From Bacteroidia bacterium (lineage in GTDB: Bacteria > Bacteroidota > Bacteroidia > Chitinophagales > JAUHXS01): DNA of 64,000 bases. Below the pieces are notes generated by a model that was given only the letters and a program-made list of their open reading frames with translations, did not search any database and was not told the DNA's origin. Shown here piece by piece: positions 1-64,000 of the stretch (position 1 is its first letter; the number at the start of each line of letters is the position of its first letter). The stretch lies in the NCBI GenBank assembly GCA_030426955.1, contig JAUHXS010000013.1:1-64000 (forward strand). Reading direction: 5' to 3'. The position numbers and the translations under genes were made by a program.

Positions 1-217
1 ATAATTTTGTCTTGGGAAAGTTGCATAGGATTATAGAGTTTAAGGTTTTGACTCCTCAAAAGTCTATATCTCTTGCCGCTTTCCCTATTTTATTTAATCC
101 CTTTTTTTAACTAGCAACTTGAATTAAATGATGCAGTTGAAGGGAAAGTTCTTGACGTTCAAAGAAACTATTTTTTTAATCCCACTATTTGAAATTTCTT
201 TGTAATAAATATAAACA
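1..217. other. Intergenic leader, no gene seen
   Basis: AT-rich stretch before the first receptor gene. All frames are interrupted by stops. A short open run on the plus strand ends at about position 36 and could be the last codons of a gene lying outside the window, but this cannot be judged from so little sequence. The promoter of the receptor is presumably here; I see no clear -33/-7 pair. Confidence 0.4.
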
Positions 218-2587
218 ATGAAGAATAAGCTTTGCTACTTATTATTGATCATCATATACTTTTCCTTTCCAAAAGATAGCTGGGCAGATCAACTAAAAAT
301 CACAGGAAAAGTTATTGAAGGTCAAAGTAAACAGCCCGTTCCGTTTGCCACTGTTGCCATTTTTGACTTAAATAGCGATCAACCAATAATGGGTGCCACT
401 ACGCTTGAAGACGGTACGTTTGACATCTCAGTTGGCACAGACAATATCTACATAGAGATCAGCTTTATGGGCTTTAAAAGCAAAAAATTCACTGATATAA
501 AGCCTATTAATAATACTTTAAGCCTAGGTACAATTGTTTTAGCAGAAATGGATCAGTCACTAGATGAAGTTGTTATAGAAGCCGAAAAATCTCAAACCGT
601 TTTCAAGTTAGATAAGCGTGTATTTAATGTAGGACAAGATTTAAGTAGTAGCGGTGCAGGAGCATTAGAAGTACTAAACAATGTTCCATCTGTCAATGTA
701 AATATTGAAGGGCAAATAAGTTTAAGAGGTAGTAACGGCGTTCAAGTACTCATTAATGGTAAACCTTCTGTACTAGCAAGCGACGGAGCAAATGCCTTAG
801 GCTCTATCACCGCCGATATGATTGACAGGGTTGAGGTTATTACCAACCCTTCTGCAAAGTACGAAGCCGAAGGAACATCAGGCATTATTAATATCGTTAT
901 TAAAAAAGAAGAGCGAAAAGGAATGAATGGATCCGTCTCGGTAAACACAGGATGGCCATATAACCATAGCATTGGTTTAAGTCTAAACAGAAGAACCGAA
1001 AAATTTAATTTGTTCAGTCAGATTGGAGCGGGCTATCGATCTATGCCACATTATAACGAGAATATAAATGAGGACTTTATAAGCGGTACGACCATTTTAA
1101 GTGAAGGTACCGAGTACAGAAATGAAAATTTTTACAATGTCATCTTAGGCACAGATTATTACATCAACTCTACTAACGTGATCACTTTATCTGGAAATTT
1201 TGCTTATGAAATTGAGAGTCAACCTTCATTAAACAACTTTACACTTACAAATGACACCGCTAATTATGAATGGGACAGAGAAGAAGTAACTACCGCGAAA
1301 AACCCAAAATGGCAGTATGAGCTTCAATACAAGAGAGATTTCAAAGACCATGAAGATCACGATTTACTTTTTAGCGCATTGGGTAATCTTTTTTGGAAAG
1401 ACCAAATGTCGGAGTTTGAAAACACCACAACTTCAGGGAACTTGCCTAATGCTCTCCAGCAAACAGCCACATCTTTTGGAGAGGTAAAATACACTTTTAA
1501 GCTAGACTACACCAAACCTTTTTCGGAAAAGGTCAAACTAGAAACAGGCGGACAGTATGTTATCCAAGATGTTGGAAACGATTACAGTGTTACAGACTTC
1601 GTTGATGGGGAATGGGTCGTCAATCAAGGATTAACGAATAACTTTGAATATAGCCAAAACGTGTTAGGTGTTTATACCACAGGCGCATACGAAGGAGAAA
1701 AGTGGGGGACTAAGCTAGGGCTTAGACTAGAGAATACAGAATTGAATACTTTGCTTGTTAATACCAATGAAGTTAATAATCAAAACTATACCAACTTATT
1801 TCCAAGTATTCACACGTCTTACAAAATGACAGAAAGACTATCTCTTCAAGCGGGTTACTCCAAGCGGATTTATCGACCAAGACTTTGGGATTTAAATCCT
1901 TTCTTTAATATTAGAAATAACTTCAGTATTAGAGCTGGGAATCCAGACCTATTGCCTGAGTTCACAGATTCCTATGAGCTAAATAGTATTTATATTTTAG
2001 AAGAAACATCTCTAAACCTTGGGGTATATCACCGCTACACAACAGATGTTATTGAGCGAGTGTCATTTTTTGAGGACAACGTAAACACTTTCAAGCCAAT
2101 CAATATAGGTAGCAATAGATCGACTGGAATAGAGTTTAATGCCAAATACAGTCCAAAGAAATGGCTTGTCTTGAATGGAGACTTTAACTACAATTACTTT
2201 ATTAGAAAAGGAACTTTTGAAACTACTTCATTTGATTTTAGCGCTGATAGATGGTCTTCAAAGGTAACTTCTAAATTTAAGCTGCCTTCAAAAATAGACT
2301 TAGAGATTACAGGAAGGTATGAGTCTAAGTTCCAAACGGTACAAGGAGAAAGCGGATCAAACCTATTTGCAGATTTAGGGCTACGAAAAAAAATCAAAAA
2401 AGGTAAAGCCGTCATCAATCTAAGTGTAAGAGATATTTTTGCTTCAAGAAGACACTTAAACACTATCTCTCAAGAGGACTTTTACACCTATAGCTTAAGC
2501 AGAAGAGGGCGCTTTATAACTCTAGGCTTTAGCTACGGGTTTGGAAAGGGTGGAGCCATGGAGTATTCTGGTGGTAGAAGAAGATAA
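218..2587 (+). CDS. TonB-dependent outer-membrane receptor, beta-barrel family (OMP_b-brl_3 type)
   Basis: A 789-residue outer-membrane protein. A signal peptide covers about residues 1-23. It is followed by a carboxypeptidase-regulatory-like beta-sandwich (about 27-110, with the GKVIEG...PVPFATV and DGTFDI patterns), a plug domain (about 115-235, including LRGSNGVQVLINGKPS and IDRVEVITNPSAKYEAEGTSGIINI) and a long 22-strand-type barrel. This architecture is typical of Bacteroidota receptors that import large substrates with TonB energy, or act as outer-membrane barrels without a SusD partner. No SusD, sigma or anti-sigma gene lies next to it, so the substrate cannot be predicted. It is convergent with the metallophosphoesterase gene, with only 37 bases between the stops. 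Confidence 0.9.
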   Translation: MKNKLCYLLLIIIYFSFPKDSWADQLKITGKVIEGQSKQPVPFATVAIFDLNSDQPIMGATTLEDGTFDISVGTDNIYIEISFMGFKSKKFTDIKPINNTLSLGTIVLAEMDQSLDEVVIEAEKSQTVFKLDKRVFNVGQDLSSSGAGALEVLNNVPSVNVNIEGQISLRGSNGVQVLINGKPSVLASDGANALGSITADMIDRVEVITNPSAKYEAEGTSGIINIVIKKEERKGMNGSVSVNTGWPYNHSIGLSLNRRTEKFNLFSQIGAGYRSMPHYNENINEDFISGTTILSEGTEYRNENFYNVILGTDYYINSTNVITLSGNFAYEIESQPSLNNFTLTNDTANYEWDREEVTTAKNPKWQYELQYKRDFKDHEDHDLLFSALGNLFWKDQMSEFENTTTSGNLPNALQQTATSFGEVKYTFKLDYTKPFSEKVKLETGGQYVIQDVGNDYSVTDFVDGEWVVNQGLTNNFEYSQNVLGVYTTGAYEGEKWGTKLGLRLENTELNTLLVNTNEVNNQNYTNLFPSIHTSYKMTERLSLQAGYSKRIYRPRLWDLNPFFNIRNNFSIRAGNPDLLPEFTDSYELNSIYILEETSLNLGVYHRYTTDVIERVSFFEDNVNTFKPINIGSNRSTGIEFNAKYSPKKWLVLNGDFNYNYFIRKGTFETTSFDFSADRWSSKVTSKFKLPSKIDLEITGRYESKFQTVQGESGSNLFADLGLRKKIKKGKAVINLSVRDIFASRRHLNTISQEDFYTYSLSRRGRFITLGFSYGFGKGGAMEYSGGRRR

Positions 2588-2624
2588 ACTTATAAACTCC
2601 GTGAAGTACCTATTCCTATTTCAT

Positions 2625-3884
2625 TTACGCTGAATATAGCTCTAGCAAAGTTATTTCAGGCCAAATGCCTACCCTACCTGGCAGACCAATAAATCCAAAA
2701 CCACGATTTACGTATAGGTATTTATCTTTCTCCTGATACAATCCAGCCCATCTTGGATATTTAAACTTAACAGGACTCCACTTAAATCCAGGAATTTCAA
2801 TACCAAACTGCATACCATGCGTATGACCAGAAAGTGTTAAGTCAACCTGGTTGTTGTGTTTTAAAACTTCAGCATCCCAATGACTCGGGTCATGAGACAT
2901 CAGTAATGTAAATTTTTCATCTACTCCGTGAAGGGCACGATTCAAATCTCCTTTTTGAGGAAAGGGCGGCAATCCCCAATTTTCTATTCCTACCAAGTTA
3001 AAATGATCCTCTCCTTTTCTGATTTTTACATTTTCATTCATCAAAATTTTGAAGCCCATATCTCCGTGCCTTTCTATCAATTGACGAAAGTTTTCCTTTT
3101 TTGCATCTGAAGACGGCCAAGCAGTATAGTCACCATAATCGTGGTTCCCAGTAATAGAAAAAATCCCATCTTTTGCTTTGAGCTGTTTAAATACATCAAG
3201 AAACGGCTCTATTTCACTAGCTCGATCATTTACTAAGTCTCCTGTAAATAAGATCAAGTCCGGATTTAAGTCATTGATCATTTGAACTCCTTTCAAAACT
3301 TGCTCCTTGCTATCAAAAGATCCAGAATGTATGTCACTAATCTGGACAACTTTGTATCCATCAAATACCTTCGGTAAATTTGGAAACTTTAGTGCTGTTT
3401 TTCTTACCGTATATTGATATTTTCCTTTTGTAATTCCATACAAGAAAGAGGCAAAGGGAATAGCAGCAAGGCCTAACCCCACCTTAATTAAAAAGTTACG
3501 CCTTCCCTCTAGAGAAATGGTTCCTTTATCACTTCCGAATAAACTAGCTACTTGATCTCCTAACCAAAATATAAATCTCGAGCCATCAACAAGCAACAGA
3601 ATTATAGTAAAAATGAGCTTTGTAACGATTAACGCAAACATCATACCGATCCAAAAGTTGCTCGTTGGAGTGGGTATAGATATTCCTACATTAGCATTGC
3701 CATAATGGTTATATGTATAAATGATTGAGAAGATCAATAATACTATTGAAAAAGCATATATGCCCCAATATATCGAGCTATATTTTGCCCCTGGAATAAC
3801 TTGCTTGAGATTAGCAATGATATAAACCTCGCTAATGAAGTATATTAATAAAACAATACTTAATATGATGATTCTGGAGTTCAC
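2625..3884 (-). CDS. Membrane-anchored metallophosphoesterase (YkuE/YaeI-like)
   Basis: 419 residues. The N-terminal third holds about four hydrophobic segments (residues 5-25, 38-60, 77-100 and 134-152). The C-terminal part is a calcineurin-like phosphoesterase with all metal-site blocks: ISDIHSG (Asp/His), FTGDLVND, ITGNHDYGD, LLMSHDP and LSGHTHGMQFG. Relatives such as YaeI/YkuE act on lipid-linked pyrophosphates (UDP-diacylglucosamine type) or other phosphodiesters at the membrane; the substrate here is unknown. The gene is transcribed away from fabI, the two starts being about 155 bases apart, so they share a divergent promoter region. Confidence 0.9.
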   Translation of the reverse strand: MNSRIIILSIVLLIYFISEVYIIANLKQVIPGAKYSSIYWGIYAFSIVLLIFSIIYTYNHYGNANVGISIPTPTSNFWIGMMFALIVTKLIFTIILLLVDGSRFIFWLGDQVASLFGSDKGTISLEGRRNFLIKVGLGLAAIPFASFLYGITKGKYQYTVRKTALKFPNLPKVFDGYKVVQISDIHSGSFDSKEQVLKGVQMINDLNPDLILFTGDLVNDRASEIEPFLDVFKQLKAKDGIFSITGNHDYGDYTAWPSSDAKKENFRQLIERHGDMGFKILMNENVKIRKGEDHFNLVGIENWGLPPFPQKGDLNRALHGVDEKFTLLMSHDPSHWDAEVLKHNNQVDLTLSGHTHGMQFGIEIPGFKWSPVKFKYPRWAGLYQEKDKYLYVNRGFGFIGLPGRVGIWPEITLLELYSA

Positions 3885-4039
3885 AAAAAATTGTTATTCT
3901 GTTAATTTAACAATACCAATCTAATGTAAGTTCTGTAGGAATCATTTTTAACTTTATTTAACATTTTGCCAGATTTTTAACAGGTAATGAAATAATACTT
4001 AACTTTACTTACAGCTATTATACATTTTAAATAAAAACT

Positions 4040-4846
4040 ATGGCAAACAACTTACTAGAAGGAAAGAGGGGTATTATTTTTGGAGCATTAGACGAAAAAT
4101 CTATTGCTTGGCGTGTAGCAGAAAGAGCTGTTGAAGAAGGTGCAAAAATCACATTGACTAATGCACCCATTGCATTGAGAATGGGAAAAATCAATGAACT
4201 GGCAGAAAAATGCAATACAGAAGTTATACCCGCTGATGCAACAAGTGTAGAAGATTTAGAAAACCTATTTACAAAATCAATGGAATCACTCGGTGGTAAA
4301 TTAGACTTTGTTTTACACTCCATTGGGATGTCTCCAAACGTTAGAAAGGGGAAAGCATACACTGATCTTAATTACGATTTTCTGCAAAAAACATTGGACA
4401 TTTCAGCAGTTTCTTTTCATAAAACCATTCAAACCGCTTTTAAATTAGATGCCATGACCGAATGGGGGTCTATTTTGGGACTTTCATACATTGCAGCACA
4501 AAGAAGCTTTCCAGGGTACAATGATATGGCTGAGGCTAAATCACTATTAGAATCCATCGCCAGAAGCTTTGGATATCATTATGGTGTTTCTAAAAAAGTA
4601 CGAATTAATACAATTTCTCAGTCACCGACTATGACAACAGCTGGAACAGGCGTTGGTGGATTTGATAAATTCTTTGCTTATGCGGATAAAATGTCTCCTT
4701 TGGGCAATGCACCTACTGATGATTGCGCCAACTATTGCTTGATGATGTTCTCGGATTACACTAGAATGGTCACCATGCAAAATCTTTATCACGACGGTGG
4801 GTTTTCAAACGTGGGCGTAAGCCAAGCCATCATGGATAAGTTTTAA
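4040..4846 (+). CDS. fabI: Enoyl-[acyl-carrier-protein] reductase (NADH)
   Basis: 268 residues, the usual length for FabI. This short-chain dehydrogenase catalyses the last, NADH-dependent reduction of each fatty-acid elongation round in the cytoplasm. The N-terminal nucleotide fold has the FabI pattern (GIIFGALDEKSIAWRVA). The catalytic residues are present as Tyr150, Tyr160 and Lys167, which match the E. coli Tyr146/Tyr156/Lys163 arrangement within LGLSYIAAQRSFPGYNDMAEAK. One base separates its stop from the ATG of the following propeller gene, so the two are probably co-transcribed. A nitronate monooxygenase/FabK-like gene lies at 35.2-36.2 kb, but FabI is expected to be the main reductase. 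Confidence 0.95.
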   Translation: MANNLLEGKRGIIFGALDEKSIAWRVAERAVEEGAKITLTNAPIALRMGKINELAEKCNTEVIPADATSVEDLENLFTKSMESLGGKLDFVLHSIGMSPNVRKGKAYTDLNYDFLQKTLDISAVSFHKTIQTAFKLDAMTEWGSILGLSYIAAQRSFPGYNDMAEAKSLLESIARSFGYHYGVSKKVRINTISQSPTMTTAGTGVGGFDKFFAYADKMSPLGNAPTDDCANYCLMMFSDYTRMVTMQNLYHDGGFSNVGVSQAIMDKF

Positions 4847-4847
4847 T

Positions 4848-5744
4848 ATGAGAAACTTACTTATTGCCTGTTGTCTACTGCCTTTTGTATCTTTCTTATA
4901 TGCTCAACCTCCTGTAACAGATATCTACGTTTTAGATCTCAAAAAAGAGGATGGACAGTATAAATTAGAGAATCCTGTTAATATTACTCAAAGAAAAGGA
5001 TATGACAACCAACCTCATTTTACAGAAGACAATCAATCTGTTTATTATACTTCAATAGACAAAGATGATCAAGCCGATATTTATCGTTATATATTCAAAA
5101 CAGGCAAGTCGATAAGAATTACTGAAACGTCCAAAACAAGTGAGTATTCAGCTACTGTTTTGTCTGATAAAAAACACTTTTCGGTTGTTCGAGTAGAAGA
5201 AGATGGCGCTACTCAAAGACTATGGAAGTTCCCAATTACCGGAGGACAACCCACTTTGATTTCTAAAAAGATAAAAGACATTGGCTACCACTGTTGGATA
5301 GATGACAATACTTTAGCATTATTTATTCTCGGTAATCCAGATCATACATTACATATCGCAGATTTGACCACTCAAAAAACAAAGCAATATGCAGAGAACA
5401 TCGGAAGGTGTATGCAAAATGTTCCTGGTGAGCAAGCAGTGGCTTTTGTTCACAAAACCAAGAAAGAAGGTTGGTGGATTAAAAAATTAAATTTAGATAC
5501 CGAAGAAATCACCCCCATTGTGAAACTTCCTGAAGGACAAGAAGATTTTTGTTATACTCAAGACGGTACTATTTTGCTTTGCAACGAAACGAAAGTGTTG
5601 GCTTATCAACCGAAATCAGATAAGGATTGGCAAGAAATCACTAACCTCTCCTCTACTGGAGAAGCCGCTTTCTACCGAATATCTATTAGTAAAGACAACC
5701 AGAAGGTAGCTGTTGTTTCTTTACCTAAGGGAGCTAAGCTGTAA
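4848..5744 (+). CDS. Secreted TolB/PD40-type beta-propeller protein
   Basis: 298 residues with a signal peptide (about 1-19, ending LYAQ). The rest reads as a WD40-like/PD40 propeller: repeated units such as NQPHFTEDNQSVYYTS, DIYRY and GKSIRITET, as in TolB-like periplasmic proteins. It is translated one base after fabI, probably as a passenger of that operon. No catalytic residues are evident. It may bind a periplasmic partner; no specific function can be assigned. Confidence 0.75.
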   Translation: MRNLLIACCLLPFVSFLYAQPPVTDIYVLDLKKEDGQYKLENPVNITQRKGYDNQPHFTEDNQSVYYTSIDKDDQADIYRYIFKTGKSIRITETSKTSEYSATVLSDKKHFSVVRVEEDGATQRLWKFPITGGQPTLISKKIKDIGYHCWIDDNTLALFILGNPDHTLHIADLTTQKTKQYAENIGRCMQNVPGEQAVAFVHKTKKEGWWIKKLNLDTEEITPIVKLPEGQEDFCYTQDGTILLCNETKVLAYQPKSDKDWQEITNLSSTGEAAFYRISISKDNQKVAVVSLPKGAKL

Positions 5745-5751
5745 TACTGTT

Positions 5752-6105
5752 TTATCTTATAAGCTTTACAACACCATATTCCTCAGCATTCCCTTCGGAA
5801 GTTTCTATCGATAAATAATAGTAATAGTTTCCTTGAGGATAGCCCTTTCCTGACCAAGCATGATTCAAATCATTTGTTTCAAAAACCTTCACATCGTTTT
5901 TATCAAAAATCTCAATGTGATATTTATAAACTTCTATATTATTTCCTTGATGGCTTATCCCTACTACAAACACATCATTAATTGCATCTCCATTAGGACT
6001 AAAAGAGGTTGGAACAAAAACTTGTTCTGCTATCGTAAAGGACTCTTTTTTGCAACTCGCTCCTAGTAAAAGAATACTTATAGCTGCTATTAATATATTT
6101 TTCAT
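5752..6105 (-). CDS. Mini type B T9SS sorting-domain lipoprotein
   Basis: Only 117 residues: a lipoprotein signal (LLLGASC, lipobox Cys18) followed almost directly by a complete gliding-motility-associated C-terminal domain (VPTSFSPNGDAINDVF, then YKYHIEIFDKNDVKVFET, HAWSGKGYPQGNYYYYL and a final strand). Type B domains normally sit at the end of large exported proteins; here there is no cargo. It follows the PorP/SprF-like gene by 9 bases and is probably the last gene of that operon. It could be a dedicated helper or decoy for the PorP/SprF protein, or a relic of a larger protein. Confidence 0.8.
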   Translation of the reverse strand: MKNILIAAISILLLGASCKKESFTIAEQVFVPTSFSPNGDAINDVFVVGISHQGNNIEVYKYHIEIFDKNDVKVFETNDLNHAWSGKGYPQGNYYYYLSIETSEGNAEEYGVVKLIR

Positions 6106-6114
6106 GCTCCTATT

Positions 6115-7182
6115 TTATTTATTTTTACCAATTTGTATTCTAGTTGACATCCCTATTTGAGGTCCCATCTTTCTCGAAATCTTATTAAAAGGAAATTCAA
6201 AAAATCCATTGAGTTGCCCCCAAGCGCCAAATTGATATCCTAAATTTGCTGCAAGTTTATTGACATTACGCACGCTATTCTTGTGTGACTGGTTGAGATA
6301 GCTCAGGTCTGCATATAAATTATGCCACAAGAATCGATTGCCAATATAAAAGCTTTTGGCAACATATGTTATTTCAGCTTTTGCAAATACTCCATAATGA
6401 TCAGTAACATTATACCCTGCATCTAGATAGTGTTTTTGAAACTCCCTTTCCCCAACTGCGCTAGTAGGTATATAGTTATTAGGGATTCTGATCAACCCCT
6501 GAATTGATATTCCAGCATAAAATTTATCATTCTGGTACAAAGCTCCCAATCCACTTACAAGAGTATTGATATGACGATTTAGGTACTGATGATCCACGCT
6601 TGTACCTAATGGATAAGTTCCATAAATATCTCCATCTGTGTTAAAATTTCCATCATATTGATCTGGAAACAAAAACAAAGTACTGCTTATGTCTCTCCTT
6701 TTATAACCTCCATTAAGGGCAACAGATAGATCTCCACCCCACATTGGCTGACCATATTTTAAACTTGATACTATTGTAAAGTTTCTCTCAAAAGGTTGTG
6801 TATTGTATTTCGACAAAAAGCTAAATGCCAGAACCTGATTTTTTCGGGTAGTAAAAAGTCTTCCTTCAAATGCTAAGTCAAAGTCATTGATTGCAGAGCT
6901 TATTTTATACTCCTCTGTCGTATCAGTTCTAAAATCATATAACAACCTTTTCTCATTAAAAAGGCTGTAGTTTTTTGTTGAATAATTAACACTTATTCGG
7001 TATTTTACTTGGAAAGAGCTAGTAATTGCGGGATTATCTTTTATGCTTATTTGTACAATATTCCAGTCATTTAATCTAACACTCCTCTTATCGATGACGC
7101 TGCTATCAGAGTAATTTGAAGCGTTTAATAATCCATTTGCTGAAAATATAAGAAGCAGGTTCATCAAGATTTTAGAATTCAT
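6115..7182 (-). CDS. PorP/SprF-like T9SS outer-membrane protein
   Basis: 355 residues with a signal peptide and a predicted beta-barrel pattern. Family hints are KDNPAITSSF (like the FNPAYAG block), a central FLFPDQYDGNF segment, and LGALYQNDKFYAGISIQGL followed by KHYLDAGYNVT, which resemble the GLYYNTDKFYAGLS...RHYF region of PorP/SprF. SprF in Flavobacterium is needed for export of the type B cargo SprB. Here the gene sits between a 722-residue type B protein (upstream, 78 bases away) and a mini type B domain (downstream, 9 bases away), which supports the assignment. Similarity is divergent, so another outer-membrane barrel family remains possible. Confidence 0.7.
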   Translation of the reverse strand: MNSKILMNLLLIFSANGLLNASNYSDSSVIDKRSVRLNDWNIVQISIKDNPAITSSFQVKYRISVNYSTKNYSLFNEKRLLYDFRTDTTEEYKISSAINDFDLAFEGRLFTTRKNQVLAFSFLSKYNTQPFERNFTIVSSLKYGQPMWGGDLSVALNGGYKRRDISSTLFLFPDQYDGNFNTDGDIYGTYPLGTSVDHQYLNRHINTLVSGLGALYQNDKFYAGISIQGLIRIPNNYIPTSAVGEREFQKHYLDAGYNVTDHYGVFAKAEITYVAKSFYIGNRFLWHNLYADLSYLNQSHKNSVRNVNKLAANLGYQFGAWGQLNGFFEFPFNKISRKMGPQIGMSTRIQIGKNK

Positions 7183-7260
7183 AGTTCCCTAGTTTTTTTA
7201 GTAGGACAACAAGGAAGTTTAAAAGTTACAGTTGAGGTAAAAAATATTTTTATATATTAT

Positions 7261-9429
7261 TTATCTCATAATATTTAGATTCCCCTTTCTTTGAATATCG
7301 CCATCAGTTGAATTGGCAGTAAAGTGATACGTATAAGCCCCGATCTTTGACATTTTACCTTTTACTTTCCCATCCCACTTCAAGTTATTTTCATCGGATG
7401 ATTCAAAAACCAATCTTCCTGAACGATTATATATCTTAATACTAGCATTTAAAAGGCCTGAATGTATAACTTGAAATTGATCATTCATGCCATCTCCATT
7501 TGGAGAAAAAGCATTAGGTATATATAAATAAAACGAATCAGGAGGCAACGGCACCTCAACAAAAATATTCACTGAGGCAGAATCAGTGCATCCATTGACA
7601 CTTGTTACCAGTACTGTATAAATCACATCCGATAAAGGGGAAACCCAATTACTTTGACAGGTATCACAATTGAGATTATCGAGTGATGTCCACAAATATT
7701 GGTCATGTTGGTTGACAGCAATCAAAGCACTATCTCCAATACTGATCGTCGTATCGTCAGTTATATTGATTATTGGTAACGATTCTACTACTACTGTTCC
7801 TAGTACAGTATCTTTTTGACAAAAATACGTCGTTACTAAAGTGACATCAAAAGTTCCTGAATTAGTATACAAATGTGTCGGATCCATTACGCTATCATTA
7901 TTTAATGCTCCACTAGCAGGATCCCCAAAGTCCCAACTCCATTCATCAACGCTAATCAGTGATGTATCTAAAAACATGGTCTCATTTCCCAAGCAAACAG
8001 TATTCGCAATGAATCCTAAAGAATCACTTATTGGCAGTTCAAGCTTTAAAAACCATAAATCTTGATTAAAGTTGGAATTATTATATATGCTGTTACTTGT
8101 TTTATCCCCCAAAGAATCTGAGTTGGTATAAGACCCCACAAAATAACGCCCATCTATGGTTGACATCACAAAACCCCTATTTTGTCCAGGCGCTCCTCCA
8201 GAACTTATGGTTTTATCCCAAACTTTATTTCCCTGATCATCTAGTTTGATCATCCACAATGCTCCTGCATTTCCTGGTGCACTCGGCTCGGACTTATCCC
8301 CATCAGCAATATTTGTATAGGATACTCCTGAAACCAAAAGTCCACCATCACATAATTCCTCCACCTTAAGTGCTTCCTCATCGCTATTTCCTCCAAGTGT
8401 TGCCGTCCAGATGGTATCTCCATTGGTACTGTTAATTTTAACCAGCCAATAGTCTGTAGGGAAAAAAGGACCGCTCCCATGAATACCTTGTACATCTCCA
8501 TCATCAGAAGCAGAAGACCCAACAACAACTATATTGCCGTCACTTAATGCTTTCGCATAATAGGGTATTTCTTCAGCTGTACCACCATAGCATCTTGACC
8601 AGATGGTATCTCCATTGGTTACATTTAGCTTTGTTACCCAGTAATCAGTAGTGCTAGGTGAATGATTGCCATGTACATATACATCATTTGAATTCGATCG
8701 AGCTAAGGTTACCAAATTCCCATCACTTAGCAATATAATGTCGCTGCTCTCCTCATTATCAGTTCCTCCTAATACTCTTGTCCATAACGTATCGCCATTA
8801 ATGTCTAGCTTTAAGACCCACACATCTTGATCTGATCCAGGAGTACCATTGTGCCCATGAACATCAAAATCATTTGACAATACAGTTCCTAAAACAGCAC
8901 AACCTCCATCATTAGTTGCAGTTACTGCAACTGCAATGTGTGTCTCGTCCAGATCTGAACCGCCATAGGACTTGCTCCAAATAACAGAGCCATCCTGGAC
9001 ACTTAGTTTAACTATCAACAAATCAGAGTTGCCATTATTGGTTAGCACATCAAAGTCATTGGAATAGCTATATCCAGAAATCAATATATTTCCATCATTG
9101 GCTATGTCAATTGAATGGCCAAAATCATTTTGAGAACCTCCTATTAGCTTTGTCCAAATAGTATCGCCATTACGACTTAGCTTCACTACTAAAAAATCGT
9201 TTGTGCTTATAAAACCGGAGCTCGTATCATGATTATCAGTAAAATAAAATTGCTCTGAATTGGTATATCCGACTACATATATATTCCCTTGATCATCTTC
9301 AATGCCATCTAGACAAACCTCATCCCACTCTCCACCAATAGCATTTTGCCAAAGAATACTAGGAACTTGAGCGACTATGAGAGAATGACATACTATTATT
9401 AAACTTAATATGATTTTAGAAACGCTCAT
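7261..9429 (-). CDS. T9SS type B secreted beta-propeller/PKD surface protein
   Basis: 722 residues. Signal peptide about 1-20 (ending IVAQ). Residues 25-470 contain about seven propeller-like repeats of the form DTIWTKLIGGSQNDFGHSI...DGNILISGYS. A PKD domain follows (about 480-560, WSWDFGDPASG), then an Ig-like segment with CDTCQSNWVSP, and at the C-terminus a type B domain (LYIPNAFSPNGDGMNDQF, IYNRSGRLVFES, WDGKVKGKMSKIGAYTYHF). It should be exported by T9SS and placed at the cell surface; the genomic neighbour PorP/SprF-like protein is the likely dedicated partner. It is probably the first gene of the three-gene minus-strand unit. Confidence 0.9.
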   Translation of the reverse strand: MSVSKIILSLIIVCHSLIVAQVPSILWQNAIGGEWDEVCLDGIEDDQGNIYVVGYTNSEQFYFTDNHDTSSGFISTNDFLVVKLSRNGDTIWTKLIGGSQNDFGHSIDIANDGNILISGYSYSNDFDVLTNNGNSDLLIVKLSVQDGSVIWSKSYGGSDLDETHIAVAVTATNDGGCAVLGTVLSNDFDVHGHNGTPGSDQDVWVLKLDINGDTLWTRVLGGTDNEESSDIILLSDGNLVTLARSNSNDVYVHGNHSPSTTDYWVTKLNVTNGDTIWSRCYGGTAEEIPYYAKALSDGNIVVVGSSASDDGDVQGIHGSGPFFPTDYWLVKINSTNGDTIWTATLGGNSDEEALKVEELCDGGLLVSGVSYTNIADGDKSEPSAPGNAGALWMIKLDDQGNKVWDKTISSGGAPGQNRGFVMSTIDGRYFVGSYTNSDSLGDKTSNSIYNNSNFNQDLWFLKLELPISDSLGFIANTVCLGNETMFLDTSLISVDEWSWDFGDPASGALNNDSVMDPTHLYTNSGTFDVTLVTTYFCQKDTVLGTVVVESLPIINITDDTTISIGDSALIAVNQHDQYLWTSLDNLNCDTCQSNWVSPLSDVIYTVLVTSVNGCTDSASVNIFVEVPLPPDSFYLYIPNAFSPNGDGMNDQFQVIHSGLLNASIKIYNRSGRLVFESSDENNLKWDGKVKGKMSKIGAYTYHFTANSTDGDIQRKGNLNIMR

Positions 9430-9571
9430 TTATCACATCAAATTAGAAACTTTACAGCTATAAAAAAAGTATATTTTAGTTGATTATTAGGTCTCTGATT
9501 TGCTTTTTTCTTAAGAATCTCTTTATATGTCAATGAACTTATTAATTTTGTTGTAAAGCAAAAAACAAACT

Positions 9572-10711
9572 ATGAAATTTGGGACAAAAGCCATTCATGC
9601 AGGAGTAGAACCAGATAGTGCAACAGGTGCTATTATGACGCCAATATATCAAACTTCAACTTACGTACAAGAAAAACCAGGCGTTCACAAAGGTTATGAA
9701 TATTCAAGAACTCAAAATCCAACTCGAATTGCATTAGAAAAAAACTTAGCCGCAATTGAAAATGGGAATTATGGTTTATGCTTTGGAAGTGGCATGGCAG
9801 CTAGTGATTGCATTATAAAATTGTTAAGCCCAGGAGATGAGGTAATTGTCACTAATGACCTTTATGGTGGTACTTATAGAATGTTTACAAAGGTTTTTGC
9901 CAACTATGGTATTAAGTTTCATTTTATCAGCATGGAGGATGTTAATAACATCAAAGAATATATCAATGATAAAACAAAATTGATCTGGGTTGAGACTCCA
10001 ACCAATCCATTATTAAATATAATAGACATTAAAGGAGCAGCTAGAATCGCAAAAGATCATAACATTCTGCTTTGTGTAGACAATACTTTTGCCACCCCTT
10101 ATCTACAAAACCCTTTAGATCTTGGTGCAGATTTAGTCATGCATTCAGCTACTAAATTTTTAGGCGGTCATTCTGATGTGGTACTTGGTGCTGTTATTGT
10201 AAAAGACAAAGATTTAGCGGATCGCCTTTACTTTATTCAAAATACTTGTGGTGGTGTATGCGGACCTCAAGATTCTTTCTTAGTGCTACGAGGGATCAAA
10301 ACGCTTCATGTAAGAGTAAAACAACACTGCGAAAATGGCAAAGCTATTGCAACTTTCCTAAGAGGGCACGAAAAAGTTGGTAAAGTATATTGGCCTGGAT
10401 TTGAAGATCATCCAAATCATGATATTGCTAAAAGTCAAATGAGCGGTTTTGGGGGTATGATGTCTTTTACTCTAAAGAGTGATAGTTGGGATGAGGCTAA
10501 TGCTGTCTTATCAAATACAAAGCTCTTTTCATTAGCAGAATCTCTTGGTGGTGTAGAGTCTTTGATTGGTCATCCTGCCTCAATGACTCACGCAGCCATT
10601 CCAAAAGAAGAAAGAGAAAAGACAGGTATTGTAGACTCTCTAATCAGGCTTAGTGTCGGCATTGAAGATGCTAATGACTTGATTGAAGATCTAAAGCAGG
10701 CTCTTGGATAG
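9572..10711 (+). CDS. Cystathionine gamma-synthase / gamma-lyase family PLP enzyme
   Basis: 379 residues, full length for the Cys/Met metabolism PLP family. The cofactor lysine is Lys195 in HSATKFLGGHSD, preceded by VDNTFATPYLQNP. The SRTQNPTR and CFGSGMAA blocks contact the cofactor phosphate. Members perform trans-sulfuration between cysteine and homocysteine (gamma-synthase, gamma-lyase or beta-lyase). Sequence alone does not separate these activities with certainty, so no symbol is given. It appears to be a single-gene unit, convergent with the next gene. Confidence 0.9.
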   Translation: MKFGTKAIHAGVEPDSATGAIMTPIYQTSTYVQEKPGVHKGYEYSRTQNPTRIALEKNLAAIENGNYGLCFGSGMAASDCIIKLLSPGDEVIVTNDLYGGTYRMFTKVFANYGIKFHFISMEDVNNIKEYINDKTKLIWVETPTNPLLNIIDIKGAARIAKDHNILLCVDNTFATPYLQNPLDLGADLVMHSATKFLGGHSDVVLGAVIVKDKDLADRLYFIQNTCGGVCGPQDSFLVLRGIKTLHVRVKQHCENGKAIATFLRGHEKVGKVYWPGFEDHPNHDIAKSQMSGFGGMMSFTLKSDSWDEANAVLSNTKLFSLAESLGGVESLIGHPASMTHAAIPKEEREKTGIVDSLIRLSVGIEDANDLIEDLKQALG

Positions 10712-10737
10712 CCATGAGTACTATTTGACTCTTAAGC

Positions 10738-12270
10738 TCAAGAGCCAGACCTAAAACAACTATTATCTTGATACCATATTTTCACAGCGTCTGATAGTGG
10801 TATATTGTCTTTCTTGGACAGCAGCCATGCTTGCGTGACAAAATACTGCTTACCTATAACACTAAAATTCGTTTGCTCAAGCTTCTTTACTTTTGTTATT
10901 AGCTTATCAAGCTTATTTTGCACGTTGCGCTCACTCATCAAGGCATTTATCCCTGAAAGAACATATTTTTGATCTAAAAAGCAACCCTTCGCAACAATGT
11001 ATTTCTTTGTTGTAGGCAAGGTGGTATAAATGTATTTGTCATAATTGAGCTCGTAAGCAAAAATCAACTGAAATATCTTGAGGTATTGGTAAAACTCTTC
11101 TTGTTCTTTAGATTGTTGTAATAACTTATATGTCAGTTCATATCCTTCCTCAAACTTACTACTCATCAGATATTCGTAAACGGTCCAATAGTTTATCACA
11201 TACTCTTGATAAGACCTCATTTTTAACTTAGGAGTGCTGTCAAGCTCATTCCTACAATTGATAAGCGTTTGGACAAACGTATCTTGATCGCCATTAATAG
11301 AATAAAAAACTAAACTGATAAGCTTACTAGCAAACTTCAAAGAAATTGATCTAGAGTTTGCAATATCTAGATCTTTTATTTTTTGCTGTGTATTATAGAA
11401 CTCCTGATCTCTTCCAGTTAGGGCAGTGCAAATTAATTTTAAATTTAGAACATGGAGGTGGTCAAGTAATTCTAATTCGTTTTTTTGCTTTCCCTTTTTG
11501 TGAAGCTCTAATAAACTATTAATACTATTCAATGCCTCATTATATCTACAAGTAAAAATATAGACCTGTGAATTGAGAATTAAAAAATGACGATATATGT
11601 AGTTGGGTGTTTCGGTATTTATTTTTGCCTTAAATGAGGCAATTAAACTTTTAAATCTCACAAAAAGATCTTCTTTAGCATCGGCAACGTTATTATTTAG
11701 AGATAAGAATAATTTCTGACCTAGCAATTGAAGTTCACAAACTAATTTACATTCTTCTAGTAATTTTAGCTTATTGACGTATGACGTTTCAAGTTCTTTT
11801 AGTTTAGTAGGTTTAAAGTTTAATCTATTCCATACGACGTCTCTAAGAAATAGAAACTCTAGGTGGTTCTCAATTATGTTTTCCTTTTGAGAAAGTTTTA
11901 TTCCTTTTTTTATGACTTTTAAAGCTTGTTGTTCTAAAGATTTTTCTATCAGAATCTCGGTATAGTCTGCCCAGTACCTCAACTTTGAGCTTTTTTGCTT
12001 GTTTAAGCGATATGCAGATAAGCTTTTAAGTATTAAGTCATATAGATAGTTAAGCGTGTAAGAGAAGCGTTGTTCTTTGTTTGTTTTTTTAGCAAAAGAG
12101 GTGATAATTTTTGATTCTGCCTGTTTAATATTATGCTCTATAATATCAAATAAGATGTTGTAACTGTTTATATGATCTTTTTTGAAAAGATTGCTATATA
12201 GCTTAAAGTATCTTTTTTCCGAAAGACTTAAAGAGAGAATTAAGCTCTTGGTATCCTCTAGTTTGCTCAA
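10738..12270 (-). CDS. Conserved alpha-helical protein of unknown function
   Basis: 510 residues, no signal peptide and no membrane segment. The sequence is rich in Leu, Lys and Asn and looks entirely alpha-helical, in the manner of TPR-like solenoids (for example LLDHLHVLNLKLICTALTGRD). The N-terminal motif LSLSEKRYFKLYSNLFKK resembles the start of a protein type I associate with this group of Bacteroidota, but I know of no assigned role. There is no catalytic motif. It stands alone between a convergent PLP enzyme gene and a divergent surface-protein gene, and probably acts as a cytoplasmic scaffold. Confidence 0.65.
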   Translation of the reverse strand: MSKLEDTKSLILSLSLSEKRYFKLYSNLFKKDHINSYNILFDIIEHNIKQAESKIITSFAKKTNKEQRFSYTLNYLYDLILKSLSAYRLNKQKSSKLRYWADYTEILIEKSLEQQALKVIKKGIKLSQKENIIENHLEFLFLRDVVWNRLNFKPTKLKELETSYVNKLKLLEECKLVCELQLLGQKLFLSLNNNVADAKEDLFVRFKSLIASFKAKINTETPNYIYRHFLILNSQVYIFTCRYNEALNSINSLLELHKKGKQKNELELLDHLHVLNLKLICTALTGRDQEFYNTQQKIKDLDIANSRSISLKFASKLISLVFYSINGDQDTFVQTLINCRNELDSTPKLKMRSYQEYVINYWTVYEYLMSSKFEEGYELTYKLLQQSKEQEEFYQYLKIFQLIFAYELNYDKYIYTTLPTTKKYIVAKGCFLDQKYVLSGINALMSERNVQNKLDKLITKVKKLEQTNFSVIGKQYFVTQAWLLSKKDNIPLSDAVKIWYQDNSCFRSGS

Positions 12271-12511
12271 GTGTAATTATTTGCATTACAAATATATTGC
12301 ATTATATCACATCTGAAACCAAAATTTGATCTATTTTATTCTGCTTTTCATACTGCTTAGATTTTTATATTGTAACAATAAAATAAACTTCAATTAATAA
12401 GTTACTTGCAGCAGAGCGTTCTCCATCCTAAAGTGGTATATTTATCAGTGTACTGTAAATACTTTTCTGAAGTAGCAACTCCAGCATTAATTAGATTAAA
12501 CGATACAAAAT

Positions 12512-15500
12512 ATGTTTAGATTTTTATTACTATTCTTCTGGGTAAACATCAATGCCAGTAACCTTACTTGGAGTCCGTTTACTGAAAATAAAGGACAGAT
12601 GAAAGACATCAATGACTCCCCTGTACCATTTGTTCTATTTAAGGCATCTTCGGGTAATATAGACTTATACCTTACAAATACAGGATTTACCTACGTTTTT
12701 CATTCTTTCATGAATCCAAGTAGTAATGGCTCTAATAATGATTTTAAAGTCAGCCCTAATGATAACCCTCTTCAAAATTACGGATGGGAACGTATGGACA
12801 TCGTTTTAGAAGGTGCTAACATTACTACAGAAAACATTCAAAAATCTAGAGCACAACCAGGAGAGTTGAGGTATTTCCTTCCCCATTGTCCAGACGGTAT
12901 AAAAAAAGTAAAAAGCTTTAAGGAACTAACCCTTAAGAATGTTTATGATGGCATTGATTGGGAGTTTTCTATTAGCGATAAAGGCATTCTAAAATATCAA
13001 TTTATTGTACAACCAGGTGCTGATCCTAATCAAATAAAGCTCTTACTTAAAGGAGCTGGCAAAGGAGCTATAAGTGACAATAGAATTCACTTAAAACTAC
13101 CTCATAATGAATTACAAGAAGGCGTACTTTATGTGTATGAAGAAACTACTGGTCGCACCATACAAGCCAGCTATCAGGTGAGTGATCAATTAGTAAATGT
13201 TTACTCAGATCACAGTAGACAAATCATTAACAATAAGCATTTGGCACAATTGATTAAAATAAATGTAGGTACATATAATGCTGCATACCCTTTAGTTATT
13301 GACCCTGTTTTAGACTGGTGTACTTTTTATGGGGGCAAAGAGAGAGATAACAACTTTTCTATAGTATCAAACGATATTGGCGATATTTATTATTGTGGCA
13401 CTACCAGGTCTACCAATTGGCCTACTGTTGATAATGGCACTTATTTTCAAGATACACTAGGAGGACCGTTAACAGGGTTTGAAGCCTATGATATGTTTAT
13501 CGCAAAAATCTCAGAAGATGGCGTTCCTGAGTGGATGACTTATTATGGTGGTAATAAGGGTGATACCGCCATCAATATGGCTATTGATAAAAATAGAAAT
13601 CTATTTGTGGTAGGTGTCACAAAGTCTCCGAACTTCCCAATAGAAATAACTGGAGGATCTTACAGCTCACCACCAGCTGGTATTTCCGCCGCAACTATTA
13701 TAAAGTTTGACGAAAATGGAGATAGAATATGGGCAGGAGTACATTGTGGCAATGACAGGGATATAGCGTATGATGTTACTATAGATGAACTAAATAACGT
13801 TTTTGTTGTGGGAGCAAGTACATCAACAAACTTATTTGCTAATGATATCGGTGGATACTTTGACAATACAAATAATGGTGGACTTGATGGCTTTATACTG
13901 AAGCTAAACAATAATGGCCAACATATCTGGTCTAGTTACTTTGGGGGAGAATCTAATGATGAACTCTACACAATTTCTATTAATGATAATGGTGATATAT
14001 ACGCTTGTGGCTATACTTGGTCAGATAATGGTATCTATAATGCAAATCCAAACCCCAATGGATATATAAGGGGAAGCCGAACAGATGATGATGACGGGTT
14101 GATTATAAAGTTTGATGAAAATACAAACCTACTTTGGTCAGACTATTACGGTGGAATATGGTCGGATAAAATTCACGACTCTAAAATTGACTTAAAAGAT
14201 AATCTTATTATAACAGGTCGAACGGCAGCAACAAGTCTCTTTCCAGCAGTTGAAGCTCCTTTTCCAGCTTATTATCAAGATCAAACCGTAGATGGCAGAA
14301 GTGAACCTTTTATAGGCAAGCTAGACGAAGCAGATTCCCTTGTATGGAGTACAATGTATGGAAAAAGCGGTGGCGTTACAGGGTTTTGGGACAACTATGA
14401 TGTGCTACACATTGATCAATGTAATAATTATTTTATATCCTATGATCAATCAGATGAAGAGGAATTCCCCGTTATAGCAGACGCAATTTGCACAGAGAAC
14501 TTTACCCAAAATTATCCAGGACCTCTTGATGGAGGATCTGTAATTGCAAGGTTCTCAGAACTGGGAGAACCTACATGGTCTACATTCTTTAACAAAACAG
14601 CTAATTGTGATGGAGCTGCTACAGAAATTACCAATGGATATTTATTTCATTCACAAGTGTCCTTTATGTTCGGCGATGCTGTACAAAGTGACTATCCATT
14701 CAAGCCGAACCTTGTCACTAACTCAATCAATGACACGATTTTGCCTGGAGGCGCTTTTAATCAAGGAAATTTAATCGCACGTTTTAGCCTTGGCACACAA
14801 GCTATCTGTAATATTTATGATTCAACAATATGTTACAATCAGACAGTTAGTCTGTCTTCTCCATACAAGGGAGAGCAATATATATGGAGCACTGGAGATA
14901 TAGATAGTACCATCGATATTAATATTGTTTCTGATTCCGTAATCGCACTACATATTATGAAAAACTGCTATGATACCAATACAGTAGTTTGGAATTTTAA
15001 AACTTTTGTCCCCCCTAACCCTATTGTTGACACAACCATTTGCAAAGACCAACCTACCGTATTAACTGCTCCTCAAGACACTATTGCTGGACTATATGAA
15101 TGGTCCAATGGATCAAACAGCCAGTCTATCGAATTAACGTCAACCAAAGATACTAGCTTGTACGTGTTGTATGGTGCGTGTAGAGACAGTATCACATATT
15201 ATATTTCAGTCCCTGCAGACTCTATTTTTACAGATACTCTTGTTTGTGGGATAGATTCAATTACTTTAAGGTCACCCGTAAGTAGCAATTATACTTGGAG
15301 CACTGGAGAAACTAGTCAAGAAATAACGATTCCCACCGATACAGCAACCAAGGTTTTATTAGATTACATTTCCAAGAATGGTTGTGAGGTTGTGGAAACA
15401 TTTAATATTCAAGTAATATCTGATGATACATCTCAAACAGATACTACAATATGTGCAGGAGATTATGTTGCATTGGCTACAGAATTCTTTGGACGTTTTT

Positions 15501-15901
15501 TGTGGAATACTGGTGATACAACAAGTTCTATTAAAGTAAATCCCAAAAGCACCGCCAATTATACTTTAGAGATACTAGTAAATGAGCAGTGCAAAAAGGT
15601 TAATAGCTACCAGGTTAATGTCTCCTCTGATAATAATTGCTTAGCAGCAAAATACTTTATCCCCAATGCCATGACAACTAATGGAAATGATTTCCATGTA
15701 ACACCCATAAGCCATATAGATTCCTATGAGTTAAGTATTTATGACAGGTACAATAATAGGATATTCTTCAGCACAAACCCTAATCAATCTTGGGATGGTA
15801 GTACACGTGGAGAAAAGGTAGCTGCAGGAGTGTATATCTATAAACTAATGATAAACGATCAGCTCATAAGTAACACCCTTACCGTACTTACTTCTAACTA
15901 A
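12512..15901 (+). CDS. T9SS type B surface protein with SBBP repeats
   Basis: 1129 residues. After a short signal peptide (about 1-16) comes an N-terminal domain starting WSPFTENKGQMKD, typical of the DUF7948 domain that precedes SBBP propellers. It spans about residues 20-265 and ends at YPLVIDPVLDWCTFYGG. Residues about 270-760 are SBBP-type propeller repeats (DGVPEWMTYYGGNKGDTA..., IYACGYT). Then come four Cys-containing Ig/PKD-like repeats (DTTICKDQPTVLTAPQ, YEWSNGSNSQS) and a type B sorting domain (YFIPNAMTTNGNDFHV, SIYDRYNNRIFFS, WDGSTRGEKVAAGVYIYKL). Predicted to be an exported cell-surface protein; first of three consecutive surface-protein genes. Confidence 0.9.
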   Translation: MFRFLLLFFWVNINASNLTWSPFTENKGQMKDINDSPVPFVLFKASSGNIDLYLTNTGFTYVFHSFMNPSSNGSNNDFKVSPNDNPLQNYGWERMDIVLEGANITTENIQKSRAQPGELRYFLPHCPDGIKKVKSFKELTLKNVYDGIDWEFSISDKGILKYQFIVQPGADPNQIKLLLKGAGKGAISDNRIHLKLPHNELQEGVLYVYEETTGRTIQASYQVSDQLVNVYSDHSRQIINNKHLAQLIKINVGTYNAAYPLVIDPVLDWCTFYGGKERDNNFSIVSNDIGDIYYCGTTRSTNWPTVDNGTYFQDTLGGPLTGFEAYDMFIAKISEDGVPEWMTYYGGNKGDTAINMAIDKNRNLFVVGVTKSPNFPIEITGGSYSSPPAGISAATIIKFDENGDRIWAGVHCGNDRDIAYDVTIDELNNVFVVGASTSTNLFANDIGGYFDNTNNGGLDGFILKLNNNGQHIWSSYFGGESNDELYTISINDNGDIYACGYTWSDNGIYNANPNPNGYIRGSRTDDDDGLIIKFDENTNLLWSDYYGGIWSDKIHDSKIDLKDNLIITGRTAATSLFPAVEAPFPAYYQDQTVDGRSEPFIGKLDEADSLVWSTMYGKSGGVTGFWDNYDVLHIDQCNNYFISYDQSDEEEFPVIADAICTENFTQNYPGPLDGGSVIARFSELGEPTWSTFFNKTANCDGAATEITNGYLFHSQVSFMFGDAVQSDYPFKPNLVTNSINDTILPGGAFNQGNLIARFSLGTQAICNIYDSTICYNQTVSLSSPYKGEQYIWSTGDIDSTIDINIVSDSVIALHIMKNCYDTNTVVWNFKTFVPPNPIVDTTICKDQPTVLTAPQDTIAGLYEWSNGSNSQSIELTSTKDTSLYVLYGACRDSITYYISVPADSIFTDTLVCGIDSITLRSPVSSNYTWSTGETSQEITIPTDTATKVLLDYISKNGCEVVETFNIQVISDDTSQTDTTICAGDYVALATEFFGRFLWNTGDTTSSIKVNPKSTANYTLEILVNEQCKKVNSYQVNVSSDNNCLAAKYFIPNAMTTNGNDFHVTPISHIDSYELSIYDRYNNRIFFSTNPNQSWDGSTRGEKVAAGVYIYKLMINDQLISNTLTVLTSN

Positions 15902-16010
15902 ACCTATGGCCTTATGGCTTAATCAGAAGCCAAAATTTTACCCTTTTTACTCTTTTTTTTGCTGCTACCAGATGGCTATATTGTATACACTATAACCTAA
16001 TTATGATACG

Positions 16011-17819
16011 ATGAAATACCTTAGTTTATTAATTTTAATATTATGCTCAACAATAGTACAGGGGCAATGGACCCAAGTCAATTCGGGAGTAACCACTAAT
16101 CTTAATGATATTACTTTTTCCGATAATAATACTGGACATATTGTTGGAGATAGTGGCAAAGTCCTCAATAGTACTGATGGAGGCAATACATGGATAGACG
16201 TATCTCCATCTCATAGTGAAGATTTTTCCGCCATCGAATTTTCCACAAATGATAATGGGATTACATCTGGAGAAGGTACTTTTAACGGTCCAGGGAATAA
16301 AACAAACAAAGCATTTGCAACATCCAATGGCGGAATTAGCTGGGAACAAGGATCTAATATTCAGTTAAATGGCGAAGTACGTGACATTCATTTTGTAGAT
16401 AATAAAATAGGATTTGCGGCAGGCATTTATCAAGGTAATCCAATAATATGCATGACTGCTACCTGTCCTATTCAGGAAATCTTAAGAACGGAAGATGGGG
16501 GTGGAACATGGAGCATTTTGCCCATTAAGGTAAATGTTCAAGGTGCTAGAGCACACTTCGTGCATTTTATTGATTCTGAAACTGGTTTTGCAGGTGGATC
16601 AAAAGGCAGAATCGTAAAAACTACTAACGGAGGTGACGCCTGGACTGATATGTCACCTGCAGGAAGTGGAAGTCATACTTTCATTAAAATGCAATTTATT
16701 GATATGTCTATTGGGTTTGCCATTAGTATCAAAAACGACTCTGGTTTTGTATGGAAAACGAATAATCAAGGTATTAATTGGTCAATTATTCACCAAACAA
16801 AAAATAAGCTAAGCGATTTATATTTCGGAAACTCTTTCTCAGGAATCATTGTGGGGGATACTGGCTTGGTTCAGGCTACATTCAATGGAGGGACATCTTG
16901 GCAAAGTCAAATACTCCCTGACATCGGCAATGCAAACCTTAAGGCAATTACATTTAGAGACGATACAACAGGTTTTGTGATAGGCGATGGAGGCGTTTTA
17001 TATACTACAAATATAGACCTAGAGGGAAGTGCAGGAACTCCACCCCTCAAAGCAACATTTAATACCAGCATTACCGATACAGTGTGCACAGAAACACCAT
17101 TCACTTTCTTTAATGCCTCCGAAAGTGCAACCAGCTTTGAATGGTATGTTGATGATATACTAGTTTCTACAGAAATAAATTTGATTTATGCCTTTCCTAG
17201 GGAAAACTTTGGAAGCTCAACTACTAAAACATTCGAAGTAAAGTTAGTGGTAGATTCGGCTAATGCTAAAAAAGACTCTACTACCCAAAGTTACATCGCC
17301 ACCTTAAAGCCCTCTCCTGACTTTATGTTATCTAATGACACTATATTGATAGATAGTACAATTGACTTTTCAAGCATCGCTTCAAACTCGAATGCTTTTG
17401 AATGGTACGTAAATGACGTAAAACTATCAGATTCTAGTGATTTTAGCTTTGTTTTTGAATTTGAAGGTACTTATGAAGTAAGACTAAAAGCCTTTAATAA
17501 TTTTTGTGATAGTACCAGTGCTATAAAAACCATTGATGTATTTGAAGAGCTTCCAACACCTGGGACAGGACTATACTTCTCCAGAGCAAACAAAATAAGT
17601 CTATGGCCTAACCCCAACAATGGGCAATTTAATATCTCTTTAGCAAACTCAAATTCTAGAATTAAAATAACAGACCTTCAAGGCAGGGTTGTTTTTGATA
17701 AATTACTTCCGAATAAGTCAGAAAGCATTAGTACTGGTTTGCGAAACGGCTTATATATATTGAGCATTATTGAAAATAAAAATAACATCAGGATTCCTTT
17801 AACTATTACATCTAAATAA
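16011..17819 (+). CDS. T9SS type A secreted YCF48/BNR-repeat protein with PKD domains
   Basis: 602 residues. Signal peptide about 1-18 (ending TIVQG). Residues 20-335 hold YCF48/BNR-like propeller blades: repeated GFAGGSKGRIVKTTNGGDAWTD type units (TTNGG.W). Two PKD-like segments follow (about 345-520), and the end is a type A sorting domain (SLWPNPNNGQFNISL, ITDLQGRVVFD, LRNGLYILSI). Type A cargo is normally cleaved by PorU and attached to surface lipopolysaccharide. It lies between two type B proteins, with only 4 bases to the next gene, so at least the latter pair is co-transcribed. Confidence 0.9.
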   Translation: MKYLSLLILILCSTIVQGQWTQVNSGVTTNLNDITFSDNNTGHIVGDSGKVLNSTDGGNTWIDVSPSHSEDFSAIEFSTNDNGITSGEGTFNGPGNKTNKAFATSNGGISWEQGSNIQLNGEVRDIHFVDNKIGFAAGIYQGNPIICMTATCPIQEILRTEDGGGTWSILPIKVNVQGARAHFVHFIDSETGFAGGSKGRIVKTTNGGDAWTDMSPAGSGSHTFIKMQFIDMSIGFAISIKNDSGFVWKTNNQGINWSIIHQTKNKLSDLYFGNSFSGIIVGDTGLVQATFNGGTSWQSQILPDIGNANLKAITFRDDTTGFVIGDGGVLYTTNIDLEGSAGTPPLKATFNTSITDTVCTETPFTFFNASESATSFEWYVDDILVSTEINLIYAFPRENFGSSTTKTFEVKLVVDSANAKKDSTTQSYIATLKPSPDFMLSNDTILIDSTIDFSSIASNSNAFEWYVNDVKLSDSSDFSFVFEFEGTYEVRLKAFNNFCDSTSAIKTIDVFEELPTPGTGLYFSRANKISLWPNPNNGQFNISLANSNSRIKITDLQGRVVFDKLLPNKSESISTGLRNGLYILSIIENKNNIRIPLTITSK

Positions 17820-17823
17820 TATT

Positions 17824-19701
17824 GTGAAATATATTTATTGTATAATATTATCTTTTTTACTGGTTTTATTGTGCTTTGCCCAAACAGGAAAAGAGAAAAA
17901 CATATGGTACTTCCCTAATAAGGGTGGGTTAGACTTTAATAGTGGCACACCTCTTACCTTATTAGATGGTCAAATGTCAGCAAGTGAACATAATGCAAAT
18001 GCTGCTTCTATTGCCGATAAGAATGGCAGCCTGTTGTTCTATACTAATGGTGAAAAAGTATGGAATCGAAACCATGACGTCATGCCTAATGGCAATAACT
18101 TAAATAGTTCTCACTCTACTCATCAAGGAGTATTTATCGTTCGAATACCTAATAGTGATAATATTTACTATCTATTTGCAATTAACGATACGCTCACGAA
18201 AGCCGACACAGGCTTACTATATTCAGTCATAGATATGAGTCTAGACAACGGCTTAGGCGATATTACAGCTCAAAAAGATATCAACTTAATCGACTCTATG
18301 ACTGAAAAAGTTACCGCAGTAATGCACGCTAACAACAGAGATATTTGGTTGGTATCACGTCGTATGGGTTCTAATGATTTTTATTCCTACCTAATTACCG
18401 AAGCAGGTATTAACACAACTCCAGTTATCAGTTCAGGAGGAACGGAGCTAGACTTCTCAAGTTCCACATTGGGCGCTCATATTGGAGCAATGAAGGTCTC
18501 TCCAGATGGAAATTTTATAGCATTAGCACATTATGGGATTTCAGTAGTAGACATATGCAAATTCAATCCTGTCACTGGAGAAGTTTCAGACCATCTCGTT
18601 TTAGAAAACATGAGCTTTCCTGAAGGGGTTGAGTTTTCATGCAATAGTAGGTTTTTGTATGTGACCAACAGTTCCTCAACTCAATATGTTCGTCAATACG
18701 ACTTAACTGCTAGTGATATCAAAGCCTCCGAAGAAGTAATTTTTACACAATCTGATATATCAATCGTTAAAAGAGGTTTGGCAGATTTACAAATGGGACC
18801 AGATAAAAAGATTTATGTAGTTAATAGAAATGCGTTTACTAAAACAATGGATGTTATTCCTTTTCCAAATGAGCCATTTCCTTTTTGTGGATACTTAAAC
18901 GAAGCGCTTTTTATAGATCGATTAAATGGTACTGGGCTGCCTAACTTTTTGCCCGAACCTTGCTGGGAATTTGAAAATACTACTGTATGTCCAGAAGAGG
19001 TCACAGAATTTGAAACAGAAGTTTATTTTTACGACTCTTTAGTTTGGGACTTTGGAGATCCCTCATCAGGATATTATAATCGCGATACGGGTAGAGAGGT
19101 AACTCACGTTTATCAAAATGAAGGAGACTATGCTGTATCAATGTTTGTATACCGTCATGGATTTGCCGATACAATTATCCAAGAAGTCTCTACTTTTCCA
19201 GATGTAGTTATAACGGATAGTATTATTGTCATGCCCAGTCAATGCAATAGCAATGATGGATTTATTGATATAACAGTAAATGGAGTTGAACCACTTACAT
19301 TTAGTTGGAGTAACAATGAAACGAGTGAGGATATATTTAACCTCAATACGAAGTCTTATCAAGTATATATTAAAGACAGTAACAACTGCAGCATATCTGA
19401 TACATTCTGGCTAAAAAATGATTGCGATAAATCATTCTATATACCAAATGTATTTAGCCCCAACGCAGATGGGGCTAATGATAATTTCACTCCGCTGATT
19501 ATAGGATATTCAGAATGGACACTTAACATCTATGATAGATTTGGCAAAAAAATAATAACACTTGATGAGTTAAATCCCTTTTGGATGCCTTCCAGTTTGA
19601 ATATTAATGACGGGGTATATACCTATTACTTTACTTCTCCAGTATCGAAAGGTGATGTGCAAGTTCGGCACCATGGAAACATTTTAGCTATTAAGCCATA
19701 G
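17824..19701 (+). CDS. T9SS type B secreted propeller protein with PKD domain
   Basis: 625 residues, starting at GTG only 4 bases after the preceding stop. Signal peptide about 1-19. Residues 25-390 form a propeller of the kind seen in many Bacteroidota surface proteins (IWYFPNKGGLDFNSGTP, LLFYTNGEKVWNRNHDVM, MKVSPDGNFIALAHY). A PKD domain follows (LVWDFGDPSSGYYNRD), then an SprB-like short repeat (GFIDITVNGVEPLTFSWSNN) and a type B domain (FYIPNVFSPNADGANDNF, IYDRFGKKIITL). Predicted exported surface protein; no enzymatic motif seen. Confidence 0.9.
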   Translation: MKYIYCIILSFLLVLLCFAQTGKEKNIWYFPNKGGLDFNSGTPLTLLDGQMSASEHNANAASIADKNGSLLFYTNGEKVWNRNHDVMPNGNNLNSSHSTHQGVFIVRIPNSDNIYYLFAINDTLTKADTGLLYSVIDMSLDNGLGDITAQKDINLIDSMTEKVTAVMHANNRDIWLVSRRMGSNDFYSYLITEAGINTTPVISSGGTELDFSSSTLGAHIGAMKVSPDGNFIALAHYGISVVDICKFNPVTGEVSDHLVLENMSFPEGVEFSCNSRFLYVTNSSSTQYVRQYDLTASDIKASEEVIFTQSDISIVKRGLADLQMGPDKKIYVVNRNAFTKTMDVIPFPNEPFPFCGYLNEALFIDRLNGTGLPNFLPEPCWEFENTTVCPEEVTEFETEVYFYDSLVWDFGDPSSGYYNRDTGREVTHVYQNEGDYAVSMFVYRHGFADTIIQEVSTFPDVVITDSIIVMPSQCNSNDGFIDITVNGVEPLTFSWSNNETSEDIFNLNTKSYQVYIKDSNNCSISDTFWLKNDCDKSFYIPNVFSPNADGANDNFTPLIIGYSEWTLNIYDRFGKKIITLDELNPFWMPSSLNINDGVYTYYFTSPVSKGDVQVRHHGNILAIKP

Positions 19702-20002
19702 TTTAGCGGGTTAAAGCAGCAATTAATAATTGGACTTGTTGAGAATCTAAAACAAGTACTAGGACATTCTTCTTAGTGAATGTTTACTTTAAAAGTTGTT
19801 GTTCCCAACTTGGAAGTTATCTTAACCATTATTTGTATCTATCGGAATCTCTGTTCTTGATTCCGTTATTATAGACTTTGTCAATACCCGACCTGACAAG
19901 GCCATAATCTCAACTATAGCTTTTTCATCTTTTCTTGTCTAAGAAGGCATGATCTAGTTAACTTTACAATGTAAAAAAATCAAGAATTTTTATTACAAGT
20001 TT
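19702..20002. other. Gene-free spacer between surface-protein cluster and TIGR02757 gene
   Basis: About 300 AT-rich bases with stops in all frames. It contains one terminator-like hairpin (listed separately) and, presumably, the promoter of the following gene. Nothing else was recognised. Confidence 0.5.
19843..19865 (+). terminator. Possible hairpin terminator after surface-protein cluster
   Basis: A perfect 7-bp stem (CGGAATC / GATTCCG) with a 9-base loop, followed by TTATTATAG. It lies about 140 bases past the stop of the third surface-protein gene. The T-run is weak, so termination is only a suggestion. Confidence 0.35.
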
Positions 20003-20797
20003 ATGGTAAGGCAAGATCTTCTCAAGATACTGGAAAAGAACTATCAACTTTTTAATCGAAATTCCTTTGTTGAGAATGACCCTATATCTGTTCCTCATCG
20101 ATTTTCAAGGAAACAGGACATCGAAATAACTGGTTTCTTTGCGGCAACTTTTGCTTGGGGACAACGCAAAACAATTATCAATAAGAGTAATGAACTAATT
20201 GGTTTAATGGATAACACTCCTCATGACTTTATTGTAAATCACAAGGAGTCTGATTTAAAACGATTTCTGAATTTCAAACATCGAACTTTTAATGCAACCG
20301 ATACTTTATATTTTATTCATTTTTTAAAGCATTTTTATACTGCAAATAATTCACTGGAGAGCGCCTTTAGCTTAAATCTAGATACGAACGAACCTGCCAG
20401 TCGGCAAGGCAAGCGTTCGTTCGTATCCAGATTAAGTAATTTCCATCAACTCTTCTTTAATCTTCCTAATGCTCCAGAAAGAACTAAAAAACACGTTGCC
20501 ACTCCAATAAGAAAATCTACTTGTAAAAGACTATGTATGTTCTTAAGATGGATGGTAAGAAAAGATGATTCGGGTGTTGATTTTGGCATTTGGAATAGTA
20601 TAAAGCCTAGCGAACTACATTGCCCGCTTGATGTTCATGTAGAACGAGTTGCTCGAAAACTGGGATTAATCAAAAGAAAACAACGGGATTGGCAAACGGT
20701 TGTTGAATTGACTGAAGCCCTCAGAACATTCGACCCAAAAGATCCCGTAAAGTATGATTTTGCATTATTTGGAATGAGTATTGAAGAAAAGCATTAA
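20003..20797 (+). CDS. TIGR02757 (DUF2400) family protein with an in-frame palindromic repeat
   Basis: 264 residues, matching the TIGR02757 family throughout: PHRFSRKQDIEITGFFAATFAWG at the start, RKSTCKRLCMFLRWMVRKDD, SGVDFGIWNSI, CPLDVHVERVARKLGLI and DPKDPVKYDFALFGM. The family is widespread in Bacteroidota and has no established biochemical function; its fold is related to helix-hairpin-helix DNA glycosylases. Residues about 123-145 are encoded by a 66-base inverted repeat that keeps the frame (see repeat entry) and look unlike the family. Its stop overlaps the stop of the convergent M28 peptidase gene by 4 bases. Confidence 0.85.
   Translation: MVRQDLLKILEKNYQLFNRNSFVENDPISVPHRFSRKQDIEITGFFAATFAWGQRKTIINKSNELIGLMDNTPHDFIVNHKESDLKRFLNFKHRTFNATDTLYFIHFLKHFYTANNSLESAFSLNLDTNEPASRQGKRSFVSRLSNFHQLFFNLPNAPERTKKHVATPIRKSTCKRLCMFLRWMVRKDDSGVDFGIWNSIKPSELHCPLDVHVERVARKLGLIKRKQRDWQTVVELTEALRTFDPKDPVKYDFALFGMSIEEKH
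20371..20436. repeat. 66-bp palindromic element inside a coding sequence
   Basis: Left arm 20371-20393 and right arm 20415-20436 are inverted copies (13 bp GATACGAACGAAC / GTTCGTTCGTATC perfect, then CTTAA(A)TCT(A/G) continuing), around a 21-base loop that contains CTGCCAGTCGGCA. The length is exactly 22 codons and the reading frame stays open. The encoded residues (LDTNEPASRQGKRSFVSR) are charged and atypical for the family. It resembles the concept of Rickettsia palindromic elements, which sit in frame in genes. The loop shares the CTGCC..CGGCA core of the element at 23370-23466. Confidence 0.75.
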
Positions 20798-21771
20798 TTA
20801 GAAATATAATTGATAACAGTATGTCCTACCGCTTTCAAAGTTTTCTTATCAATCACGCCCATGTTATCATCATGTGTATGCCAATATTGTCCGAAATAAC
20901 TTGTAGTAGAAGGATCAAATTGAATGATATCAATCGTGGGAATGCCCAATAACGTATTTACATAATAATGATCATCGGTTATTGGCTGTACCTTATCAAA
21001 ACAAAAATAATTGCTATATCCTAGTTCAACTCCTTGATTCCAGACACCTCTCATAATTGAAGGGGCAAACTGCATTGAGTACCCTTCCATACAAAACATA
21101 GCTCCTTTGGCTCCTACCATATCTAATAGGATTCCATATTGAGCATTGTAATTTGCAACATGAGGGTTTTTTGCCCAATACTGAGACCCCAAACAATAGG
21201 TATTTGCTTTTGAGGAATAGGACCATGATGGCGAGCCATAGTCTTCCACGTCAAATAAAATAATATCTACTCCTAACTTTACATCCATTTGACTGAATTG
21301 CCTTGCTATTTCTAATAAAATGCCTACTCCACTTGCTCCATCGCTTGCACCTAGTATTGGTTTTTTAGTATCTTGATCATCCTGATCCGCAAATGGCCTA
21401 GTATCCCAGTGTGCCATAAGCGCTACTCTTTGTCTTCTCTCAGGATTAAATGATCCAATAATATTTGTAAAGTTGAGCTTTGTGCCATCAAATGCTTCTA
21501 CGGCATCAGATTGAGTATATACTTTATCCGTAAACTTGGCAAGCTTTTTCTCTAGCCATTTACCACAAGAGTCGTGCTCAGGCGTATTAGGAACTCTTGG
21601 TCCAAAGTCGACTTGTTTTTGAACATATGCAAAGGCAGAATCTGCATTAAAATTGACAACCAGCTTTTCCTTTTTAGAAGATAGTTTCTGCTCTTCCTTT
21701 TTTATTTCTTCTTTGCAAGAAATAAAAAACAGGAAACTAGAGACCAGAAAAATAATCTTGTAATCTTTCAA
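20794..21771 (-). CDS. M28 family zinc peptidase / glutaminyl cyclase-like lipoprotein
   Basis: 325 residues. A lipoprotein signal (LFFISC, Cys19) places it on a membrane facing the periplasm. The peptidase M28 fold has its metal ligands in MAHWDTRPFAD, LGASDGASGVG, LFDVEDYG, DDHYYVNTLLGIPTIDIIQF and YWHTHDDNMGVI. The AHWDTRPFAD form is the one seen in bacterial glutaminyl-peptide cyclotransferase-like members, so it may convert N-terminal glutamine to pyroglutamate in exported proteins rather than act as an aminopeptidase. T9SS cargo often begins with Gln after signal-peptide cleavage, which fits. It follows cysS by 15 bases and is probably co-transcribed. Confidence 0.85.
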   Translation of the reverse strand: MKDYKIIFLVSSFLFFISCKEEIKKEEQKLSSKKEKLVVNFNADSAFAYVQKQVDFGPRVPNTPEHDSCGKWLEKKLAKFTDKVYTQSDAVEAFDGTKLNFTNIIGSFNPERRQRVALMAHWDTRPFADQDDQDTKKPILGASDGASGVGILLEIARQFSQMDVKLGVDIILFDVEDYGSPSWSYSSKANTYCLGSQYWAKNPHVANYNAQYGILLDMVGAKGAMFCMEGYSMQFAPSIMRGVWNQGVELGYSNYFCFDKVQPITDDHYYVNTLLGIPTIDIIQFDPSTTSYFGQYWHTHDDNMGVIDKKTLKAVGHTVINYISN

Positions 21772-21786
21772 TCTTGAATTTTCAAT

Positions 21787-23277
21787 CTATTTTATCTCCC
21801 ACGTCGTGCCTTCTTTCGAATCTTTAAGCAAAATTCCTGCAGTTGCCAATTGATCTCTAATCTGATCAGAAGTAGCAAAATCTTTTTCTTCTCTTGCTTT
21901 TTTTCTCAACTCAATTAATAAAGATAAAGTTGCATCAAGCTTACCATCTCCTCCTTTATCTTCATCAGCTTTCAAACCCAAAATATCTTCAATAAAATCC
22001 TTGAACGTTTTTTGCAATAAATCAAATGTCTCCCTGCTTACAGAACTAATTGGAAGCTGATTATTGGCAAAAGCATTTACTTTATTAGACAATTCAAAAA
22101 GATTGGCTAGAACTAAAGCTGTATTAAAATCATCATTTAAGTCCTCTGTACATTTTTTACATAACTTGATAATCAAATCGTTTATCTCATTACTAACTTC
22201 TCCAACTCCAAACTCTAAACTCTGAACTTCTTTAAAAGCTTTCATCAATCTCTTATACCCTTTTTCCGCTGCGCTCAACGCCTCATTTGTAAAATCTAAA
22301 GTGCTTGCATAATGTGATTGCAACATAAAAAATCGAACGGTCATCGGACTATACCCCTTCTCCAATAACGGATGATCACCATTGACTAATTCATGAGGCA
22401 AAAAAGAGTTTCCTAATGACTTACTCATTTTAGTTCCATTGACTGTCAACATATTGGTATGCATCCAATACTTTACGGGTTCATTGCCGTCTGCTCCGAC
22501 CGATTGTGCTATCTCACATTCATGATGCGGAAACTTTAAGTCCAGTCCACCTCCATGAATATCAAAAGTCTCACCCAAGTATTTTGTACTCATGACAGAA
22601 CACTCTAAATGCCAACCTGGAAATCCCACTCCCCAAGGAGAATCCCATCGCATCAAATGCTCAGGAGAAGCCTTTTTCCAAAGTGCAAAATCAACACTGT
22701 TTTTCTTCTCGTCTTGACCATCCAGTGTTCGCGTTCCTTCCAAAATTTCGTCGATATTTCTTCCCGATAGCTTACCGTAATGATGCTTTTCTGAATATTT
22801 TTTTACATCAAAATATATAGATCCATTCACTTCATAAGCCCAGCCATTATCTATGATTTTTTGAATCGTTTCTATTTGCTCGACAATGTGTCCCGTTGCC
22901 GTTGGCTCTATATCGGGGTTCAAGCAATTAAACTGACTCATCATATCATGAAACCCGTTGGTATAGCGCTGAACGATTTCCATGGGTTCCACTTTCTCCA
23001 GCTTGGCTTGCTTGCCTATCTTGTCTTCTCCCTCATCTGCATCATCTACTAAATGTCCAACGTCCGTGATATTCCGTACATAGCGAACTTTATATCCTAA
23101 ATATTTTAAATATCTATATACGATATCAAAGCTCGTAAACGTTCTTAAGTTCCCTAAATGTGCATCACTATATACCGTCGGACCACATACATACATACCA
23201 ACAAAAGGTGGGTTGAGCGGTTGAAACTCCTCTTTTTTTCTACTTAGAGAATTATAGATATTTAATTTCGAAGGCAT
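21787..23277 (-). CDS. cysS: Cysteinyl-tRNA synthetase
   Basis: 496 residues, normal length. This class I synthetase charges tRNA-Cys. Visible signatures are the zinc-site Cys in MYVCGPTVY, the HIGH-like HLGN in SDAHLGNLRTF, the second zinc block (WHLECSVMS, HHECEIAQS) and KMSKS in TKMSKSLGN. The C-terminal DALR-like helical domain is present (about 370-490). It is first in a unit with the M28 lipoprotein gene downstream. Confidence 0.97.
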   Translation of the reverse strand: MPSKLNIYNSLSRKKEEFQPLNPPFVGMYVCGPTVYSDAHLGNLRTFTSFDIVYRYLKYLGYKVRYVRNITDVGHLVDDADEGEDKIGKQAKLEKVEPMEIVQRYTNGFHDMMSQFNCLNPDIEPTATGHIVEQIETIQKIIDNGWAYEVNGSIYFDVKKYSEKHHYGKLSGRNIDEILEGTRTLDGQDEKKNSVDFALWKKASPEHLMRWDSPWGVGFPGWHLECSVMSTKYLGETFDIHGGGLDLKFPHHECEIAQSVGADGNEPVKYWMHTNMLTVNGTKMSKSLGNSFLPHELVNGDHPLLEKGYSPMTVRFFMLQSHYASTLDFTNEALSAAEKGYKRLMKAFKEVQSLEFGVGEVSNEINDLIIKLCKKCTEDLNDDFNTALVLANLFELSNKVNAFANNQLPISSVSRETFDLLQKTFKDFIEDILGLKADEDKGGDGKLDATLSLLIELRKKAREEKDFATSDQIRDQLATAGILLKDSKEGTTWEIK

Positions 23278-23369
23278 TTATAAAAATATGTAATAAATAA
23301 AGTTGTTTAAAGTTATACTAATTTACTAATAAAATAAGACCTTCTAAAACCAATAGAAATAAACCTTTT

Positions 23370-23466
23370 CGTCATTTTGAACGGAGTGAAAATCTACCTT
23401 TATATAATACACAAAGTTAGACCTGCCTGCCGGCAAGACAGATTTCTCCTAACGTCAGAAATGACG
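23370..23466. repeat. Imperfect palindromic intergenic element with CTGCCTGCCGGCA core
   Basis: Outer arms CGTCATTTTGAACG and (reverse complement of the right end) CGTCATTTCTGACG, then inner arms GAGTGAAAATCT and GGAGAAATCT, pair across about 97 bases. The middle carries CCTGCCTGCCGGCA at 23422-23435. It lies between the stop of the large surface-protein gene and the start of cysS, both on the minus strand. It looks like a dispersed, MITE/REP-like repeat; it could also act as a transcription terminator for the surface-protein gene. Confidence 0.65.
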
Positions 23467-23474
23467 ATCCATTC

Positions 23475-23492
23475 ACGTCATTGCAATGACGT
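23475..23492. repeat. Perfect 18-bp palindrome
   Basis: ACGTCATTGCAATGACGT is its own reverse complement. It sits 9 bases beyond the preceding element and 11 bases past the surface-protein stop codon, so it may belong to the same composite repeat or be a separate small hairpin. Confidence 0.6.
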
Positions 23493-23502
23493 CAACTTAG
23501 GG

Positions 23503-26500
23503 TTAATCCTTCATCACTTTATAATACCCCTTCTTGCCATCGGACCATACCTCAACCATATATAAGCCTGATTTTAGGGTGGATAGATCTAGTGAGGTAT
23601 TGTTTTCTTGGTTATAGACGTTCATCACTTCTCTTCCTGATAGGTCACGAACGATCACATCAAACTGTCCTTCATTGTTGTTGATAATGTTTAACGCATC
23701 GGTTGTTGGATTTGGGAAGAGATTGAATGATAAGGCCTGTCCTCCAGCGGATGGGCTTTCTTTGATGCCCACGGATGGATCGTCACTTCCTTCTGTTTGG
23801 TCAATTGTTTTAATACTCAACGGTCCGTTGGTCTTACCTGTTATATTCAATGTCTGACAAAAAGTATCTGTACAGTTTGAATTTGAGACAGTCAAGCATA
23901 ACTCATAGGAACCTGTAGAGGCATAGGTATGTTCTGGCAACTTCAAAGTAGAAGTATTGCCATCGCCAAAATCCCATAGGTATGTTTTGTTATTTCCTTT
24001 GGCTTTGTTGACAATGATTGCTCCTACATCTTCGCCTGCAGGTGGATTGTAGTCGATGGTAAAGTCTGCCACTAAAGTATCGATAAGCAGATTGACCGTG
24101 ATGATGCTATCATACGCATCAACACCGCTGCCGATATGTAGTGTATCTCTATATTCACCGCTGGCGGTCCAGATTTTACCACTTGGGGAGGTATACTCAT
24201 TACAGGCAGTAGGTGCAATACAAGCACCGATAAGCTGGAGACTTTTATTTTTATAGAGCTTTGTCTTTATTCCCGGACTAGAATAGCCCGTAATCAATAC
24301 GTCTGGTTTATCATCACCATCTACATCCGATATTGCTACCGAGCTATAATACACTTCCTCAAAAGGAGTAGAAAGCACTTCACTAAAATTGTTGCCACCA
24401 TTGTTTTTATAAAGTTTTGTTGTTTTTCCTGAGTTGGACTCGCCCGTAATCAATACATCGGGCTTGTCATCACCATCTACATCTGCTATCGCTACCGAAC
24501 CCACATACACTCCTTCAAAAGGTGTAGATACTTCGCTAAAATTATTCCCCCCATTATTTTTATAGAGTTTCGCAGTAAGAATCCCCCCGTTAGTCATACC
24601 CGTAATCAATACATCGGGCTTATCATCACCATCTACATCTGCTATCGCTACCGAGCCATATAGTACTCCCGTAAACGGCATAGGCGTCACTTCTGTAAAA
24701 CTATTCCCCCCATTGTTTTTATAGAGTTTTGCATAAAGACCCCACGAATCGGATCGTCCAGTAATCAACACATCAGGCTTATCATCACCATCCACATCCG
24801 ATATTGTTACGGAGCTATATTCTGCTTCCGTAAAAGGCGTAGATACTTCCGTAAAACTATTCCCACCGTTGTTTTTATACAACTTTGATATTCTGCCTGA
24901 GTTGGATCCACCAGTAATCAAAACATCAGGCTTATCATCACCATCCACATCCGATATTGCTACGGAGCCCCAATACACTCCTGGGAAAGGCGTAGGTACT
25001 TCTGTAAAACTATTCCCACCGTTGTTTTTATACAGCTTTGATATTCTGCCTGAACCAGAGGAGCCAGTAATCAACACATCAGGCTTATCATCACCATCTA
25101 CATCTGCTATTGCTACGGAGACCCCATACAATCCTGAGAAAGGCGTAGGTACTTCACTAAAGTTATTCCCACCATTATTCTTATAGAGTTTTGCTATTTC
25201 TTCCTCCGAATTGGATTCGCCCGCAATCAATACATCGGGCTTATCATCGCCATCTACGTCTGCTATCGCTACCGAACCAAATGATATTGCTTCAAAAGGC
25301 ACAGAAGTCTCTTCAGTAAAGATGGGAGAAAACGTTTTTTCTCCAGTACTTACATTTAGATCGTAAACAAGAATACTATCACATCCATATTGGTTTGGAG
25401 TTGGTAATGTATCGTAATACGTACCACTGGTATAAACTACTGTTCCACTAGATAGCACAAAGCTATCACAAACTACAGTAGGTATTACTTGATAAGCTCC
25501 TAAGATATCAAGTATTACCAAATAAAGCGTATCGTTATCTCCTGGATTGTCAATGGTATCTCCAAATACACCACTCTCTGTCCAAGTAATATTACCAGTC
25601 GGAGAGGTATAGCTTGCACAATCAAATGTGTCAATCAAGATGGTAGTACCTTTGATGTGCAGGTTAATGGTAATAACACTATCACAGCCTTTACTATTAA
25701 ACACAGTATCCATATAAGTGCCACTGGTTGTCCATTGTTCAAGGCCATCGGGAGAGGTGTAGACAAAGTCAGCGGTATCATCAAGTATTCCAGTGTTGGA
25801 ATGATTAACAGTCAAGTTGATGGTAAAGAAAGTATCGCATATACCCACAACATCGATAGTGTCTAGATAAGTGTTTGACGAAGTCCAAATTTTTCCACTT
25901 GGAGAGGTGTATGCATCACATACTGATACGCTAAAGCTGCTGTATTTGCCACAAAAGTTATCAATATACCACAACTCCTGTCCTATGTCGCTGCCGTCAT
26001 CTGCATTGAAGTATAATTTGCTTTTATATAGAGCAGGAGAAGCCATATAAGAGCCATCTATTCCTGCCCAAAGGTCGGTAAGCATTTCTGGTGTATTCGT
26101 ACCATCGTACTTCCATATTTCTGCGCCATTGATACCATCATTTGCACTGAAGTATAAGGTGTCTAGATATACAATTAATGCTTCAGGGAATGAACCATTG
26201 AAGAGACCTGCATATATATCGTGTACCATGGTTGGGGTATTCATGCCATCGTATTCCCACAACTCTACTCCATTGACACCATCATCGGCGGCAAAGTATA
26301 ACTTGTTGTTAAATAAGGCAAAGTGAGCAGGCGATGAGGAGCTACTACCAGAATTGATATCATGCACCATAGTTGGAGTGTTCATGCCATCGTATTCCCA
26401 CAATTCGACTCCATTGGTGCCATCATTTGCTGTAAAGTATAGTTTATTATTGTATACCGTTAGCTTGGCAGGCGATGAGCTATTTATGCCTGCCTGTATG

Positions 26501-27147
26501 TCATGTACCATTGTCGGTGCTTCTGCTCCAGTATATTGCCACAACTCTATACCATTGGTGCCATTATCTGCGGCAAAGTATAATACGCCATTAAAAACGG
26601 TTAATCCAGAAGGGATTGAATGACCTGTACCTGGCACGATATCTGCTACCAACTCGATGGAGCCACTGCCACCATATTTGAATAGTTCAATTCCGTGTGT
26701 GCTATCATTTGCTTGAAAGTAGAGGGTATCATTAAAAATCGCGAGGTGTCCAGGGTTGCTTGATGAAAACCCAGGATATAAATTCTCTACCATAGCAGGT
26801 GCATTAACGCCATCGTATTCCCATAGTTCTCCAAAACTGACATCATTATTTGCTTTGAAATACAGTTTATTGTTATACACGATCAGGTCGCTAGGGATAG
26901 ATGATCCTACAGGGTTAATGTCTGCTACTTGAGTGGCGGTGGCTCCGTCGTATTCCCAAAGTTCTTGATCAAAGCTTGCATCTGTAGCCTGAAAGTATAG
27001 CTTCCCGTTGAAAGAAGTCAGATGATTAGGAGATGAGCCATCTGCACCTGGAATCACATCTGCTGCTAATGTGGGTTGTGATTGAGAGAAAGCATTAATG
27101 TTGATCAGAAAAAATAGTACTGTTGTTAATTGGATTAACCGTTGCAT
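23503..27147 (-). CDS. T9SS type A surface protein with ELWxxDGT and FG-GAP repeats
   Basis: About 1214 residues from the chosen ATG at 27147; an open frame extends to 27198, but only the later start gives a clean signal peptide (MQRLIQLTTVLFFLININAFSQ form). Order: eight ELWxxDGT-type units (LYFTANDGTNGVELWEYDG), then four Cys-containing YTSPSGKIWTSSGTY.DT repeats. Seven FG-GAP/VCBS units follow (ADVDGDDKPDVLITG, with Ca-binding DxDGDxxxD), then a fifth SPSGK repeat, a PKD domain (YLWDFGDGNTS) and a type A sorting domain (NLFPNPTTDALNI ... GYYKVMKD). Predicted to be exported and anchored at the cell surface, perhaps adhesive. Repeat units are nearly identical at the DNA level. Confidence 0.9.
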   Translation of the reverse strand: MQRLIQLTTVLFFLININAFSQSQPTLAADVIPGADGSSPNHLTSFNGKLYFQATDASFDQELWEYDGATATQVADINPVGSSIPSDLIVYNNKLYFKANNDVSFGELWEYDGVNAPAMVENLYPGFSSSNPGHLAIFNDTLYFQANDSTHGIELFKYGGSGSIELVADIVPGTGHSIPSGLTVFNGVLYFAADNGTNGIELWQYTGAEAPTMVHDIQAGINSSSPAKLTVYNNKLYFTANDGTNGVELWEYDGMNTPTMVHDINSGSSSSSPAHFALFNNKLYFAADDGVNGVELWEYDGMNTPTMVHDIYAGLFNGSFPEALIVYLDTLYFSANDGINGAEIWKYDGTNTPEMLTDLWAGIDGSYMASPALYKSKLYFNADDGSDIGQELWYIDNFCGKYSSFSVSVCDAYTSPSGKIWTSSNTYLDTIDVVGICDTFFTINLTVNHSNTGILDDTADFVYTSPDGLEQWTTSGTYMDTVFNSKGCDSVITINLHIKGTTILIDTFDCASYTSPTGNITWTESGVFGDTIDNPGDNDTLYLVILDILGAYQVIPTVVCDSFVLSSGTVVYTSGTYYDTLPTPNQYGCDSILVYDLNVSTGEKTFSPIFTEETSVPFEAISFGSVAIADVDGDDKPDVLIAGESNSEEEIAKLYKNNGGNNFSEVPTPFSGLYGVSVAIADVDGDDKPDVLITGSSGSGRISKLYKNNGGNSFTEVPTPFPGVYWGSVAISDVDGDDKPDVLITGGSNSGRISKLYKNNGGNSFTEVSTPFTEAEYSSVTISDVDGDDKPDVLITGRSDSWGLYAKLYKNNGGNSFTEVTPMPFTGVLYGSVAIADVDGDDKPDVLITGMTNGGILTAKLYKNNGGNNFSEVSTPFEGVYVGSVAIADVDGDDKPDVLITGESNSGKTTKLYKNNGGNNFSEVLSTPFEEVYYSSVAISDVDGDDKPDVLITGYSSPGIKTKLYKNKSLQLIGACIAPTACNEYTSPSGKIWTASGEYRDTLHIGSGVDAYDSIITVNLLIDTLVADFTIDYNPPAGEDVGAIIVNKAKGNNKTYLWDFGDGNTSTLKLPEHTYASTGSYELCLTVSNSNCTDTFCQTLNITGKTNGPLSIKTIDQTEGSDDPSVGIKESPSAGGQALSFNLFPNPTTDALNIINNNEGQFDVIVRDLSGREVMNVYNQENNTSLDLSTLKSGLYMVEVWSDGKKGYYKVMKD
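24230..25310 (-). repeat. Tandem coding repeats, FG-GAP units
   Basis: Seven units of about 50 codons encode SVAIADVDGDDKPDVLITG...KLYKNNGGNNFSEV. Long DNA stretches are identical between units, which suggests recent duplication or gene conversion and makes unit-number variation likely. The last unit is truncated after KLYKNK. Confidence 0.8.
25950..27060 (-). repeat. Tandem coding repeats, ELWxxDGT units
   Basis: Eight units of about 46 codons with the frame LYF.A.DG.NG.ELWEYDG...P.MV.DI..G..SS.P. Units four to six share the longest identical DNA. The central units are the best preserved and the edge units are more divergent. Confidence 0.75.
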
Positions 27148-27262
27148 GATTATCATTTTAAGATTATACGATTTAAGGTTTTGTAAAGGTATAGACATAT
27201 TTTTTATTTGTCAAGCACTCGAATAGCTCGATAAGACATATTTTTTTGAGGTGGGAGGTTAA

Positions 27263-27284
27263 AAGATTGCAAAATTTTAAGATT
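27263..27284. repeat. AT-rich dispersed repeat, copy A
   Basis: This 22-base segment matches 27941-27962 at 20 of 22 positions. Similar strings (GATT.YAAAATT) recur near 21770, 28020, 36190, 46625 and 47230, mostly in short gaps between genes. Confidence 0.45.
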
Positions 27285-27396
27285 ATAAAATTGAAATGTT
27301 TAACTGGTATAATTTTTAGTGAGACTACTTCACTACAATGCGTTTCGTCTGGAGTAACGAATTAGGGTTGAGGCTGACTATCCATTTTAAGACTTT

Positions 27397-27564
27397 TTAA
27401 GGCAGGAAGAAGCCAATAACTATAAGCGCATAGGATTGCCCTATGAGCGTTACGATAATACAAGCAATTGAAAGTGTATAGAGTAACCACGTACCTCTTT
27501 TTTCATAAAGCGCAGTGTCTTCATCAATACCAAGCTGAGAGAGATACTTTAGTAATTGTAACAT
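27397..27564 (-). CDS. Small hydrophobic membrane protein, 55 residues
   Basis: Short open frame from ATG to TAA on the minus strand. An amphipathic start (MLQLLKYLSQLGIDEDTALYEKRG) is followed by one long membrane segment (about residues 27-54, TWLLYTLSIACIIVTLIG...). It could form a hairpin or a single span with the C-terminus in the membrane. It ends next to the region holding the AT-rich repeat and lies 18 bases from the stop of the SPOR gene upstream, so it may be the next gene of that operon. No family recognised; the hydrophobic pattern favours a real gene. Confidence 0.5.
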   Translation of the reverse strand: MLQLLKYLSQLGIDEDTALYEKRGTWLLYTLSIACIIVTLIGQSYALIVIGFFLP

Positions 27565-27582
27565 TGAAAAACTAGAACGTGA

Positions 27583-28017
27583 TTACTTTAGTTCCTCCAA
27601 TTCTATTTCATCAGCCACCATAAAAGCACCTGCAAATGAGGGCTTTATAACCTGATCTAAATATTTTTGAGCTTGCAACTTTTCTGTAAAGTTTCCAACT
27701 CTGAGCTTAAAATAAGGTCTTTGATAGGTTAGATAGGCTTTTGCATCTGGGTATTGAGCCAAAAACTGTCCCCTAAGCTTTTGTACATCGTCTCTTTTAG
27801 AACTTGCCATTAATTGTATGCGATACCCAGAAACTGAAGTTTTATCTTTATTGGCGTTGATATCTCTTTTGATTAGTTCATCAATCCGGGCATCTTTATT
27901 GACTTGAACATACCCTTTATCTTCTTGGGCGTGAGATTGGAAGATTACAAAATTTAAAGATTGTAAGATTAAAAGGTTGAGTATAGCCGTAAAACTCAGT
28001 TTTGATAAAATTTTCAA
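27583..28017 (-). CDS. SPOR-domain secreted protein
   Basis: 144 residues. Signal peptide about 1-30 (ending SHAQ). The C-terminal half is a SPOR domain (about 65-140: GYRIQLMASSKRDDVQKLRGQF, KLRVGNFTEKLQAQKYLDQV), a fold that binds glycan strands of peptidoglycan lacking stem peptides, often at division sites. The signal-peptide core LNLLILQSLNFVIFQS is encoded by a copy of an AT-rich dispersed repeat, which is unusual. It lies 45 bases after secA on the same strand. Confidence 0.85.
   Translation of the reverse strand: MKILSKLSFTAILNLLILQSLNFVIFQSHAQEDKGYVQVNKDARIDELIKRDINANKDKTSVSGYRIQLMASSKRDDVQKLRGQFLAQYPDAKAYLTYQRPYFKLRVGNFTEKLQAQKYLDQVIKPSFAGAFMVADEIELEELK
27941..27962. repeat. AT-rich dispersed repeat, copy B, inside the SPOR gene
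   Basis: 20 of 22 positions match copy A at 27263-27284. On the coding strand it supplies the hydrophobic core of the SPOR protein's signal peptide. Confidence 0.5.
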
Positions 28018-28062
28018 ATCTTACAATTTTTTAATTTTCAAGCCCTTTAATCTTTAAATCAA

Positions 28063-31000
28063 CTAATCCTTTCCGTGGCAATGCTTATATTTCTTTCCAC
28101 TTCCACATGGACAGGGTTCATTTCGACCAACTTTTTTACCAACTCTTACTGGTTCTGACTTAGCTTCTTTCTGCTCAGGAGGCTGAGGTTGACCATTTGC
28201 CCCTGCCACTAAACCGACATCATCTCTTCCAGCTTTCATCCTTGCTTGTTCGTTTTCCCTAGCTCTTGCCTCTTCTACTTCGCCAGCACTTTTCACAGCG
28301 ATATCCGCTTTGAACAAGAATGAGGTCACTTCTCGGTTCACATTGCCTACCATTTGCTCAAATAGCTTAAATGCTTCAAACTTGTATATTAACAATGGAT
28401 CCTTTTGCTCGTATACCGCAGCTTGTACAGATTGTTTTAAGTCGTCCATTTCCCTTAGATGCTCCTTCCAAGCATCATCTATTAATGCTAATGAAATAGA
28501 CTTTTCAAATGAACTTAAAATAGCCTTGCCTTCACTATCATGAGCATTCTGAAGATTTACGACTACCTGAACACCTCTTTTCCCATCTGTAAATGGTACA
28601 ACAATATTTTCAATGGTTGCGCCTCGGTTTTTGTAAACATTTTCAACTACTGGAAATGCCGTTTCCTTAATTCTGGTTGTCTTTCGTTTGTAATAATCTT
28701 CTACTTCATGATAAAGCTTTTCAGTTAATGCTTTCGCTTTCATATCTGAAAACTCCGCTTCAGTGATACTTAAATCAATGGAGAAGTAACGCAATACATC
28801 TAGCTTGAAATTCTCATAATCTTGAGCGGCATGATGATCGTTAACTAATTCCTCACTTAGGTCGAAGAACATATTGTATAAGTCAACAGATAAACGCTCA
28901 CCAAACAACGCATGTTTACGCTTTTTATAAATCACCTCTCTTTGTGCATTCATTACATCGTCATACTCTAAGAGTCGCTTACGCATACCAAAGTTGTTTT
29001 CCTCTACTTTCTTTTGTGCTCTTTCAATTGACTTGCTAATCATGTTGTGCTGCAAAGGTTCTCCTTCATCATAACCCATTCTATCCATTAGCTTTGCTAT
29101 ACGATCTGAGCCGAATAAACGCATTAAGTCATCCTCCAATGACACAAAAAATTGAGAACTACCCGGATCTCCTTGACGACCTGCTCTACCTCTCAACTGC
29201 CTGTCCACCCGTCTAGACTCATGGCGCTCACTACCAATGATGCCCAATCCGCCCGATTCTTTCACTCCTTCTCTTAATTTGATATCTGTACCACGACCCG
29301 CCATGTTAGTTGCGATAGTAACCGTTCCAGCAATACCTGCTTCTGCAACAATATCTGCCTCTCTTTGGTGCTGCTTAGCGTTCAATACATTGTGTTTGAT
29401 GCCCCGCATTTTAAGCATTCTACCGATCAGCTCAGAAACTTCAACAGATGTGGTACCTACCAACACAGGTCTACCGTTTTTTTGCATTTCAGCAACCTCC
29501 TCAATAATGGCGTTGTACTTTTCCTTTTTTGTTTTATAGATTAAATCTTGTCTGTCATCTCTAATGATAGGTCTATTAGTAGGGATCACAACTACATCTA
29601 GTTTATATATTTCCCATAGCTCTCCAGCTTCTGTTTCGGCAGTACCCGTCATACCCGCAAGCTTATGGTACATCCTAAAGTAGTTTTGCAAAGTCACCGT
29701 TGCAAAAGTTTGTGATAATGCTTCCAGTTTCACGTTTTCTTTTGCCTCTACCGCTTGGTGCAAGCCGTCAGACCACCGTCGACCTTCCATGATACGACCT
29801 GTGTTCTCATCAACAATCTTCACTTTGCCATCCATTACCACATAATCGACATCTCGTTCAAAAAGCGCAAATGCCTTCAACAACTGGTTCATGGAGTGAA
29901 TACGCTCCGACTTGATACTAAAGTCTTGAATCGCTTTATCTTTTCGCTCTAGTTTTTCACTATCTGATAATTCAGACTTCTCAATTTCTGCTACTTCTGA
30001 TCCAATATCAGGCAATACAAATAAGTTAGGATCTTCACTTGCTCCTGTAATTAGCTCTATACCTTTTTCGGCTAGTTCAATATTATTATTTTTCTCATCA
30101 ATGACGAAGTACAATTCCTCATCAACCTTTGGCATTTCTTTAGCTTGATCCTGCAAGTAATAGCCTTCCGTTTTTTGAAGAATTGCTTTATTGCCTGTTT
30201 CACTTAAGAACTTAATTAAAGCATTGTTTTTAGGCAAACCTCTAAATGCTCTCAATAAAGCTAGACCTCCATCCTTTTCACCAGATTTCCCCTCGCCAAT
30301 TAATTTTTTGGCATCTGTCAAAAAGACATTAGTAATCTTCTTCTGTGCATCAATCAGCTTCTGAATTCGAGGTTTTAATTCATAGAACTCCTTGGTGTCA
30401 TTCTTAGTTTGTGGTATTGGACCAGAGATAATCAACGGCGTCCTCGCATCATCTACTAAAACCGAGTCCACCTCATCAATCATCGCATAATGCAACTTAC
30501 CTTGTACCAACTCATCAGGGCTATGAGACATGTTATCTCTTAGGTAGTCAAAGCCAAATTCATTGTTCGTTCCATAAACGATATCAGCTCCATAAGCTTT
30601 GCGTCTCTCAGCAGAGTTAGGTTGGTGTTTGTCAATACAATCAATAGTTAAGCCTAAAAATTGAAATAAAGGAGCCATCCATTCAGAGTCCCTTCTTGCT
30701 AAGTAGTCGTTAACTGTTACGACATGAACACCAAGTCCAGTAAGTCCATTTAGGTATGCAGGTAAAGTTGCCACTAAAGTTTTTCCCTCTCCCGTTGCCA
30801 TCTCCGCAATTTTGCCCTGATGTAAAACTGCACCACCTATTAACTGAACATCATAATGCACCATGTCCCATTGGACATCCACTCCTGCAGCGTCCCAAGA
30901 GTTGTAATAGATTACTTTTTCTCCCTGTATTTCTATATTATCTCTGGAAGCGGCTAGTTCTTTATCTAGCTCCGTAGCAGTTGCCTCAACTTTATCATTC

Positions 31001-31377
31001 TCTTTAAAACGCTTTGCAGTTTCTTTCATTACCGCAAATGCTTCTGGCAAGAGTCCTTTTAAAATTTCCTCCACCTTCTCATCTTTCTTTTTCTCTATGC
31101 CATCAACTTCGTCATAATAAGCCTCTTTTTGATCTACATTTTCCTCAGATAATGCTTTTTTCTTTAATGATTTTATCTGATCGTCAAATTCCTTAAGACC
31201 TTGTTGAATAGATTCTCTAAAGCCTTTTGATTTAGCTCTTAATTCATCATTAGAAAGACCTGAAAGTTTATTGAATTCAGCATTGATTTCATCGACTAAT
31301 GGGAATAGCTCTTTGACGTCTTTATCAGACTTGTTGCCAAAAATGGCGGGAAAAACTTTGGTTAAAAACAGCAACAT
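28063..31377 (-). CDS. secA: Preprotein translocase ATPase SecA
   Basis: 1104 residues, longer than the E. coli protein (about 900), as usual in Bacteroidota because of extra segments in the N-terminal part and in the first nucleotide-binding domain. It drives export through SecYEG. Walker A is MATGEGKT (about 193-200), Walker B is DEVDSVLVDDAR, and motor motifs GTTSVEVSE and NMAGRGTDI plus QLRGRAGRQGDPG are present. The C-terminus is a zinc SEC-C motif (GRNEPCPCGSGKKYKHCHG). It is followed on the same strand by the SPOR gene. Export of all signal-peptide proteins in this window depends on it. Confidence 0.98.
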   Translation of the reverse strand: MLLFLTKVFPAIFGNKSDKDVKELFPLVDEINAEFNKLSGLSNDELRAKSKGFRESIQQGLKEFDDQIKSLKKKALSEENVDQKEAYYDEVDGIEKKKDEKVEEILKGLLPEAFAVMKETAKRFKENDKVEATATELDKELAASRDNIEIQGEKVIYYNSWDAAGVDVQWDMVHYDVQLIGGAVLHQGKIAEMATGEGKTLVATLPAYLNGLTGLGVHVVTVNDYLARRDSEWMAPLFQFLGLTIDCIDKHQPNSAERRKAYGADIVYGTNNEFGFDYLRDNMSHSPDELVQGKLHYAMIDEVDSVLVDDARTPLIISGPIPQTKNDTKEFYELKPRIQKLIDAQKKITNVFLTDAKKLIGEGKSGEKDGGLALLRAFRGLPKNNALIKFLSETGNKAILQKTEGYYLQDQAKEMPKVDEELYFVIDEKNNNIELAEKGIELITGASEDPNLFVLPDIGSEVAEIEKSELSDSEKLERKDKAIQDFSIKSERIHSMNQLLKAFALFERDVDYVVMDGKVKIVDENTGRIMEGRRWSDGLHQAVEAKENVKLEALSQTFATVTLQNYFRMYHKLAGMTGTAETEAGELWEIYKLDVVVIPTNRPIIRDDRQDLIYKTKKEKYNAIIEEVAEMQKNGRPVLVGTTSVEVSELIGRMLKMRGIKHNVLNAKQHQREADIVAEAGIAGTVTIATNMAGRGTDIKLREGVKESGGLGIIGSERHESRRVDRQLRGRAGRQGDPGSSQFFVSLEDDLMRLFGSDRIAKLMDRMGYDEGEPLQHNMISKSIERAQKKVEENNFGMRKRLLEYDDVMNAQREVIYKKRKHALFGERLSVDLYNMFFDLSEELVNDHHAAQDYENFKLDVLRYFSIDLSITEAEFSDMKAKALTEKLYHEVEDYYKRKTTRIKETAFPVVENVYKNRGATIENIVVPFTDGKRGVQVVVNLQNAHDSEGKAILSSFEKSISLALIDDAWKEHLREMDDLKQSVQAAVYEQKDPLLIYKFEAFKLFEQMVGNVNREVTSFLFKADIAVKSAGEVEEARARENEQARMKAGRDDVGLVAGANGQPQPPEQKEAKSEPVRVGKKVGRNEPCPCGSGKKYKHCHGKD

Positions 31378-31460
31378 AAAATATTATCTTTTATTGATAG
31401 AACTTTTCTGTTCTCAATATTATTGTAATTAACAAAGATAACTTTATTTGAGTTTAAAGT

Positions 31461-31814
31461 TTAGTATTTTAGGATATTGCTCAACCCCATCTTTACTTCT
31501 TGAAGTTCGGCTTTTGTAATATTTCCAATTTTTTCGATTAATCGCTTTCTGGAAATGGCTCTTATCTGAAAAGTCAATATTTCAGATTTTAATTCTAGTT
31601 TATTTAATTGATTAGGTAAAAGCACTAGGCATCCCTTGAAATTCTTAATCTTTGACGTCAAAGGACATACTATGCAGATATCTGTATTGTCATTTAAAGC
31701 ATTCCCACTTATAATAACGACTGGTCTCTTCCCTTTCTGCTCTCTTCCCTTTGTTGGGTTTAAGTTCGCAAAATATATTTCTCCTTGCTTCAATTGCTTA
31801 ATCTTCGTTTTCAA
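31461..31814 (-). CDS. MazF/PemK-family endoribonuclease toxin
   Basis: 117 residues, typical length. The MazF fold is evident: KQGEIYFANLNPTKGREQKGKRPVVIISG, CPLTSKIKN and TFQIRAISRKRLIEKIGNIT. Members cleave mRNA at short sequence motifs when released from the antitoxin. The start overlaps the end of the ribbon-helix-helix antitoxin gene by 17 bases, the usual arrangement for translational coupling. Confidence 0.9.
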   Translation of the reverse strand: MKTKIKQLKQGEIYFANLNPTKGREQKGKRPVVIISGNALNDNTDICIVCPLTSKIKNFKGCLVLLPNQLNKLELKSEILTFQIRAISRKRLIEKIGNITKAELQEVKMGLSNILKY

Positions 31815-32046
31815 GGATTGATAAATAATCCTCCAAGCCCTCTTCTACCATGCGCTTCATTTCATCATCAGTATTTACTCTCCTATAAGACCTTATGTAT
31901 TCTGCTCGTTCAATCTGATCAAAATATCTTCTCAACGCATCTTCAATTAGCTTATTTTTTGAGAGTTTGAACTTTGACGCATATTCAGATAATGTCTCCA
32001 TCAAAGCCGAAGGAATCGTACTAGTATATGTTATCTGCTTATTCAT
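31798..32046 (-). CDS. Ribbon-helix-helix antitoxin of the MazF pair
   Basis: 82 residues. The N-terminus looks like a CopG/MetJ ribbon-helix-helix DNA-binding domain (ITYTSTIPSALMETLSEYASKFKLSKNKLIEDALRRYF in pattern), and the acidic C-terminal tail would bind the toxin. An AT-rich imperfect inverted repeat at 32048-32077, just before the start, could be the autoregulatory operator. The gene overlaps the downstream toxin gene. Confidence 0.85.
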   Translation of the reverse strand: MNKQITYTSTIPSALMETLSEYASKFKLSKNKLIEDALRRYFDQIERAEYIRSYRRVNTDDEMKRMVEEGLEDYLSILENED

Positions 32047-32155
32047 ATAAATAAATATACAAATATATTTTTATTTACAATTATATTTATAAAACGAAAG
32101 AATTCAAGATGCTTCAATAAATACTTCACAATTGTCGTTATCTTTATCATAGATC

Positions 32156-32980
32156 ATGGATAGATATCAACCAGGCGGATATAATTTTTTACCACCAGGC
32201 GTAAAAAACCTTTTGATCATCAATGGGTTGTTTTTCTTAGCCACATACGTTTTTGCAGGGACTTTCAAAATAGATCTTACTGAGCGAATGGGCTTGTTTT
32301 ACGTAGGCTCAGAGTATTTCAAACCCTATCAATTTATTACACACTTGTTTATGCATGGTGGAATGGCGCATATTTTTTCTAATATGTTTGCCTTATGGAT
32401 GTTTGGTAGTGTGATAGAGAACCGCTGGGGAACACAACGCTTTTTGATCTATTATTTTGTTACTGGATTTGGAGCAGCCATACTGCATTCACTGGTAACA
32501 GCAGGAAGTATTTATTATTTACAAGATGCTGTGGAGACATATATTAGTAATCCATCTATAGATACATTTCGAGCATTTATTGATAGTCATGTTTCCGATC
32601 CTTTTCTTAATGCATTCAATAATGTTTTAAATGAGTGGTCTGCCAATCCTAATGATAGTTCAATAGCTAAGGCTTCAATAAGCTATGTTAACGAACTTTT
32701 AGAATTAAAAAAGAACATTCCAACCGTTGGGGCATCAGGGGCTGTGTTTGGCGTATTATTGGCTTTTGGAATGATGTTTCCCAATACAAAAATATACTTA
32801 TACTTCTTATTTCCAATCAAAGCAAAATATTTTGTCATTGCCTATGGGTTGTTTGAGTTGTTTGCGGGTATTAATAATGCCGCGGGAGACAATGTGGCAC
32901 ATTGGGCACACCTCGGAGGAATGATATTTGGCTATTTTCTGATCAAACATTGGAATAGAAATTTTACAAGATTTTATTGA
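32156..32980 (+). CDS. Rhomboid-family intramembrane serine protease (first of a pair)
   Basis: 274 residues with about six membrane segments. The catalytic dyad is Ser194 in GASGAVFG and His252 in AHWAHLGG; HGGMAHIFSNMFALW is the conserved second-helix block. An unusual hydrophilic insertion of about 70 residues (about 118-188) lies between the third and fourth membrane segments, directly before the Ser helix. Rhomboids cleave transmembrane substrates within the bilayer. The stop codon overlaps the start of a second rhomboid gene. Confidence 0.9.
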   Translation: MDRYQPGGYNFLPPGVKNLLIINGLFFLATYVFAGTFKIDLTERMGLFYVGSEYFKPYQFITHLFMHGGMAHIFSNMFALWMFGSVIENRWGTQRFLIYYFVTGFGAAILHSLVTAGSIYYLQDAVETYISNPSIDTFRAFIDSHVSDPFLNAFNNVLNEWSANPNDSSIAKASISYVNELLELKKNIPTVGASGAVFGVLLAFGMMFPNTKIYLYFLFPIKAKYFVIAYGLFELFAGINNAAGDNVAHWAHLGGMIFGYFLIKHWNRNFTRFY

Positions 32981-33894
32981 TGTTGAAGAGCAACCCTATC
33001 TGGGAAGATATACGTAGGCAAATGAGTCAGCCTAATGAGATGATTACAAAGCTGATCATTGTAAATGTTGCCATTTGGGCTTTCGTCAATTTGATTAAAT
33101 TTTCATTGGCACTGTTTACACCAGACACATTGCTTTATGCCACTTATTATTATGACTACTTTTTTAAATGGATTGCATTGCCTTCTAATCCATCTAGTCT
33201 GTTGTATCGACCATGGACTTTAGTTACTTATATGTTTGTGCATGAAGGCTTCTTTCATATTGTCTTTAATATGCTGTGGTTGTATTGGATGGGAAGAATT
33301 TTGCAAGACTTAGTTGGATTCAAGAAAGTTTTACCCATCTATATTTTAGGAGGCCTAGCGGGAGGTCTGCTTTATATTTTATCCTATAATCTGTTTCCTG
33401 GTCTTCAAGGTTATTCCACATCAGCTCAGCTGATCGGCGCATCCGCGGGTGTTTTAGCTATAGTTTTTGCAGCGGCGACACTGTCTCCTGATTATACAAT
33501 ACATCTTATCTTTTTCGGTCCAGTAAAAATTAAATACTTAGCATTGGTGAGTTTAGTGCTTGATATTATGAGCATTGGTAATCTAAATAATGTGGGAGGA
33601 CATATTGCTCACATTGGTGGAGCTTTTTTAGGCTTTATATTCATTAAACAGCTACAACAGGGTAATGACTGGTCTATCTTCCCAAATAGAATTTTTGAGT
33701 GGTTTGCAAATGCATTTAAATCTAACCCTCAACCCAAAGTTGCTCATAAACGATCTAAAAAATCTTCAAACGAAAAACCTTCCACAGACGCTCAAGCCAA
33801 AGTAGACAAAATACTAGATAAGATAGCCGAATCTGGATACGAAAGCCTTTCTGCTGATGAAAAGGCTTTCCTCTTTAAGTATAGCAAAGGTTAA
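32980..33894 (+). CDS. Rhomboid-family intramembrane serine protease (second of a pair), DUF6576-like tail
   Basis: 304 residues from the ATG at 32980, which overlaps the upstream TGA as TGATG; a TTG one codon earlier is also in frame. The active site is GASAG (Ser) and HIAHIGG (His), with HEGFFHIVFNMLWLYW as the second-helix block. After the last membrane segment comes a basic linker and a conserved-looking end, KVDKILDKIAESGYESLS...KAFLFKYSKG, like DUF6576 tails in Bacteroidota rhomboids. Translational coupling suggests the two proteases work together or as a heteromer. Confidence 0.9.
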   Translation: MLKSNPIWEDIRRQMSQPNEMITKLIIVNVAIWAFVNLIKFSLALFTPDTLLYATYYYDYFFKWIALPSNPSSLLYRPWTLVTYMFVHEGFFHIVFNMLWLYWMGRILQDLVGFKKVLPIYILGGLAGGLLYILSYNLFPGLQGYSTSAQLIGASAGVLAIVFAAATLSPDYTIHLIFFGPVKIKYLALVSLVLDIMSIGNLNNVGGHIAHIGGAFLGFIFIKQLQQGNDWSIFPNRIFEWFANAFKSNPQPKVAHKRSKKSSNEKPSTDAQAKVDKILDKIAESGYESLSADEKAFLFKYSKG

Positions 33895-33949
33895 GTATTT
33901 TCTAGCTCGCCTTAAAATGCTTTATATTCGATTGTATAACATTGTGAGC

Positions 33950-34402
33950 CTACCTTATACTTAAAAACACCAACAATGCAGGTAGTGTCACGGTGATAAT
34001 GGTGGTTATAGAGTTTATTATCGTATTAGCATCAATTTTTGTTTTCTTCTCATTATTATCAGTGCACTCTGTACAAGTCTCAATATTGAAAGCTATGCTA
34101 TCAGGAGAATACGATACCAAAAGATCCGTATAATTTCCTTCTGTAGGGATTCCTTTATCTCTCCTCATGATAATAGGAAATCTCTTGATATCTCTTGTTC
34201 TGTACTTATAACTATATATTTGCACTCCCGTTGTGTCCATCTTTTTGATAAACTGTGGTGCTATACCAAGCACTGAATCAATTTCAGTTTTGCTCATCCC
34301 GATCTCCAGTTTAAAAGTATTCTCGACCATCGTATACTTGGGATGCTGAACAACACAAGATGAAAGTACGATAATAATAAAACCAAGAAATGCGTAGCGC
34401 AT
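33950..34402 (-). CDS. Small lipoprotein with SmpA/BamE-like segment and C-terminal membrane helix
   Basis: 150 residues. Lipobox in IVLSSC (Cys16). Residues about 25-60 (NTFKLEIGMSKTEIDSVLGIAPQFIK) resemble the helix-turn of SmpA/BamE-type domains that often read F..L..GMS..EV...LG.P. The C-terminus is a hydrophobic helix (IITVTLPALLVFLSI). Function unknown; it sits 8 bases after the MscS channel gene on the same strand. Confidence 0.6.
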   Translation of the reverse strand: MRYAFLGFIIIVLSSCVVQHPKYTMVENTFKLEIGMSKTEIDSVLGIAPQFIKKMDTTGVQIYSYKYRTRDIKRFPIIMRRDKGIPTEGNYTDLLVSYSPDSIAFNIETCTECTDNNEKKTKIDANTIINSITTIITVTLPALLVFLSIR

Positions 34403-34410
34403 GATGCGAG

Positions 34411-35226
34411 TTATACCTTATCTAAATGCACATCCACTTGAGGAAATGGAATAGTGATATTCGCCTTGTCTAATTCTGCTTTTGCGTTTTCCAACATATC
34501 GAAGTAAACACCCCAATAATTTTCTGGAGTAGTATGTGGTCTTACGGCAAGATTGATAGAGCTATCTGCTAACTCACTTACACCAACAAATGGTGCAGGT
34601 TCTTTCAATACTCGTTCATCTTTGGCCATCATTGCAATCAACACCTCTTTTGCTTTTTTAATATCTGAGTCATAGGCAACTCCAACTGTAAGATCAACAC
34701 GAATTTTTCCTGCAGTGGTATAGTTGGTGATATCTCCATTTGAAATTGCACCATTAGGAATAATGATAGTTTTATTTTGAGGGGACAATAATATAGTGGT
34801 AAATATTTGAATCTCTTTTACTACTCCCAATTGCCCTTGTGCCTCTATGAGGTCTCCAACTTTATAAGGCTTAAAAATGAGTAGCAAAACCCCTCCTGCA
34901 AAGTTTGCTAATGTACCCTGTAGTGCCAATCCTATTGCTAAACCAGCTGCTCCAATTACAGCTACAAAAGAAGTTGTTTCTATCCCTACCATAGAAGCAA
35001 CACTTATAAATAGCATTACCTTCAATGTCCATCCTATTAAGTTAGACAAAAATGGTCTAAGCGTTGAGTCAATATTTCTTTTCTCAAAAACCTTGTTAAT
35101 CAGCTTGATTATCCAACCGATCACTTTAAGTCCTATTAGCAAGACTAATATTGCCATAATAAGCTTAGGAGCGTATTGAAACATATAGTCTTTTATTACA
35201 TTGATGTACTTTTCTAAATTTTCCAT
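34411..35226 (-). CDS. Small-conductance mechanosensitive channel (MscS family)
   Basis: 271 residues with three membrane segments (about 15-35, 58-80 and 88-112). The pore-lining helix reads AAGLAIGLALQGTLANFAGGVLLLIF, followed by the beta-domain block YKVGDLIEAQGQLGVVKEI and PNGAISNGDITNYT. MscS channels open under osmotic downshock and release solutes. The size matches the compact MscS type rather than MscK. It lies between the NMO-like gene and a lipoprotein gene, all on the minus strand with short gaps. Confidence 0.95.
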   Translation of the reverse strand: MENLEKYINVIKDYMFQYAPKLIMAILVLLIGLKVIGWIIKLINKVFEKRNIDSTLRPFLSNLIGWTLKVMLFISVASMVGIETTSFVAVIGAAGLAIGLALQGTLANFAGGVLLLIFKPYKVGDLIEAQGQLGVVKEIQIFTTILLSPQNKTIIIPNGAISNGDITNYTTAGKIRVDLTVGVAYDSDIKKAKEVLIAMMAKDERVLKEPAPFVGVSELADSSINLAVRPHTTPENYWGVYFDMLENAKAELDKANITIPFPQVDVHLDKV

Positions 35227-35239
35227 AGTAGATTTTAAG

Positions 35240-36184
35240 TTAGTACATAAAGTTATTTATCTCTCGCTTGGCAAGCAAATATTCATTCCAAATTTCTTGG
35301 ACAATACCTCTCGCTGGTTTTATAGCCTTAATCATTGAAGCAACCTCCCCTATTTCTAATTCTCCACTTTCCATGTCGCCTTCAAACATACCTTTTTTTG
35401 CCTTTCCCTTTCCTAAGATTTGTTTTATCTCATCAACTGATGCTCCCCTATCTTCTGCTTCTTGTATCGCATTGTAAAAATCATTTTTGATCAATCTTAC
35501 TGGAGTTACATTTTTCATAACCAGTTTAGTATCTCCTTCGTTTAGGTTAATTACCCGATTTTTAAAATTATCGTGAGCTGAAGATTCCATACTTGCCACA
35601 AATCTTGTACCAACCTGAACAGCATCTGCTCCTAATACCATAGCTGCGAGCATTGCTTTTCCCGAAGCTATTCCACCTGCTGCGATGATTGGAATAGTAA
35701 CATGCTCTTTTAGAGATGGAATCAAGCACATTGTTGTTGTCTCTTCTCGCCCATTATGTCCACCAGCCTCAAAGCCCTCTCCGACAATTGCATCAACCCC
35801 CGCATCTTGCGACTTTAAAGCAAACTTAGTACTCGAAACAACATGGACTACTTTTATTCCGTGTTCTTTCAGGTGACTCGTCCAAGTTTTTGGATTACCC
35901 GCAGAGGTAAAAACAATTGGAACTTTCTCCTCAATAATGATTTGCATATGCTTATCAATATCGGGATAAAGTAATGGTACATTAACGCCAAATGGTCTAT
36001 CTGTTGCCTTCTTGCATTTTTGAATATGCTCCTTAAGTATATCAGGATACATGGAGCCAGAGCCGATCAACCCTAATCCTCCCGCATTACTAACGGCTGA
36101 AACCAACTCCCAACCTGAACACCAAACCATTCCAGCTTGAATGATAGGATATTCAATGTTAAATAAGTTGGTAATCCTATTCAT
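35240..36184 (-). CDS. Nitronate monooxygenase / 2-nitropropane dioxygenase family flavoprotein
   Basis: 314 residues, a TIM-barrel FMN enzyme. Diagnostic blocks: YPIIQAGMVWCSGWELVSAVSNAGGLG, GEGFEAGGHNGRE and IPIIAAGGIASGKAMLAAMVLGADAVQVGTRF. The family includes nitronate monooxygenases and FabK-type enoyl-ACP reductases; with FabI already present, a detoxifying or unknown oxidoreductase role is more likely. It is 13 bases upstream of the MscS gene. Confidence 0.85.
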   Translation of the reverse strand: MNRITNLFNIEYPIIQAGMVWCSGWELVSAVSNAGGLGLIGSGSMYPDILKEHIQKCKKATDRPFGVNVPLLYPDIDKHMQIIIEEKVPIVFTSAGNPKTWTSHLKEHGIKVVHVVSSTKFALKSQDAGVDAIVGEGFEAGGHNGREETTTMCLIPSLKEHVTIPIIAAGGIASGKAMLAAMVLGADAVQVGTRFVASMESSAHDNFKNRVINLNEGDTKLVMKNVTPVRLIKNDFYNAIQEAEDRGASVDEIKQILGKGKAKKGMFEGDMESGELEIGEVASMIKAIKPARGIVQEIWNEYLLAKREINNFMY

Positions 36185-36265
36185 ATTTATAAGTTGCGAG
36201 TGTAAAGTTTAAAGTTGCAAGTTCTAAAAAGTGCTTCTTTAACTGATGGCTCTTGCCTAGATCTC

Positions 36266-37819
36266 TTACTTCAACTCTATCTCTTCTCCTGACCTATCGA
36301 AAAAATGATATTCAGTAAGCTGATAATCCTCATTGATATAAATCGGAATCCACTTTTTATACTTCATATACCATTTTCTCTGAATCGACATGAATCCTCT
36401 TTTAAGGAATGCATCTAAAATGGGGTGTACCATCAGTTTGATGCCTTTTAAGTTCATCTCGTTCATCAAATAATTCAACTCTGTTTCCAATTGTTCAGCT
36501 ATAAGAATAGTTGGCTGAATTTCCCCTGTGCCATCGCATGCAGGACAAACTTCTGCTGTTGTAATCTTAACTTCAGGCCTTCTTCTTTGCCTTGTTATTT
36601 GCAACAATCCAAACTTACTTAAAGGAAGAATAGTATGTTTTGCTCCATCATTCTTCATCGCTTTTTTCATTGCCTCAAAAACATCTTTTCGGTTACCCGG
36701 ATTTTTCATGTCAATGAAATCGATAATGATAATTCCGCCAATGTCTCTAAGTCGCAATTGTCTAGCTACTTCTTCTACTGCTTCTAAATTCACCTTAATG
36801 GCTGTATCCTCTTGCGAACCTTCTGTGCTTACATTGTGTCCACTATTGACATCAACCACGTGAAGCGCCTCAGTATGCTCGATTACCAAATAACCTCCGC
36901 CTTTTAATGAAACATTCTTTCCAAAAGCAGACTTTATCTGTCTAGTAATATTGAAGTAGTCAAAAATTGGCGTTCTAGAGGTGTGCTTACTTATAATCTC
37001 TAGCTTCTCAGGATACATATTGGAAACAAAGTCCTTTGTCTCTTCCATGATACGGTCATTATTGACCACAATGGAATTGAAAGATGCATTCATCACATCT
37101 CTCAAAAGACCAGATGTTTTATCCAATTCTCCGAGAATTTTTGCTGGAGGTGCTTGCCCTGTCAGGTTGTTAACGACCTCCCCCCATTTTTCCACTAGAT
37201 TATTTAAATCTTCATGAAGTTGGGCTACACTTTTACCTTCCGCTGCTGTCCTAACAACCACTCCAAAGTTCTTAGGGATGATACTCTCCATCAAGTTTTT
37301 GAGTCTTTTTCGCTCATCCCCTGACATGATTTTTCTAGAAATTCCAACTGTATTGCTAAATGGCACTAATACCATATATCTACCAGGTATTGTCACTTCG
37401 CTAGTGAGCCTTGGCCCTTTAGTAGAAATAGGCTCTTTCAATATCTGTACTAGAATTTTTTGTTTTTTATCTAATACATCTGATATTTTACCTGTTTTTA
37501 CAATTTCCTTTTCAAAGCGCACATAGTTCAACATATGTGTTTTTTGACCACCATCTAAGGCTTTCTTCAAAAACTTTTGGCAAGTTTTAATGTTGGCTCC
37601 TAGATCAGAATAATGCAAAAAGGCATCTTTTTGATATCCAACGCCTACAAAAGCTGCATTAAGTCCAGGCATTACTTTTCTTATTTCTCCTAAGAAAATA
37701 TCACCTACCGTAAAGGCATTGTTTGTATTTTCCTGATGAAGCTCTACAAGCACTTTATCTTCTAATAAAGCTACTTCTACACCGCTGTCACCAGAATTAA
37801 TGATTAATTCTTTATTCAC
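36266..37819 (-). CDS. rng: Ribonuclease G (Rne/Rng family)
   Basis: 517 residues, the size of RNase G rather than RNase E. The N-terminal S1-like RNA-binding part (about 35-130) is followed by the catalytic DNase I-like fold with metal-binding acidic residues in HVVDVNSGHNV and IIIIDFIDMKNPGN, and the zinc-link CPACDGTG. It processes rRNA and decays mRNA. It lies downstream of the HU, TPR and 29-residue basic peptide genes on the same strand, an order that is common in Bacteroidota. Confidence 0.93.
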   Translation of the reverse strand: MNKELIINSGDSGVEVALLEDKVLVELHQENTNNAFTVGDIFLGEIRKVMPGLNAAFVGVGYQKDAFLHYSDLGANIKTCQKFLKKALDGGQKTHMLNYVRFEKEIVKTGKISDVLDKKQKILVQILKEPISTKGPRLTSEVTIPGRYMVLVPFSNTVGISRKIMSGDERKRLKNLMESIIPKNFGVVVRTAAEGKSVAQLHEDLNNLVEKWGEVVNNLTGQAPPAKILGELDKTSGLLRDVMNASFNSIVVNNDRIMEETKDFVSNMYPEKLEIISKHTSRTPIFDYFNITRQIKSAFGKNVSLKGGGYLVIEHTEALHVVDVNSGHNVSTEGSQEDTAIKVNLEAVEEVARQLRLRDIGGIIIIDFIDMKNPGNRKDVFEAMKKAMKNDGAKHTILPLSKFGLLQITRQRRRPEVKITTAEVCPACDGTGEIQPTILIAEQLETELNYLMNEMNLKGIKLMVHPILDAFLKRGFMSIQRKWYMKYKKWIPIYINEDYQLTEYHFFDRSGEEIELK

Positions 37820-37917
37820 GACTATATAATTTTAGGAACAAGGCAAGACTGTCACAAATAGTGATGTCTCATCTTGTCTTTGAAGACAATACTAAAGAAG
37901 TAAATGATTAAGCTAGA

Positions 37918-38007
37918 CTATTTTTTCTTATGTCTATTTTTTCTTAGCCTTTTCTTACGTTTATGCGTAGCAATTTTATGTCTCTTTCTCTTTTTTCCAG
38001 ACGGCAT
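37918..38007 (-). CDS. Tiny basic protein, AURKAIP1/COX24 (ribosomal mS38/bS22-type) family
   Basis: 29 residues from ATG to TAG: MPSGKKRKRHK then IATHKRKKRLRKNRHKKK. Half the residues are Lys or Arg. This composition and the KRxxRLRKxRHKKK end match the short AURKAIP1/COX24 domain found in mitochondrial mS38 and in small bacterial 30S proteins. It begins 3 bases after the TPR gene's stop and precedes RNase G, so it is part of the HU-TPR-RNase G unit. It probably binds rRNA. Such genes are easily missed in annotation. Confidence 0.85.
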   Translation of the reverse strand: MPSGKKRKRHKIATHKRKKRLRKNRHKKK

Positions 38008-38009
38008 AC

Positions 38010-38855
38010 TTAACTATTTAATAAATTTTTTAATTGATCAATATGATCTAATACTTCTTTTTTATAATCTTCTTGGTTAATCAAATTTGCACTATATTCT
38101 AACGTTTCAACTGCTTTTGTCAAGTTATTGGACTTTTCATATGCCTCGGCTAAATACAAGTGTATTTCGACACTGTTGGGATAACTTGTTTTGATCCTTT
38201 CTAGTCTGTCAATAGCCTTGTCATATTGACCAGATACTATTGCCAGTCTTCCTAACATAGTATTTGCCTCTAAGTGACTCTCCTCTGATCTAGTTACCTC
38301 TAATAGAAGTTGCACGCCCTTCATAGTAGAAGCAGTGTAGTTGACATATGCTGATGCCAATCTAGTCTTAAGATCATTTGAGTTAGGAGATGCGTTGCTC
38401 GCATTTGAGTAGACAGATATGATTTCATCTGCTATTATATGCTTGTGCAGTGTGTCTGTTGATTGTTGATAGGCCATTTCAAGTACCCCACCAATTGTTG
38501 TGTAATCATCTTCCAAGCACTCCTTATCACACTTCTTCATCAGGTAAAAAGCAACCAAATATGAATCGCCAATAGACTTCCATTGCGCTATCAGTTTATC
38601 ATATAAATCACTCTTATCAGTTGATTGGTCTAATTGTGCTTCCAGTTGGTTAATCAATATTAGCTTCTCATCACTTAAGTGTGACTTAGCATCTTGCAAG
38701 TATTTCTCAAAAGAAAATCCATGCTCGTGATGCTGTTCTTTTACACTGGAAGTATTTTTTTCTATATCTATAGGCGGTGTTGTATTACCGGCAAAGTATA
38801 GTAAAAAAAGCAGTCCTAACGAACCCAATATTATTATTAACTGAAACCTACGCAC
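38010..38855 (-). CDS. Membrane-anchored tetratricopeptide repeat protein
   Basis: 281 residues. One N-terminal membrane anchor (about 5-24, LIIILGSLGLLFLLYFAG), then a helical region with TPR motifs (about 180-275: ANTMLGRLAIVSGQYDKAIDRLERI, PNSVEIHLYLAEAYEKSNNLTKAVETLEY). Expected to face the periplasm or cytoplasm as a scaffold; the partner is unknown. Located 24 bases after the HU gene and 3 bases before the 29-residue basic protein. Confidence 0.85.
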   Translation of the reverse strand: MRRFQLIIILGSLGLLFLLYFAGNTTPPIDIEKNTSSVKEQHHEHGFSFEKYLQDAKSHLSDEKLILINQLEAQLDQSTDKSDLYDKLIAQWKSIGDSYLVAFYLMKKCDKECLEDDYTTIGGVLEMAYQQSTDTLHKHIIADEIISVYSNASNASPNSNDLKTRLASAYVNYTASTMKGVQLLLEVTRSEESHLEANTMLGRLAIVSGQYDKAIDRLERIKTSYPNSVEIHLYLAEAYEKSNNLTKAVETLEYSANLINQEDYKKEVLDHIDQLKNLLNS

Positions 38856-38879
38856 TCAACAAAAGCTTGAAAAGTAGAA

Positions 38880-39167
38880 TTATGCTTTGTTATTATCCTT
38901 AACCATCTTCACAAATGTTTTTGATGGTTTAAATGCAGGAATATAATGTGCTGGAATTTCAATAGCAACGTTTTTCTTGATGTTTCTACCGATTTTCTTA
39001 GCTCTTTTCTTAAGTATAAATGAACCAAAACCTCTTACATAGATATTTTCTCCCTCTGCCAAAGTATCTTTTACTTCCTTAAAGAAAGATTCTAAGCTAA
39101 CGAGTACGTCTACTTTCGCGATACCTGTTTTCTCAGAAATTCTGTTGATTAAATCTACTTTTCTCAT
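38880..39167 (-). CDS. HU/IHF-family DNA-binding protein
   Basis: 95 residues, standard size. The family pattern is clear: KVDLINRISEKTGIAKVDV, VRGFGSFILKKRAKKIGRN, and the DNA-contacting arm ending in IPAFKPSKTFVKMV. HU bends and compacts DNA. It is first in the HU-TPR-basic peptide-RNase G unit and divergent from mutY. Confidence 0.95.
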   Translation of the reverse strand: MRKVDLINRISEKTGIAKVDVLVSLESFFKEVKDTLAEGENIYVRGFGSFILKKRAKKIGRNIKKNVAIEIPAHYIPAFKPSKTFVKMVKDNNKA

Positions 39168-39413
39168 AATAAACTGTTTTATTTAATTTTATGGTGTGCC
39201 CCGATCCAATAATTACTAGGGCTTTTTAAGCGAACTGCAAATTTCTAAATTTTATTTAAAAGAAAGAAGCAAAAGTGTATAATTTTTAACCAGTTATGAA
39301 ATGAGCCATAAAATCAACTTCATACCAGCTCTCCTTACAAAGCCTTGTCGGAGTAGGACCGAAATGTTTATCAGGCGAATGCCATCTGACCTTAAAAAAC
39401 TAAATATTTACAG

Positions 39414-40490
39414 GTGAAAAATAAATTTACACCTAATCTTATGACATGGCACAAGGGGCAAACCCGCCCTATGCCTTGGAAAGGTGTAAAAGATCCTTAC
39501 CTAATATGGCTTTCAGAAATCATACTTCAACAAACTCGCGTAGAACAAGGGATGCCATACTTTATGGCTTTCTCCAAAAAATATCCAAAAGTAGAAGACT
39601 TAGCTCATGCTCCAGAAGATGATGTAATGAAGCTATGGCAAGGGCTTGGGTATTACTCTAGAGCTAGAAATTTACACTTTACCGCAAAATACATCACAAA
39701 TGAGTTGAATGGTGTTTTCCCAGATAACTTTGAAAAACTGTTAAATTTAAAGGGCGTTGGCGAGTATACAGCCGCTGCAATAGCTTCTTTTGCCTATGAA
39801 GAGCCTGTGGCTGTTGTTGATGGAAACGTTTATCGTGTACTTTCAAGATATTTTGGCATCAAAACGCCTATTGACTCATTGAAAGGTAAAAAAGAGTTTA
39901 AGTCTCTTGCCAACCAGCTCATTGATAGAAAGCAACCCGATAAATACAATCAAGCCATCATGGATTTTGGAGCGACTTGGTGCACACCTAAGCTACCTAG
40001 ATGTGAAAACTGTATTATGCAGGACACATGCTATGCTTATAAAAAAGAAGCCTTAGACACTTTGCCTGTAAAAGAAAAAAAGCTCAAAAAGCGCAAGCGT
40101 TATTTCAACTTTCTGGTCATTCAGAATGAAGAAAAAACCTATTTAGAAAAACGAACCAATAAGGATATTTGGCAAAATTTATACCAATTTCCTTTAATTG
40201 AAACTAAAACAGAGGTGGAATATGAAAATTTGAAAAGTGAAGAAGACTGGACGGATATCTTTAATAAATTCAATCCAAAGCTTTTATCCAAGTCCAAAGT
40301 TTACAAGCAGGTTTTAACACACCAAAATATTGATGCTGTTTTTTGGACAATTGAGCTGAAACAGACAAAACTATCGGGCAGAAAATTTTTATCCACTAAT
40401 GCAAAAGATATTAACAGCTATGCTTTTCCGAAGATAATCGATTGTTTTATTAAAGATAATCCTATATATTTAAGCCACGAACAAAACTAG
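39414..40490 (+). CDS. mutY: A/G-specific adenine DNA glycosylase
   Basis: 358 residues from a GTG start (an internal ATG follows at codon 10). MutY removes adenine mispaired with 8-oxoguanine. The substrate-binding block SEIILQQTRVEQG, the helix-hairpin-helix LLNLKGVGEYTAAAIASFAYE, the catalytic Asp in VVDGNVYRVLSRYFG and the [4Fe-4S] cluster Cys (WCTPKLPRCENCIMQDTC) are all present, followed by a C-terminal NUDIX-like 8-oxoG recognition domain. It is 6 bases upstream of ssb. Confidence 0.95.
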   Translation: MKNKFTPNLMTWHKGQTRPMPWKGVKDPYLIWLSEIILQQTRVEQGMPYFMAFSKKYPKVEDLAHAPEDDVMKLWQGLGYYSRARNLHFTAKYITNELNGVFPDNFEKLLNLKGVGEYTAAAIASFAYEEPVAVVDGNVYRVLSRYFGIKTPIDSLKGKKEFKSLANQLIDRKQPDKYNQAIMDFGATWCTPKLPRCENCIMQDTCYAYKKEALDTLPVKEKKLKKRKRYFNFLVIQNEEKTYLEKRTNKDIWQNLYQFPLIETKTEVEYENLKSEEDWTDIFNKFNPKLLSKSKVYKQVLTHQNIDAVFWTIELKQTKLSGRKFLSTNAKDINSYAFPKIIDCFIKDNPIYLSHEQN

Positions 40491-40496
40491 ATACAG

Positions 40497-40943
40497 ATGA
40501 GCTACAACAGAGTAATTTTAGTAGGAAGATTAGGGAAAGATCCTGAAGTAAGACATTTAGAAAGCGGTGCAAGTGTTGCCAATTTTACTGTCGCTACTAA
40601 TGAGTATTACAAAGACAAAAATGGGGAAAGACAGGAAAGAACGGAATGGCATAATGTTGAAGTTTGGAGAGGACTAGCTCAAGTAGCAGAAAAGTATTTA
40701 GGAAAAGGCAAACAAGTCTGTATTGAGGGCAGGATAAGAACTGAAAGTTGGGAAGATAAAGAATCTGGAAATACGAGGTATAGAACGAAAGTTGTGGCTG
40801 ACAATATGGTTATGCTCGGCAAAGGAAACGACGAAGAGTCACGACCTCCTCAAGCTGCTACCACACCCCAACAAGCTACCAATACAACTAATGAAGCACC
40901 TCAAGCCTCTACCCCAGAGGTAGCGGATGATTTACCCTTCTAA
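40497..40943 (+). CDS. ssb: Single-stranded DNA-binding protein
   Basis: 148 residues. OB-fold (about 1-110: NRVILVGRLGKDPEVRHL, NEYYKDKNGERQERTEWHNVEVW, YLGKGKQVCIEGRIR), a Gln/Thr/Pro-rich flexible linker, and the acidic tip DDLPF that recruits repair and replication partners. Translated after mutY with a 6-base gap, so repair genes are coupled. Confidence 0.95.
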   Translation: MSYNRVILVGRLGKDPEVRHLESGASVANFTVATNEYYKDKNGERQERTEWHNVEVWRGLAQVAEKYLGKGKQVCIEGRIRTESWEDKESGNTRYRTKVVADNMVMLGKGNDEESRPPQAATTPQQATNTTNEAPQASTPEVADDLPF

Positions 40944-40950
40944 GCAAAGC

Positions 40951-41976
40951 TTAATTTGATAGTCCTTTAAGACCGTCTTTATTCATCTTAAAGTCATGCG
41001 CGTTTGCTTTCCAAACAAACCTTTCTTGAGGCATTAAGATCACATCAAACTCACAGTCTAGGAGCAAGTCAATGGGGACATAATGCTCCTTTACAAATTT
41101 CAGATTTGTATCTAGCTTTAGATCACAATCCCATAAGATGCTGTTATATAATGCATCTAATGAATAGCCGATAATACTTAAGTCTTCCTTTTTTATACAA
41201 ACTTCTAAGCGCTTAATTACAGTCGCATCTCGCTTTGGCTTCTTAGGTATTGCCAAGAAAATATAACTTTCATCTCCATACTTTGAAAATCCTTCCCTCA
41301 TTTTAAAAAAATAATGCTTCTCCATTTCGGGCTCGAAAATGGCCAACTTATTATCCAAGAAGGGTAAATCTTTAAACCTGCTTTCCTCAGAATCGGAACT
41401 ATCCCTATTTATAGGAAAACCCATAAACTTCTCCTTTTGTTTTGCTCTTTTCTTCTCATATCTCTTTAACTTTTTCTCCGACATCTCATCCAACATCTCC
41501 TGATGTGCTGCTTTGCTTCTTTCTACTTGGTTAATCCAAAAGGTATCGTCTTTCATAACGTTATTGAACAAGGTTAGTGCACTGTAGATTGCTTCACCAT
41601 CTTTTTCATATAGTTTGCCTTGTACATCCCTACTTACTGTTTTATGATACAGCAAAGAGTCTATGAAGAAATGCTCCATATTTCTTTTCTCTGTTCCAGC
41701 AAGCCTTCCTTTTTTATCGTAAGCTTCAATATGATTATTTGATGCAAAATCATAGTTACGCATATCCCAAAAGCTTTTGATCAGGGAGCTGTCCTTTGTA
41801 ATAATCTTTTTGAGATCGTCAATTGTCAACTGTTTTGAGGCAACTACATTTACCGAATCTAGTTGTATAACTGGAAAGTAACTCCCTTGCCAAGGTCCTT
41901 CTTCCTCTTGAGCTCTAATTGCTACACAAATCAAGAGGAAACTAATAAATGGTATGATTCTTTTTTTACAACGCAC
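40951..41976 (-). CDS. Secreted protein of unknown function
   Basis: 341 residues with a signal peptide (about 1-22, ending IRAQ). The rest is mixed alpha/beta, with a charged central helix (about 165-185, KKLKRYEKKRAKQKEKF). A segment near the start, PVIQLDSVNVVASKQLT, resembles the linker after regulatory domains in outer-membrane proteins, but there is no barrel. No family recognised. It is convergent with ssb (7 bases) and divergent from another secreted protein across a gap that holds a palindrome. Confidence 0.6.
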   Translation of the reverse strand: MRCKKRIIPFISFLLICVAIRAQEEEGPWQGSYFPVIQLDSVNVVASKQLTIDDLKKIITKDSSLIKSFWDMRNYDFASNNHIEAYDKKGRLAGTEKRNMEHFFIDSLLYHKTVSRDVQGKLYEKDGEAIYSALTLFNNVMKDDTFWINQVERSKAAHQEMLDEMSEKKLKRYEKKRAKQKEKFMGFPINRDSSDSEESRFKDLPFLDNKLAIFEPEMEKHYFFKMREGFSKYGDESYIFLAIPKKPKRDATVIKRLEVCIKKEDLSIIGYSLDALYNSILWDCDLKLDTNLKFVKEHYVPIDLLLDCEFDVILMPQERFVWKANAHDFKMNKDGLKGLSN

Positions 41977-42345
41977 AAAGAGATAACGAAAAAGTATCCT
42001 TAATTATTGAACAAGTATTGAACTTTTATAATATGAAGGAAGAAAACTAAACTAGAAACATGAAAGCAGAAACGAGCTTTCTAGTATCTCACGTTTGTGC
42101 TTCTATATGTCTAGTTTTATTTAAACCGCGACTATTACAATAGAATGCCAAAGATAATATACTACTAATGGAGATCGGGTTAAAAAGCTTGCCTCGATTA
42201 CTTAAAAGCCTTTTTCATTCGCTACAAATATCATAGGAAATCCATTTTACCTAAGTATAAATACTTAGCAATTATTCTTAAGTAAATAATAATCAATTTG
42301 TTACAAATTATTTTTCAGTATTTTTATGGGTTGAAACCTTTATCC
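41977..42345. other. Divergent intergenic region with hairpin element
   Basis: About 370 bases between two divergent secreted-protein genes. It contains the 69-base inverted repeat listed next; otherwise AT-rich DNA with no supported open frame. Both promoters should lie here. Confidence 0.5.
42049..42117. repeat. Hairpin element with 26-bp arms
   Basis: Left arm 42049-42074 and the reverse complement of 42092-42117 agree at 21 of 26 positions (AAACTAGA...GAAGCA.AAACG pattern), around a 17-base loop. Since the flanking genes diverge, it is not a convergent terminator. It may be another dispersed palindromic element, possibly related to the one at 20371 (both begin CTAGA.AC), or a regulatory structure in a leader. 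Confidence 0.6.
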
Positions 42346-43446
42346 GTGCTTAAACCCATCTTAAAATATTATCTCTTTTTCTACCTACTGATACAGTTTG
42401 GTATGGTTTTTGGGCAGGAAAACATTGAAGATAAGTCACTAAGGCAGCTGATAGATGAAGACGAGGAATTAAACAATTTTTGGGACAATTTCCTTGACTC
42501 AGAACACTGCAAAAAAGCAGATGAGTTATTGGATGCTATTGCGGGAAATCTGAAGGAAGATATTTCTACCTTTAATACCAATATCAAATTAGAACTTTAT
42601 ATTACAAGTGATCTTAAATTAGAACCCAAACTCTGTAGTTATAAATCAGCATTTCTAAAGCTGGCTAAAAGCTTTTCAGAAAAGGAGGTTGTTGTCAAGG
42701 TAATGTTTGATTATACTAGAACCGAAAATGGATTGAAAGACTTTTCAACAAAACTAGACCTAGACTTTCAAGGACAAGTATCAGGTTTTTTATCTAAAAC
42801 AACCAAAGAGGAACTTTTAGAAGAAATTAATACAAAGTATCTATCTAAAACCTATCAAGACAGCAAGGAATTAGAGTATCCTTCTACTGATGCGATTAAA
42901 GATTTGATCAATCTGCTTAGCCCTTTATTAAAAGAAAGGCCTCAAAGAGATGAACAAACACTGTTTGATGACAGACACTTGTTGTTGTTCAACAACGTAT
43001 TTGAAAATCATAATGAAGATAATAGTACTTATTTGGATAAAATTAGTTCCCAAGGCGGAAAAACGATTGAACTAGATTATGACAAAACTTTGGAAAAAGA
43101 CTGGGTAATGCAATGGAAATTAAGAACCGCTAGCTCAGACAAAATAGTTTCAAACGTAATCAAGAAGATACAAGATGCTAAGAAAGATGAAACAATTAAG
43201 AAAATGTCTTTAGCAGAGAAAGGGATTTATATCGGAAGGTTCGATATTGAGGGAAAGGTCTACACAGCCGCTATTTACAGCGAACAAGAAACGATAGACA
43301 AGTTGACCAAAGTCGTGGTATATGACAAAGAAGACTTCGAGACGGTTGAGATCAAGAAACGTTTCAGAACGGATGAAACGATAATTGATTATACAGTACT
43401 GGCTTTTTATGAAGAAAGTGCCAAAGAACCTGTCAGTCTCCCATAA
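42346..43446 (+). CDS. Secreted protein of unknown function
   Basis: 366 residues from the GTG at 42346, chosen because it gives a clean signal peptide (LKPILKYYLFFYLLIQFGMVFGQ); an open frame reaches back to a TTG at 42298. The mature part is acidic, Lys/Glu/Asp-rich and mostly helical, with no recognised domain, Cys motif or catalytic signature. A periplasmic or surface role is inferred only from the signal. It is convergent with the cold-shock-domain gene. Confidence 0.6.
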   Translation: MLKPILKYYLFFYLLIQFGMVFGQENIEDKSLRQLIDEDEELNNFWDNFLDSEHCKKADELLDAIAGNLKEDISTFNTNIKLELYITSDLKLEPKLCSYKSAFLKLAKSFSEKEVVVKVMFDYTRTENGLKDFSTKLDLDFQGQVSGFLSKTTKEELLEEINTKYLSKTYQDSKELEYPSTDAIKDLINLLSPLLKERPQRDEQTLFDDRHLLLFNNVFENHNEDNSTYLDKISSQGGKTIELDYDKTLEKDWVMQWKLRTASSDKIVSNVIKKIQDAKKDETIKKMSLAEKGIYIGRFDIEGKVYTAAIYSEQETIDKLTKVVVYDKEDFETVEIKKRFRTDETIIDYTVLAFYEESAKEPVSLP

Positions 43447-43492
43447 AATAGGACAGTATAAAATTTTACGAGAAATAACTAGCGGAATCCTT

Positions 43493-43924
43493 TTAAGCTT
43501 TCTTTACCAGTATTGCATCCATTCCTCTTTGACCTTTCGCAATCATAAAGCTAACTTGGTCGGATTCATTTACTTCATCCTCAAAACTACTAATATGGAC
43601 AAAATACTTTTCACCTGATCCCTCCTCCTTAATAAAACCAAAACCTTTAGAGGTATCAAAGAAATCAAGTTTTCCGATTCTAGTCTCATTTAGTTTTTCT
43701 CTTTGAGGAACACCAATTTCAATATCTTCAGCCTTTACCTTTTGCCTTTTTTCTCTATCTGGTGGAGTATCTGTTATGTTACCAAATTCATCTACATAAG
43801 CAATCATGTCATCTGGTTCTGCTTTTCCTTTACGCTCTTCTTTTTTTAGCAACTTCTCCTTTTGCTTTTTTAAACGCTTTTTCTCTTTCTCCTTCTTCGC
43901 AAAAGATTGTTTAGACTTTGCCAT
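43493..43924 (-). CDS. Cold-shock-domain protein with basic N-terminal extension
   Basis: 143 residues. The first 40 residues are highly charged (KEKEKKRLKKQKEKLLKKEERKGK), followed by a linker and a cold-shock domain (about 80-143) with RNP1 KGFGFIKEE and RNP2 KYFVHISSF. The basic extension probably adds RNA affinity. Its ATG shares one base with the stop of the desaturase gene upstream, so translation is coupled. CSD proteins act as RNA chaperones, often in cold adaptation. Confidence 0.88.
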   Translation of the reverse strand: MAKSKQSFAKKEKEKKRLKKQKEKLLKKEERKGKAEPDDMIAYVDEFGNITDTPPDREKRQKVKAEDIEIGVPQREKLNETRIGKLDFFDTSKGFGFIKEEGSGEKYFVHISSFEDEVNESDQVSFMIAKGQRGMDAILVKKA

Positions 43925-45039
43925 TATATTGTTACTTTTAAGGTTTTATCATACTTACCTGTTCCCAGGCCATTCAGTAAAGAAAAATGACTTTTAAGTG
44001 CTCTTAAAAAGGTTTTATGTTCATAATATGGGACTTCATGTTCCAATGCTGTTTCCTTCACAATACTAGAAATCGCAGGATAGTGAACATGACAAATATT
44101 AGGAAATAAATGATGTTCAATCTGGTAATTTAGACCTCCTATAAACCAAGAAAACAGGATGCTCTTTCTAGCAAAATTAGCGGTAGTTTGCATTTGATGT
44201 ATCGCCCAATTGTTTTCTACACTATTATTTTCATCTGGTTGATAAAAGCTTGTTTCATTAACTATGTGTGCTGATTGAAAAACCAATGCCAAAAGTAAAC
44301 CGCTTACGAATTGCATTATAAAAAAGCCTAATATTATAGCCATCCAACTATAATCTGTAATTAAGATCGGCAAAGCTATTAATACTGCTAAGTATAAAGT
44401 CTTATACAGGAGCATTTGAATCATTGCTTTTTTCTTTGTCAATCCTTGCTTTTTTAACAATCCCTTTTTTCCATAACTAGCTATTTGTATAAAATCTTTA
44501 AAAAAGATTTTATACATAGTCATAAAACCATATAAAAAGGGGGCATAAAAGGCTTGTAAATAATAGAGCTTTTTTCTTTTTTGACCAGGAGAAAATCGCA
44601 TCATACCGATATCCAAATCCTCATCATATCCCTCAATATTTGTAAATGAGTGGTGTAAAACATTATGCTGAATTTTCCAATTAACATGATACGCTCCAAT
44701 ATAGTTTAATAAGCTTCCCAGTATCTGGTTGACCCACTTCTTTCTAGAATAGGAGCCGTGGTTAGCATCATGAATAATGGACAAACCAATACCTGACATA
44801 CCTAGTCCCATCAAAATCCACATTCCTATAAACAACCAAGTATTTGCAATCAGACCTGTTAATATCAGAATAAATGGCGCAAGATAAAGCACTAACATAA
44901 AGAGGGTCTTTATCTTCATTTTAAGAGTAGCCCTCTTTGAAATCTGGTTATCCTTAAAATACTTATTCACTCTAGCCCTGAGCTCTTGAAAAAACTCTAG
45001 CCTATCTTGTTTATTAAAATGAATAAGTAAATCACTCAC
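43924..45039 (-). CDS. Fatty-acid desaturase, front-end type (DesA/linoleoyl-CoA desaturase-like)
   Basis: 371 residues with four to five membrane segments. The three histidine boxes that hold the di-iron centre are HDANH, HNVLHH and QIEHH. A Gln in place of the first His of the third box is typical of front-end (delta-5/delta-6 type) and related desaturases; the fused cytochrome b5 of eukaryotic enzymes is absent. It introduces double bases into membrane fatty acids, i.e. double bonds, using O2. Neighbouring cold-shock genes on both sides suggest a membrane-fluidity response. Confidence 0.9.
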   Translation of the reverse strand: MSDLLIHFNKQDRLEFFQELRARVNKYFKDNQISKRATLKMKIKTLFMLVLYLAPFILILTGLIANTWLFIGMWILMGLGMSGIGLSIIHDANHGSYSRKKWVNQILGSLLNYIGAYHVNWKIQHNVLHHSFTNIEGYDEDLDIGMMRFSPGQKRKKLYYLQAFYAPFLYGFMTMYKIFFKDFIQIASYGKKGLLKKQGLTKKKAMIQMLLYKTLYLAVLIALPILITDYSWMAIILGFFIMQFVSGLLLALVFQSAHIVNETSFYQPDENNSVENNWAIHQMQTTANFARKSILFSWFIGGLNYQIEHHLFPNICHVHYPAISSIVKETALEHEVPYYEHKTFLRALKSHFSLLNGLGTGKYDKTLKVTI

Positions 45040-45102
45040 GTAAACAGGTTCTTTTTAATTAATAAACCCAGGGAGTAACTAACTAATTTGATATCTGTAA
45101 CT

Positions 45103-45137
45103 AAAAAAAGATAGTAGTTCTAATAAGCTTATCTTTT
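45103..45137 (-). terminator. Probable rho-independent terminator of the small cold-shock gene
   Basis: On the minus strand, AAAAGATA and TATCTTTT form an 8-bp stem around a 16-base loop, and the 3' arm runs into a row of seven T. It lies 12 bases past the cold-shock stop codon and just before the desaturase start, which would insulate the two. Confidence 0.5.
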
Positions 45138-45148
45138 GCAGAGGTTTC

Positions 45149-45340
45149 CTACTGCAACTTTACATCTACTGCGTTCAAACCCTTCTTTCCTTCCTGCAAA
45201 TCATATTCTACCGCATCACCTTCTTTAATTTCATCTGTTAATCCAGATACGTGGACGAAGTAATCTTTACCTGATTCATCATCTTTAATAAAACCGAATC
45301 CTTTTGTTTCATTAAAAAACTTTACTATCCCTTTTCCCAT
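45149..45340 (-). CDS. Cold-shock protein, CspA family
   Basis: 63 residues, the usual single-domain size. RNP1 KGFGFIKDDE and RNP2 DYFVHVSGL are intact, starting from MGKGIVKFFNETKG. It melts RNA secondary structure. The gap before it is about 130 bases and could hold a long regulated 5' leader, as in many csp genes. Distinct from the extended CSD protein at 43.5-43.9 kb. Confidence 0.95.
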   Translation of the reverse strand: MGKGIVKFFNETKGFGFIKDDESGKDYFVHVSGLTDEIKEGDAVEYDLQEGKKGLNAVDVKLQ

Positions 45341-45471
45341 ATTTATATATTATTGGTGTAAGGTAACACTTATTTTATGAACTTCTTTATTTTTATTTTG
45401 TTGTCAAAGTATTTACCTTTTTTAGGAAATAATATTAACACTTTCACGGCAAGAGAGCAAACAACTACGGA

Positions 45472-45801
45472 TTAAGATTGCAGGTTTTTCAACACCTCCA
45501 GTAACTCTTTATCAGATATGGCCTCTTGTTTAGACTTATCATATATCGTTAATAGGTAAACCTCCTTTTTCAATACAACAAGATGAGTTATTACTCTTGC
45601 ACCTCCAGACTTTCCCTTTCCTTTTGACGCTATAGATACCCTAATCTTATAGCATCCTTTTCCCATCGGCACTCCTAGCTTAGGATTCTGCTCTAAGCTA
45701 TCAACTAATTGTAAATATTCTTTTTCTAAGGACGAGTACTTTTTAAGAAGCTTCTTTATCTCCTTTTTAAACCTAGGAGTAGCAATTATATTATAGCTCA
45801 T
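45472..45801 (-). CDS. RelE/ParE-family toxin
   Basis: 109 residues. RelE-like pattern: IIATPRFKKEIKKLLKKY, GKGCYKIRVSIASKGKGKSGGARVITHLV, and the C-terminal YLLTIYDKSKQEAISDKELLEVL. Relatives cleave mRNA in the ribosome or inhibit gyrase. The start overlaps the upstream antitoxin gene by 11 bases. Confidence 0.85.
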   Translation of the reverse strand: MSYNIIATPRFKKEIKKLLKKYSSLEKEYLQLVDSLEQNPKLGVPMGKGCYKIRVSIASKGKGKSGGARVITHLVVLKKEVYLLTIYDKSKQEAISDKELLEVLKNLQS

Positions 45802-45997
45802 TAAGTACGTCTCTCGCAGGAATACCTTTTAGCCTACCTTCTTTAATTGCTTTTACTTCCTCAACCCCCTCTCTGAGACTTTCTAAAACTTCTGCTTTGT
45901 ATGGGCTAAGAGGCTTTGCTTTTACAAAGGAAAAATTTTTAAGCAACTCCATTACAAAAGAAAATTTATGATCTTTTATGTCTAGTATTACCTTCAT
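45791..45997 (-). CDS. Antitoxin partner of the RelE-like toxin
   Basis: 68 residues: MKVILDIKDHKFSFVMELLKNFSFVKA at the start, then a helical Glu/Lys-rich end with VLESLREGVEEVKAIKEGRLKGIPARDVLNEL. This form is common as the small first gene in RelE-type pairs of Bacteroidota. Position and overlap with the toxin gene are the main evidence. Confidence 0.8.
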   Translation of the reverse strand: MKVILDIKDHKFSFVMELLKNFSFVKAKPLSPYKAEVLESLREGVEEVKAIKEGRLKGIPARDVLNEL

Positions 45998-46052
45998 AAC
46001 ATATTACAATAACGCTAAAAATAGAAAAAAGTTGCAGAAATGAATCTTTAAC

Positions 46053-46619
46053 CTACAACTTCAAAGGAATATCCTTCATCTTATTGCCTTCTTCTAGCTC
46101 TAGACCCAAAATAGTCACAAACCAGTTGTATCCCATAAATTGTTGAATAACGACTGCTATCTCTACAATTTCACCTTGTGTGTAATGCTCTTTAAGTTTG
46201 TTGATGTCTTCTTGCGTGATAGATTTAGCATCAACCGTTGCTTTTCTGGCGAAACGTAAAGCGACTTGTTCTTTTTCACTGAATGGACTAAAGTCTAAAG
46301 TTTTACAAGCTGCTCCGTCTTCGTCAGTACCTCCTGCAATGGTATATGCATGTGCGTGACTAGAGGCGCAGTAGTTACAGCTATTGGTTGCACTCACCGT
46401 TGTAGCAATTGCTTCTTTCAATGTTCTCGGTAAAAAACCCCGATACATTACACCCTTGCTCCAAAAATCTTCTGCTTCCATCGCTTCTGGTGCTAAACAA
46501 TATGCTCTAGATATATTTGGCATATAGCCCCATCTCTTTTCTGTATCTTCAAATACTTCTCTTGCCTTTCCTGTTAGGTCTTCTTTGTTGGGCAGGTCTA
46601 AATAACTCACTTTGATCAA
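46053..46619 (-). CDS. AhpD-like peroxidase-related protein (carboxymuconolactone decarboxylase family)
   Basis: 188 residues. The redox motif CNYCASSHAHA (CxxCxxxxH) is that of AhpD-like alkylhydroperoxidases; the fold is all helical. The N-terminal part (PNKEDLTGKAREVFEDTEKRWGYMPNISRAY) is that of the peroxidase-related subgroup. It may reduce peroxides with lipoyl-type donors. It lies after a second AhpD-like gene on the same strand, separated by 47 bases that hold a perfect palindrome. Confidence 0.88.
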   Translation of the reverse strand: MIKVSYLDLPNKEDLTGKAREVFEDTEKRWGYMPNISRAYCLAPEAMEAEDFWSKGVMYRGFLPRTLKEAIATTVSATNSCNYCASSHAHAYTIAGGTDEDGAACKTLDFSPFSEKEQVALRFARKATVDAKSITQEDINKLKEHYTQGEIVEIAVVIQQFMGYNWFVTILGLELEEGNKMKDIPLKL

Positions 46620-46648
46620 TTTAAAATTATAAATTCAAAACCTTGAAT

Positions 46649-46672
46649 TCTTAATCGGTTAACCGATTAAGA
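46649..46672. promoter_or_regulatory. Perfect 24-bp palindrome, operator-like (TTAATCGGTTAACCGATTAA core)
   Basis: The 24 bases are a perfect inverted repeat with no loop; a second short arm (AATTC / GAATT) extends it across a two-base bulge. It covers the stop codon of the upstream AhpD-like gene and precedes the downstream one by 30 bases. A perfect palindrome around CGGTTAACCG suggests a binding site of a dimeric regulator (LacI-like half-sites), or a hairpin between the two coding regions. Confidence 0.55.
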
Positions 46673-47215
46673 GAATTTTTGATGGAAGTAGCTTCCTTCT
46701 GCTGTTAGTTTTGCTCTCTCATCATATTTGTCTTTCCCTTCTGGCCATTCAACAGTTGCTAAGCCGTCTACATATTTGTTGTACATACAAAAAGCCGCAG
46801 CAATTAGTACAGTATCGTGAATCTCTTTATCCGTTGCCCCTGCGTTTTTTGCCCTTTCTACATCTTTTGTTAAAACTCTTCTTGCATCTTGTTGTACCTT
46901 ACCTGCAATATTTAAAAACGCTTTTAATTTTTCTGTAATTGGCGCCGATTCAAAGTCTTCTTTTACTGCGTCCACGATCGCTTCATCTCCCTCGTTGAGG
47001 TATTTTACCATTGCAGCATGTGTATTCATGCAGAATTGACACTCATTGAGATACGAAACATAGGTTGCTACTATTTCCCGGTCTCTATCTGAGTACCCTT
47101 CATGTCCTCTTAGCAAAACTTCAGCGATTGCGTTGAGTGGCTCTGCCGTCTCAGGGCTAAAATCAAATAGACTAACTATTCCTGCCAGATTTTCTGATAC
47201 TTTAATATGAGGCAT
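46667..47215 (-). CDS. AhpD-like carboxymuconolactone decarboxylase family protein
   Basis: 182 residues. The redox motif CQFCMNTHAAMV (CxxCxxxxH) and the flanking helices (SDRDREIVATYVSYLNE, TEKLKAFLNIAGKVQ) match the AhpD-like family. It is the first gene of the pair; the second copy is diverged, so this is not a recent duplication. Possible antioxidant function. Confidence 0.88.
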   Translation of the reverse strand: MPHIKVSENLAGIVSLFDFSPETAEPLNAIAEVLLRGHEGYSDRDREIVATYVSYLNECQFCMNTHAAMVKYLNEGDEAIVDAVKEDFESAPITEKLKAFLNIAGKVQQDARRVLTKDVERAKNAGATDKEIHDTVLIAAAFCMYNKYVDGLATVEWPEGKDKYDERAKLTAEGSYFHQKFS

Positions 47216-47269
47216 TGGCTTGATTTAAGATTTGAAGATTGTAAAATTACAAATTAATCGCAATGTTGA

Positions 47270-47905
47270 CTAATTACAGATTGCATATACTAGCATGTAG
47301 TCATTGAATTTTTCGTAATTCAGGGAACAGCTCAATCCATAATTGGCAATTCCTCCTTTAAAGCTTCCCGAATTATTATAATCAATCGGGTCAACTTGAA
47401 TATGATCTTTAAAGCTTACTCCAGGCTGCCCACAAACTTTAAACATGGCTTCTTTTGCGCCCCAATGTACATGGTAGGTTTCCATTCTTGAAACTTTATT
47501 GATTTTATTTAGCTCGTTGTCTGGAATAAACTTATGTGCAATTCGGTTGATTTTGGGATCTATTTTTTCAATGTCAATACCCACATCTTGCCTTTCACTT
47601 AGTATTACTCCTGCATAGTCTAAAGAATGGCTAATAGAAACGTTATACGGAAAGTTCTGCAACTTAGGCTTACCATTGGCTTCAAAAGTCATTTCAATAA
47701 ACTCTTCTGTATTGATAAGTGTTCTGATTAATACTCTGCTGGCCAGCCAGTGTAAATATCTTTTAGGGCTTTTTAGCTGATCTACTTTTGCCTGTTCTTC
47801 ATCATCAAGTTGCAGACGAGATAAAAAGAAATCTGCATCTTCCTTAATGTGCCACAAACCTAGCTTTGTTTGTTCATCAATGTCTATCGTCTTACTGAGT
47901 GGCAT
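47270..47905 (-). CDS. 4'-phosphopantetheinyl transferase
   Basis: 211 residues from the ATG at 47905; an open frame reaches 47977 but its first 24 residues look like untranslated leader. Sfp-type motifs are present: VGIDIEKIDP (Mg-binding Asp/Glu) and HWGAKEAMFKVCG (WxxKEA). It transfers the phosphopantetheine arm of CoA to acyl-carrier proteins. The 211-residue size is that of the AcpS-2/Sfp group. It diverges from the dCTP deaminase gene. Confidence 0.9.
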   Translation of the reverse strand: MPLSKTIDIDEQTKLGLWHIKEDADFFLSRLQLDDEEQAKVDQLKSPKRYLHWLASRVLIRTLINTEEFIEMTFEANGKPKLQNFPYNVSISHSLDYAGVILSERQDVGIDIEKIDPKINRIAHKFIPDNELNKINKVSRMETYHVHWGAKEAMFKVCGQPGVSFKDHIQVDPIDYNNSGSFKGGIANYGLSCSLNYEKFNDYMLVYAICN

Positions 47906-48026
47906 ATACTGAATATAATAAATTATAACGTGAATTTTTAGAAAATATGATGTGCAATATTGCAAAATTAACAGCACGTTAATAAGTTATAAATATCATC
48001 TAGTAAGTTATGTTTACTTTAGATGT

Positions 48027-48563
48027 ATGATTTTAACGGATAAAAAGATACTTGCTGAAATTGAATCTGGCAGTATCTTAATCGAACCTTTTAGACAAGA
48101 ATGTCTTGGTACTAACTCCTACGATGTTCACCTAGGAAGGTATTTGGCAGTTTACAAAGATCGGGTATTGGATGCCAAAAAGCATAATGAAATAGAAGAG
48201 ATAAAGATTCCAGATGATGGATATGTATTGTATCCCAATACACTATATCTCGGTGTTACAGAAGAATATACAGAGACACACAACCATGTTCCTTTTTTAG
48301 AGGGGAAATCCAGTATTGGTAGGTTAGGGATAGATATTCATGCCACAGCTGGGAAAGGAGATGTAGGATATTGCAATACTTGGACTTTAGAAATATCTTG
48401 TGCACAGCCCGTTAAGGTTTACGCTGGTATGCCCATTGGACAGCTCATTTACTTTGCTGTTGAGGGAGATATTGATAATTATTATAACAAAAAGCAAAAC
48501 GCCAAGTACATCAATAGGACGGTAAAGCCTATTGAATCTATGATGTGGAAGAACAATTTTTAA
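48027..48563 (+). CDS. dcd: dCTP deaminase
   Basis: 178 residues from the ATG at 48027 (MILTDKKILAEIESGSI), the typical start and length; the open frame extends upstream but without family similarity. The trimeric dUTPase-like fold has the active-site block EGKSSIGRLGIDIHATAGKGDVGY (catalytic Glu region) and YAGMPIGQLIYF. It deaminates dCTP to dUTP in the supply of dTMP. First gene of a three-gene cluster. Confidence 0.92.
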   Translation: MILTDKKILAEIESGSILIEPFRQECLGTNSYDVHLGRYLAVYKDRVLDAKKHNEIEEIKIPDDGYVLYPNTLYLGVTEEYTETHNHVPFLEGKSSIGRLGIDIHATAGKGDVGYCNTWTLEISCAQPVKVYAGMPIGQLIYFAVEGDIDNYYNKKQNAKYINRTVKPIESMMWKNNF

Positions 48564-48565
48564 CT

Positions 48566-49126
48566 ATGAGAATTATTGGAATTACAGGAACACTAGGAGC
48601 TGGGAAAGGCACGATCGTGGACTACTTAGTAAAGCATGAAGGGTTCGAACACTTTTCTGTACGAGGTTATCTGACTGAAGAAATTAACAAAAGGGGGATA
48701 CCTGTTAATAGAGATAGCATGGTTGCCTTAGGCAATGAGCTAAGAGCACAAAATAGTCCAAGCTTTATTGTGGAGCAGTTATTTGAGCAAGCTTCTAAAT
48801 CCGGAGCAGATTGCATCATAGAGAGTATTAGAACTATTGGAGAGGTTCAAGCTTTAAAAAGGAAAGGGGGCTTTTGGTTATTCGCTGTGGATGCAGATCC
48901 AAGAACACGATATGAAAGAGTTATTGAACGTTCTAGTGAAACAGATCATGTTTCTTTTGAAAAATTTTGGGCAGATGAAGCTCGCGAAATGGAATCTAAT
49001 GATCCAAATAAACAAAATTTACTAGGTTGTATAAACCTTGCTGATTATACCATCGAGAATAACGGCAGTTTAGAAGATCTTAATCAAAAGGTAAAAAAAA
49101 TAATCAATGAGCTCAACAGCAACTAA
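48566..49126 (+). CDS. P-loop nucleotide-kinase-like protein
   Basis: 186 residues starting at ATG 48566, two bases after the dcd stop. Walker A is GTLGAGKGT near the N-terminus, followed by a LID-like region with RTRYERVIERSSETDHVSFEKF. It resembles dephospho-CoA kinase and deoxynucleoside-monophosphate kinases, without decisive substrate residues. Between dcd and a dCMP deaminase gene, a role in deoxynucleotide metabolism is a reasonable inference. The stop overlaps the following gene by 20 bases. Confidence 0.8.
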   Translation: MRIIGITGTLGAGKGTIVDYLVKHEGFEHFSVRGYLTEEINKRGIPVNRDSMVALGNELRAQNSPSFIVEQLFEQASKSGADCIIESIRTIGEVQALKRKGGFWLFAVDADPRTRYERVIERSSETDHVSFEKFWADEAREMESNDPNKQNLLGCINLADYTIENNGSLEDLNQKVKKIINELNSN

Positions 49127-49610
49127 GCAGGAAAAATACGTACGCCCAAGTTGGGATGAGTATTTTATGGAAGTAATGGATGCCATTTCCAAGCGTGCTA
49201 CATGTGGCAGGGGTAGAAGTGGTTGTGTAATAGCAAAAGACAGCCAACTTTTAGTAACAGGTTATGTAGGCTCACCCGTGGGACTTCCCCATTGTGATGA
49301 TGTTGGTCATCAAATGAAAAAAATGATTCACGAAGATGATACCATTACCGAGCATTGTGTAAGAACAGTTCATGCAGAGCAAAATGCTATTTGTCAAGCC
49401 GCTAAACAGGGTGTCTCATTAAATGGTGCGACACTTTATTGTAGAATGACTCCATGTAGAGTATGTGCTATGTTGATTATCAACTGTGGTATTAAACGCG
49501 TTGTTTGTGAGCGTAAATATCACGCTGGAGTGGAGTCTGAGCAAATGTTTGAGACTGCAGGGGTAGATTTGGAGTATTTTCATGATGAGCTTCAGCAGTA
49601 CGAGAAGTAA
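49107..49610 (+). CDS. dCMP deaminase family protein (zinc cytidine deaminase fold)
   Basis: 167 residues. Zinc-site motifs: HAEQNAICQAAKQG (His-x-Glu) and MTPCRVCAMLIINCGIKRVV (PCxxC). An additional His/Cys set in HCDDVGHQ and EHCVRTVHAE is typical of the dCMP/ComE-type deaminases. It converts dCMP to dUMP for thymidylate synthesis. It overlaps the kinase-like gene upstream by 20 bases, so the two are translationally coupled. Confidence 0.92.
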   Translation: MSSTATKQEKYVRPSWDEYFMEVMDAISKRATCGRGRSGCVIAKDSQLLVTGYVGSPVGLPHCDDVGHQMKKMIHEDDTITEHCVRTVHAEQNAICQAAKQGVSLNGATLYCRMTPCRVCAMLIINCGIKRVVCERKYHAGVESEQMFETAGVDLEYFHDELQQYEK

Positions 49611-49636
49611 GTGGTGTTGGTTAAACTAAAGGCAAT

Positions 49637-49689
49637 AAAGCGAAGTGTCTTTATAAATGCTCAAGGAATGCCTACACATATTTCGCTTT
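49637..49689. terminator. Possible bidirectional hairpin between convergent genes
   Basis: AAAGCGAA (49637-49644) and TTCGCTTT (49682-49689) can pair, but the loop is long (37 bases) and the T-run weak. It lies between the dCMP deaminase and the convergent AraC-type regulator. Confidence 0.25.
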
Positions 49690-49699
49690 GAGTTTGTAG

Positions 49700-50767
49700 T
49701 TATACTGTCTCTGACGGGAGTATCCCAATACATTCTTTATAGGCATCAGTAAAACGACTTGGGTTTTTATACCCAAATAGTAATGCTACTTCTTTAATGG
49801 GCAATTCTTTTTTTAGGATAATGATTTTGGCTGCCTCCATTTGCTTTTGTCTAAAGTATTGGAATACTGTTGCTCCAAAAGCAAGCTTAAAATTGCTTTT
49901 CAGCTTTGTAGGAGAGAGCCCCACTTCCGCTGCAACCTTTTCAATACCTTCAAAGTTCCCATACAACCCATCTAGCAATATTTTTTCAGCGTGAATCATC
50001 TTTTTCCGGTCTAAGTGAGCAATTTCTATGAGATGGTTACTAGTGTGGTCTTTTTCATACTTGTCTATAAAAAAACCTATGAAGTCAAAAGCAAAATTTT
50101 GCCATTCTTTTTCGGTAGTGCTATTGTCGGTTTTCTTCTGAAATAATTTTTTAGATATTTTCGATATTGTCTTAGCCGTTTTAATTTCTTCATGACCAAT
50201 TATCAACTTTGATTTTGAGTCAAAAAATGATTTTAAAATGCTAGTATCAAATTTTTTAAATTTATTTAGCTTATGGTTCAGCCATTCTTGATCGAAATAC
50301 AATGTCAGGGCAGTTGTTTTATTTCCCTTAAATCTACAATTTGTAATTCCTGCTTTGGGTTTAAATAATACCCAAGAGCTATTGCTATAAGACATCCCAT
50401 CAATTAACCCTTCTTTGTCTTGCATTTCCGTACGAGCAATTTCTAAAAAAAGCAGATAATATTCAGAGGAAAGCTTTTTTTCATTTATTCGCTTGTAAGA
50501 AACATTCTCTTTATATAGTGCATCAGCATGCATATACCATAGCCCTTTTTCTATTTCGTGGTAGTAAACATGGGCCTTGATAAAAGGATTATTAGAGCTA
50601 AACGTTTCATTTTTCTTTGAAAATTTAACGAATGGCATTTTTCTAATACTTGCTATAGTAGACTCTGGAGAATTAGAAAGAATAGGTAACTCATAAAAGC
50701 CATCTTTGTACTTAAACAATGTTTGTTTTACTTTAGAAAACCAGTTGTTTATTGTTTGACTAAACAT
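49700..50767 (-). CDS. AraC-family transcriptional regulator
   Basis: 355 residues. The last 100 residues form two AraC helix-turn-helix units (VAAEVGLSPTKLKSNFKLAFGATVFQYFRQKQM, IKEVALLFGYKNPSRFTDAYKECIGILPSE). The N-terminal 250 residues resemble no sensor domain I can name and are Lys-rich. The gene is not next to an obvious target operon. It is 30 bases from holB on the same strand. Confidence 0.9.
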   Translation of the reverse strand: MFSQTINNWFSKVKQTLFKYKDGFYELPILSNSPESTIASIRKMPFVKFSKKNETFSSNNPFIKAHVYYHEIEKGLWYMHADALYKENVSYKRINEKKLSSEYYLLFLEIARTEMQDKEGLIDGMSYSNSSWVLFKPKAGITNCRFKGNKTTALTLYFDQEWLNHKLNKFKKFDTSILKSFFDSKSKLIIGHEEIKTAKTISKISKKLFQKKTDNSTTEKEWQNFAFDFIGFFIDKYEKDHTSNHLIEIAHLDRKKMIHAEKILLDGLYGNFEGIEKVAAEVGLSPTKLKSNFKLAFGATVFQYFRQKQMEAAKIIILKKELPIKEVALLFGYKNPSRFTDAYKECIGILPSETV

Positions 50768-50796
50768 AAATCTTTTACGTTGTGCATCAATAAAGC

Positions 50797-51912
50797 TTAA
50801 AGCAAAGTGAGTTTGGTTTGAATTGCCAAATTCATAAACAGTATCCTGGAATTAGCATTTCGTTCAATATGATAATGTGACTGGTCAAATAGTTTCGATA
50901 CTTTTTTGAGGCTATCGACGGTGACTTTGCTTTGTAATTTCTGCATCAATATTAATTCATTATCAGTACAGTTGGGCTGATGTTGACTATTCGTTGAGAC
51001 AAACAATAATAGTTCCCTAAAAAAGCTTAATCCATATAACAAAAAATCTTTTTGCTCTTCTTTTGGTTGATGTGATATTGTCTCCATATCTTGAAAAATG
51101 TTATCAGGTCTATTGTTTAGGCTATTTGCTAACCATTGGCTAAAAGTAGCTTTTGCAACCTCCTTATTTAGAAGTGCTTTTGCTTTATTCCAATTTCCAT
51201 TAGCAAGCCTTACAATGCTCGACATCTGGCCATCATCTTGCACGCCATGATCTTTCAAAGCAACGCTCAAGTCTTCATCATTTAGTCGCGGAACCTTTAC
51301 TATTTGCGTTCGAGATACAATAGTATTTAATATTTTATCAGCATCTTCAGCAACAAATAAAAACAATGTATTGTTCGGAGGTTCCTCAATCAGCTTTAAT
51401 AAAGCGTTCCCCTCTTTTCCTAAAAACTCTGGCAACCACATGATTAAAATTTTAAATTCTGACTCATACGATTTCATATTCAGCTTATGAATAATATCAT
51501 GACATTCGCTAATTGGTATATTTCCCTGTTTATTGTCTGCCTCTATTGATGAAAGCCAACCTTGATAAGTGGGATACCCTTTACTCTCATTGATAAAATT
51601 TCTCCAAGGCTCAATAAAATCAGTACACTTAGGTTTTCCAGAGCCAGACTTTACATTAATGATAGGATAAGAAAAATGTAAATCGGGGTGAATCAGTTTC
51701 TGAATTCGCTTGCAGGAAGAACATTCACCACAAGAATCATCTTGTTGTTTATTTTCACACATGATGAACTGAGCAAAGGCTAAAGCTACGGCTAGCTTTC
51801 CATTTCCTTCATTCCCCAAAAACATCTGAGCATGACTAATTCTATTATCAATAACAGACTGAATCAGTTTTTGCTTGAGCTCCCCTTGACCTATTACTTC
51901 GCTAAACTTCAT
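50797..51912 (-). CDS. holB: DNA polymerase III delta' subunit
   Basis: 371 residues. Clamp-loader ATPase-like fold: GQGELKQKLIQSVIDNRISHAQMFLGNEGNGK, the zinc finger CGECSSCKRI, and IEEPPNNTLFLFVAEDADKILNTIVSRTQIV. The Walker A is altered (GNEGNGK), as usual for delta'. It assembles the sliding clamp loader. It follows the CocE-type gene by 8 bases but belongs to replication. Confidence 0.9.
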   Translation of the reverse strand: MKFSEVIGQGELKQKLIQSVIDNRISHAQMFLGNEGNGKLAVALAFAQFIMCENKQQDDSCGECSSCKRIQKLIHPDLHFSYPIINVKSGSGKPKCTDFIEPWRNFINESKGYPTYQGWLSSIEADNKQGNIPISECHDIIHKLNMKSYESEFKILIMWLPEFLGKEGNALLKLIEEPPNNTLFLFVAEDADKILNTIVSRTQIVKVPRLNDEDLSVALKDHGVQDDGQMSSIVRLANGNWNKAKALLNKEVAKATFSQWLANSLNNRPDNIFQDMETISHQPKEEQKDFLLYGLSFFRELLLFVSTNSQHQPNCTDNELILMQKLQSKVTVDSLKKVSKLFDQSHYHIERNANSRILFMNLAIQTKLTLL

Positions 51913-51920
51913 GTGAAAAA

Positions 51921-54776
51921 CTAGTACTTAATTAGCTTCTTAACAGTTTGTTTATCAGATTTACTGTCCCTTATATGGAATATGTAATATCCACTTTCCC
52001 AATCTTCAATATTAATGGTTGCAACACTTTTCACATTAGCCTGATATATCTTTTGCCCAATGCTATTAAAGACATGAAGCTTATAGTCAGAGTATTCTTT
52101 TACAACAAGCGTAACTTCATACTTTGCTGGATTTGGTATCAAATTGAAGTCTAGATCAAGGTTTAAGTTTGGCACATAAACATTATTTGTAATATCTCCC
52201 TTGTAAACTGGAAGTTCAATACTTGAAGGATACATATCAGAAAACTGAATGCTTTGTGTTGCCCTTCTTGGAGAAAGAACATTACCACCAAAAATATATG
52301 TTTGAGCATCGTTAGGTTGTCTCCTGAAAAATTCTCCATCCTCAATTGGGAGATTAGGATTAGACTGATACCTTGGGTAGTTACCGCTAGAAATCATGAT
52401 TTTCATTTTGTGCCCCGTACCAAAGACATACCCCACTGGCATCATCTTAAAAGTGTATTCATAAATAGAATCAGAATGAATATTGGTAAAAGGAATATTT
52501 GGATCCTCCTGATCAACGGCTAATTGCTTCGCATAATTTCTAGCTCTAGCATTTACGGCTCCCTCTACAACAAAATAGGTGCTACCATCAGGATATTCGT
52601 CTAAAATTTTGATAAAAAAATCGGTATCTGTCAACGATGTATCTGATCCCTCGGGAGTTGAGCTTGCATATATTGTAGCTTTAGGAAACCCAGCAATGGC
52701 TAGTGGCTCTGTAAACATCTCGCTTTCAAAAATGATTGATCCACTATGATCTAAAGAAACGGCTGATAATTCAGGATCGGATAAATCCATTTGCCCTTGA
52801 CTCCTTCGGCTACTCGACGGGGTATTCACCAACATATTTGCTCCCCCAACGGTCATGACAGGATCATCCGGATCGTGAATATATGAATGGTTGCCTTCGT
52901 TTGAAGTTGGAACAGTTTTGTTAAAACTACTATCTCCATGCAGGTACCACTTTTGATGTTGAATGTCTGTCTTAAAAGGAAATGAATCTGTTGCAAGCCA
53001 AAAGTTTCCTATGCTCTCACTTCCCGAAACACCATCATCGATCGGACCAACCATATACAAACGAACATTTGGAACTTGGGTAAAGTCTTTATTTAGAGAG
53101 CTTGGTATATCACCACTTGTTGAGATGATCGGCTCATCTAAAGGGTCTACATCTATTTCCTCATTGCTTTGACTTCCATTAAAATCTACTTCAAAAGGAA
53201 AAGATTTTAAGCCCGATTGCGCAGTTAAGTACTTGGCAAAGTCTGTATAAGTAATGATATAATCTTTTGAGGGAACTCTCACGTCAACACCAGAACCTAG
53301 GTTTTGCCATTTATTGCTTTCAGGGATAATCACCTTAGGTTCTCCCACATTAAGATCATCATTATAGTTCAAAGTGTATCTGAACCAACTTAGGAATTCT
53401 GAACTTAAGATAGATGACAAACTGCTATCAGCTATTGAAAAATTATCAAAATCATTAAAATTGAGCCCAATAAACTCATAAATATTATCTGGATAGGTGA
53501 TATCCCCAGTTGTGTTTTGCCCGATGGTTTGATGCGCCCAAGGACCTATGATCAATTTTTGTTTTGATTGGTTATTGTAGGTCGAGGATAAATTGTCCAT
53601 CATACTATTATACGTGGCAATCTGCCCATCAATAAAAATATCCCACCATCCAGTTAGATGGTAAGCAGGAACTTCCATATTGGAATAACGACTAAGTGTA
53701 CCTAATGAATCCCCATCCCCATTAGCATCGACTGGTGCAAAACTTGCATCCATGTCTGATCTGGTAATTGAGTTTGGGTAAGACGCCGTTATGTTGCCAT
53801 CATGCTGAATGGTTGTAAAATGATCAACACATAATTCCCCCACAGTCTGCTTATTAGTTTGATTATAATCACTGGAGCTATGCAAGTCGTTATGAATGTT
53901 TGTATCTGTCGCATTTAAGCCATCATCCAAATCATTCAGTTGACCCATGAGCCAACCTCTAACGAGAGATTCTCTAAAAACGCCATTATTGTAGGCAGTA
54001 TATAGGTAATGCTCATTAGTACCTACAACTGGCATAATAGATTTTAAACCTGGCTGTGTAGGATCGACCTTGCCTGCTGCTGCTAATTGATATTGCGAGT
54101 TTGCTAAAGCAGACAGTCCTGTCATACCAACCGAACCGTTACAAATAGTAAATGTCTCTTCATCTCCGTCACCATCAATGTCGTAGTTGCGTTGTGCCTG
54201 ATTAACCAAATACTGCAGGCTCTCATAACCATCTTTATGCCTATTCCCATTACTTTCGTCTGATAGATCAGTTACATCTAATGTGTGTTTTATATCAGGA
54301 TGATATGCATTTTTACCCCATGCATCGCTATACATTGGTAAGTAAACTCCCTCTGAGGCATATCTTCCCCGCATATCTTGTACCGCCATTCCATAGCCCA
54401 TGAAAGAAATTAAGCTACTTAGCCCTTCATCTGTCCCTTTGTCATATGGCGTCCTGATGAAAATAAATGGTAGTTGATATGGATTAGGATTTGTACCACC
54501 ATTTAAAGAGTCATAAATAATGTATTGCGTTCCCTTGGGAATAAGTTCTACCGTTTTTTCCCCTAAGAAAGGGACATCAATACTTACTAGCAGACAGTCT
54601 TGAGTTATTGGGAGATAAACATCTGTTTTTAGAATAGTACTATCATCCATGTAAAATGAATAGGTCTCTTTTGTTGAAAACTCCGTAAAGTCATCTAATT
54701 GTCCGTTGTTATTTTGGGAAAAAATAGAAAAGCAGAAAAAAAATAATAATAAAGTAACTATTGGTGTTTCTTTCAT
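51921..54776 (-). CDS. CocE/NonD (S15-type) hydrolase exported by T9SS
   Basis: 951 residues from the ATG at 54776, which gives a signal peptide (ending FCFSIFSQ); an upstream in-frame ATG at 54824 lacks one. The alpha/beta-hydrolase catalytic part has FIRTPYDKG, AVQDMRGRYASEG, and a nucleophile region GMTGLSALANSQ with Ser222. The canonical G-x-S-Y-x-G is altered to GLSALA. A jelly-roll domain follows (about 560-860). The C-terminus is a type A sorting domain (NLIPNPAKYEVTL, VFNSIGQKIYQ, SGYYIFHI). Substrates of the family are acyl esters, beta-lactam side chains or X-Pro peptides. Confidence 0.85.
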   Translation of the reverse strand: MKETPIVTLLLFFFCFSIFSQNNNGQLDDFTEFSTKETYSFYMDDSTILKTDVYLPITQDCLLVSIDVPFLGEKTVELIPKGTQYIIYDSLNGGTNPNPYQLPFIFIRTPYDKGTDEGLSSLISFMGYGMAVQDMRGRYASEGVYLPMYSDAWGKNAYHPDIKHTLDVTDLSDESNGNRHKDGYESLQYLVNQAQRNYDIDGDGDEETFTICNGSVGMTGLSALANSQYQLAAAGKVDPTQPGLKSIMPVVGTNEHYLYTAYNNGVFRESLVRGWLMGQLNDLDDGLNATDTNIHNDLHSSSDYNQTNKQTVGELCVDHFTTIQHDGNITASYPNSITRSDMDASFAPVDANGDGDSLGTLSRYSNMEVPAYHLTGWWDIFIDGQIATYNSMMDNLSSTYNNQSKQKLIIGPWAHQTIGQNTTGDITYPDNIYEFIGLNFNDFDNFSIADSSLSSILSSEFLSWFRYTLNYNDDLNVGEPKVIIPESNKWQNLGSGVDVRVPSKDYIITYTDFAKYLTAQSGLKSFPFEVDFNGSQSNEEIDVDPLDEPIISTSGDIPSSLNKDFTQVPNVRLYMVGPIDDGVSGSESIGNFWLATDSFPFKTDIQHQKWYLHGDSSFNKTVPTSNEGNHSYIHDPDDPVMTVGGANMLVNTPSSSRRSQGQMDLSDPELSAVSLDHSGSIIFESEMFTEPLAIAGFPKATIYASSTPEGSDTSLTDTDFFIKILDEYPDGSTYFVVEGAVNARARNYAKQLAVDQEDPNIPFTNIHSDSIYEYTFKMMPVGYVFGTGHKMKIMISSGNYPRYQSNPNLPIEDGEFFRRQPNDAQTYIFGGNVLSPRRATQSIQFSDMYPSSIELPVYKGDITNNVYVPNLNLDLDFNLIPNPAKYEVTLVVKEYSDYKLHVFNSIGQKIYQANVKSVATINIEDWESGYYIFHIRDSKSDKQTVKKLIKY

Positions 54777-54852
54777 AAGAAGTGTCTCTATTCCAATGAT
54801 ACGTATAATTTTATTAACTTTCAAGGATTAGATTAAGTTCAATTTTACCGAT

Positions 54853-55290
54853 ATGTCAACAAAAGTTGCTGTTTTCAGAAAAACGAGATTCAACGCTGCG
54901 CACAGGTTATACAATCCAAATTGGAGTGAGGGAAAGAACAATGAAGTATTTGGTCTATGCAATAATCCAAGCTTTCACGGGCACAATTATGAGCTTATTG
55001 TAAAGGTAGTAGGTAAAGTAGATGCTGAAACAGGGTATGTGATTGATATTAAACTTCTAAAAGAAATTATACAAGAGGAAATCATTGAGCGCTTTGACCA
55101 TAAAAACCTAAACCTTGATACGAAAGAATTCAAAAGCCTTAATCCAACAGTTGAGAACATTGCAGTAGTAATTTGGAACTTACTACGGAAGAAATTAGAT
55201 AAGAAATACGACCTACAAATCAAGCTGTATGAAACAGAGCGAAATTTTGTGGAATATCCAGTTCTTTCAGGTAGTTCAAATGCCTATTAG
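54853..55290 (+). CDS. 6-carboxytetrahydropterin synthase / 6-pyruvoyltetrahydropterin synthase family
   Basis: 145 residues. Zinc His ligands in FNAAHRL and FHGHNYEL; the catalytic Cys is in FGLCNNPSFHGHN. Other blocks: YVIDIKLLKEII, FDHKNLN, PTVENIAVVIWN. QueD makes a queuosine precursor; the same family makes tetrahydrobiopterin. Without queC/queE nearby the exact branch is open. It diverges from the CocE gene and is convergent with an acyltransferase gene. Confidence 0.88.
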   Translation: MSTKVAVFRKTRFNAAHRLYNPNWSEGKNNEVFGLCNNPSFHGHNYELIVKVVGKVDAETGYVIDIKLLKEIIQEEIIERFDHKNLNLDTKEFKSLNPTVENIAVVIWNLLRKKLDKKYDLQIKLYETERNFVEYPVLSGSSNAY

Positions 55291-55310
55291 TCCAAGGGCA
55301 ATACAAAAAA

Positions 55311-55339
55311 CCACCCCTAATCCTCTCGTTGGAGGGGGA
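55311..55339. repeat. Short inverted repeat of the CCCCTAAT...GGAGGGGGA type
   Basis: CCTC (55322-55325) and GAGG (55332-55335) pair over a 6-base loop, with C-rich and G-rich flanks. It lies between convergent queD-like and acyltransferase genes and could serve as a bidirectional terminator. The flanking text resembles a dispersed intergenic repeat seen in many genomes, but one copy proves nothing. Confidence 0.35.
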
Positions 55340-55344
55340 ATACT

Positions 55345-56472
55345 CTACTTAAAATGTCTCTTTAGTTTTAAGATTGGCTGTTCGAAGTAGTGATAACTAG
55401 CCATACTTAAAATAATTGTAACCAAGAGAGAGAGTAAAGGATATATCAATAGTGTTCCTAGCCAACCGTTGGGTAAAACTCCTTGTTTGACAAATTGCCA
55501 TAAGATAAGATTAGAAAGCGTGTGGTAGCAATACAGTCCATAAGATATTCTTCCTAAATAATCCATCCACTTTACTTTTCCGAGTTTAAAAAGCGAGTTA
55601 TTAGAAAAAGATTGTTCAAAAATGATAAAGGCGAACAAAAGTCCCCAAAGCGTTCGCTCAATAATATTGCCCCAATTGCTATGAGGAAAGTGATGGTAAA
55701 ACAAAATAATTATAGGAATTGAGCCATAAACTATGGCTATAAAATACTTAGGCACTTTAGAAAGTTTATCAAATAGACGTGTCTTACTAAACGCAATATA
55801 CCCCATAAAAGAGCCTATCCCAATATCTGACATTACACTCAGCGTATGAAAATAAATAGTTGGTCCGTCATCTATATTTAATGCTCTAAAGACAATTGAA
55901 CATATAACTATCAATAAACTCAATATTGGAATATTCCATCTGCTTATTTTAGTTAATATTGGCCAAGCCACATAAAACTGTTCTTCGATAGAGATGGTCC
56001 AAAGTATGCCTAAAACTGGAAAATAAGGAACACTGTTTTTGATGATGTCAAAATTAACAGTGAATGTCAAGTAATAAATGAGATTTGCATTTAAATCATA
56101 TTCTTGCCCTAAATATCCTTTTATCCAATCTAATACTACGAACCCAATAATTAACATTAAAAAATATAACGGCCATATTCTAAGCACTCTTCTTGCGTAA
56201 AAATTCTTGATACTAATTTTAGTTTGGTGCTGTCTCTCTTTCAGTAGCAAATAAGTGATAAGAAAGCCTGATAAAACAAAGAAAAAGTTTACTCCCAATA
56301 CACCCAAGTTGGTATACTTTGAGAATAGCGTATACCATTCATTTTTACTAATTATTGGATGAGTAGTGGCAAAACTATGTGCGGTAAATACCGATAGAAA
56401 AGCTAAAAACCTTAACGAATTTAGATTCTCGAAATATGTTTTAGAAGTGGTCGTCATGGTTAGAATGAGCAA
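55345..56472 (-). CDS. Acyltransferase 3 family membrane protein
   Basis: 375 residues with about ten membrane segments. Typical blocks: NSLRFLAFLSVFTAHSFATTH (catalytic His helix), GVNFFFVLSGFLITYLLLKERQ, NFYARRVLRIWPLYF. Members O-acylate lipopolysaccharide, peptidoglycan or exopolysaccharide on the outer face of the inner membrane. Start: ATG 56472 or the ATG five codons later. No polysaccharide cluster adjoins, so the acceptor is unknown. Confidence 0.92.
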   Translation of the reverse strand: MLILTMTTTSKTYFENLNSLRFLAFLSVFTAHSFATTHPIISKNEWYTLFSKYTNLGVLGVNFFFVLSGFLITYLLLKERQHQTKISIKNFYARRVLRIWPLYFLMLIIGFVVLDWIKGYLGQEYDLNANLIYYLTFTVNFDIIKNSVPYFPVLGILWTISIEEQFYVAWPILTKISRWNIPILSLLIVICSIVFRALNIDDGPTIYFHTLSVMSDIGIGSFMGYIAFSKTRLFDKLSKVPKYFIAIVYGSIPIIILFYHHFPHSNWGNIIERTLWGLLFAFIIFEQSFSNNSLFKLGKVKWMDYLGRISYGLYCYHTLSNLILWQFVKQGVLPNGWLGTLLIYPLLSLLVTIILSMASYHYFEQPILKLKRHFK

Positions 56473-56570
56473 TTAAAATTAGGAGTTTTTCTATTAACCC
56501 TTGACGTAATCTTTATGATTGTCGTAGGAATATGCCACCAAGAAGGGCTTGCTTTAAGATATAAATCAAT

Positions 56571-58799
56571 TTATATTGTAAAACTTGCTCCTAAATAAAT
56601 CATCCTGCCAAAAATGGGTCCCCAAACGAGTGAACTATCAAAGTATCGTCCAAAAGGTTGCTCCGATGATAAAATCGGATTATTTTGTTTAAAGTTGGTT
56701 AGGTTTTCTACCCCAATATAAGCCCTCCATTTTTTTGTCCATGACTTACTGACTTGTGTATTCATCGTAACAAAAGATGGAGAATTTGTTTCTAGTTGAT
56801 ATGGTATAGTGTTACTTTCTGTCCCTGGTAATCTTTTAGGCCCAATAACATTGAAGGTATAGTCAAAAAACCACTTGTTTTTCGTTTCATAAGCTAGATT
56901 TACAAACCCCCTATGATTTGCAACTAAGGCTTTTGATAATCTGCCTTCTAGATAATCTGTTTGAACATCATACCATCGGTAGGCTAACCGAAGATCAAAA
57001 CGGTGCATGATTTCATAATCTATAGTTGTTTGAAAACTATTTGAATAAGAGCGACCAGATAAGTTATAAAACAAGACTTTTTGAGGATCATTATCTCTAT
57101 CAATAATAACTTGATCAATGAACTCCGTTCTATAAAAGTCAACGACTAAAACACCTTCTTTGTAGTTCAGCCTAAAGTCTTGAGATAAACTAATTCCTCC
57201 ATTCCAAGATTTTTCTGGATTGAGTCCATAAGCTGATTTGTCATTGCTAGAAGTAATTTCAAAGCTTCTAGAACTCGCTAGTAATGACATGTTCTCAGCA
57301 AAAATGTTTGCCGTTCTTTGACCTCTCCCAACAGATGCTCGCAAGACAGTTTTTTCAGAAACAGCATATCGCAAATGCAATCGAGGTGTTATAACCCACT
57401 TGAATAGATTGTTATAATCTACCCGCATTCCAGCAATGAGGTTAAACTTTTCATGATAGTCATATGTGTATTCAAAAAAAGCTCCAGAGGATTGTTCGAG
57501 TCTTCTAAAATAATTTACTTCAAAAACCTCGTCATAATGATCTGATAGAAAACTCAATCCTGTTTTAAATTGATGATTGGTATTTCCAATAATAGATTGA
57601 TAGATGAAATTGGCATAGTAAGTTTCTTGCTTGGCCTCATAGTTTCTTAATCCGAAAAAGCTATTTTGCTGATGATTTAAGGCATAAAGTTGAATGCCCA
57701 TACTTTTATAACGCTTTTCGGAGAATACATAACCCGTTTTATACCAACCTTCGACACGTTTTGTGTTTATGCCAACACCATATGGGTTGGTTGAGTCACG
57801 ATTTAGACTTTTATCAAATGCCATTTGACCACCTACCTTATCGTCTAACAATGCTTTGATTCCAAATTGTCCCATAAGCCCTTTTTGGTTATCAAATTTC
57901 CAACGGTTAGTAAGGTTCAATATTTGCATTTGTGGTACATCCATAAAACCATCATTGTTTCCATCTGTTTTTAATGGTCTTACTGCTCCATGGCCTAAAA
58001 GACTTGTGCTTAGATTTTTATTTAATTTGAATGTCTTATGAAGGTTTAGTTCAGACCTTCCACTTTGGTTTATGTAAGTGTTGACTAAAAGTTTCTCTTC
58101 ACCTTCAGGCTTTTTAAGCTCAACATTAATTTGTCCTGCCATACTTTCATAACCGTTAATGACTGGTCCAATTCCTTTGGTCACTTGAATAGATTCTACC
58201 CATGCTCCTGGAACATAAGTTAACCCTAAGCTAGAAGCAAGACCTCTTACGTAAGGCATATTTCCCTGAGTTAGTTGGGTATAAATTCCTGCTAAGCCTA
58301 GCATTTCTATCTGACGAGTACCAGTGACCGCATCTGTGAAGGAAACATCTATGGAGGGATTTGTCTCAAAGCTTTCAGACAAGTTGCAACAAGCTGCCTT
58401 GAATAACTCTTTTTCACCCATGATTTGTTTATTAATACTACTTCGAAAATCAATCTTTGTTGCCTTTTCTCTAAAAATGACTTCCACCTCATTTAAATCA
58501 ACAGTGCTTTTTAAGACGATCGTTAATTTATCATGGTCTTCAATTTGAATGGTATCACTTTGATAACCGATATAGCTAATCACCAATTGATGATTGTTAT
58601 GGTCATCTGGAATTTTAAATATACCAACTGTGTCAGTAGTAGTTCCAGTAACAGTTCCAGACCAATATACATTTGCGCCGATTAAGGGAGCTAAAATTCC
58701 TTTGGCGTTTTCTTCTACCACCACACCTTCCAAAAATGTTTGGCTTATGGCAAAGTTTACCACTAGTATGAGTACTAGTGAATACATTATGTGATGCAT
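56571..58799 (-). CDS. TonB-dependent receptor of a metal-type operon
   Basis: 742 residues. Signal peptide about 1-19. Carboxypeptidase-regulatory domain (about 22-105), plug (about 120-235; with ACCNLSESFETNPSIDV and a CC pair) and barrel (FYRTEFIDQVIIDRDNDP, RAYIGVENLTNFKQNNPIL, final YLGASFTI). It is translated after the heavy-metal-associated protein gene with about 40 bases between. Gene context indicates uptake or handling of a metal ion or metal complex. The last gene of the operon. Confidence 0.9.
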   Translation of the reverse strand: MHHIMYSLVLILVVNFAISQTFLEGVVVEENAKGILAPLIGANVYWSGTVTGTTTDTVGIFKIPDDHNNHQLVISYIGYQSDTIQIEDHDKLTIVLKSTVDLNEVEVIFREKATKIDFRSSINKQIMGEKELFKAACCNLSESFETNPSIDVSFTDAVTGTRQIEMLGLAGIYTQLTQGNMPYVRGLASSLGLTYVPGAWVESIQVTKGIGPVINGYESMAGQINVELKKPEGEEKLLVNTYINQSGRSELNLHKTFKLNKNLSTSLLGHGAVRPLKTDGNNDGFMDVPQMQILNLTNRWKFDNQKGLMGQFGIKALLDDKVGGQMAFDKSLNRDSTNPYGVGINTKRVEGWYKTGYVFSEKRYKSMGIQLYALNHQQNSFFGLRNYEAKQETYYANFIYQSIIGNTNHQFKTGLSFLSDHYDEVFEVNYFRRLEQSSGAFFEYTYDYHEKFNLIAGMRVDYNNLFKWVITPRLHLRYAVSEKTVLRASVGRGQRTANIFAENMSLLASSRSFEITSSNDKSAYGLNPEKSWNGGISLSQDFRLNYKEGVLVVDFYRTEFIDQVIIDRDNDPQKVLFYNLSGRSYSNSFQTTIDYEIMHRFDLRLAYRWYDVQTDYLEGRLSKALVANHRGFVNLAYETKNKWFFDYTFNVIGPKRLPGTESNTIPYQLETNSPSFVTMNTQVSKSWTKKWRAYIGVENLTNFKQNNPILSSEQPFGRYFDSSLVWGPIFGRMIYLGASFTI

Positions 58800-58840
58800 T
58801 TCTGACGATTTTATAGTGAATAAATATGCTTGAGCTTAGT

Positions 58841-59188
58841 TTAGTGCTGATGTTGCTCTCTATACTTGCAACAAGCATGCACCTTTGCATATTGCTCGTC
58901 AGTTGCTTTGATCAAGTCGTTGTCATGTCCTGCATTAGCAATGCTCTTACAAATCTCCTCTTTTGAGGTTTTGTCAGTTCTGTAGAAAACTTCTAGGGAA
59001 CTCGTTTGGGCATCCCATTTGGCGTTCTTAACGCCCTTTATGTATGCGGCATTTTCTATACGTTCTTTGCACATTTCACAAATGCCATGAACATGAATGG
59101 TATCTACGGTTACTTTTTTGCTCTGTGCATTGGCAGGGCTGGTAAAATACAGACAGCCCGCTAAAATAAATAATATTAAAAATTTCAT
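58841..59188 (-). CDS. Periplasmic heavy-metal-associated (HMA) domain protein
   Basis: 115 residues. Signal peptide about 1-21 (ending ANAQ). HMA fold (about 25-90) with metal-binding CEMC in IHVHGICEMCKERIENAAYIKGV, and a C-terminal Cys/His tail HACCKYREQHQH that may add a second metal site. Proteins of this type bind Cu(I), Zn or similar ions. It follows the HYC_CC_PP gene and precedes the TonB receptor in the same operon. Confidence 0.88.
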   Translation of the reverse strand: MKFLILFILAGCLYFTSPANAQSKKVTVDTIHVHGICEMCKERIENAAYIKGVKNAKWDAQTSSLEVFYRTDKTSKEEICKSIANAGHDNDLIKATDEQYAKVHACCKYREQHQH

Positions 59189-59243
59189 AGTTTAAAAATT
59201 TTACGTTAATGAAGTAAGTACGGAGTGAAAAAAGACGTTATAG

Positions 59244-59621
59244 TTATCCGTAAAACGTAAAACTAGAGTGAAGTAGGTAAAGGGGTTGTTTGGGGGGAGC
59301 GCGAGCAAGCTTTTTATCAATAGGAATATAGCTCTTAGGCTTTAAAATTTTCAAAAAGGTTTTATTACTGATAACATGAGGGATATGTTTTAAAATTGGA
59401 ATAACTAATTCTTGGTCAACATCATCGATTTCTAACACAACCAACTGATCGTCACAGCAACTTGATTTTTTTATAAGATCTTTTGAGCAACAGTTTTTAT
59501 GTATTTCTTTGAATATTTGAACAGAACTGACTTTTCCATGGCAATAATGTACATTCACACTTAGTCCAAGGGATAGAGTAAGGTATAGAGATGCTAAAAA
59601 TGTTGAGAATAGCTTGTTCAT
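59244..59621 (-). CDS. HYC_CC_PP family protein
   Basis: 125 residues with a signal peptide (about 1-20). The name-giving features are all present: HYCHGK near residue 27, two CC pairs (NCCSKDLIKKSSCCDD), and APPKQP near the end. Function unknown; in Bacteroidota these proteins commonly accompany HMA-domain proteins and TonB receptors, so a metal-binding role is inferred. It sits between the aquaporin gene and the HMA gene. Confidence 0.85.
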   Translation of the reverse strand: MNKLFSTFLASLYLTLSLGLSVNVHYCHGKVSSVQIFKEIHKNCCSKDLIKKSSCCDDQLVVLEIDDVDQELVIPILKHIPHVISNKTFLKILKPKSYIPIDKKLARAPPKQPLYLLHSSFTFYG

Positions 59622-59654
59622 TATTATTTCAACGCTAAATTTAACGAATTATTG

Positions 59655-60332
59655 TTAACATTCAACACAGCAGTCTTTTCCTTTGATTAAACGACAACTA
59701 TAAATTGCAAGAATAGCTCCCAGTATAGGAGCAACAAGATAAAGCCATAAAGCGTCCACATTGCCTGAGACAATCGCAGGACCGATAGATCGGGCAGGAT
59801 TCATGGATGCTCCAGATATTGGGCCGCCCAAAATAGCTTCTAGTGAGACTGTTCCGCCGATGGCAATGCCTGCCATAATACCCGTTTCTTTAGATCCTGT
59901 AGAAACGTTGATGATAACAAACATCAATATAAACGTGAGTATGAACTCCAATACAAAGGCCTGTAGGATGCTATTGGCTGGTAATGTTCCGCCCAAAGTA
60001 GTAGCTTTGGGGAAGAGGATGAGTAGTGTTATGCTGGCCAATATTGCGCCAGAAATTTGTGCAAAAATGTAAGGCAAGAGGTCTTGGCTACTAAATTTTT
60101 TGGAAACCCAAAATGCAATGGTCACAGCAGGGTTGATATGTGCACCAGAAATCTCTCCGGTGGCGTAAATTACAGCCATGACAATTAACCCAAAGGAAAG
60201 GGCAATTCCTAAATGCCCAATAATACCATTTGCTGTTTCATTGACCACGATGGCTCCAGTACCCGAAAAAACCAATAGATACGTTCCGATAAACTCTGCA
60301 ATATAGGATCTGAAATTATTTGAGATATTCAT
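59655..60332 (-). CDS. MIP-family aquaporin / metalloid channel
   Basis: 225 residues with six membrane segments. The two half-helix motifs are NPAVTIAF and NPARSIGP, so the pore is intact. The C-terminal tail is unusual: KGKDCCVEC, three Cys in four to five residues. Bacterial MIP channels conduct water, glycerol or metalloid acids such as arsenite; the Cys tail and the metal-binding neighbours favour a metalloid role, but this is inference. It is the first gene of the four-gene operon. Confidence 0.88.
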   Translation of the reverse strand: MNISNNFRSYIAEFIGTYLLVFSGTGAIVVNETANGIIGHLGIALSFGLIVMAVIYATGEISGAHINPAVTIAFWVSKKFSSQDLLPYIFAQISGAILASITLLILFPKATTLGGTLPANSILQAFVLEFILTFILMFVIINVSTGSKETGIMAGIAIGGTVSLEAILGGPISGASMNPARSIGPAIVSGNVDALWLYLVAPILGAILAIYSCRLIKGKDCCVEC

Positions 60333-60354
60333 TTATCGTAAAAATACGATAAAT
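60331..60354. promoter_or_regulatory. Inverted repeat at the operon head, operator-like (ATTTATCGTA-N4-TACGATAAAT)
   Basis: Two perfect 10-base arms around an AAAA centre, beginning in the start-codon region of the aquaporin gene. A further TATTGCGTAAATA lies just upstream. The arrangement suits a dimeric repressor, for example an ArsR/SmtB-type metal sensor, that would block the operon. The regulator itself is not encoded next to it. Confidence 0.5.
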
Positions 60355-60559
60355 CTATCTGATATTGCGTAAATAAAAAGCTGTTTTAATAGAAAAGACA
60401 AATAACTTATTTAAACATTTGATAATCAATTGACAATATGGGAAGCATTGATGCTTCGAAGCCTAAAAAAGCAATAAAATGTGATTGTTATTCGCATAAA
60501 ATTCTCTATCTTTTAAAATTGTAACATTTCTATCGATCATGAATGTCCCAATTAATAGC

Positions 60560-62647
60560 ATGTTTAGGCAGTTTATAATAATAGTGTTGTCATGTATGTT
60601 TAGCGATAGTATCGCCCAAGTCATCACGTGGAATAAGCTATTTGGAGGGTCTGGTGCAGAAAGCATAAATTCGGTTATCTCGTTATCCGATGGCAACTAC
60701 CTTTTTACTAGTAATACGTATTCATTTCCAGGTAGTGAGAGCGATATTTATGTCGCAAAAAAAGACAAAGGAGGCCATTTGTTGTGGGGGAGGCATATAG
60801 ATCATCGCAATGATGACAATCCTAAATGTGTAATTGAATGCAGTGATAATAGTATTTTGATTGTGGGAGAATCTTTCGAGAGCGGTAATCGACAGACTTT
60901 TCTATTAAAGTTGGATGCAGATGGCAATAAATTATGGTTTCGAACATTTGAATTAGGGGGAGGAAATGTTCGTGCTAGGTCTGTAATTGAGACCCAAAGT
61001 GGGGATTATCTCGTTGTTGGGGAGATCTCTGCTGGTGGACAACCAGATGTTTTCGCATTTAAAACAGATGAAAATGGCATATTGCAATGGAGTAAAAAAT
61101 ATGGAGGGGCAGCAAGTTTTGAAGCAGGCTATAATATCATAGAAGTAAGCAATAATAGATATTTAATTGCGGGGATTAATCATTCTGGTGTAGCAAGAAT
61201 ATACTTGGTAAGTATAGATAAAGATGGAAACTTAAATTGGACAAAATCTTATGCTGATGGGGGAAACTATTTCAATGCATTTATACAAATAGCAAAAACC
61301 TTTGATAATAAGGTATTGTTGTTTGTAGAAAACACTACGGGTCCTTTTACAGGAGCAATTCTAAAGATAGATACCCTTGGTAATCAATTGTGGGCAAGAA
61401 CTGTAAATGATCTCAGAAGAGCTAGGGGGATATTATCAGACCATGAAGATCAATACATATTTCACGGATCTACCTTGATTTTTGGAGGAGGTGGAGAGGA
61501 TAATATGGTTTTTGCGTTAGACAGTTCTGGTAACTTTAATTGGGCAAAAAGTTATGGCACAACAAGAAATGAAAGAGCTGGCGATGGGGTAACCCAAAGC
61601 TTAAAAAGAACATCGGATGGAGGGTTAATATTTCTTGGTGGAACGGATAGTAGTCATCATACTGGTGTAGGTTCAGAGTATATAATTTACAAAACAGATG
61701 ACCAAGGCAATGTAGGTTGCAATTTTCAATCACATACATTAGATATTGACACTCCAGTTTTTAATGAGATAGCTGTTGATATGGAAGATACCTTGTTATT
61801 GACAAACATATTATTAGATTCTGTATTGAATGATTTGTGCTTGGCAGGACAGTTTAATTGCATGAGCTATAATCTACCTCAAGAATTTGATACCATAATA
61901 TGTATAGGTGAGGATATCAATATACAGGTAGATGATGCTTGGGCTTCCTATGATTGGAGTTCGGGCGATAATACCCCTAACCTAACAATATCTCCTACAG
62001 ATAGCATGACCTATACTTTAATTGTTAATGCAAATACATGCTCTGCAGATACCTTTGAATATACAGTTCTAGTTAGTGCTGATAGTCTAGATGCTGGAAG
62101 GAATGATACGATCATGAATGGTGATACAATACAACTCAATGCAAGCTCAAACACTTCAATAATGTGGGAGCAAGATGGTTCTATCATTACCTGTTTAGAT
62201 TGTTTAGATCCATTGGTAAGCCCAAATCAGACAACAACGTATGTTATTCAAACGACAGATACTCAAGGATGCATAGCGATAGACTCCGTTATTATTGTGG
62301 TTTTAGACACACTAATAGATACCACCAATGTTCCACCTCCAATAGATACAGTATTATGTGACTTGCCATTTATTCCTAATGCTATTATTAGCGGTTCAAC
62401 TGCTGCTAATTATGTATTAAATTTTACGATCGAAAACAATGGTTATGTCATTAATGAAATAAAAGTTTTTGACTCCAAAGGAGCAGAGGTTGCCATGTCT
62501 GGGCTTTCCACGGGAGCTACCTCGTGGTCAGCAATAGATCGAATTACTGGAGAAGTTTTAAATAGAGGGGTTTATTTATACTACATAGAGGCAACGTGTG
62601 TTGGGGGGGAGACAAAGTATTTACTCGGGAATATAAGTGTGTTGTAG
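60560..62647 (+). CDS. T9SS type B (divergent) surface propeller protein
   Basis: About 695 residues from the ATG at 60560 (signal peptide ending DSIAQ); an upstream in-frame ATG at 60539 gives a poorer signal. Residues 25-430 hold propeller-like repeats (ILQWSKKYGGAASFEAGYNIIEVSNNRYLIAG). Then come Cys-containing Ig/PKD-like segments (CIGEDINIQVDDAWASYDWSSGDNT) and a C-terminal domain with LPFIPNAIISGSTAANYVLN and IKVFDSKGAEV, a divergent type B sorting domain that has lost the FSPNGDG signature. Predicted exported surface protein. Confidence 0.8.
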   Translation: MFRQFIIIVLSCMFSDSIAQVITWNKLFGGSGAESINSVISLSDGNYLFTSNTYSFPGSESDIYVAKKDKGGHLLWGRHIDHRNDDNPKCVIECSDNSILIVGESFESGNRQTFLLKLDADGNKLWFRTFELGGGNVRARSVIETQSGDYLVVGEISAGGQPDVFAFKTDENGILQWSKKYGGAASFEAGYNIIEVSNNRYLIAGINHSGVARIYLVSIDKDGNLNWTKSYADGGNYFNAFIQIAKTFDNKVLLFVENTTGPFTGAILKIDTLGNQLWARTVNDLRRARGILSDHEDQYIFHGSTLIFGGGGEDNMVFALDSSGNFNWAKSYGTTRNERAGDGVTQSLKRTSDGGLIFLGGTDSSHHTGVGSEYIIYKTDDQGNVGCNFQSHTLDIDTPVFNEIAVDMEDTLLLTNILLDSVLNDLCLAGQFNCMSYNLPQEFDTIICIGEDINIQVDDAWASYDWSSGDNTPNLTISPTDSMTYTLIVNANTCSADTFEYTVLVSADSLDAGRNDTIMNGDTIQLNASSNTSIMWEQDGSIITCLDCLDPLVSPNQTTTYVIQTTDTQGCIAIDSVIIVVLDTLIDTTNVPPPIDTVLCDLPFIPNAIISGSTAANYVLNFTIENNGYVINEIKVFDSKGAEVAMSGLSTGATSWSAIDRITGEVLNRGVYLYYIEATCVGGETKYLLGNISVL

Positions 62648-62702
62648 GTGTTAGGAATGAAGTGTTATTATCTAATAAACTCTCATCCCTGTTCCCTCAA
62701 AA

Positions 62703-64000
62703 CTAATAACTAATAATCTCAAATTCAGTTCTTCTATTCAATGCTCTGCCCTCTGGAGTATCATTACTAGCTACTGGAATGTCATCTCCATGACCTAAAA
62801 CACTTAATCTGTTTTCTTGAATGTTAAATGCTATTAAATATTCATATACTGTCTGCGCTCTATTTACAGAGAGCCTATAATTTTCCTTTTGTGTTCCAGT
62901 GTTATCTGTGTGTCCTATGATTTTGATTTTAACTGTTGGGTAATCTTTAAGAAAATTAATGAGTTGGCTTAACTCTATTTTAGATTCCTTCTTTAGCTCG
63001 TAGTTTCCTGTCTCAAAGAAAATATTCTTTAATGTCATTCGCTCACCTCTTTTAATAGGATGTAACTCAATATCCATTAAATAAGGGTCTTTGGCCTTAC
63101 TGCTTTTAAGTGAAAAATTCTCTGAATGGAATAAATAGCCGTGTTTTGATACGTTCAAAGCATAATCTCTATCAGAATGAAGACAAGCTAAAAACTCTCC
63201 GTTTAAAATATCAGAGTTGATTTCTGTCATGATCTCTCCTGTTGCTAGATCAATCAGGCTGACTTTAGCTTCTAAAAATTCTTTTGTTGCAAAATCTTTG
63301 ACAGTCCCTTTAACATAAGTAACTGCAAGTGGCTTGATTTTATCATGAAGATCGAAGGAATATAAATCTAATTTTCCCCTTGTGCCATATCTATCAGATG
63401 CAAAGTAGGCGTGTTTACCAGTAGCACTTACAATTAAACTACTTTCGTTTAAGTTAGTATTGATTGGATATCCCAAGTTTTGGGGTTCCGTCCACTCTCC
63501 TGCAACTTTTCTTGATAGAAATAAGTCAGCATCTCCCATTCCAATATGACCATCAGACGAAAAATATAGTGTTTTATTATCAGGGTGAATAAAAGGACAT
63601 TGGTCGTCGTATACAGTATTAATAACCTTTCCTAAGTTTTTAGGCTCGCCCCATTCTCCATTAGGTAACATATGGCTTACCCATATGTCTTTTTTGCCAA
63701 CTCCTCCGCTGCGATTACTACAAAAGTATAATGCTCTCCCATTAGAGGAGATAGTTGGTTGAGACTCCCATGCAATGGTATTAATTGGTGGGCCTAGGTT
63801 AACAGGATCTTGCCAGCGATTACCAATTCTTTTAGTATAATAAATATCACAGCTTCCTAATCCATCATTTTTATTGCAGGCAGTAAAGTAGATATAACGC
63901 CCATCGGGGGATATGGTTTGTGCGCCCTCATTTTCTTTTGTATTTACTGGTTTCCCAAGTTCTTTTCTTGGTTGCCATATGCTATCAAAATGGCTGATAT
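62703..64000 (-). CDS. PorE-like OmpA-family protein with PD40 propeller (5' end outside the window)
   Basis: The frame is open to the window edge on the minus strand, so the start is missing; about 432 codons are visible. Order from the visible start: PD40 propeller units (GAQTISPDGRYIYFTAC, SQPTISSNGRALYFCSN, CPFIHPDNKTLYFSSDG), a carboxypeptidase-regulatory-like domain (TYVKGTVKDFATKEFLEAKVSL), and a C-terminal OmpA peptidoglycan-binding domain (IKIIGHTDNTGTQKENYRLSVNRAQTVYEYL, LSVLGHGDDIPVASN). This order matches PorE of the T9SS, where a TPR domain would precede it upstream. Confidence 0.88.
   Translation of the reverse strand, partial: ISHFDSIWQPRKELGKPVNTKENEGAQTISPDGRYIYFTACNKNDGLGSCDIYYTKRIGNRWQDPVNLGPPINTIAWESQPTISSNGRALYFCSNRSGGVGKKDIWVSHMLPNGEWGEPKNLGKVINTVYDDQCPFIHPDNKTLYFSSDGHIGMGDADLFLSRKVAGEWTEPQNLGYPINTNLNESSLIVSATGKHAYFASDRYGTRGKLDLYSFDLHDKIKPLAVTYVKGTVKDFATKEFLEAKVSLIDLATGEIMTEINSDILNGEFLACLHSDRDYALNVSKHGYLFHSENFSLKSSKAKDPYLMDIELHPIKRGERMTLKNIFFETGNYELKKESKIELSQLINFLKDYPTVKIKIIGHTDNTGTQKENYRLSVNRAQTVYEYLIAFNIQENRLSVLGHGDDIPVASNDTPEGRALNRRTEFEIISY

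Follow-up and report, generated by a model that had tools for sequence, protein, structure and literature searches.

Palindromic DNA inserted in frame into protein-coding genes is mostly known from Rickettsia and from a few REP-rich genomes. MITEs are small, non-autonomous, dispersed elements of 70–300 bp that can fuse with host reading frames and usually carry terminal repeats and target duplications. Rickettsia palindromic elements (RPEs), about 150 bp in length (PMC10969869), are palindromic and dispersed and lie in frame in unrelated genes whose protein is apparently still made (PMC10969869, PMC3733652). REPs are multi-copy palindromes of 20–40 bp; intragenic examples come from Opitutus terrae and Rickettsia conorii, and Bacteroidetes have CGTC repeats (PMC3733652). 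Here, we analysed a 64,000-nt stretch of DNA (the window) in which a TIGR02757 gene carries an inverted repeat. The feature very probably represents the insertion of a non-autonomous mobile palindrome of 20–21 bp, termed P1, into a loop at the surface of the TIGR02757 protein. The elements of the locus are as follows:

20003–20797, + strand: TIGR02757/DUF2400 family gene of 264 aa, identified by profile matches and carrying the insertion
20371–20436, + strand: the whole composite inverted repeat, in frame in the TIGR02757/DUF2400 ORF
20382–20392, + strand: inner left arm ATACGAACGAA, the left half of a second palindrome, P2, which is found without P1 at two other loci
20393–20413, + strand: window copy of P1 in its 21-nt form, CCTGCCAGTCGGCAAGGCAAG, covering codons 131–137 (PASRQGK); the inserted unit
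20414–20426, + strand: inner right arm CGTTCGTTCGTAT, the right half of P2, matched when the flanks of P1 are joined

The profile search assigned the ORF at 20003–20797 to TIGR02757 (E 5.5e-67) and DUF2400 (E 8.9e-89). The hairpin scan of the window ranked the repeat at 20371–20436 first (−28 kcal/mol; runner-up about −19 kcal/mol). Its arms, at 20375–20393 and 20415–20433, are 19 nt long and 95% complementary, are separated by a spacer of 21 nt, and reach about 22 nt if one indel and one mismatch are allowed. The reading frame is open across the entire repeat. By the hairpin scan and the ORF check, the inverted repeat reported in an earlier note is present where that note placed it, in frame and far above chance. 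The AlphaFold model of the protein had a pLDDT of 92.9, and its sole low-confidence internal loop comprised residues 121–140, between helices. The best Foldseek matches of the model were OGG1/endonuclease III, with weak E-values; the model suggests an HhH base-excision glycosylase-like, DNA-repair-like fold for the uncharacterised TIGR02757 family.

To establish how much had been inserted, we compared the loop between the conserved positions SLE.AF and F...F in 28 TIGR02757 homologues. All of them belonged to other families within the order and none to the same genus or family, so that no P1-free sister allele of the window gene was seen among them. The loop comprised 17 residues in 21 of the 28 homologues and 13–22 residues in the remainder, compared with 24 residues in the window protein, a difference at odds with the 22 added residues claimed before. 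Removal of PASRQGK leaves 17 residues, and in the alignment these seven residues face a gap in the homologues; a loop of variable length is present at the site in the homologues, but the 21-nt core is missing from it. A genome search with the 66 bases returned one other partial match only (C9:41851–41890, 85% over 40 nt), inside an ORF. This second arm-sharing copy lies in a fused E1 alpha-beta dehydrogenase gene and is read from the opposite strand; the E1 linker has 38 residues in this genome, compared with 29–36, mostly 30–31, in 29 homologues. Since 24 residues equal the homologues' modal 17 plus seven, only P1 appears to have been inserted, its arms bringing no added length. Judged from these lengths, P1 accounts for exactly seven added residues in both the TIGR02757 and the E1 gene, and the arms for none.

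P1 is a dispersed family of micro-palindromes with a 20-nt form, CCTGCCTGNCGGCAGGCAGG, which is the perfect palindrome CCTGCCTGCCGGCAGGCAGG, and a 21-nt form, CCYGCCTGMCGGCRAGGCAGG. The window copy has three mismatches to the family consensus, and its end position is ambiguous by one base. Copies were counted by pattern searches with reversed patterns as control. In this genome (3.4 Mb, 23 contigs), 17 places matched the 21-nt form with at most three mismatches and three places carried the 20-nt form, with none in either reversed control, giving about 20 copies of both forms. Two further features of the window belong here:

23370–23466, no strand assigned: larger imperfect palindrome CGTCATTTTGAA...GAAATGACG, a repeat of the CGTCATT...AATGACG type that encloses the intergenic P1
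23422–23442, + strand: degenerate intergenic P1 copy, CCTGCCTGCCGGCAAGACAGA, whose core is shared with the window loop

The core common to the loop at 20393 and the element at 23422, to which the earlier note had drawn attention, was not significant from the window alone (reached in 16 of 100 shuffles) and was confirmed by the genome-wide count. The CGTCATT...AATGACG-type repeat hosts P1 elsewhere in the genome too (L042, L143, L146, L150, L156), and many intergenic P1 loci are nested in it in the manner of 23370–23466. That note had proposed a mobile, in-frame palindrome resembling RPEs. The kind of element was right, the same pattern being found in other genes and genomes, while its extent was not, the unit being the 21-nt loop rather than the 66-nt repeat. 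It had also named, as findings that would speak against mobility, an equivalent segment of the same length in homologues from unrelated genera or a lack of other copies in the genome; these were half found for the 66-nt version, but not for the 21-nt core with its roughly 20 copies.

The T9SS-type proteins and TIGR02757 suggest that the host belongs to Bacteroidota. We searched for P1 across genomes of the phylum. The exact 20-nt form was present in 25 of 296 genomes and the exact 21-nt form in 19 (36 genomes for the two together), with reversed controls at 0. Several of the positive genomes were single contigs of 3.5–4.5 Mb, which argues against misassembly as the cause. Copies were also found in contigs labelled viral, and a plasmid search for P1 gave nothing convincing. 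A scan of 84,980 genomes with the GAACGAACC core returned mostly GC-rich chance matches, with true P1 in three (L062, L070, L075). L062 is a Planctomycetota genome; P1 ranges over the whole phylum and seemingly beyond it. One match of 20/20 nt in G036 (L044) was judged to be chance because it encodes TNEPASHG, which we take to be part of a common surface-protein motif.

Empty sites were sought by joining the flanks of P1 and looking for the joined sequence elsewhere. Two copies of a RAYT-flanking repeat in G171 gave a base-exact pair, the filled site reading GAGTGTCG[P1]GACTCTAC and the empty site GAGTGTCGGACTCTAC. The junctions of other filled/empty pairs agreed at 58/58, 41/41, 34/34 and 61/62 bases, and coding segments that are repeated or paralogous (L256/L265 and L250/L121) agreed as well. 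No target duplication was seen at the filled/empty pairs. The aligned pairs demonstrate, at the level of sequence, that P1 enters sites without target duplication or loss. The flanks were weakly biased, with A or G at −1 and an A-rich stretch before it. Targeting of hairpin loops was considered as a rule and rejected, as the joined flanks formed stems in 8 of 123 copies compared with about 5% at random sites; the window copy is an outlier in sitting in a hairpin loop.

P1 also lies within genes. Among loci below 50% GC, with mechanical ORF calls and ORFs of at least 150 aa, 25 of the 62 copies of the 21-nt form were internal to an ORF, compared with 5 of the 53 copies of the 20-nt form. The Fisher P value of this difference (2e-4) is indicative, since some copies are related and perhaps not independent. 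Of the 25 cases, three (L147, L273, L283) may fall outside the true coding part, and three of the five 20-nt cases belong to one repeat-rich stretch of a single genome (L133) where the ORFs are probably spurious. Fourteen of the 25 in-ORF 21-nt copies encoded LPAGKAG or LPDGKAG (same strand, phase 2) and seven encoded PALPAGR or PASPAGR (opposite strand, phase 0), so that two of the six frames held 21 of the 25 copies (P = 3e-7, likewise indicative given possible non-independence). Each of the other four frames yields a cysteine or, for the TGAC version, a stop. The window copy uses one of these disfavoured frames, in which PACRQGR or a stop would be expected; its critical codon is Ser, giving PASRQGK. 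Both selection and the phase of insertion may underlie the frame bias.

Pfam domains were found in all 20 P1 host proteins scanned. The hosts included E1, Tex (with two P1 copies), kynurenine monooxygenase, penicillin amidase, UvrD and proteins with T9SS sorting domains, and P1 occurred in many unrelated genes in both orientations. In the alignment of kynurenine monooxygenase with PDB 6lkd, the P1 peptide coincided with a gap of exactly seven residues. The carA and purL genes carry the 20-nt form as seven-residue peptides in frame, and their PDB alignments were not clean at the site. Type I methylase (HsdM) genes from three genomes (L239, L243, L249) carry P1 in frame at different positions. 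A separate observation concerns a MetH-like ORF (L262:1–2985), in which an in-frame DUF559 nuclease-like domain between B12-binding domains adjoins a P1 copy.

The arms of the window repeat require their own account, since a bare 21-nt insertion leaves unexplained that they match P2 and are partly common to the E1 copy. Once P1 is removed, the inner arms ATACGAACGAA and CGTTCGTTCGTAT make up P2, and P1 was inserted at its exact centre, within the one-base ambiguity. P2 without P1 occurs, with one mismatch each, at G000:C12:33617, a few bases before a tetR-type ORF, and at C2:129815, about 200 bp before a thioesterase-like ORF; these loci are exact empty sites for the boundaries of the window P1. 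In this placement P2 looks operator-like, and the two loci, each a near-perfect 24-bp palindrome, may hold an operator of the tetR-type regulator. No match to P2 with at most one mismatch was found in 197 other genomes of the phylum, which points to a palindrome private to this lineage. The whole 66-nt palindrome, P2 arms and P1 together, might have moved as one RPE-like unit that replaced a similar length of host sequence; the E1 copy does have 15 nt of the left arm (14 identical) beside P1, and P2 is found twice elsewhere in the genome. We nevertheless consider this unlikely, as both genes return to their ancestral modal length without P1, P1 alone and not the arms recurs in other copies, and P2 is missing from the other phylum genomes searched.

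A possible account of the arms, though one we would not favour as it stands, is that P1 entered the centre of a pre-existing quasi-palindrome whose arms were then perfected by template switching, which would fit within the main explanation. The distal arms encode residues of ancestral type (FSLNL, RLSNF) according to the homologues, and the exactly central insertion agrees with it, whereas the identity of the 12-nt inner half-site with P2 at two other loci is not predicted by template switching alone and P1 shows no general preference for hairpin loops. It is very improbable that the hairpin is a regulatory or structured RNA or DNA site within the gene, such as a terminator, operator or riboswitch: the operator-like position of P2 near the tetR-type gene would suit such a role, but the window contained no Rfam match and P1 is spread over unrelated genes in either orientation. 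Least credible of all is that the palindrome arose by chance in a loop that evolves fast, or through faulty assembly; the loop does vary among homologues, but the same 20–21 nt recur in 36 of 296 genomes, with several on single large contigs and none in the controls. Insertion of P1 alone is the reading retained here.

The 21-nt form would be tolerated in genes because its length equals seven codons and because all six frames of its TGCC version are free of stops; of these frames, selection would then mostly retain the two whose peptides are short, flexible and without cysteine (LPAGKAG, PALPAGR). The TIGR02757 protein is predicted to have probably kept its function with P1, since the loop varies in length and lies outside the conserved core. 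Our best guess for the movement of P1 is a single-strand, hairpin-based route through a Y1/HUH transposase or, within the same hairpin route, capture of P1 during repair of a nuclease break. Y1/HUH transposases act on hairpins and leave no target duplication. GIY-YIG nucleases and HUH transposases are, as leads only, candidate mobilisers.

Six loci in several unrelated genomes have P1 at an identical position (GGATA^GAGC or its equivalent) in the D arm of an orphan 5′ tRNA half; each lies close to a GIY-YIG ORF and to a version of that tRNA sequence without P1:

D-arm tRNA-half loci with P1: G000:C9:66487 (L040/L134), G000:C11:470339 (L154), L200, L109, L282 and L189

These look like a mobile GIY-YIG/tRNA cassette. 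A further locus, L226 (G322:C1:120000–123000), is a tandem array of five units, each about 450 bp long and containing both a GIY-YIG ORF and a P1 copy within the T arm of a tRNA. Complete tRNA genes were rejected as P1 sites, ARAGORN recovering a tRNA across the junction in 1 of 172 copies; the other tRNA-related cases were orphan halves or pseudo-copies. This genome has three RAYT-like and two IS200-type transposase genes. The RAYT genes of this genome were rejected as carriers of P1, the RAYT-like loci being without nearby P1, and one IS200-type locus gave a weak P1 match only. The single RAYT locus with P1, in G171, is the insertion of P1 into a RAYT-flanking repeat described above.

P1 appears to rank among the smallest mobile DNA elements to write themselves into proteins. 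We put forward tentatively, at somewhat less than even confidence, the broader reading that P1 is a phylum-wide mobile micro-palindrome of 20–21 bp, the smallest known protein-coding mobile element, which inserts without duplicating its target, is connected with GIY-YIG nuclease/tRNA cassettes and has repeatedly supplied core proteins with seven-residue peptides that lack cysteine. A near-fixed 21-nt unit in dozens of genera, in E1, Tex, kynurenine monooxygenase and HsdM, would make micro-palindromes a general source of loop extensions. With the filled/empty pairs, the way in which very small palindromes insert becomes directly testable. LPAGKAG, LPDGKAG and PALPAGR serve as a marker for searching any protein database and would account for odd loop insertions in annotated proteins. 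A literature search, with subscription journals outside its coverage, gave no match to the P1 DNA and none to LPAGRQ-type peptides; the sole PAGKAG match was an apparently unrelated virus paper.

Compared with the known systems, P1 resembles GTAG/CGTC REPs in being short, palindromic, dispersed and multi-copy. It differs from them in that no fixed GTAG or CGTC tetranucleotide stands in its flanks and, for GTAG REPs, in that no RAYT-like gene of this genome is flanked by P1 as its cognate carrier. The missing tag argues that P1 is not a REP of this type, and its frequent nesting inside CGTC-type repeats argues that it is a different unit from them. Like MITEs, P1 is small, non-autonomous and dispersed and fuses with host reading frames, but it is 20–21 bp long, without terminal repeats or target duplication, and is not classed with them. 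The likeness to RPEs, drawn from their described features, is that P1 too is palindromic, dispersed and in frame in unrelated protein genes; the two differ in that RPEs measure about 100–150 bp and belong to Rickettsia, whereas P1, well outside that length, spans 20–21 bp, adds seven residues and occurs phylum-wide.
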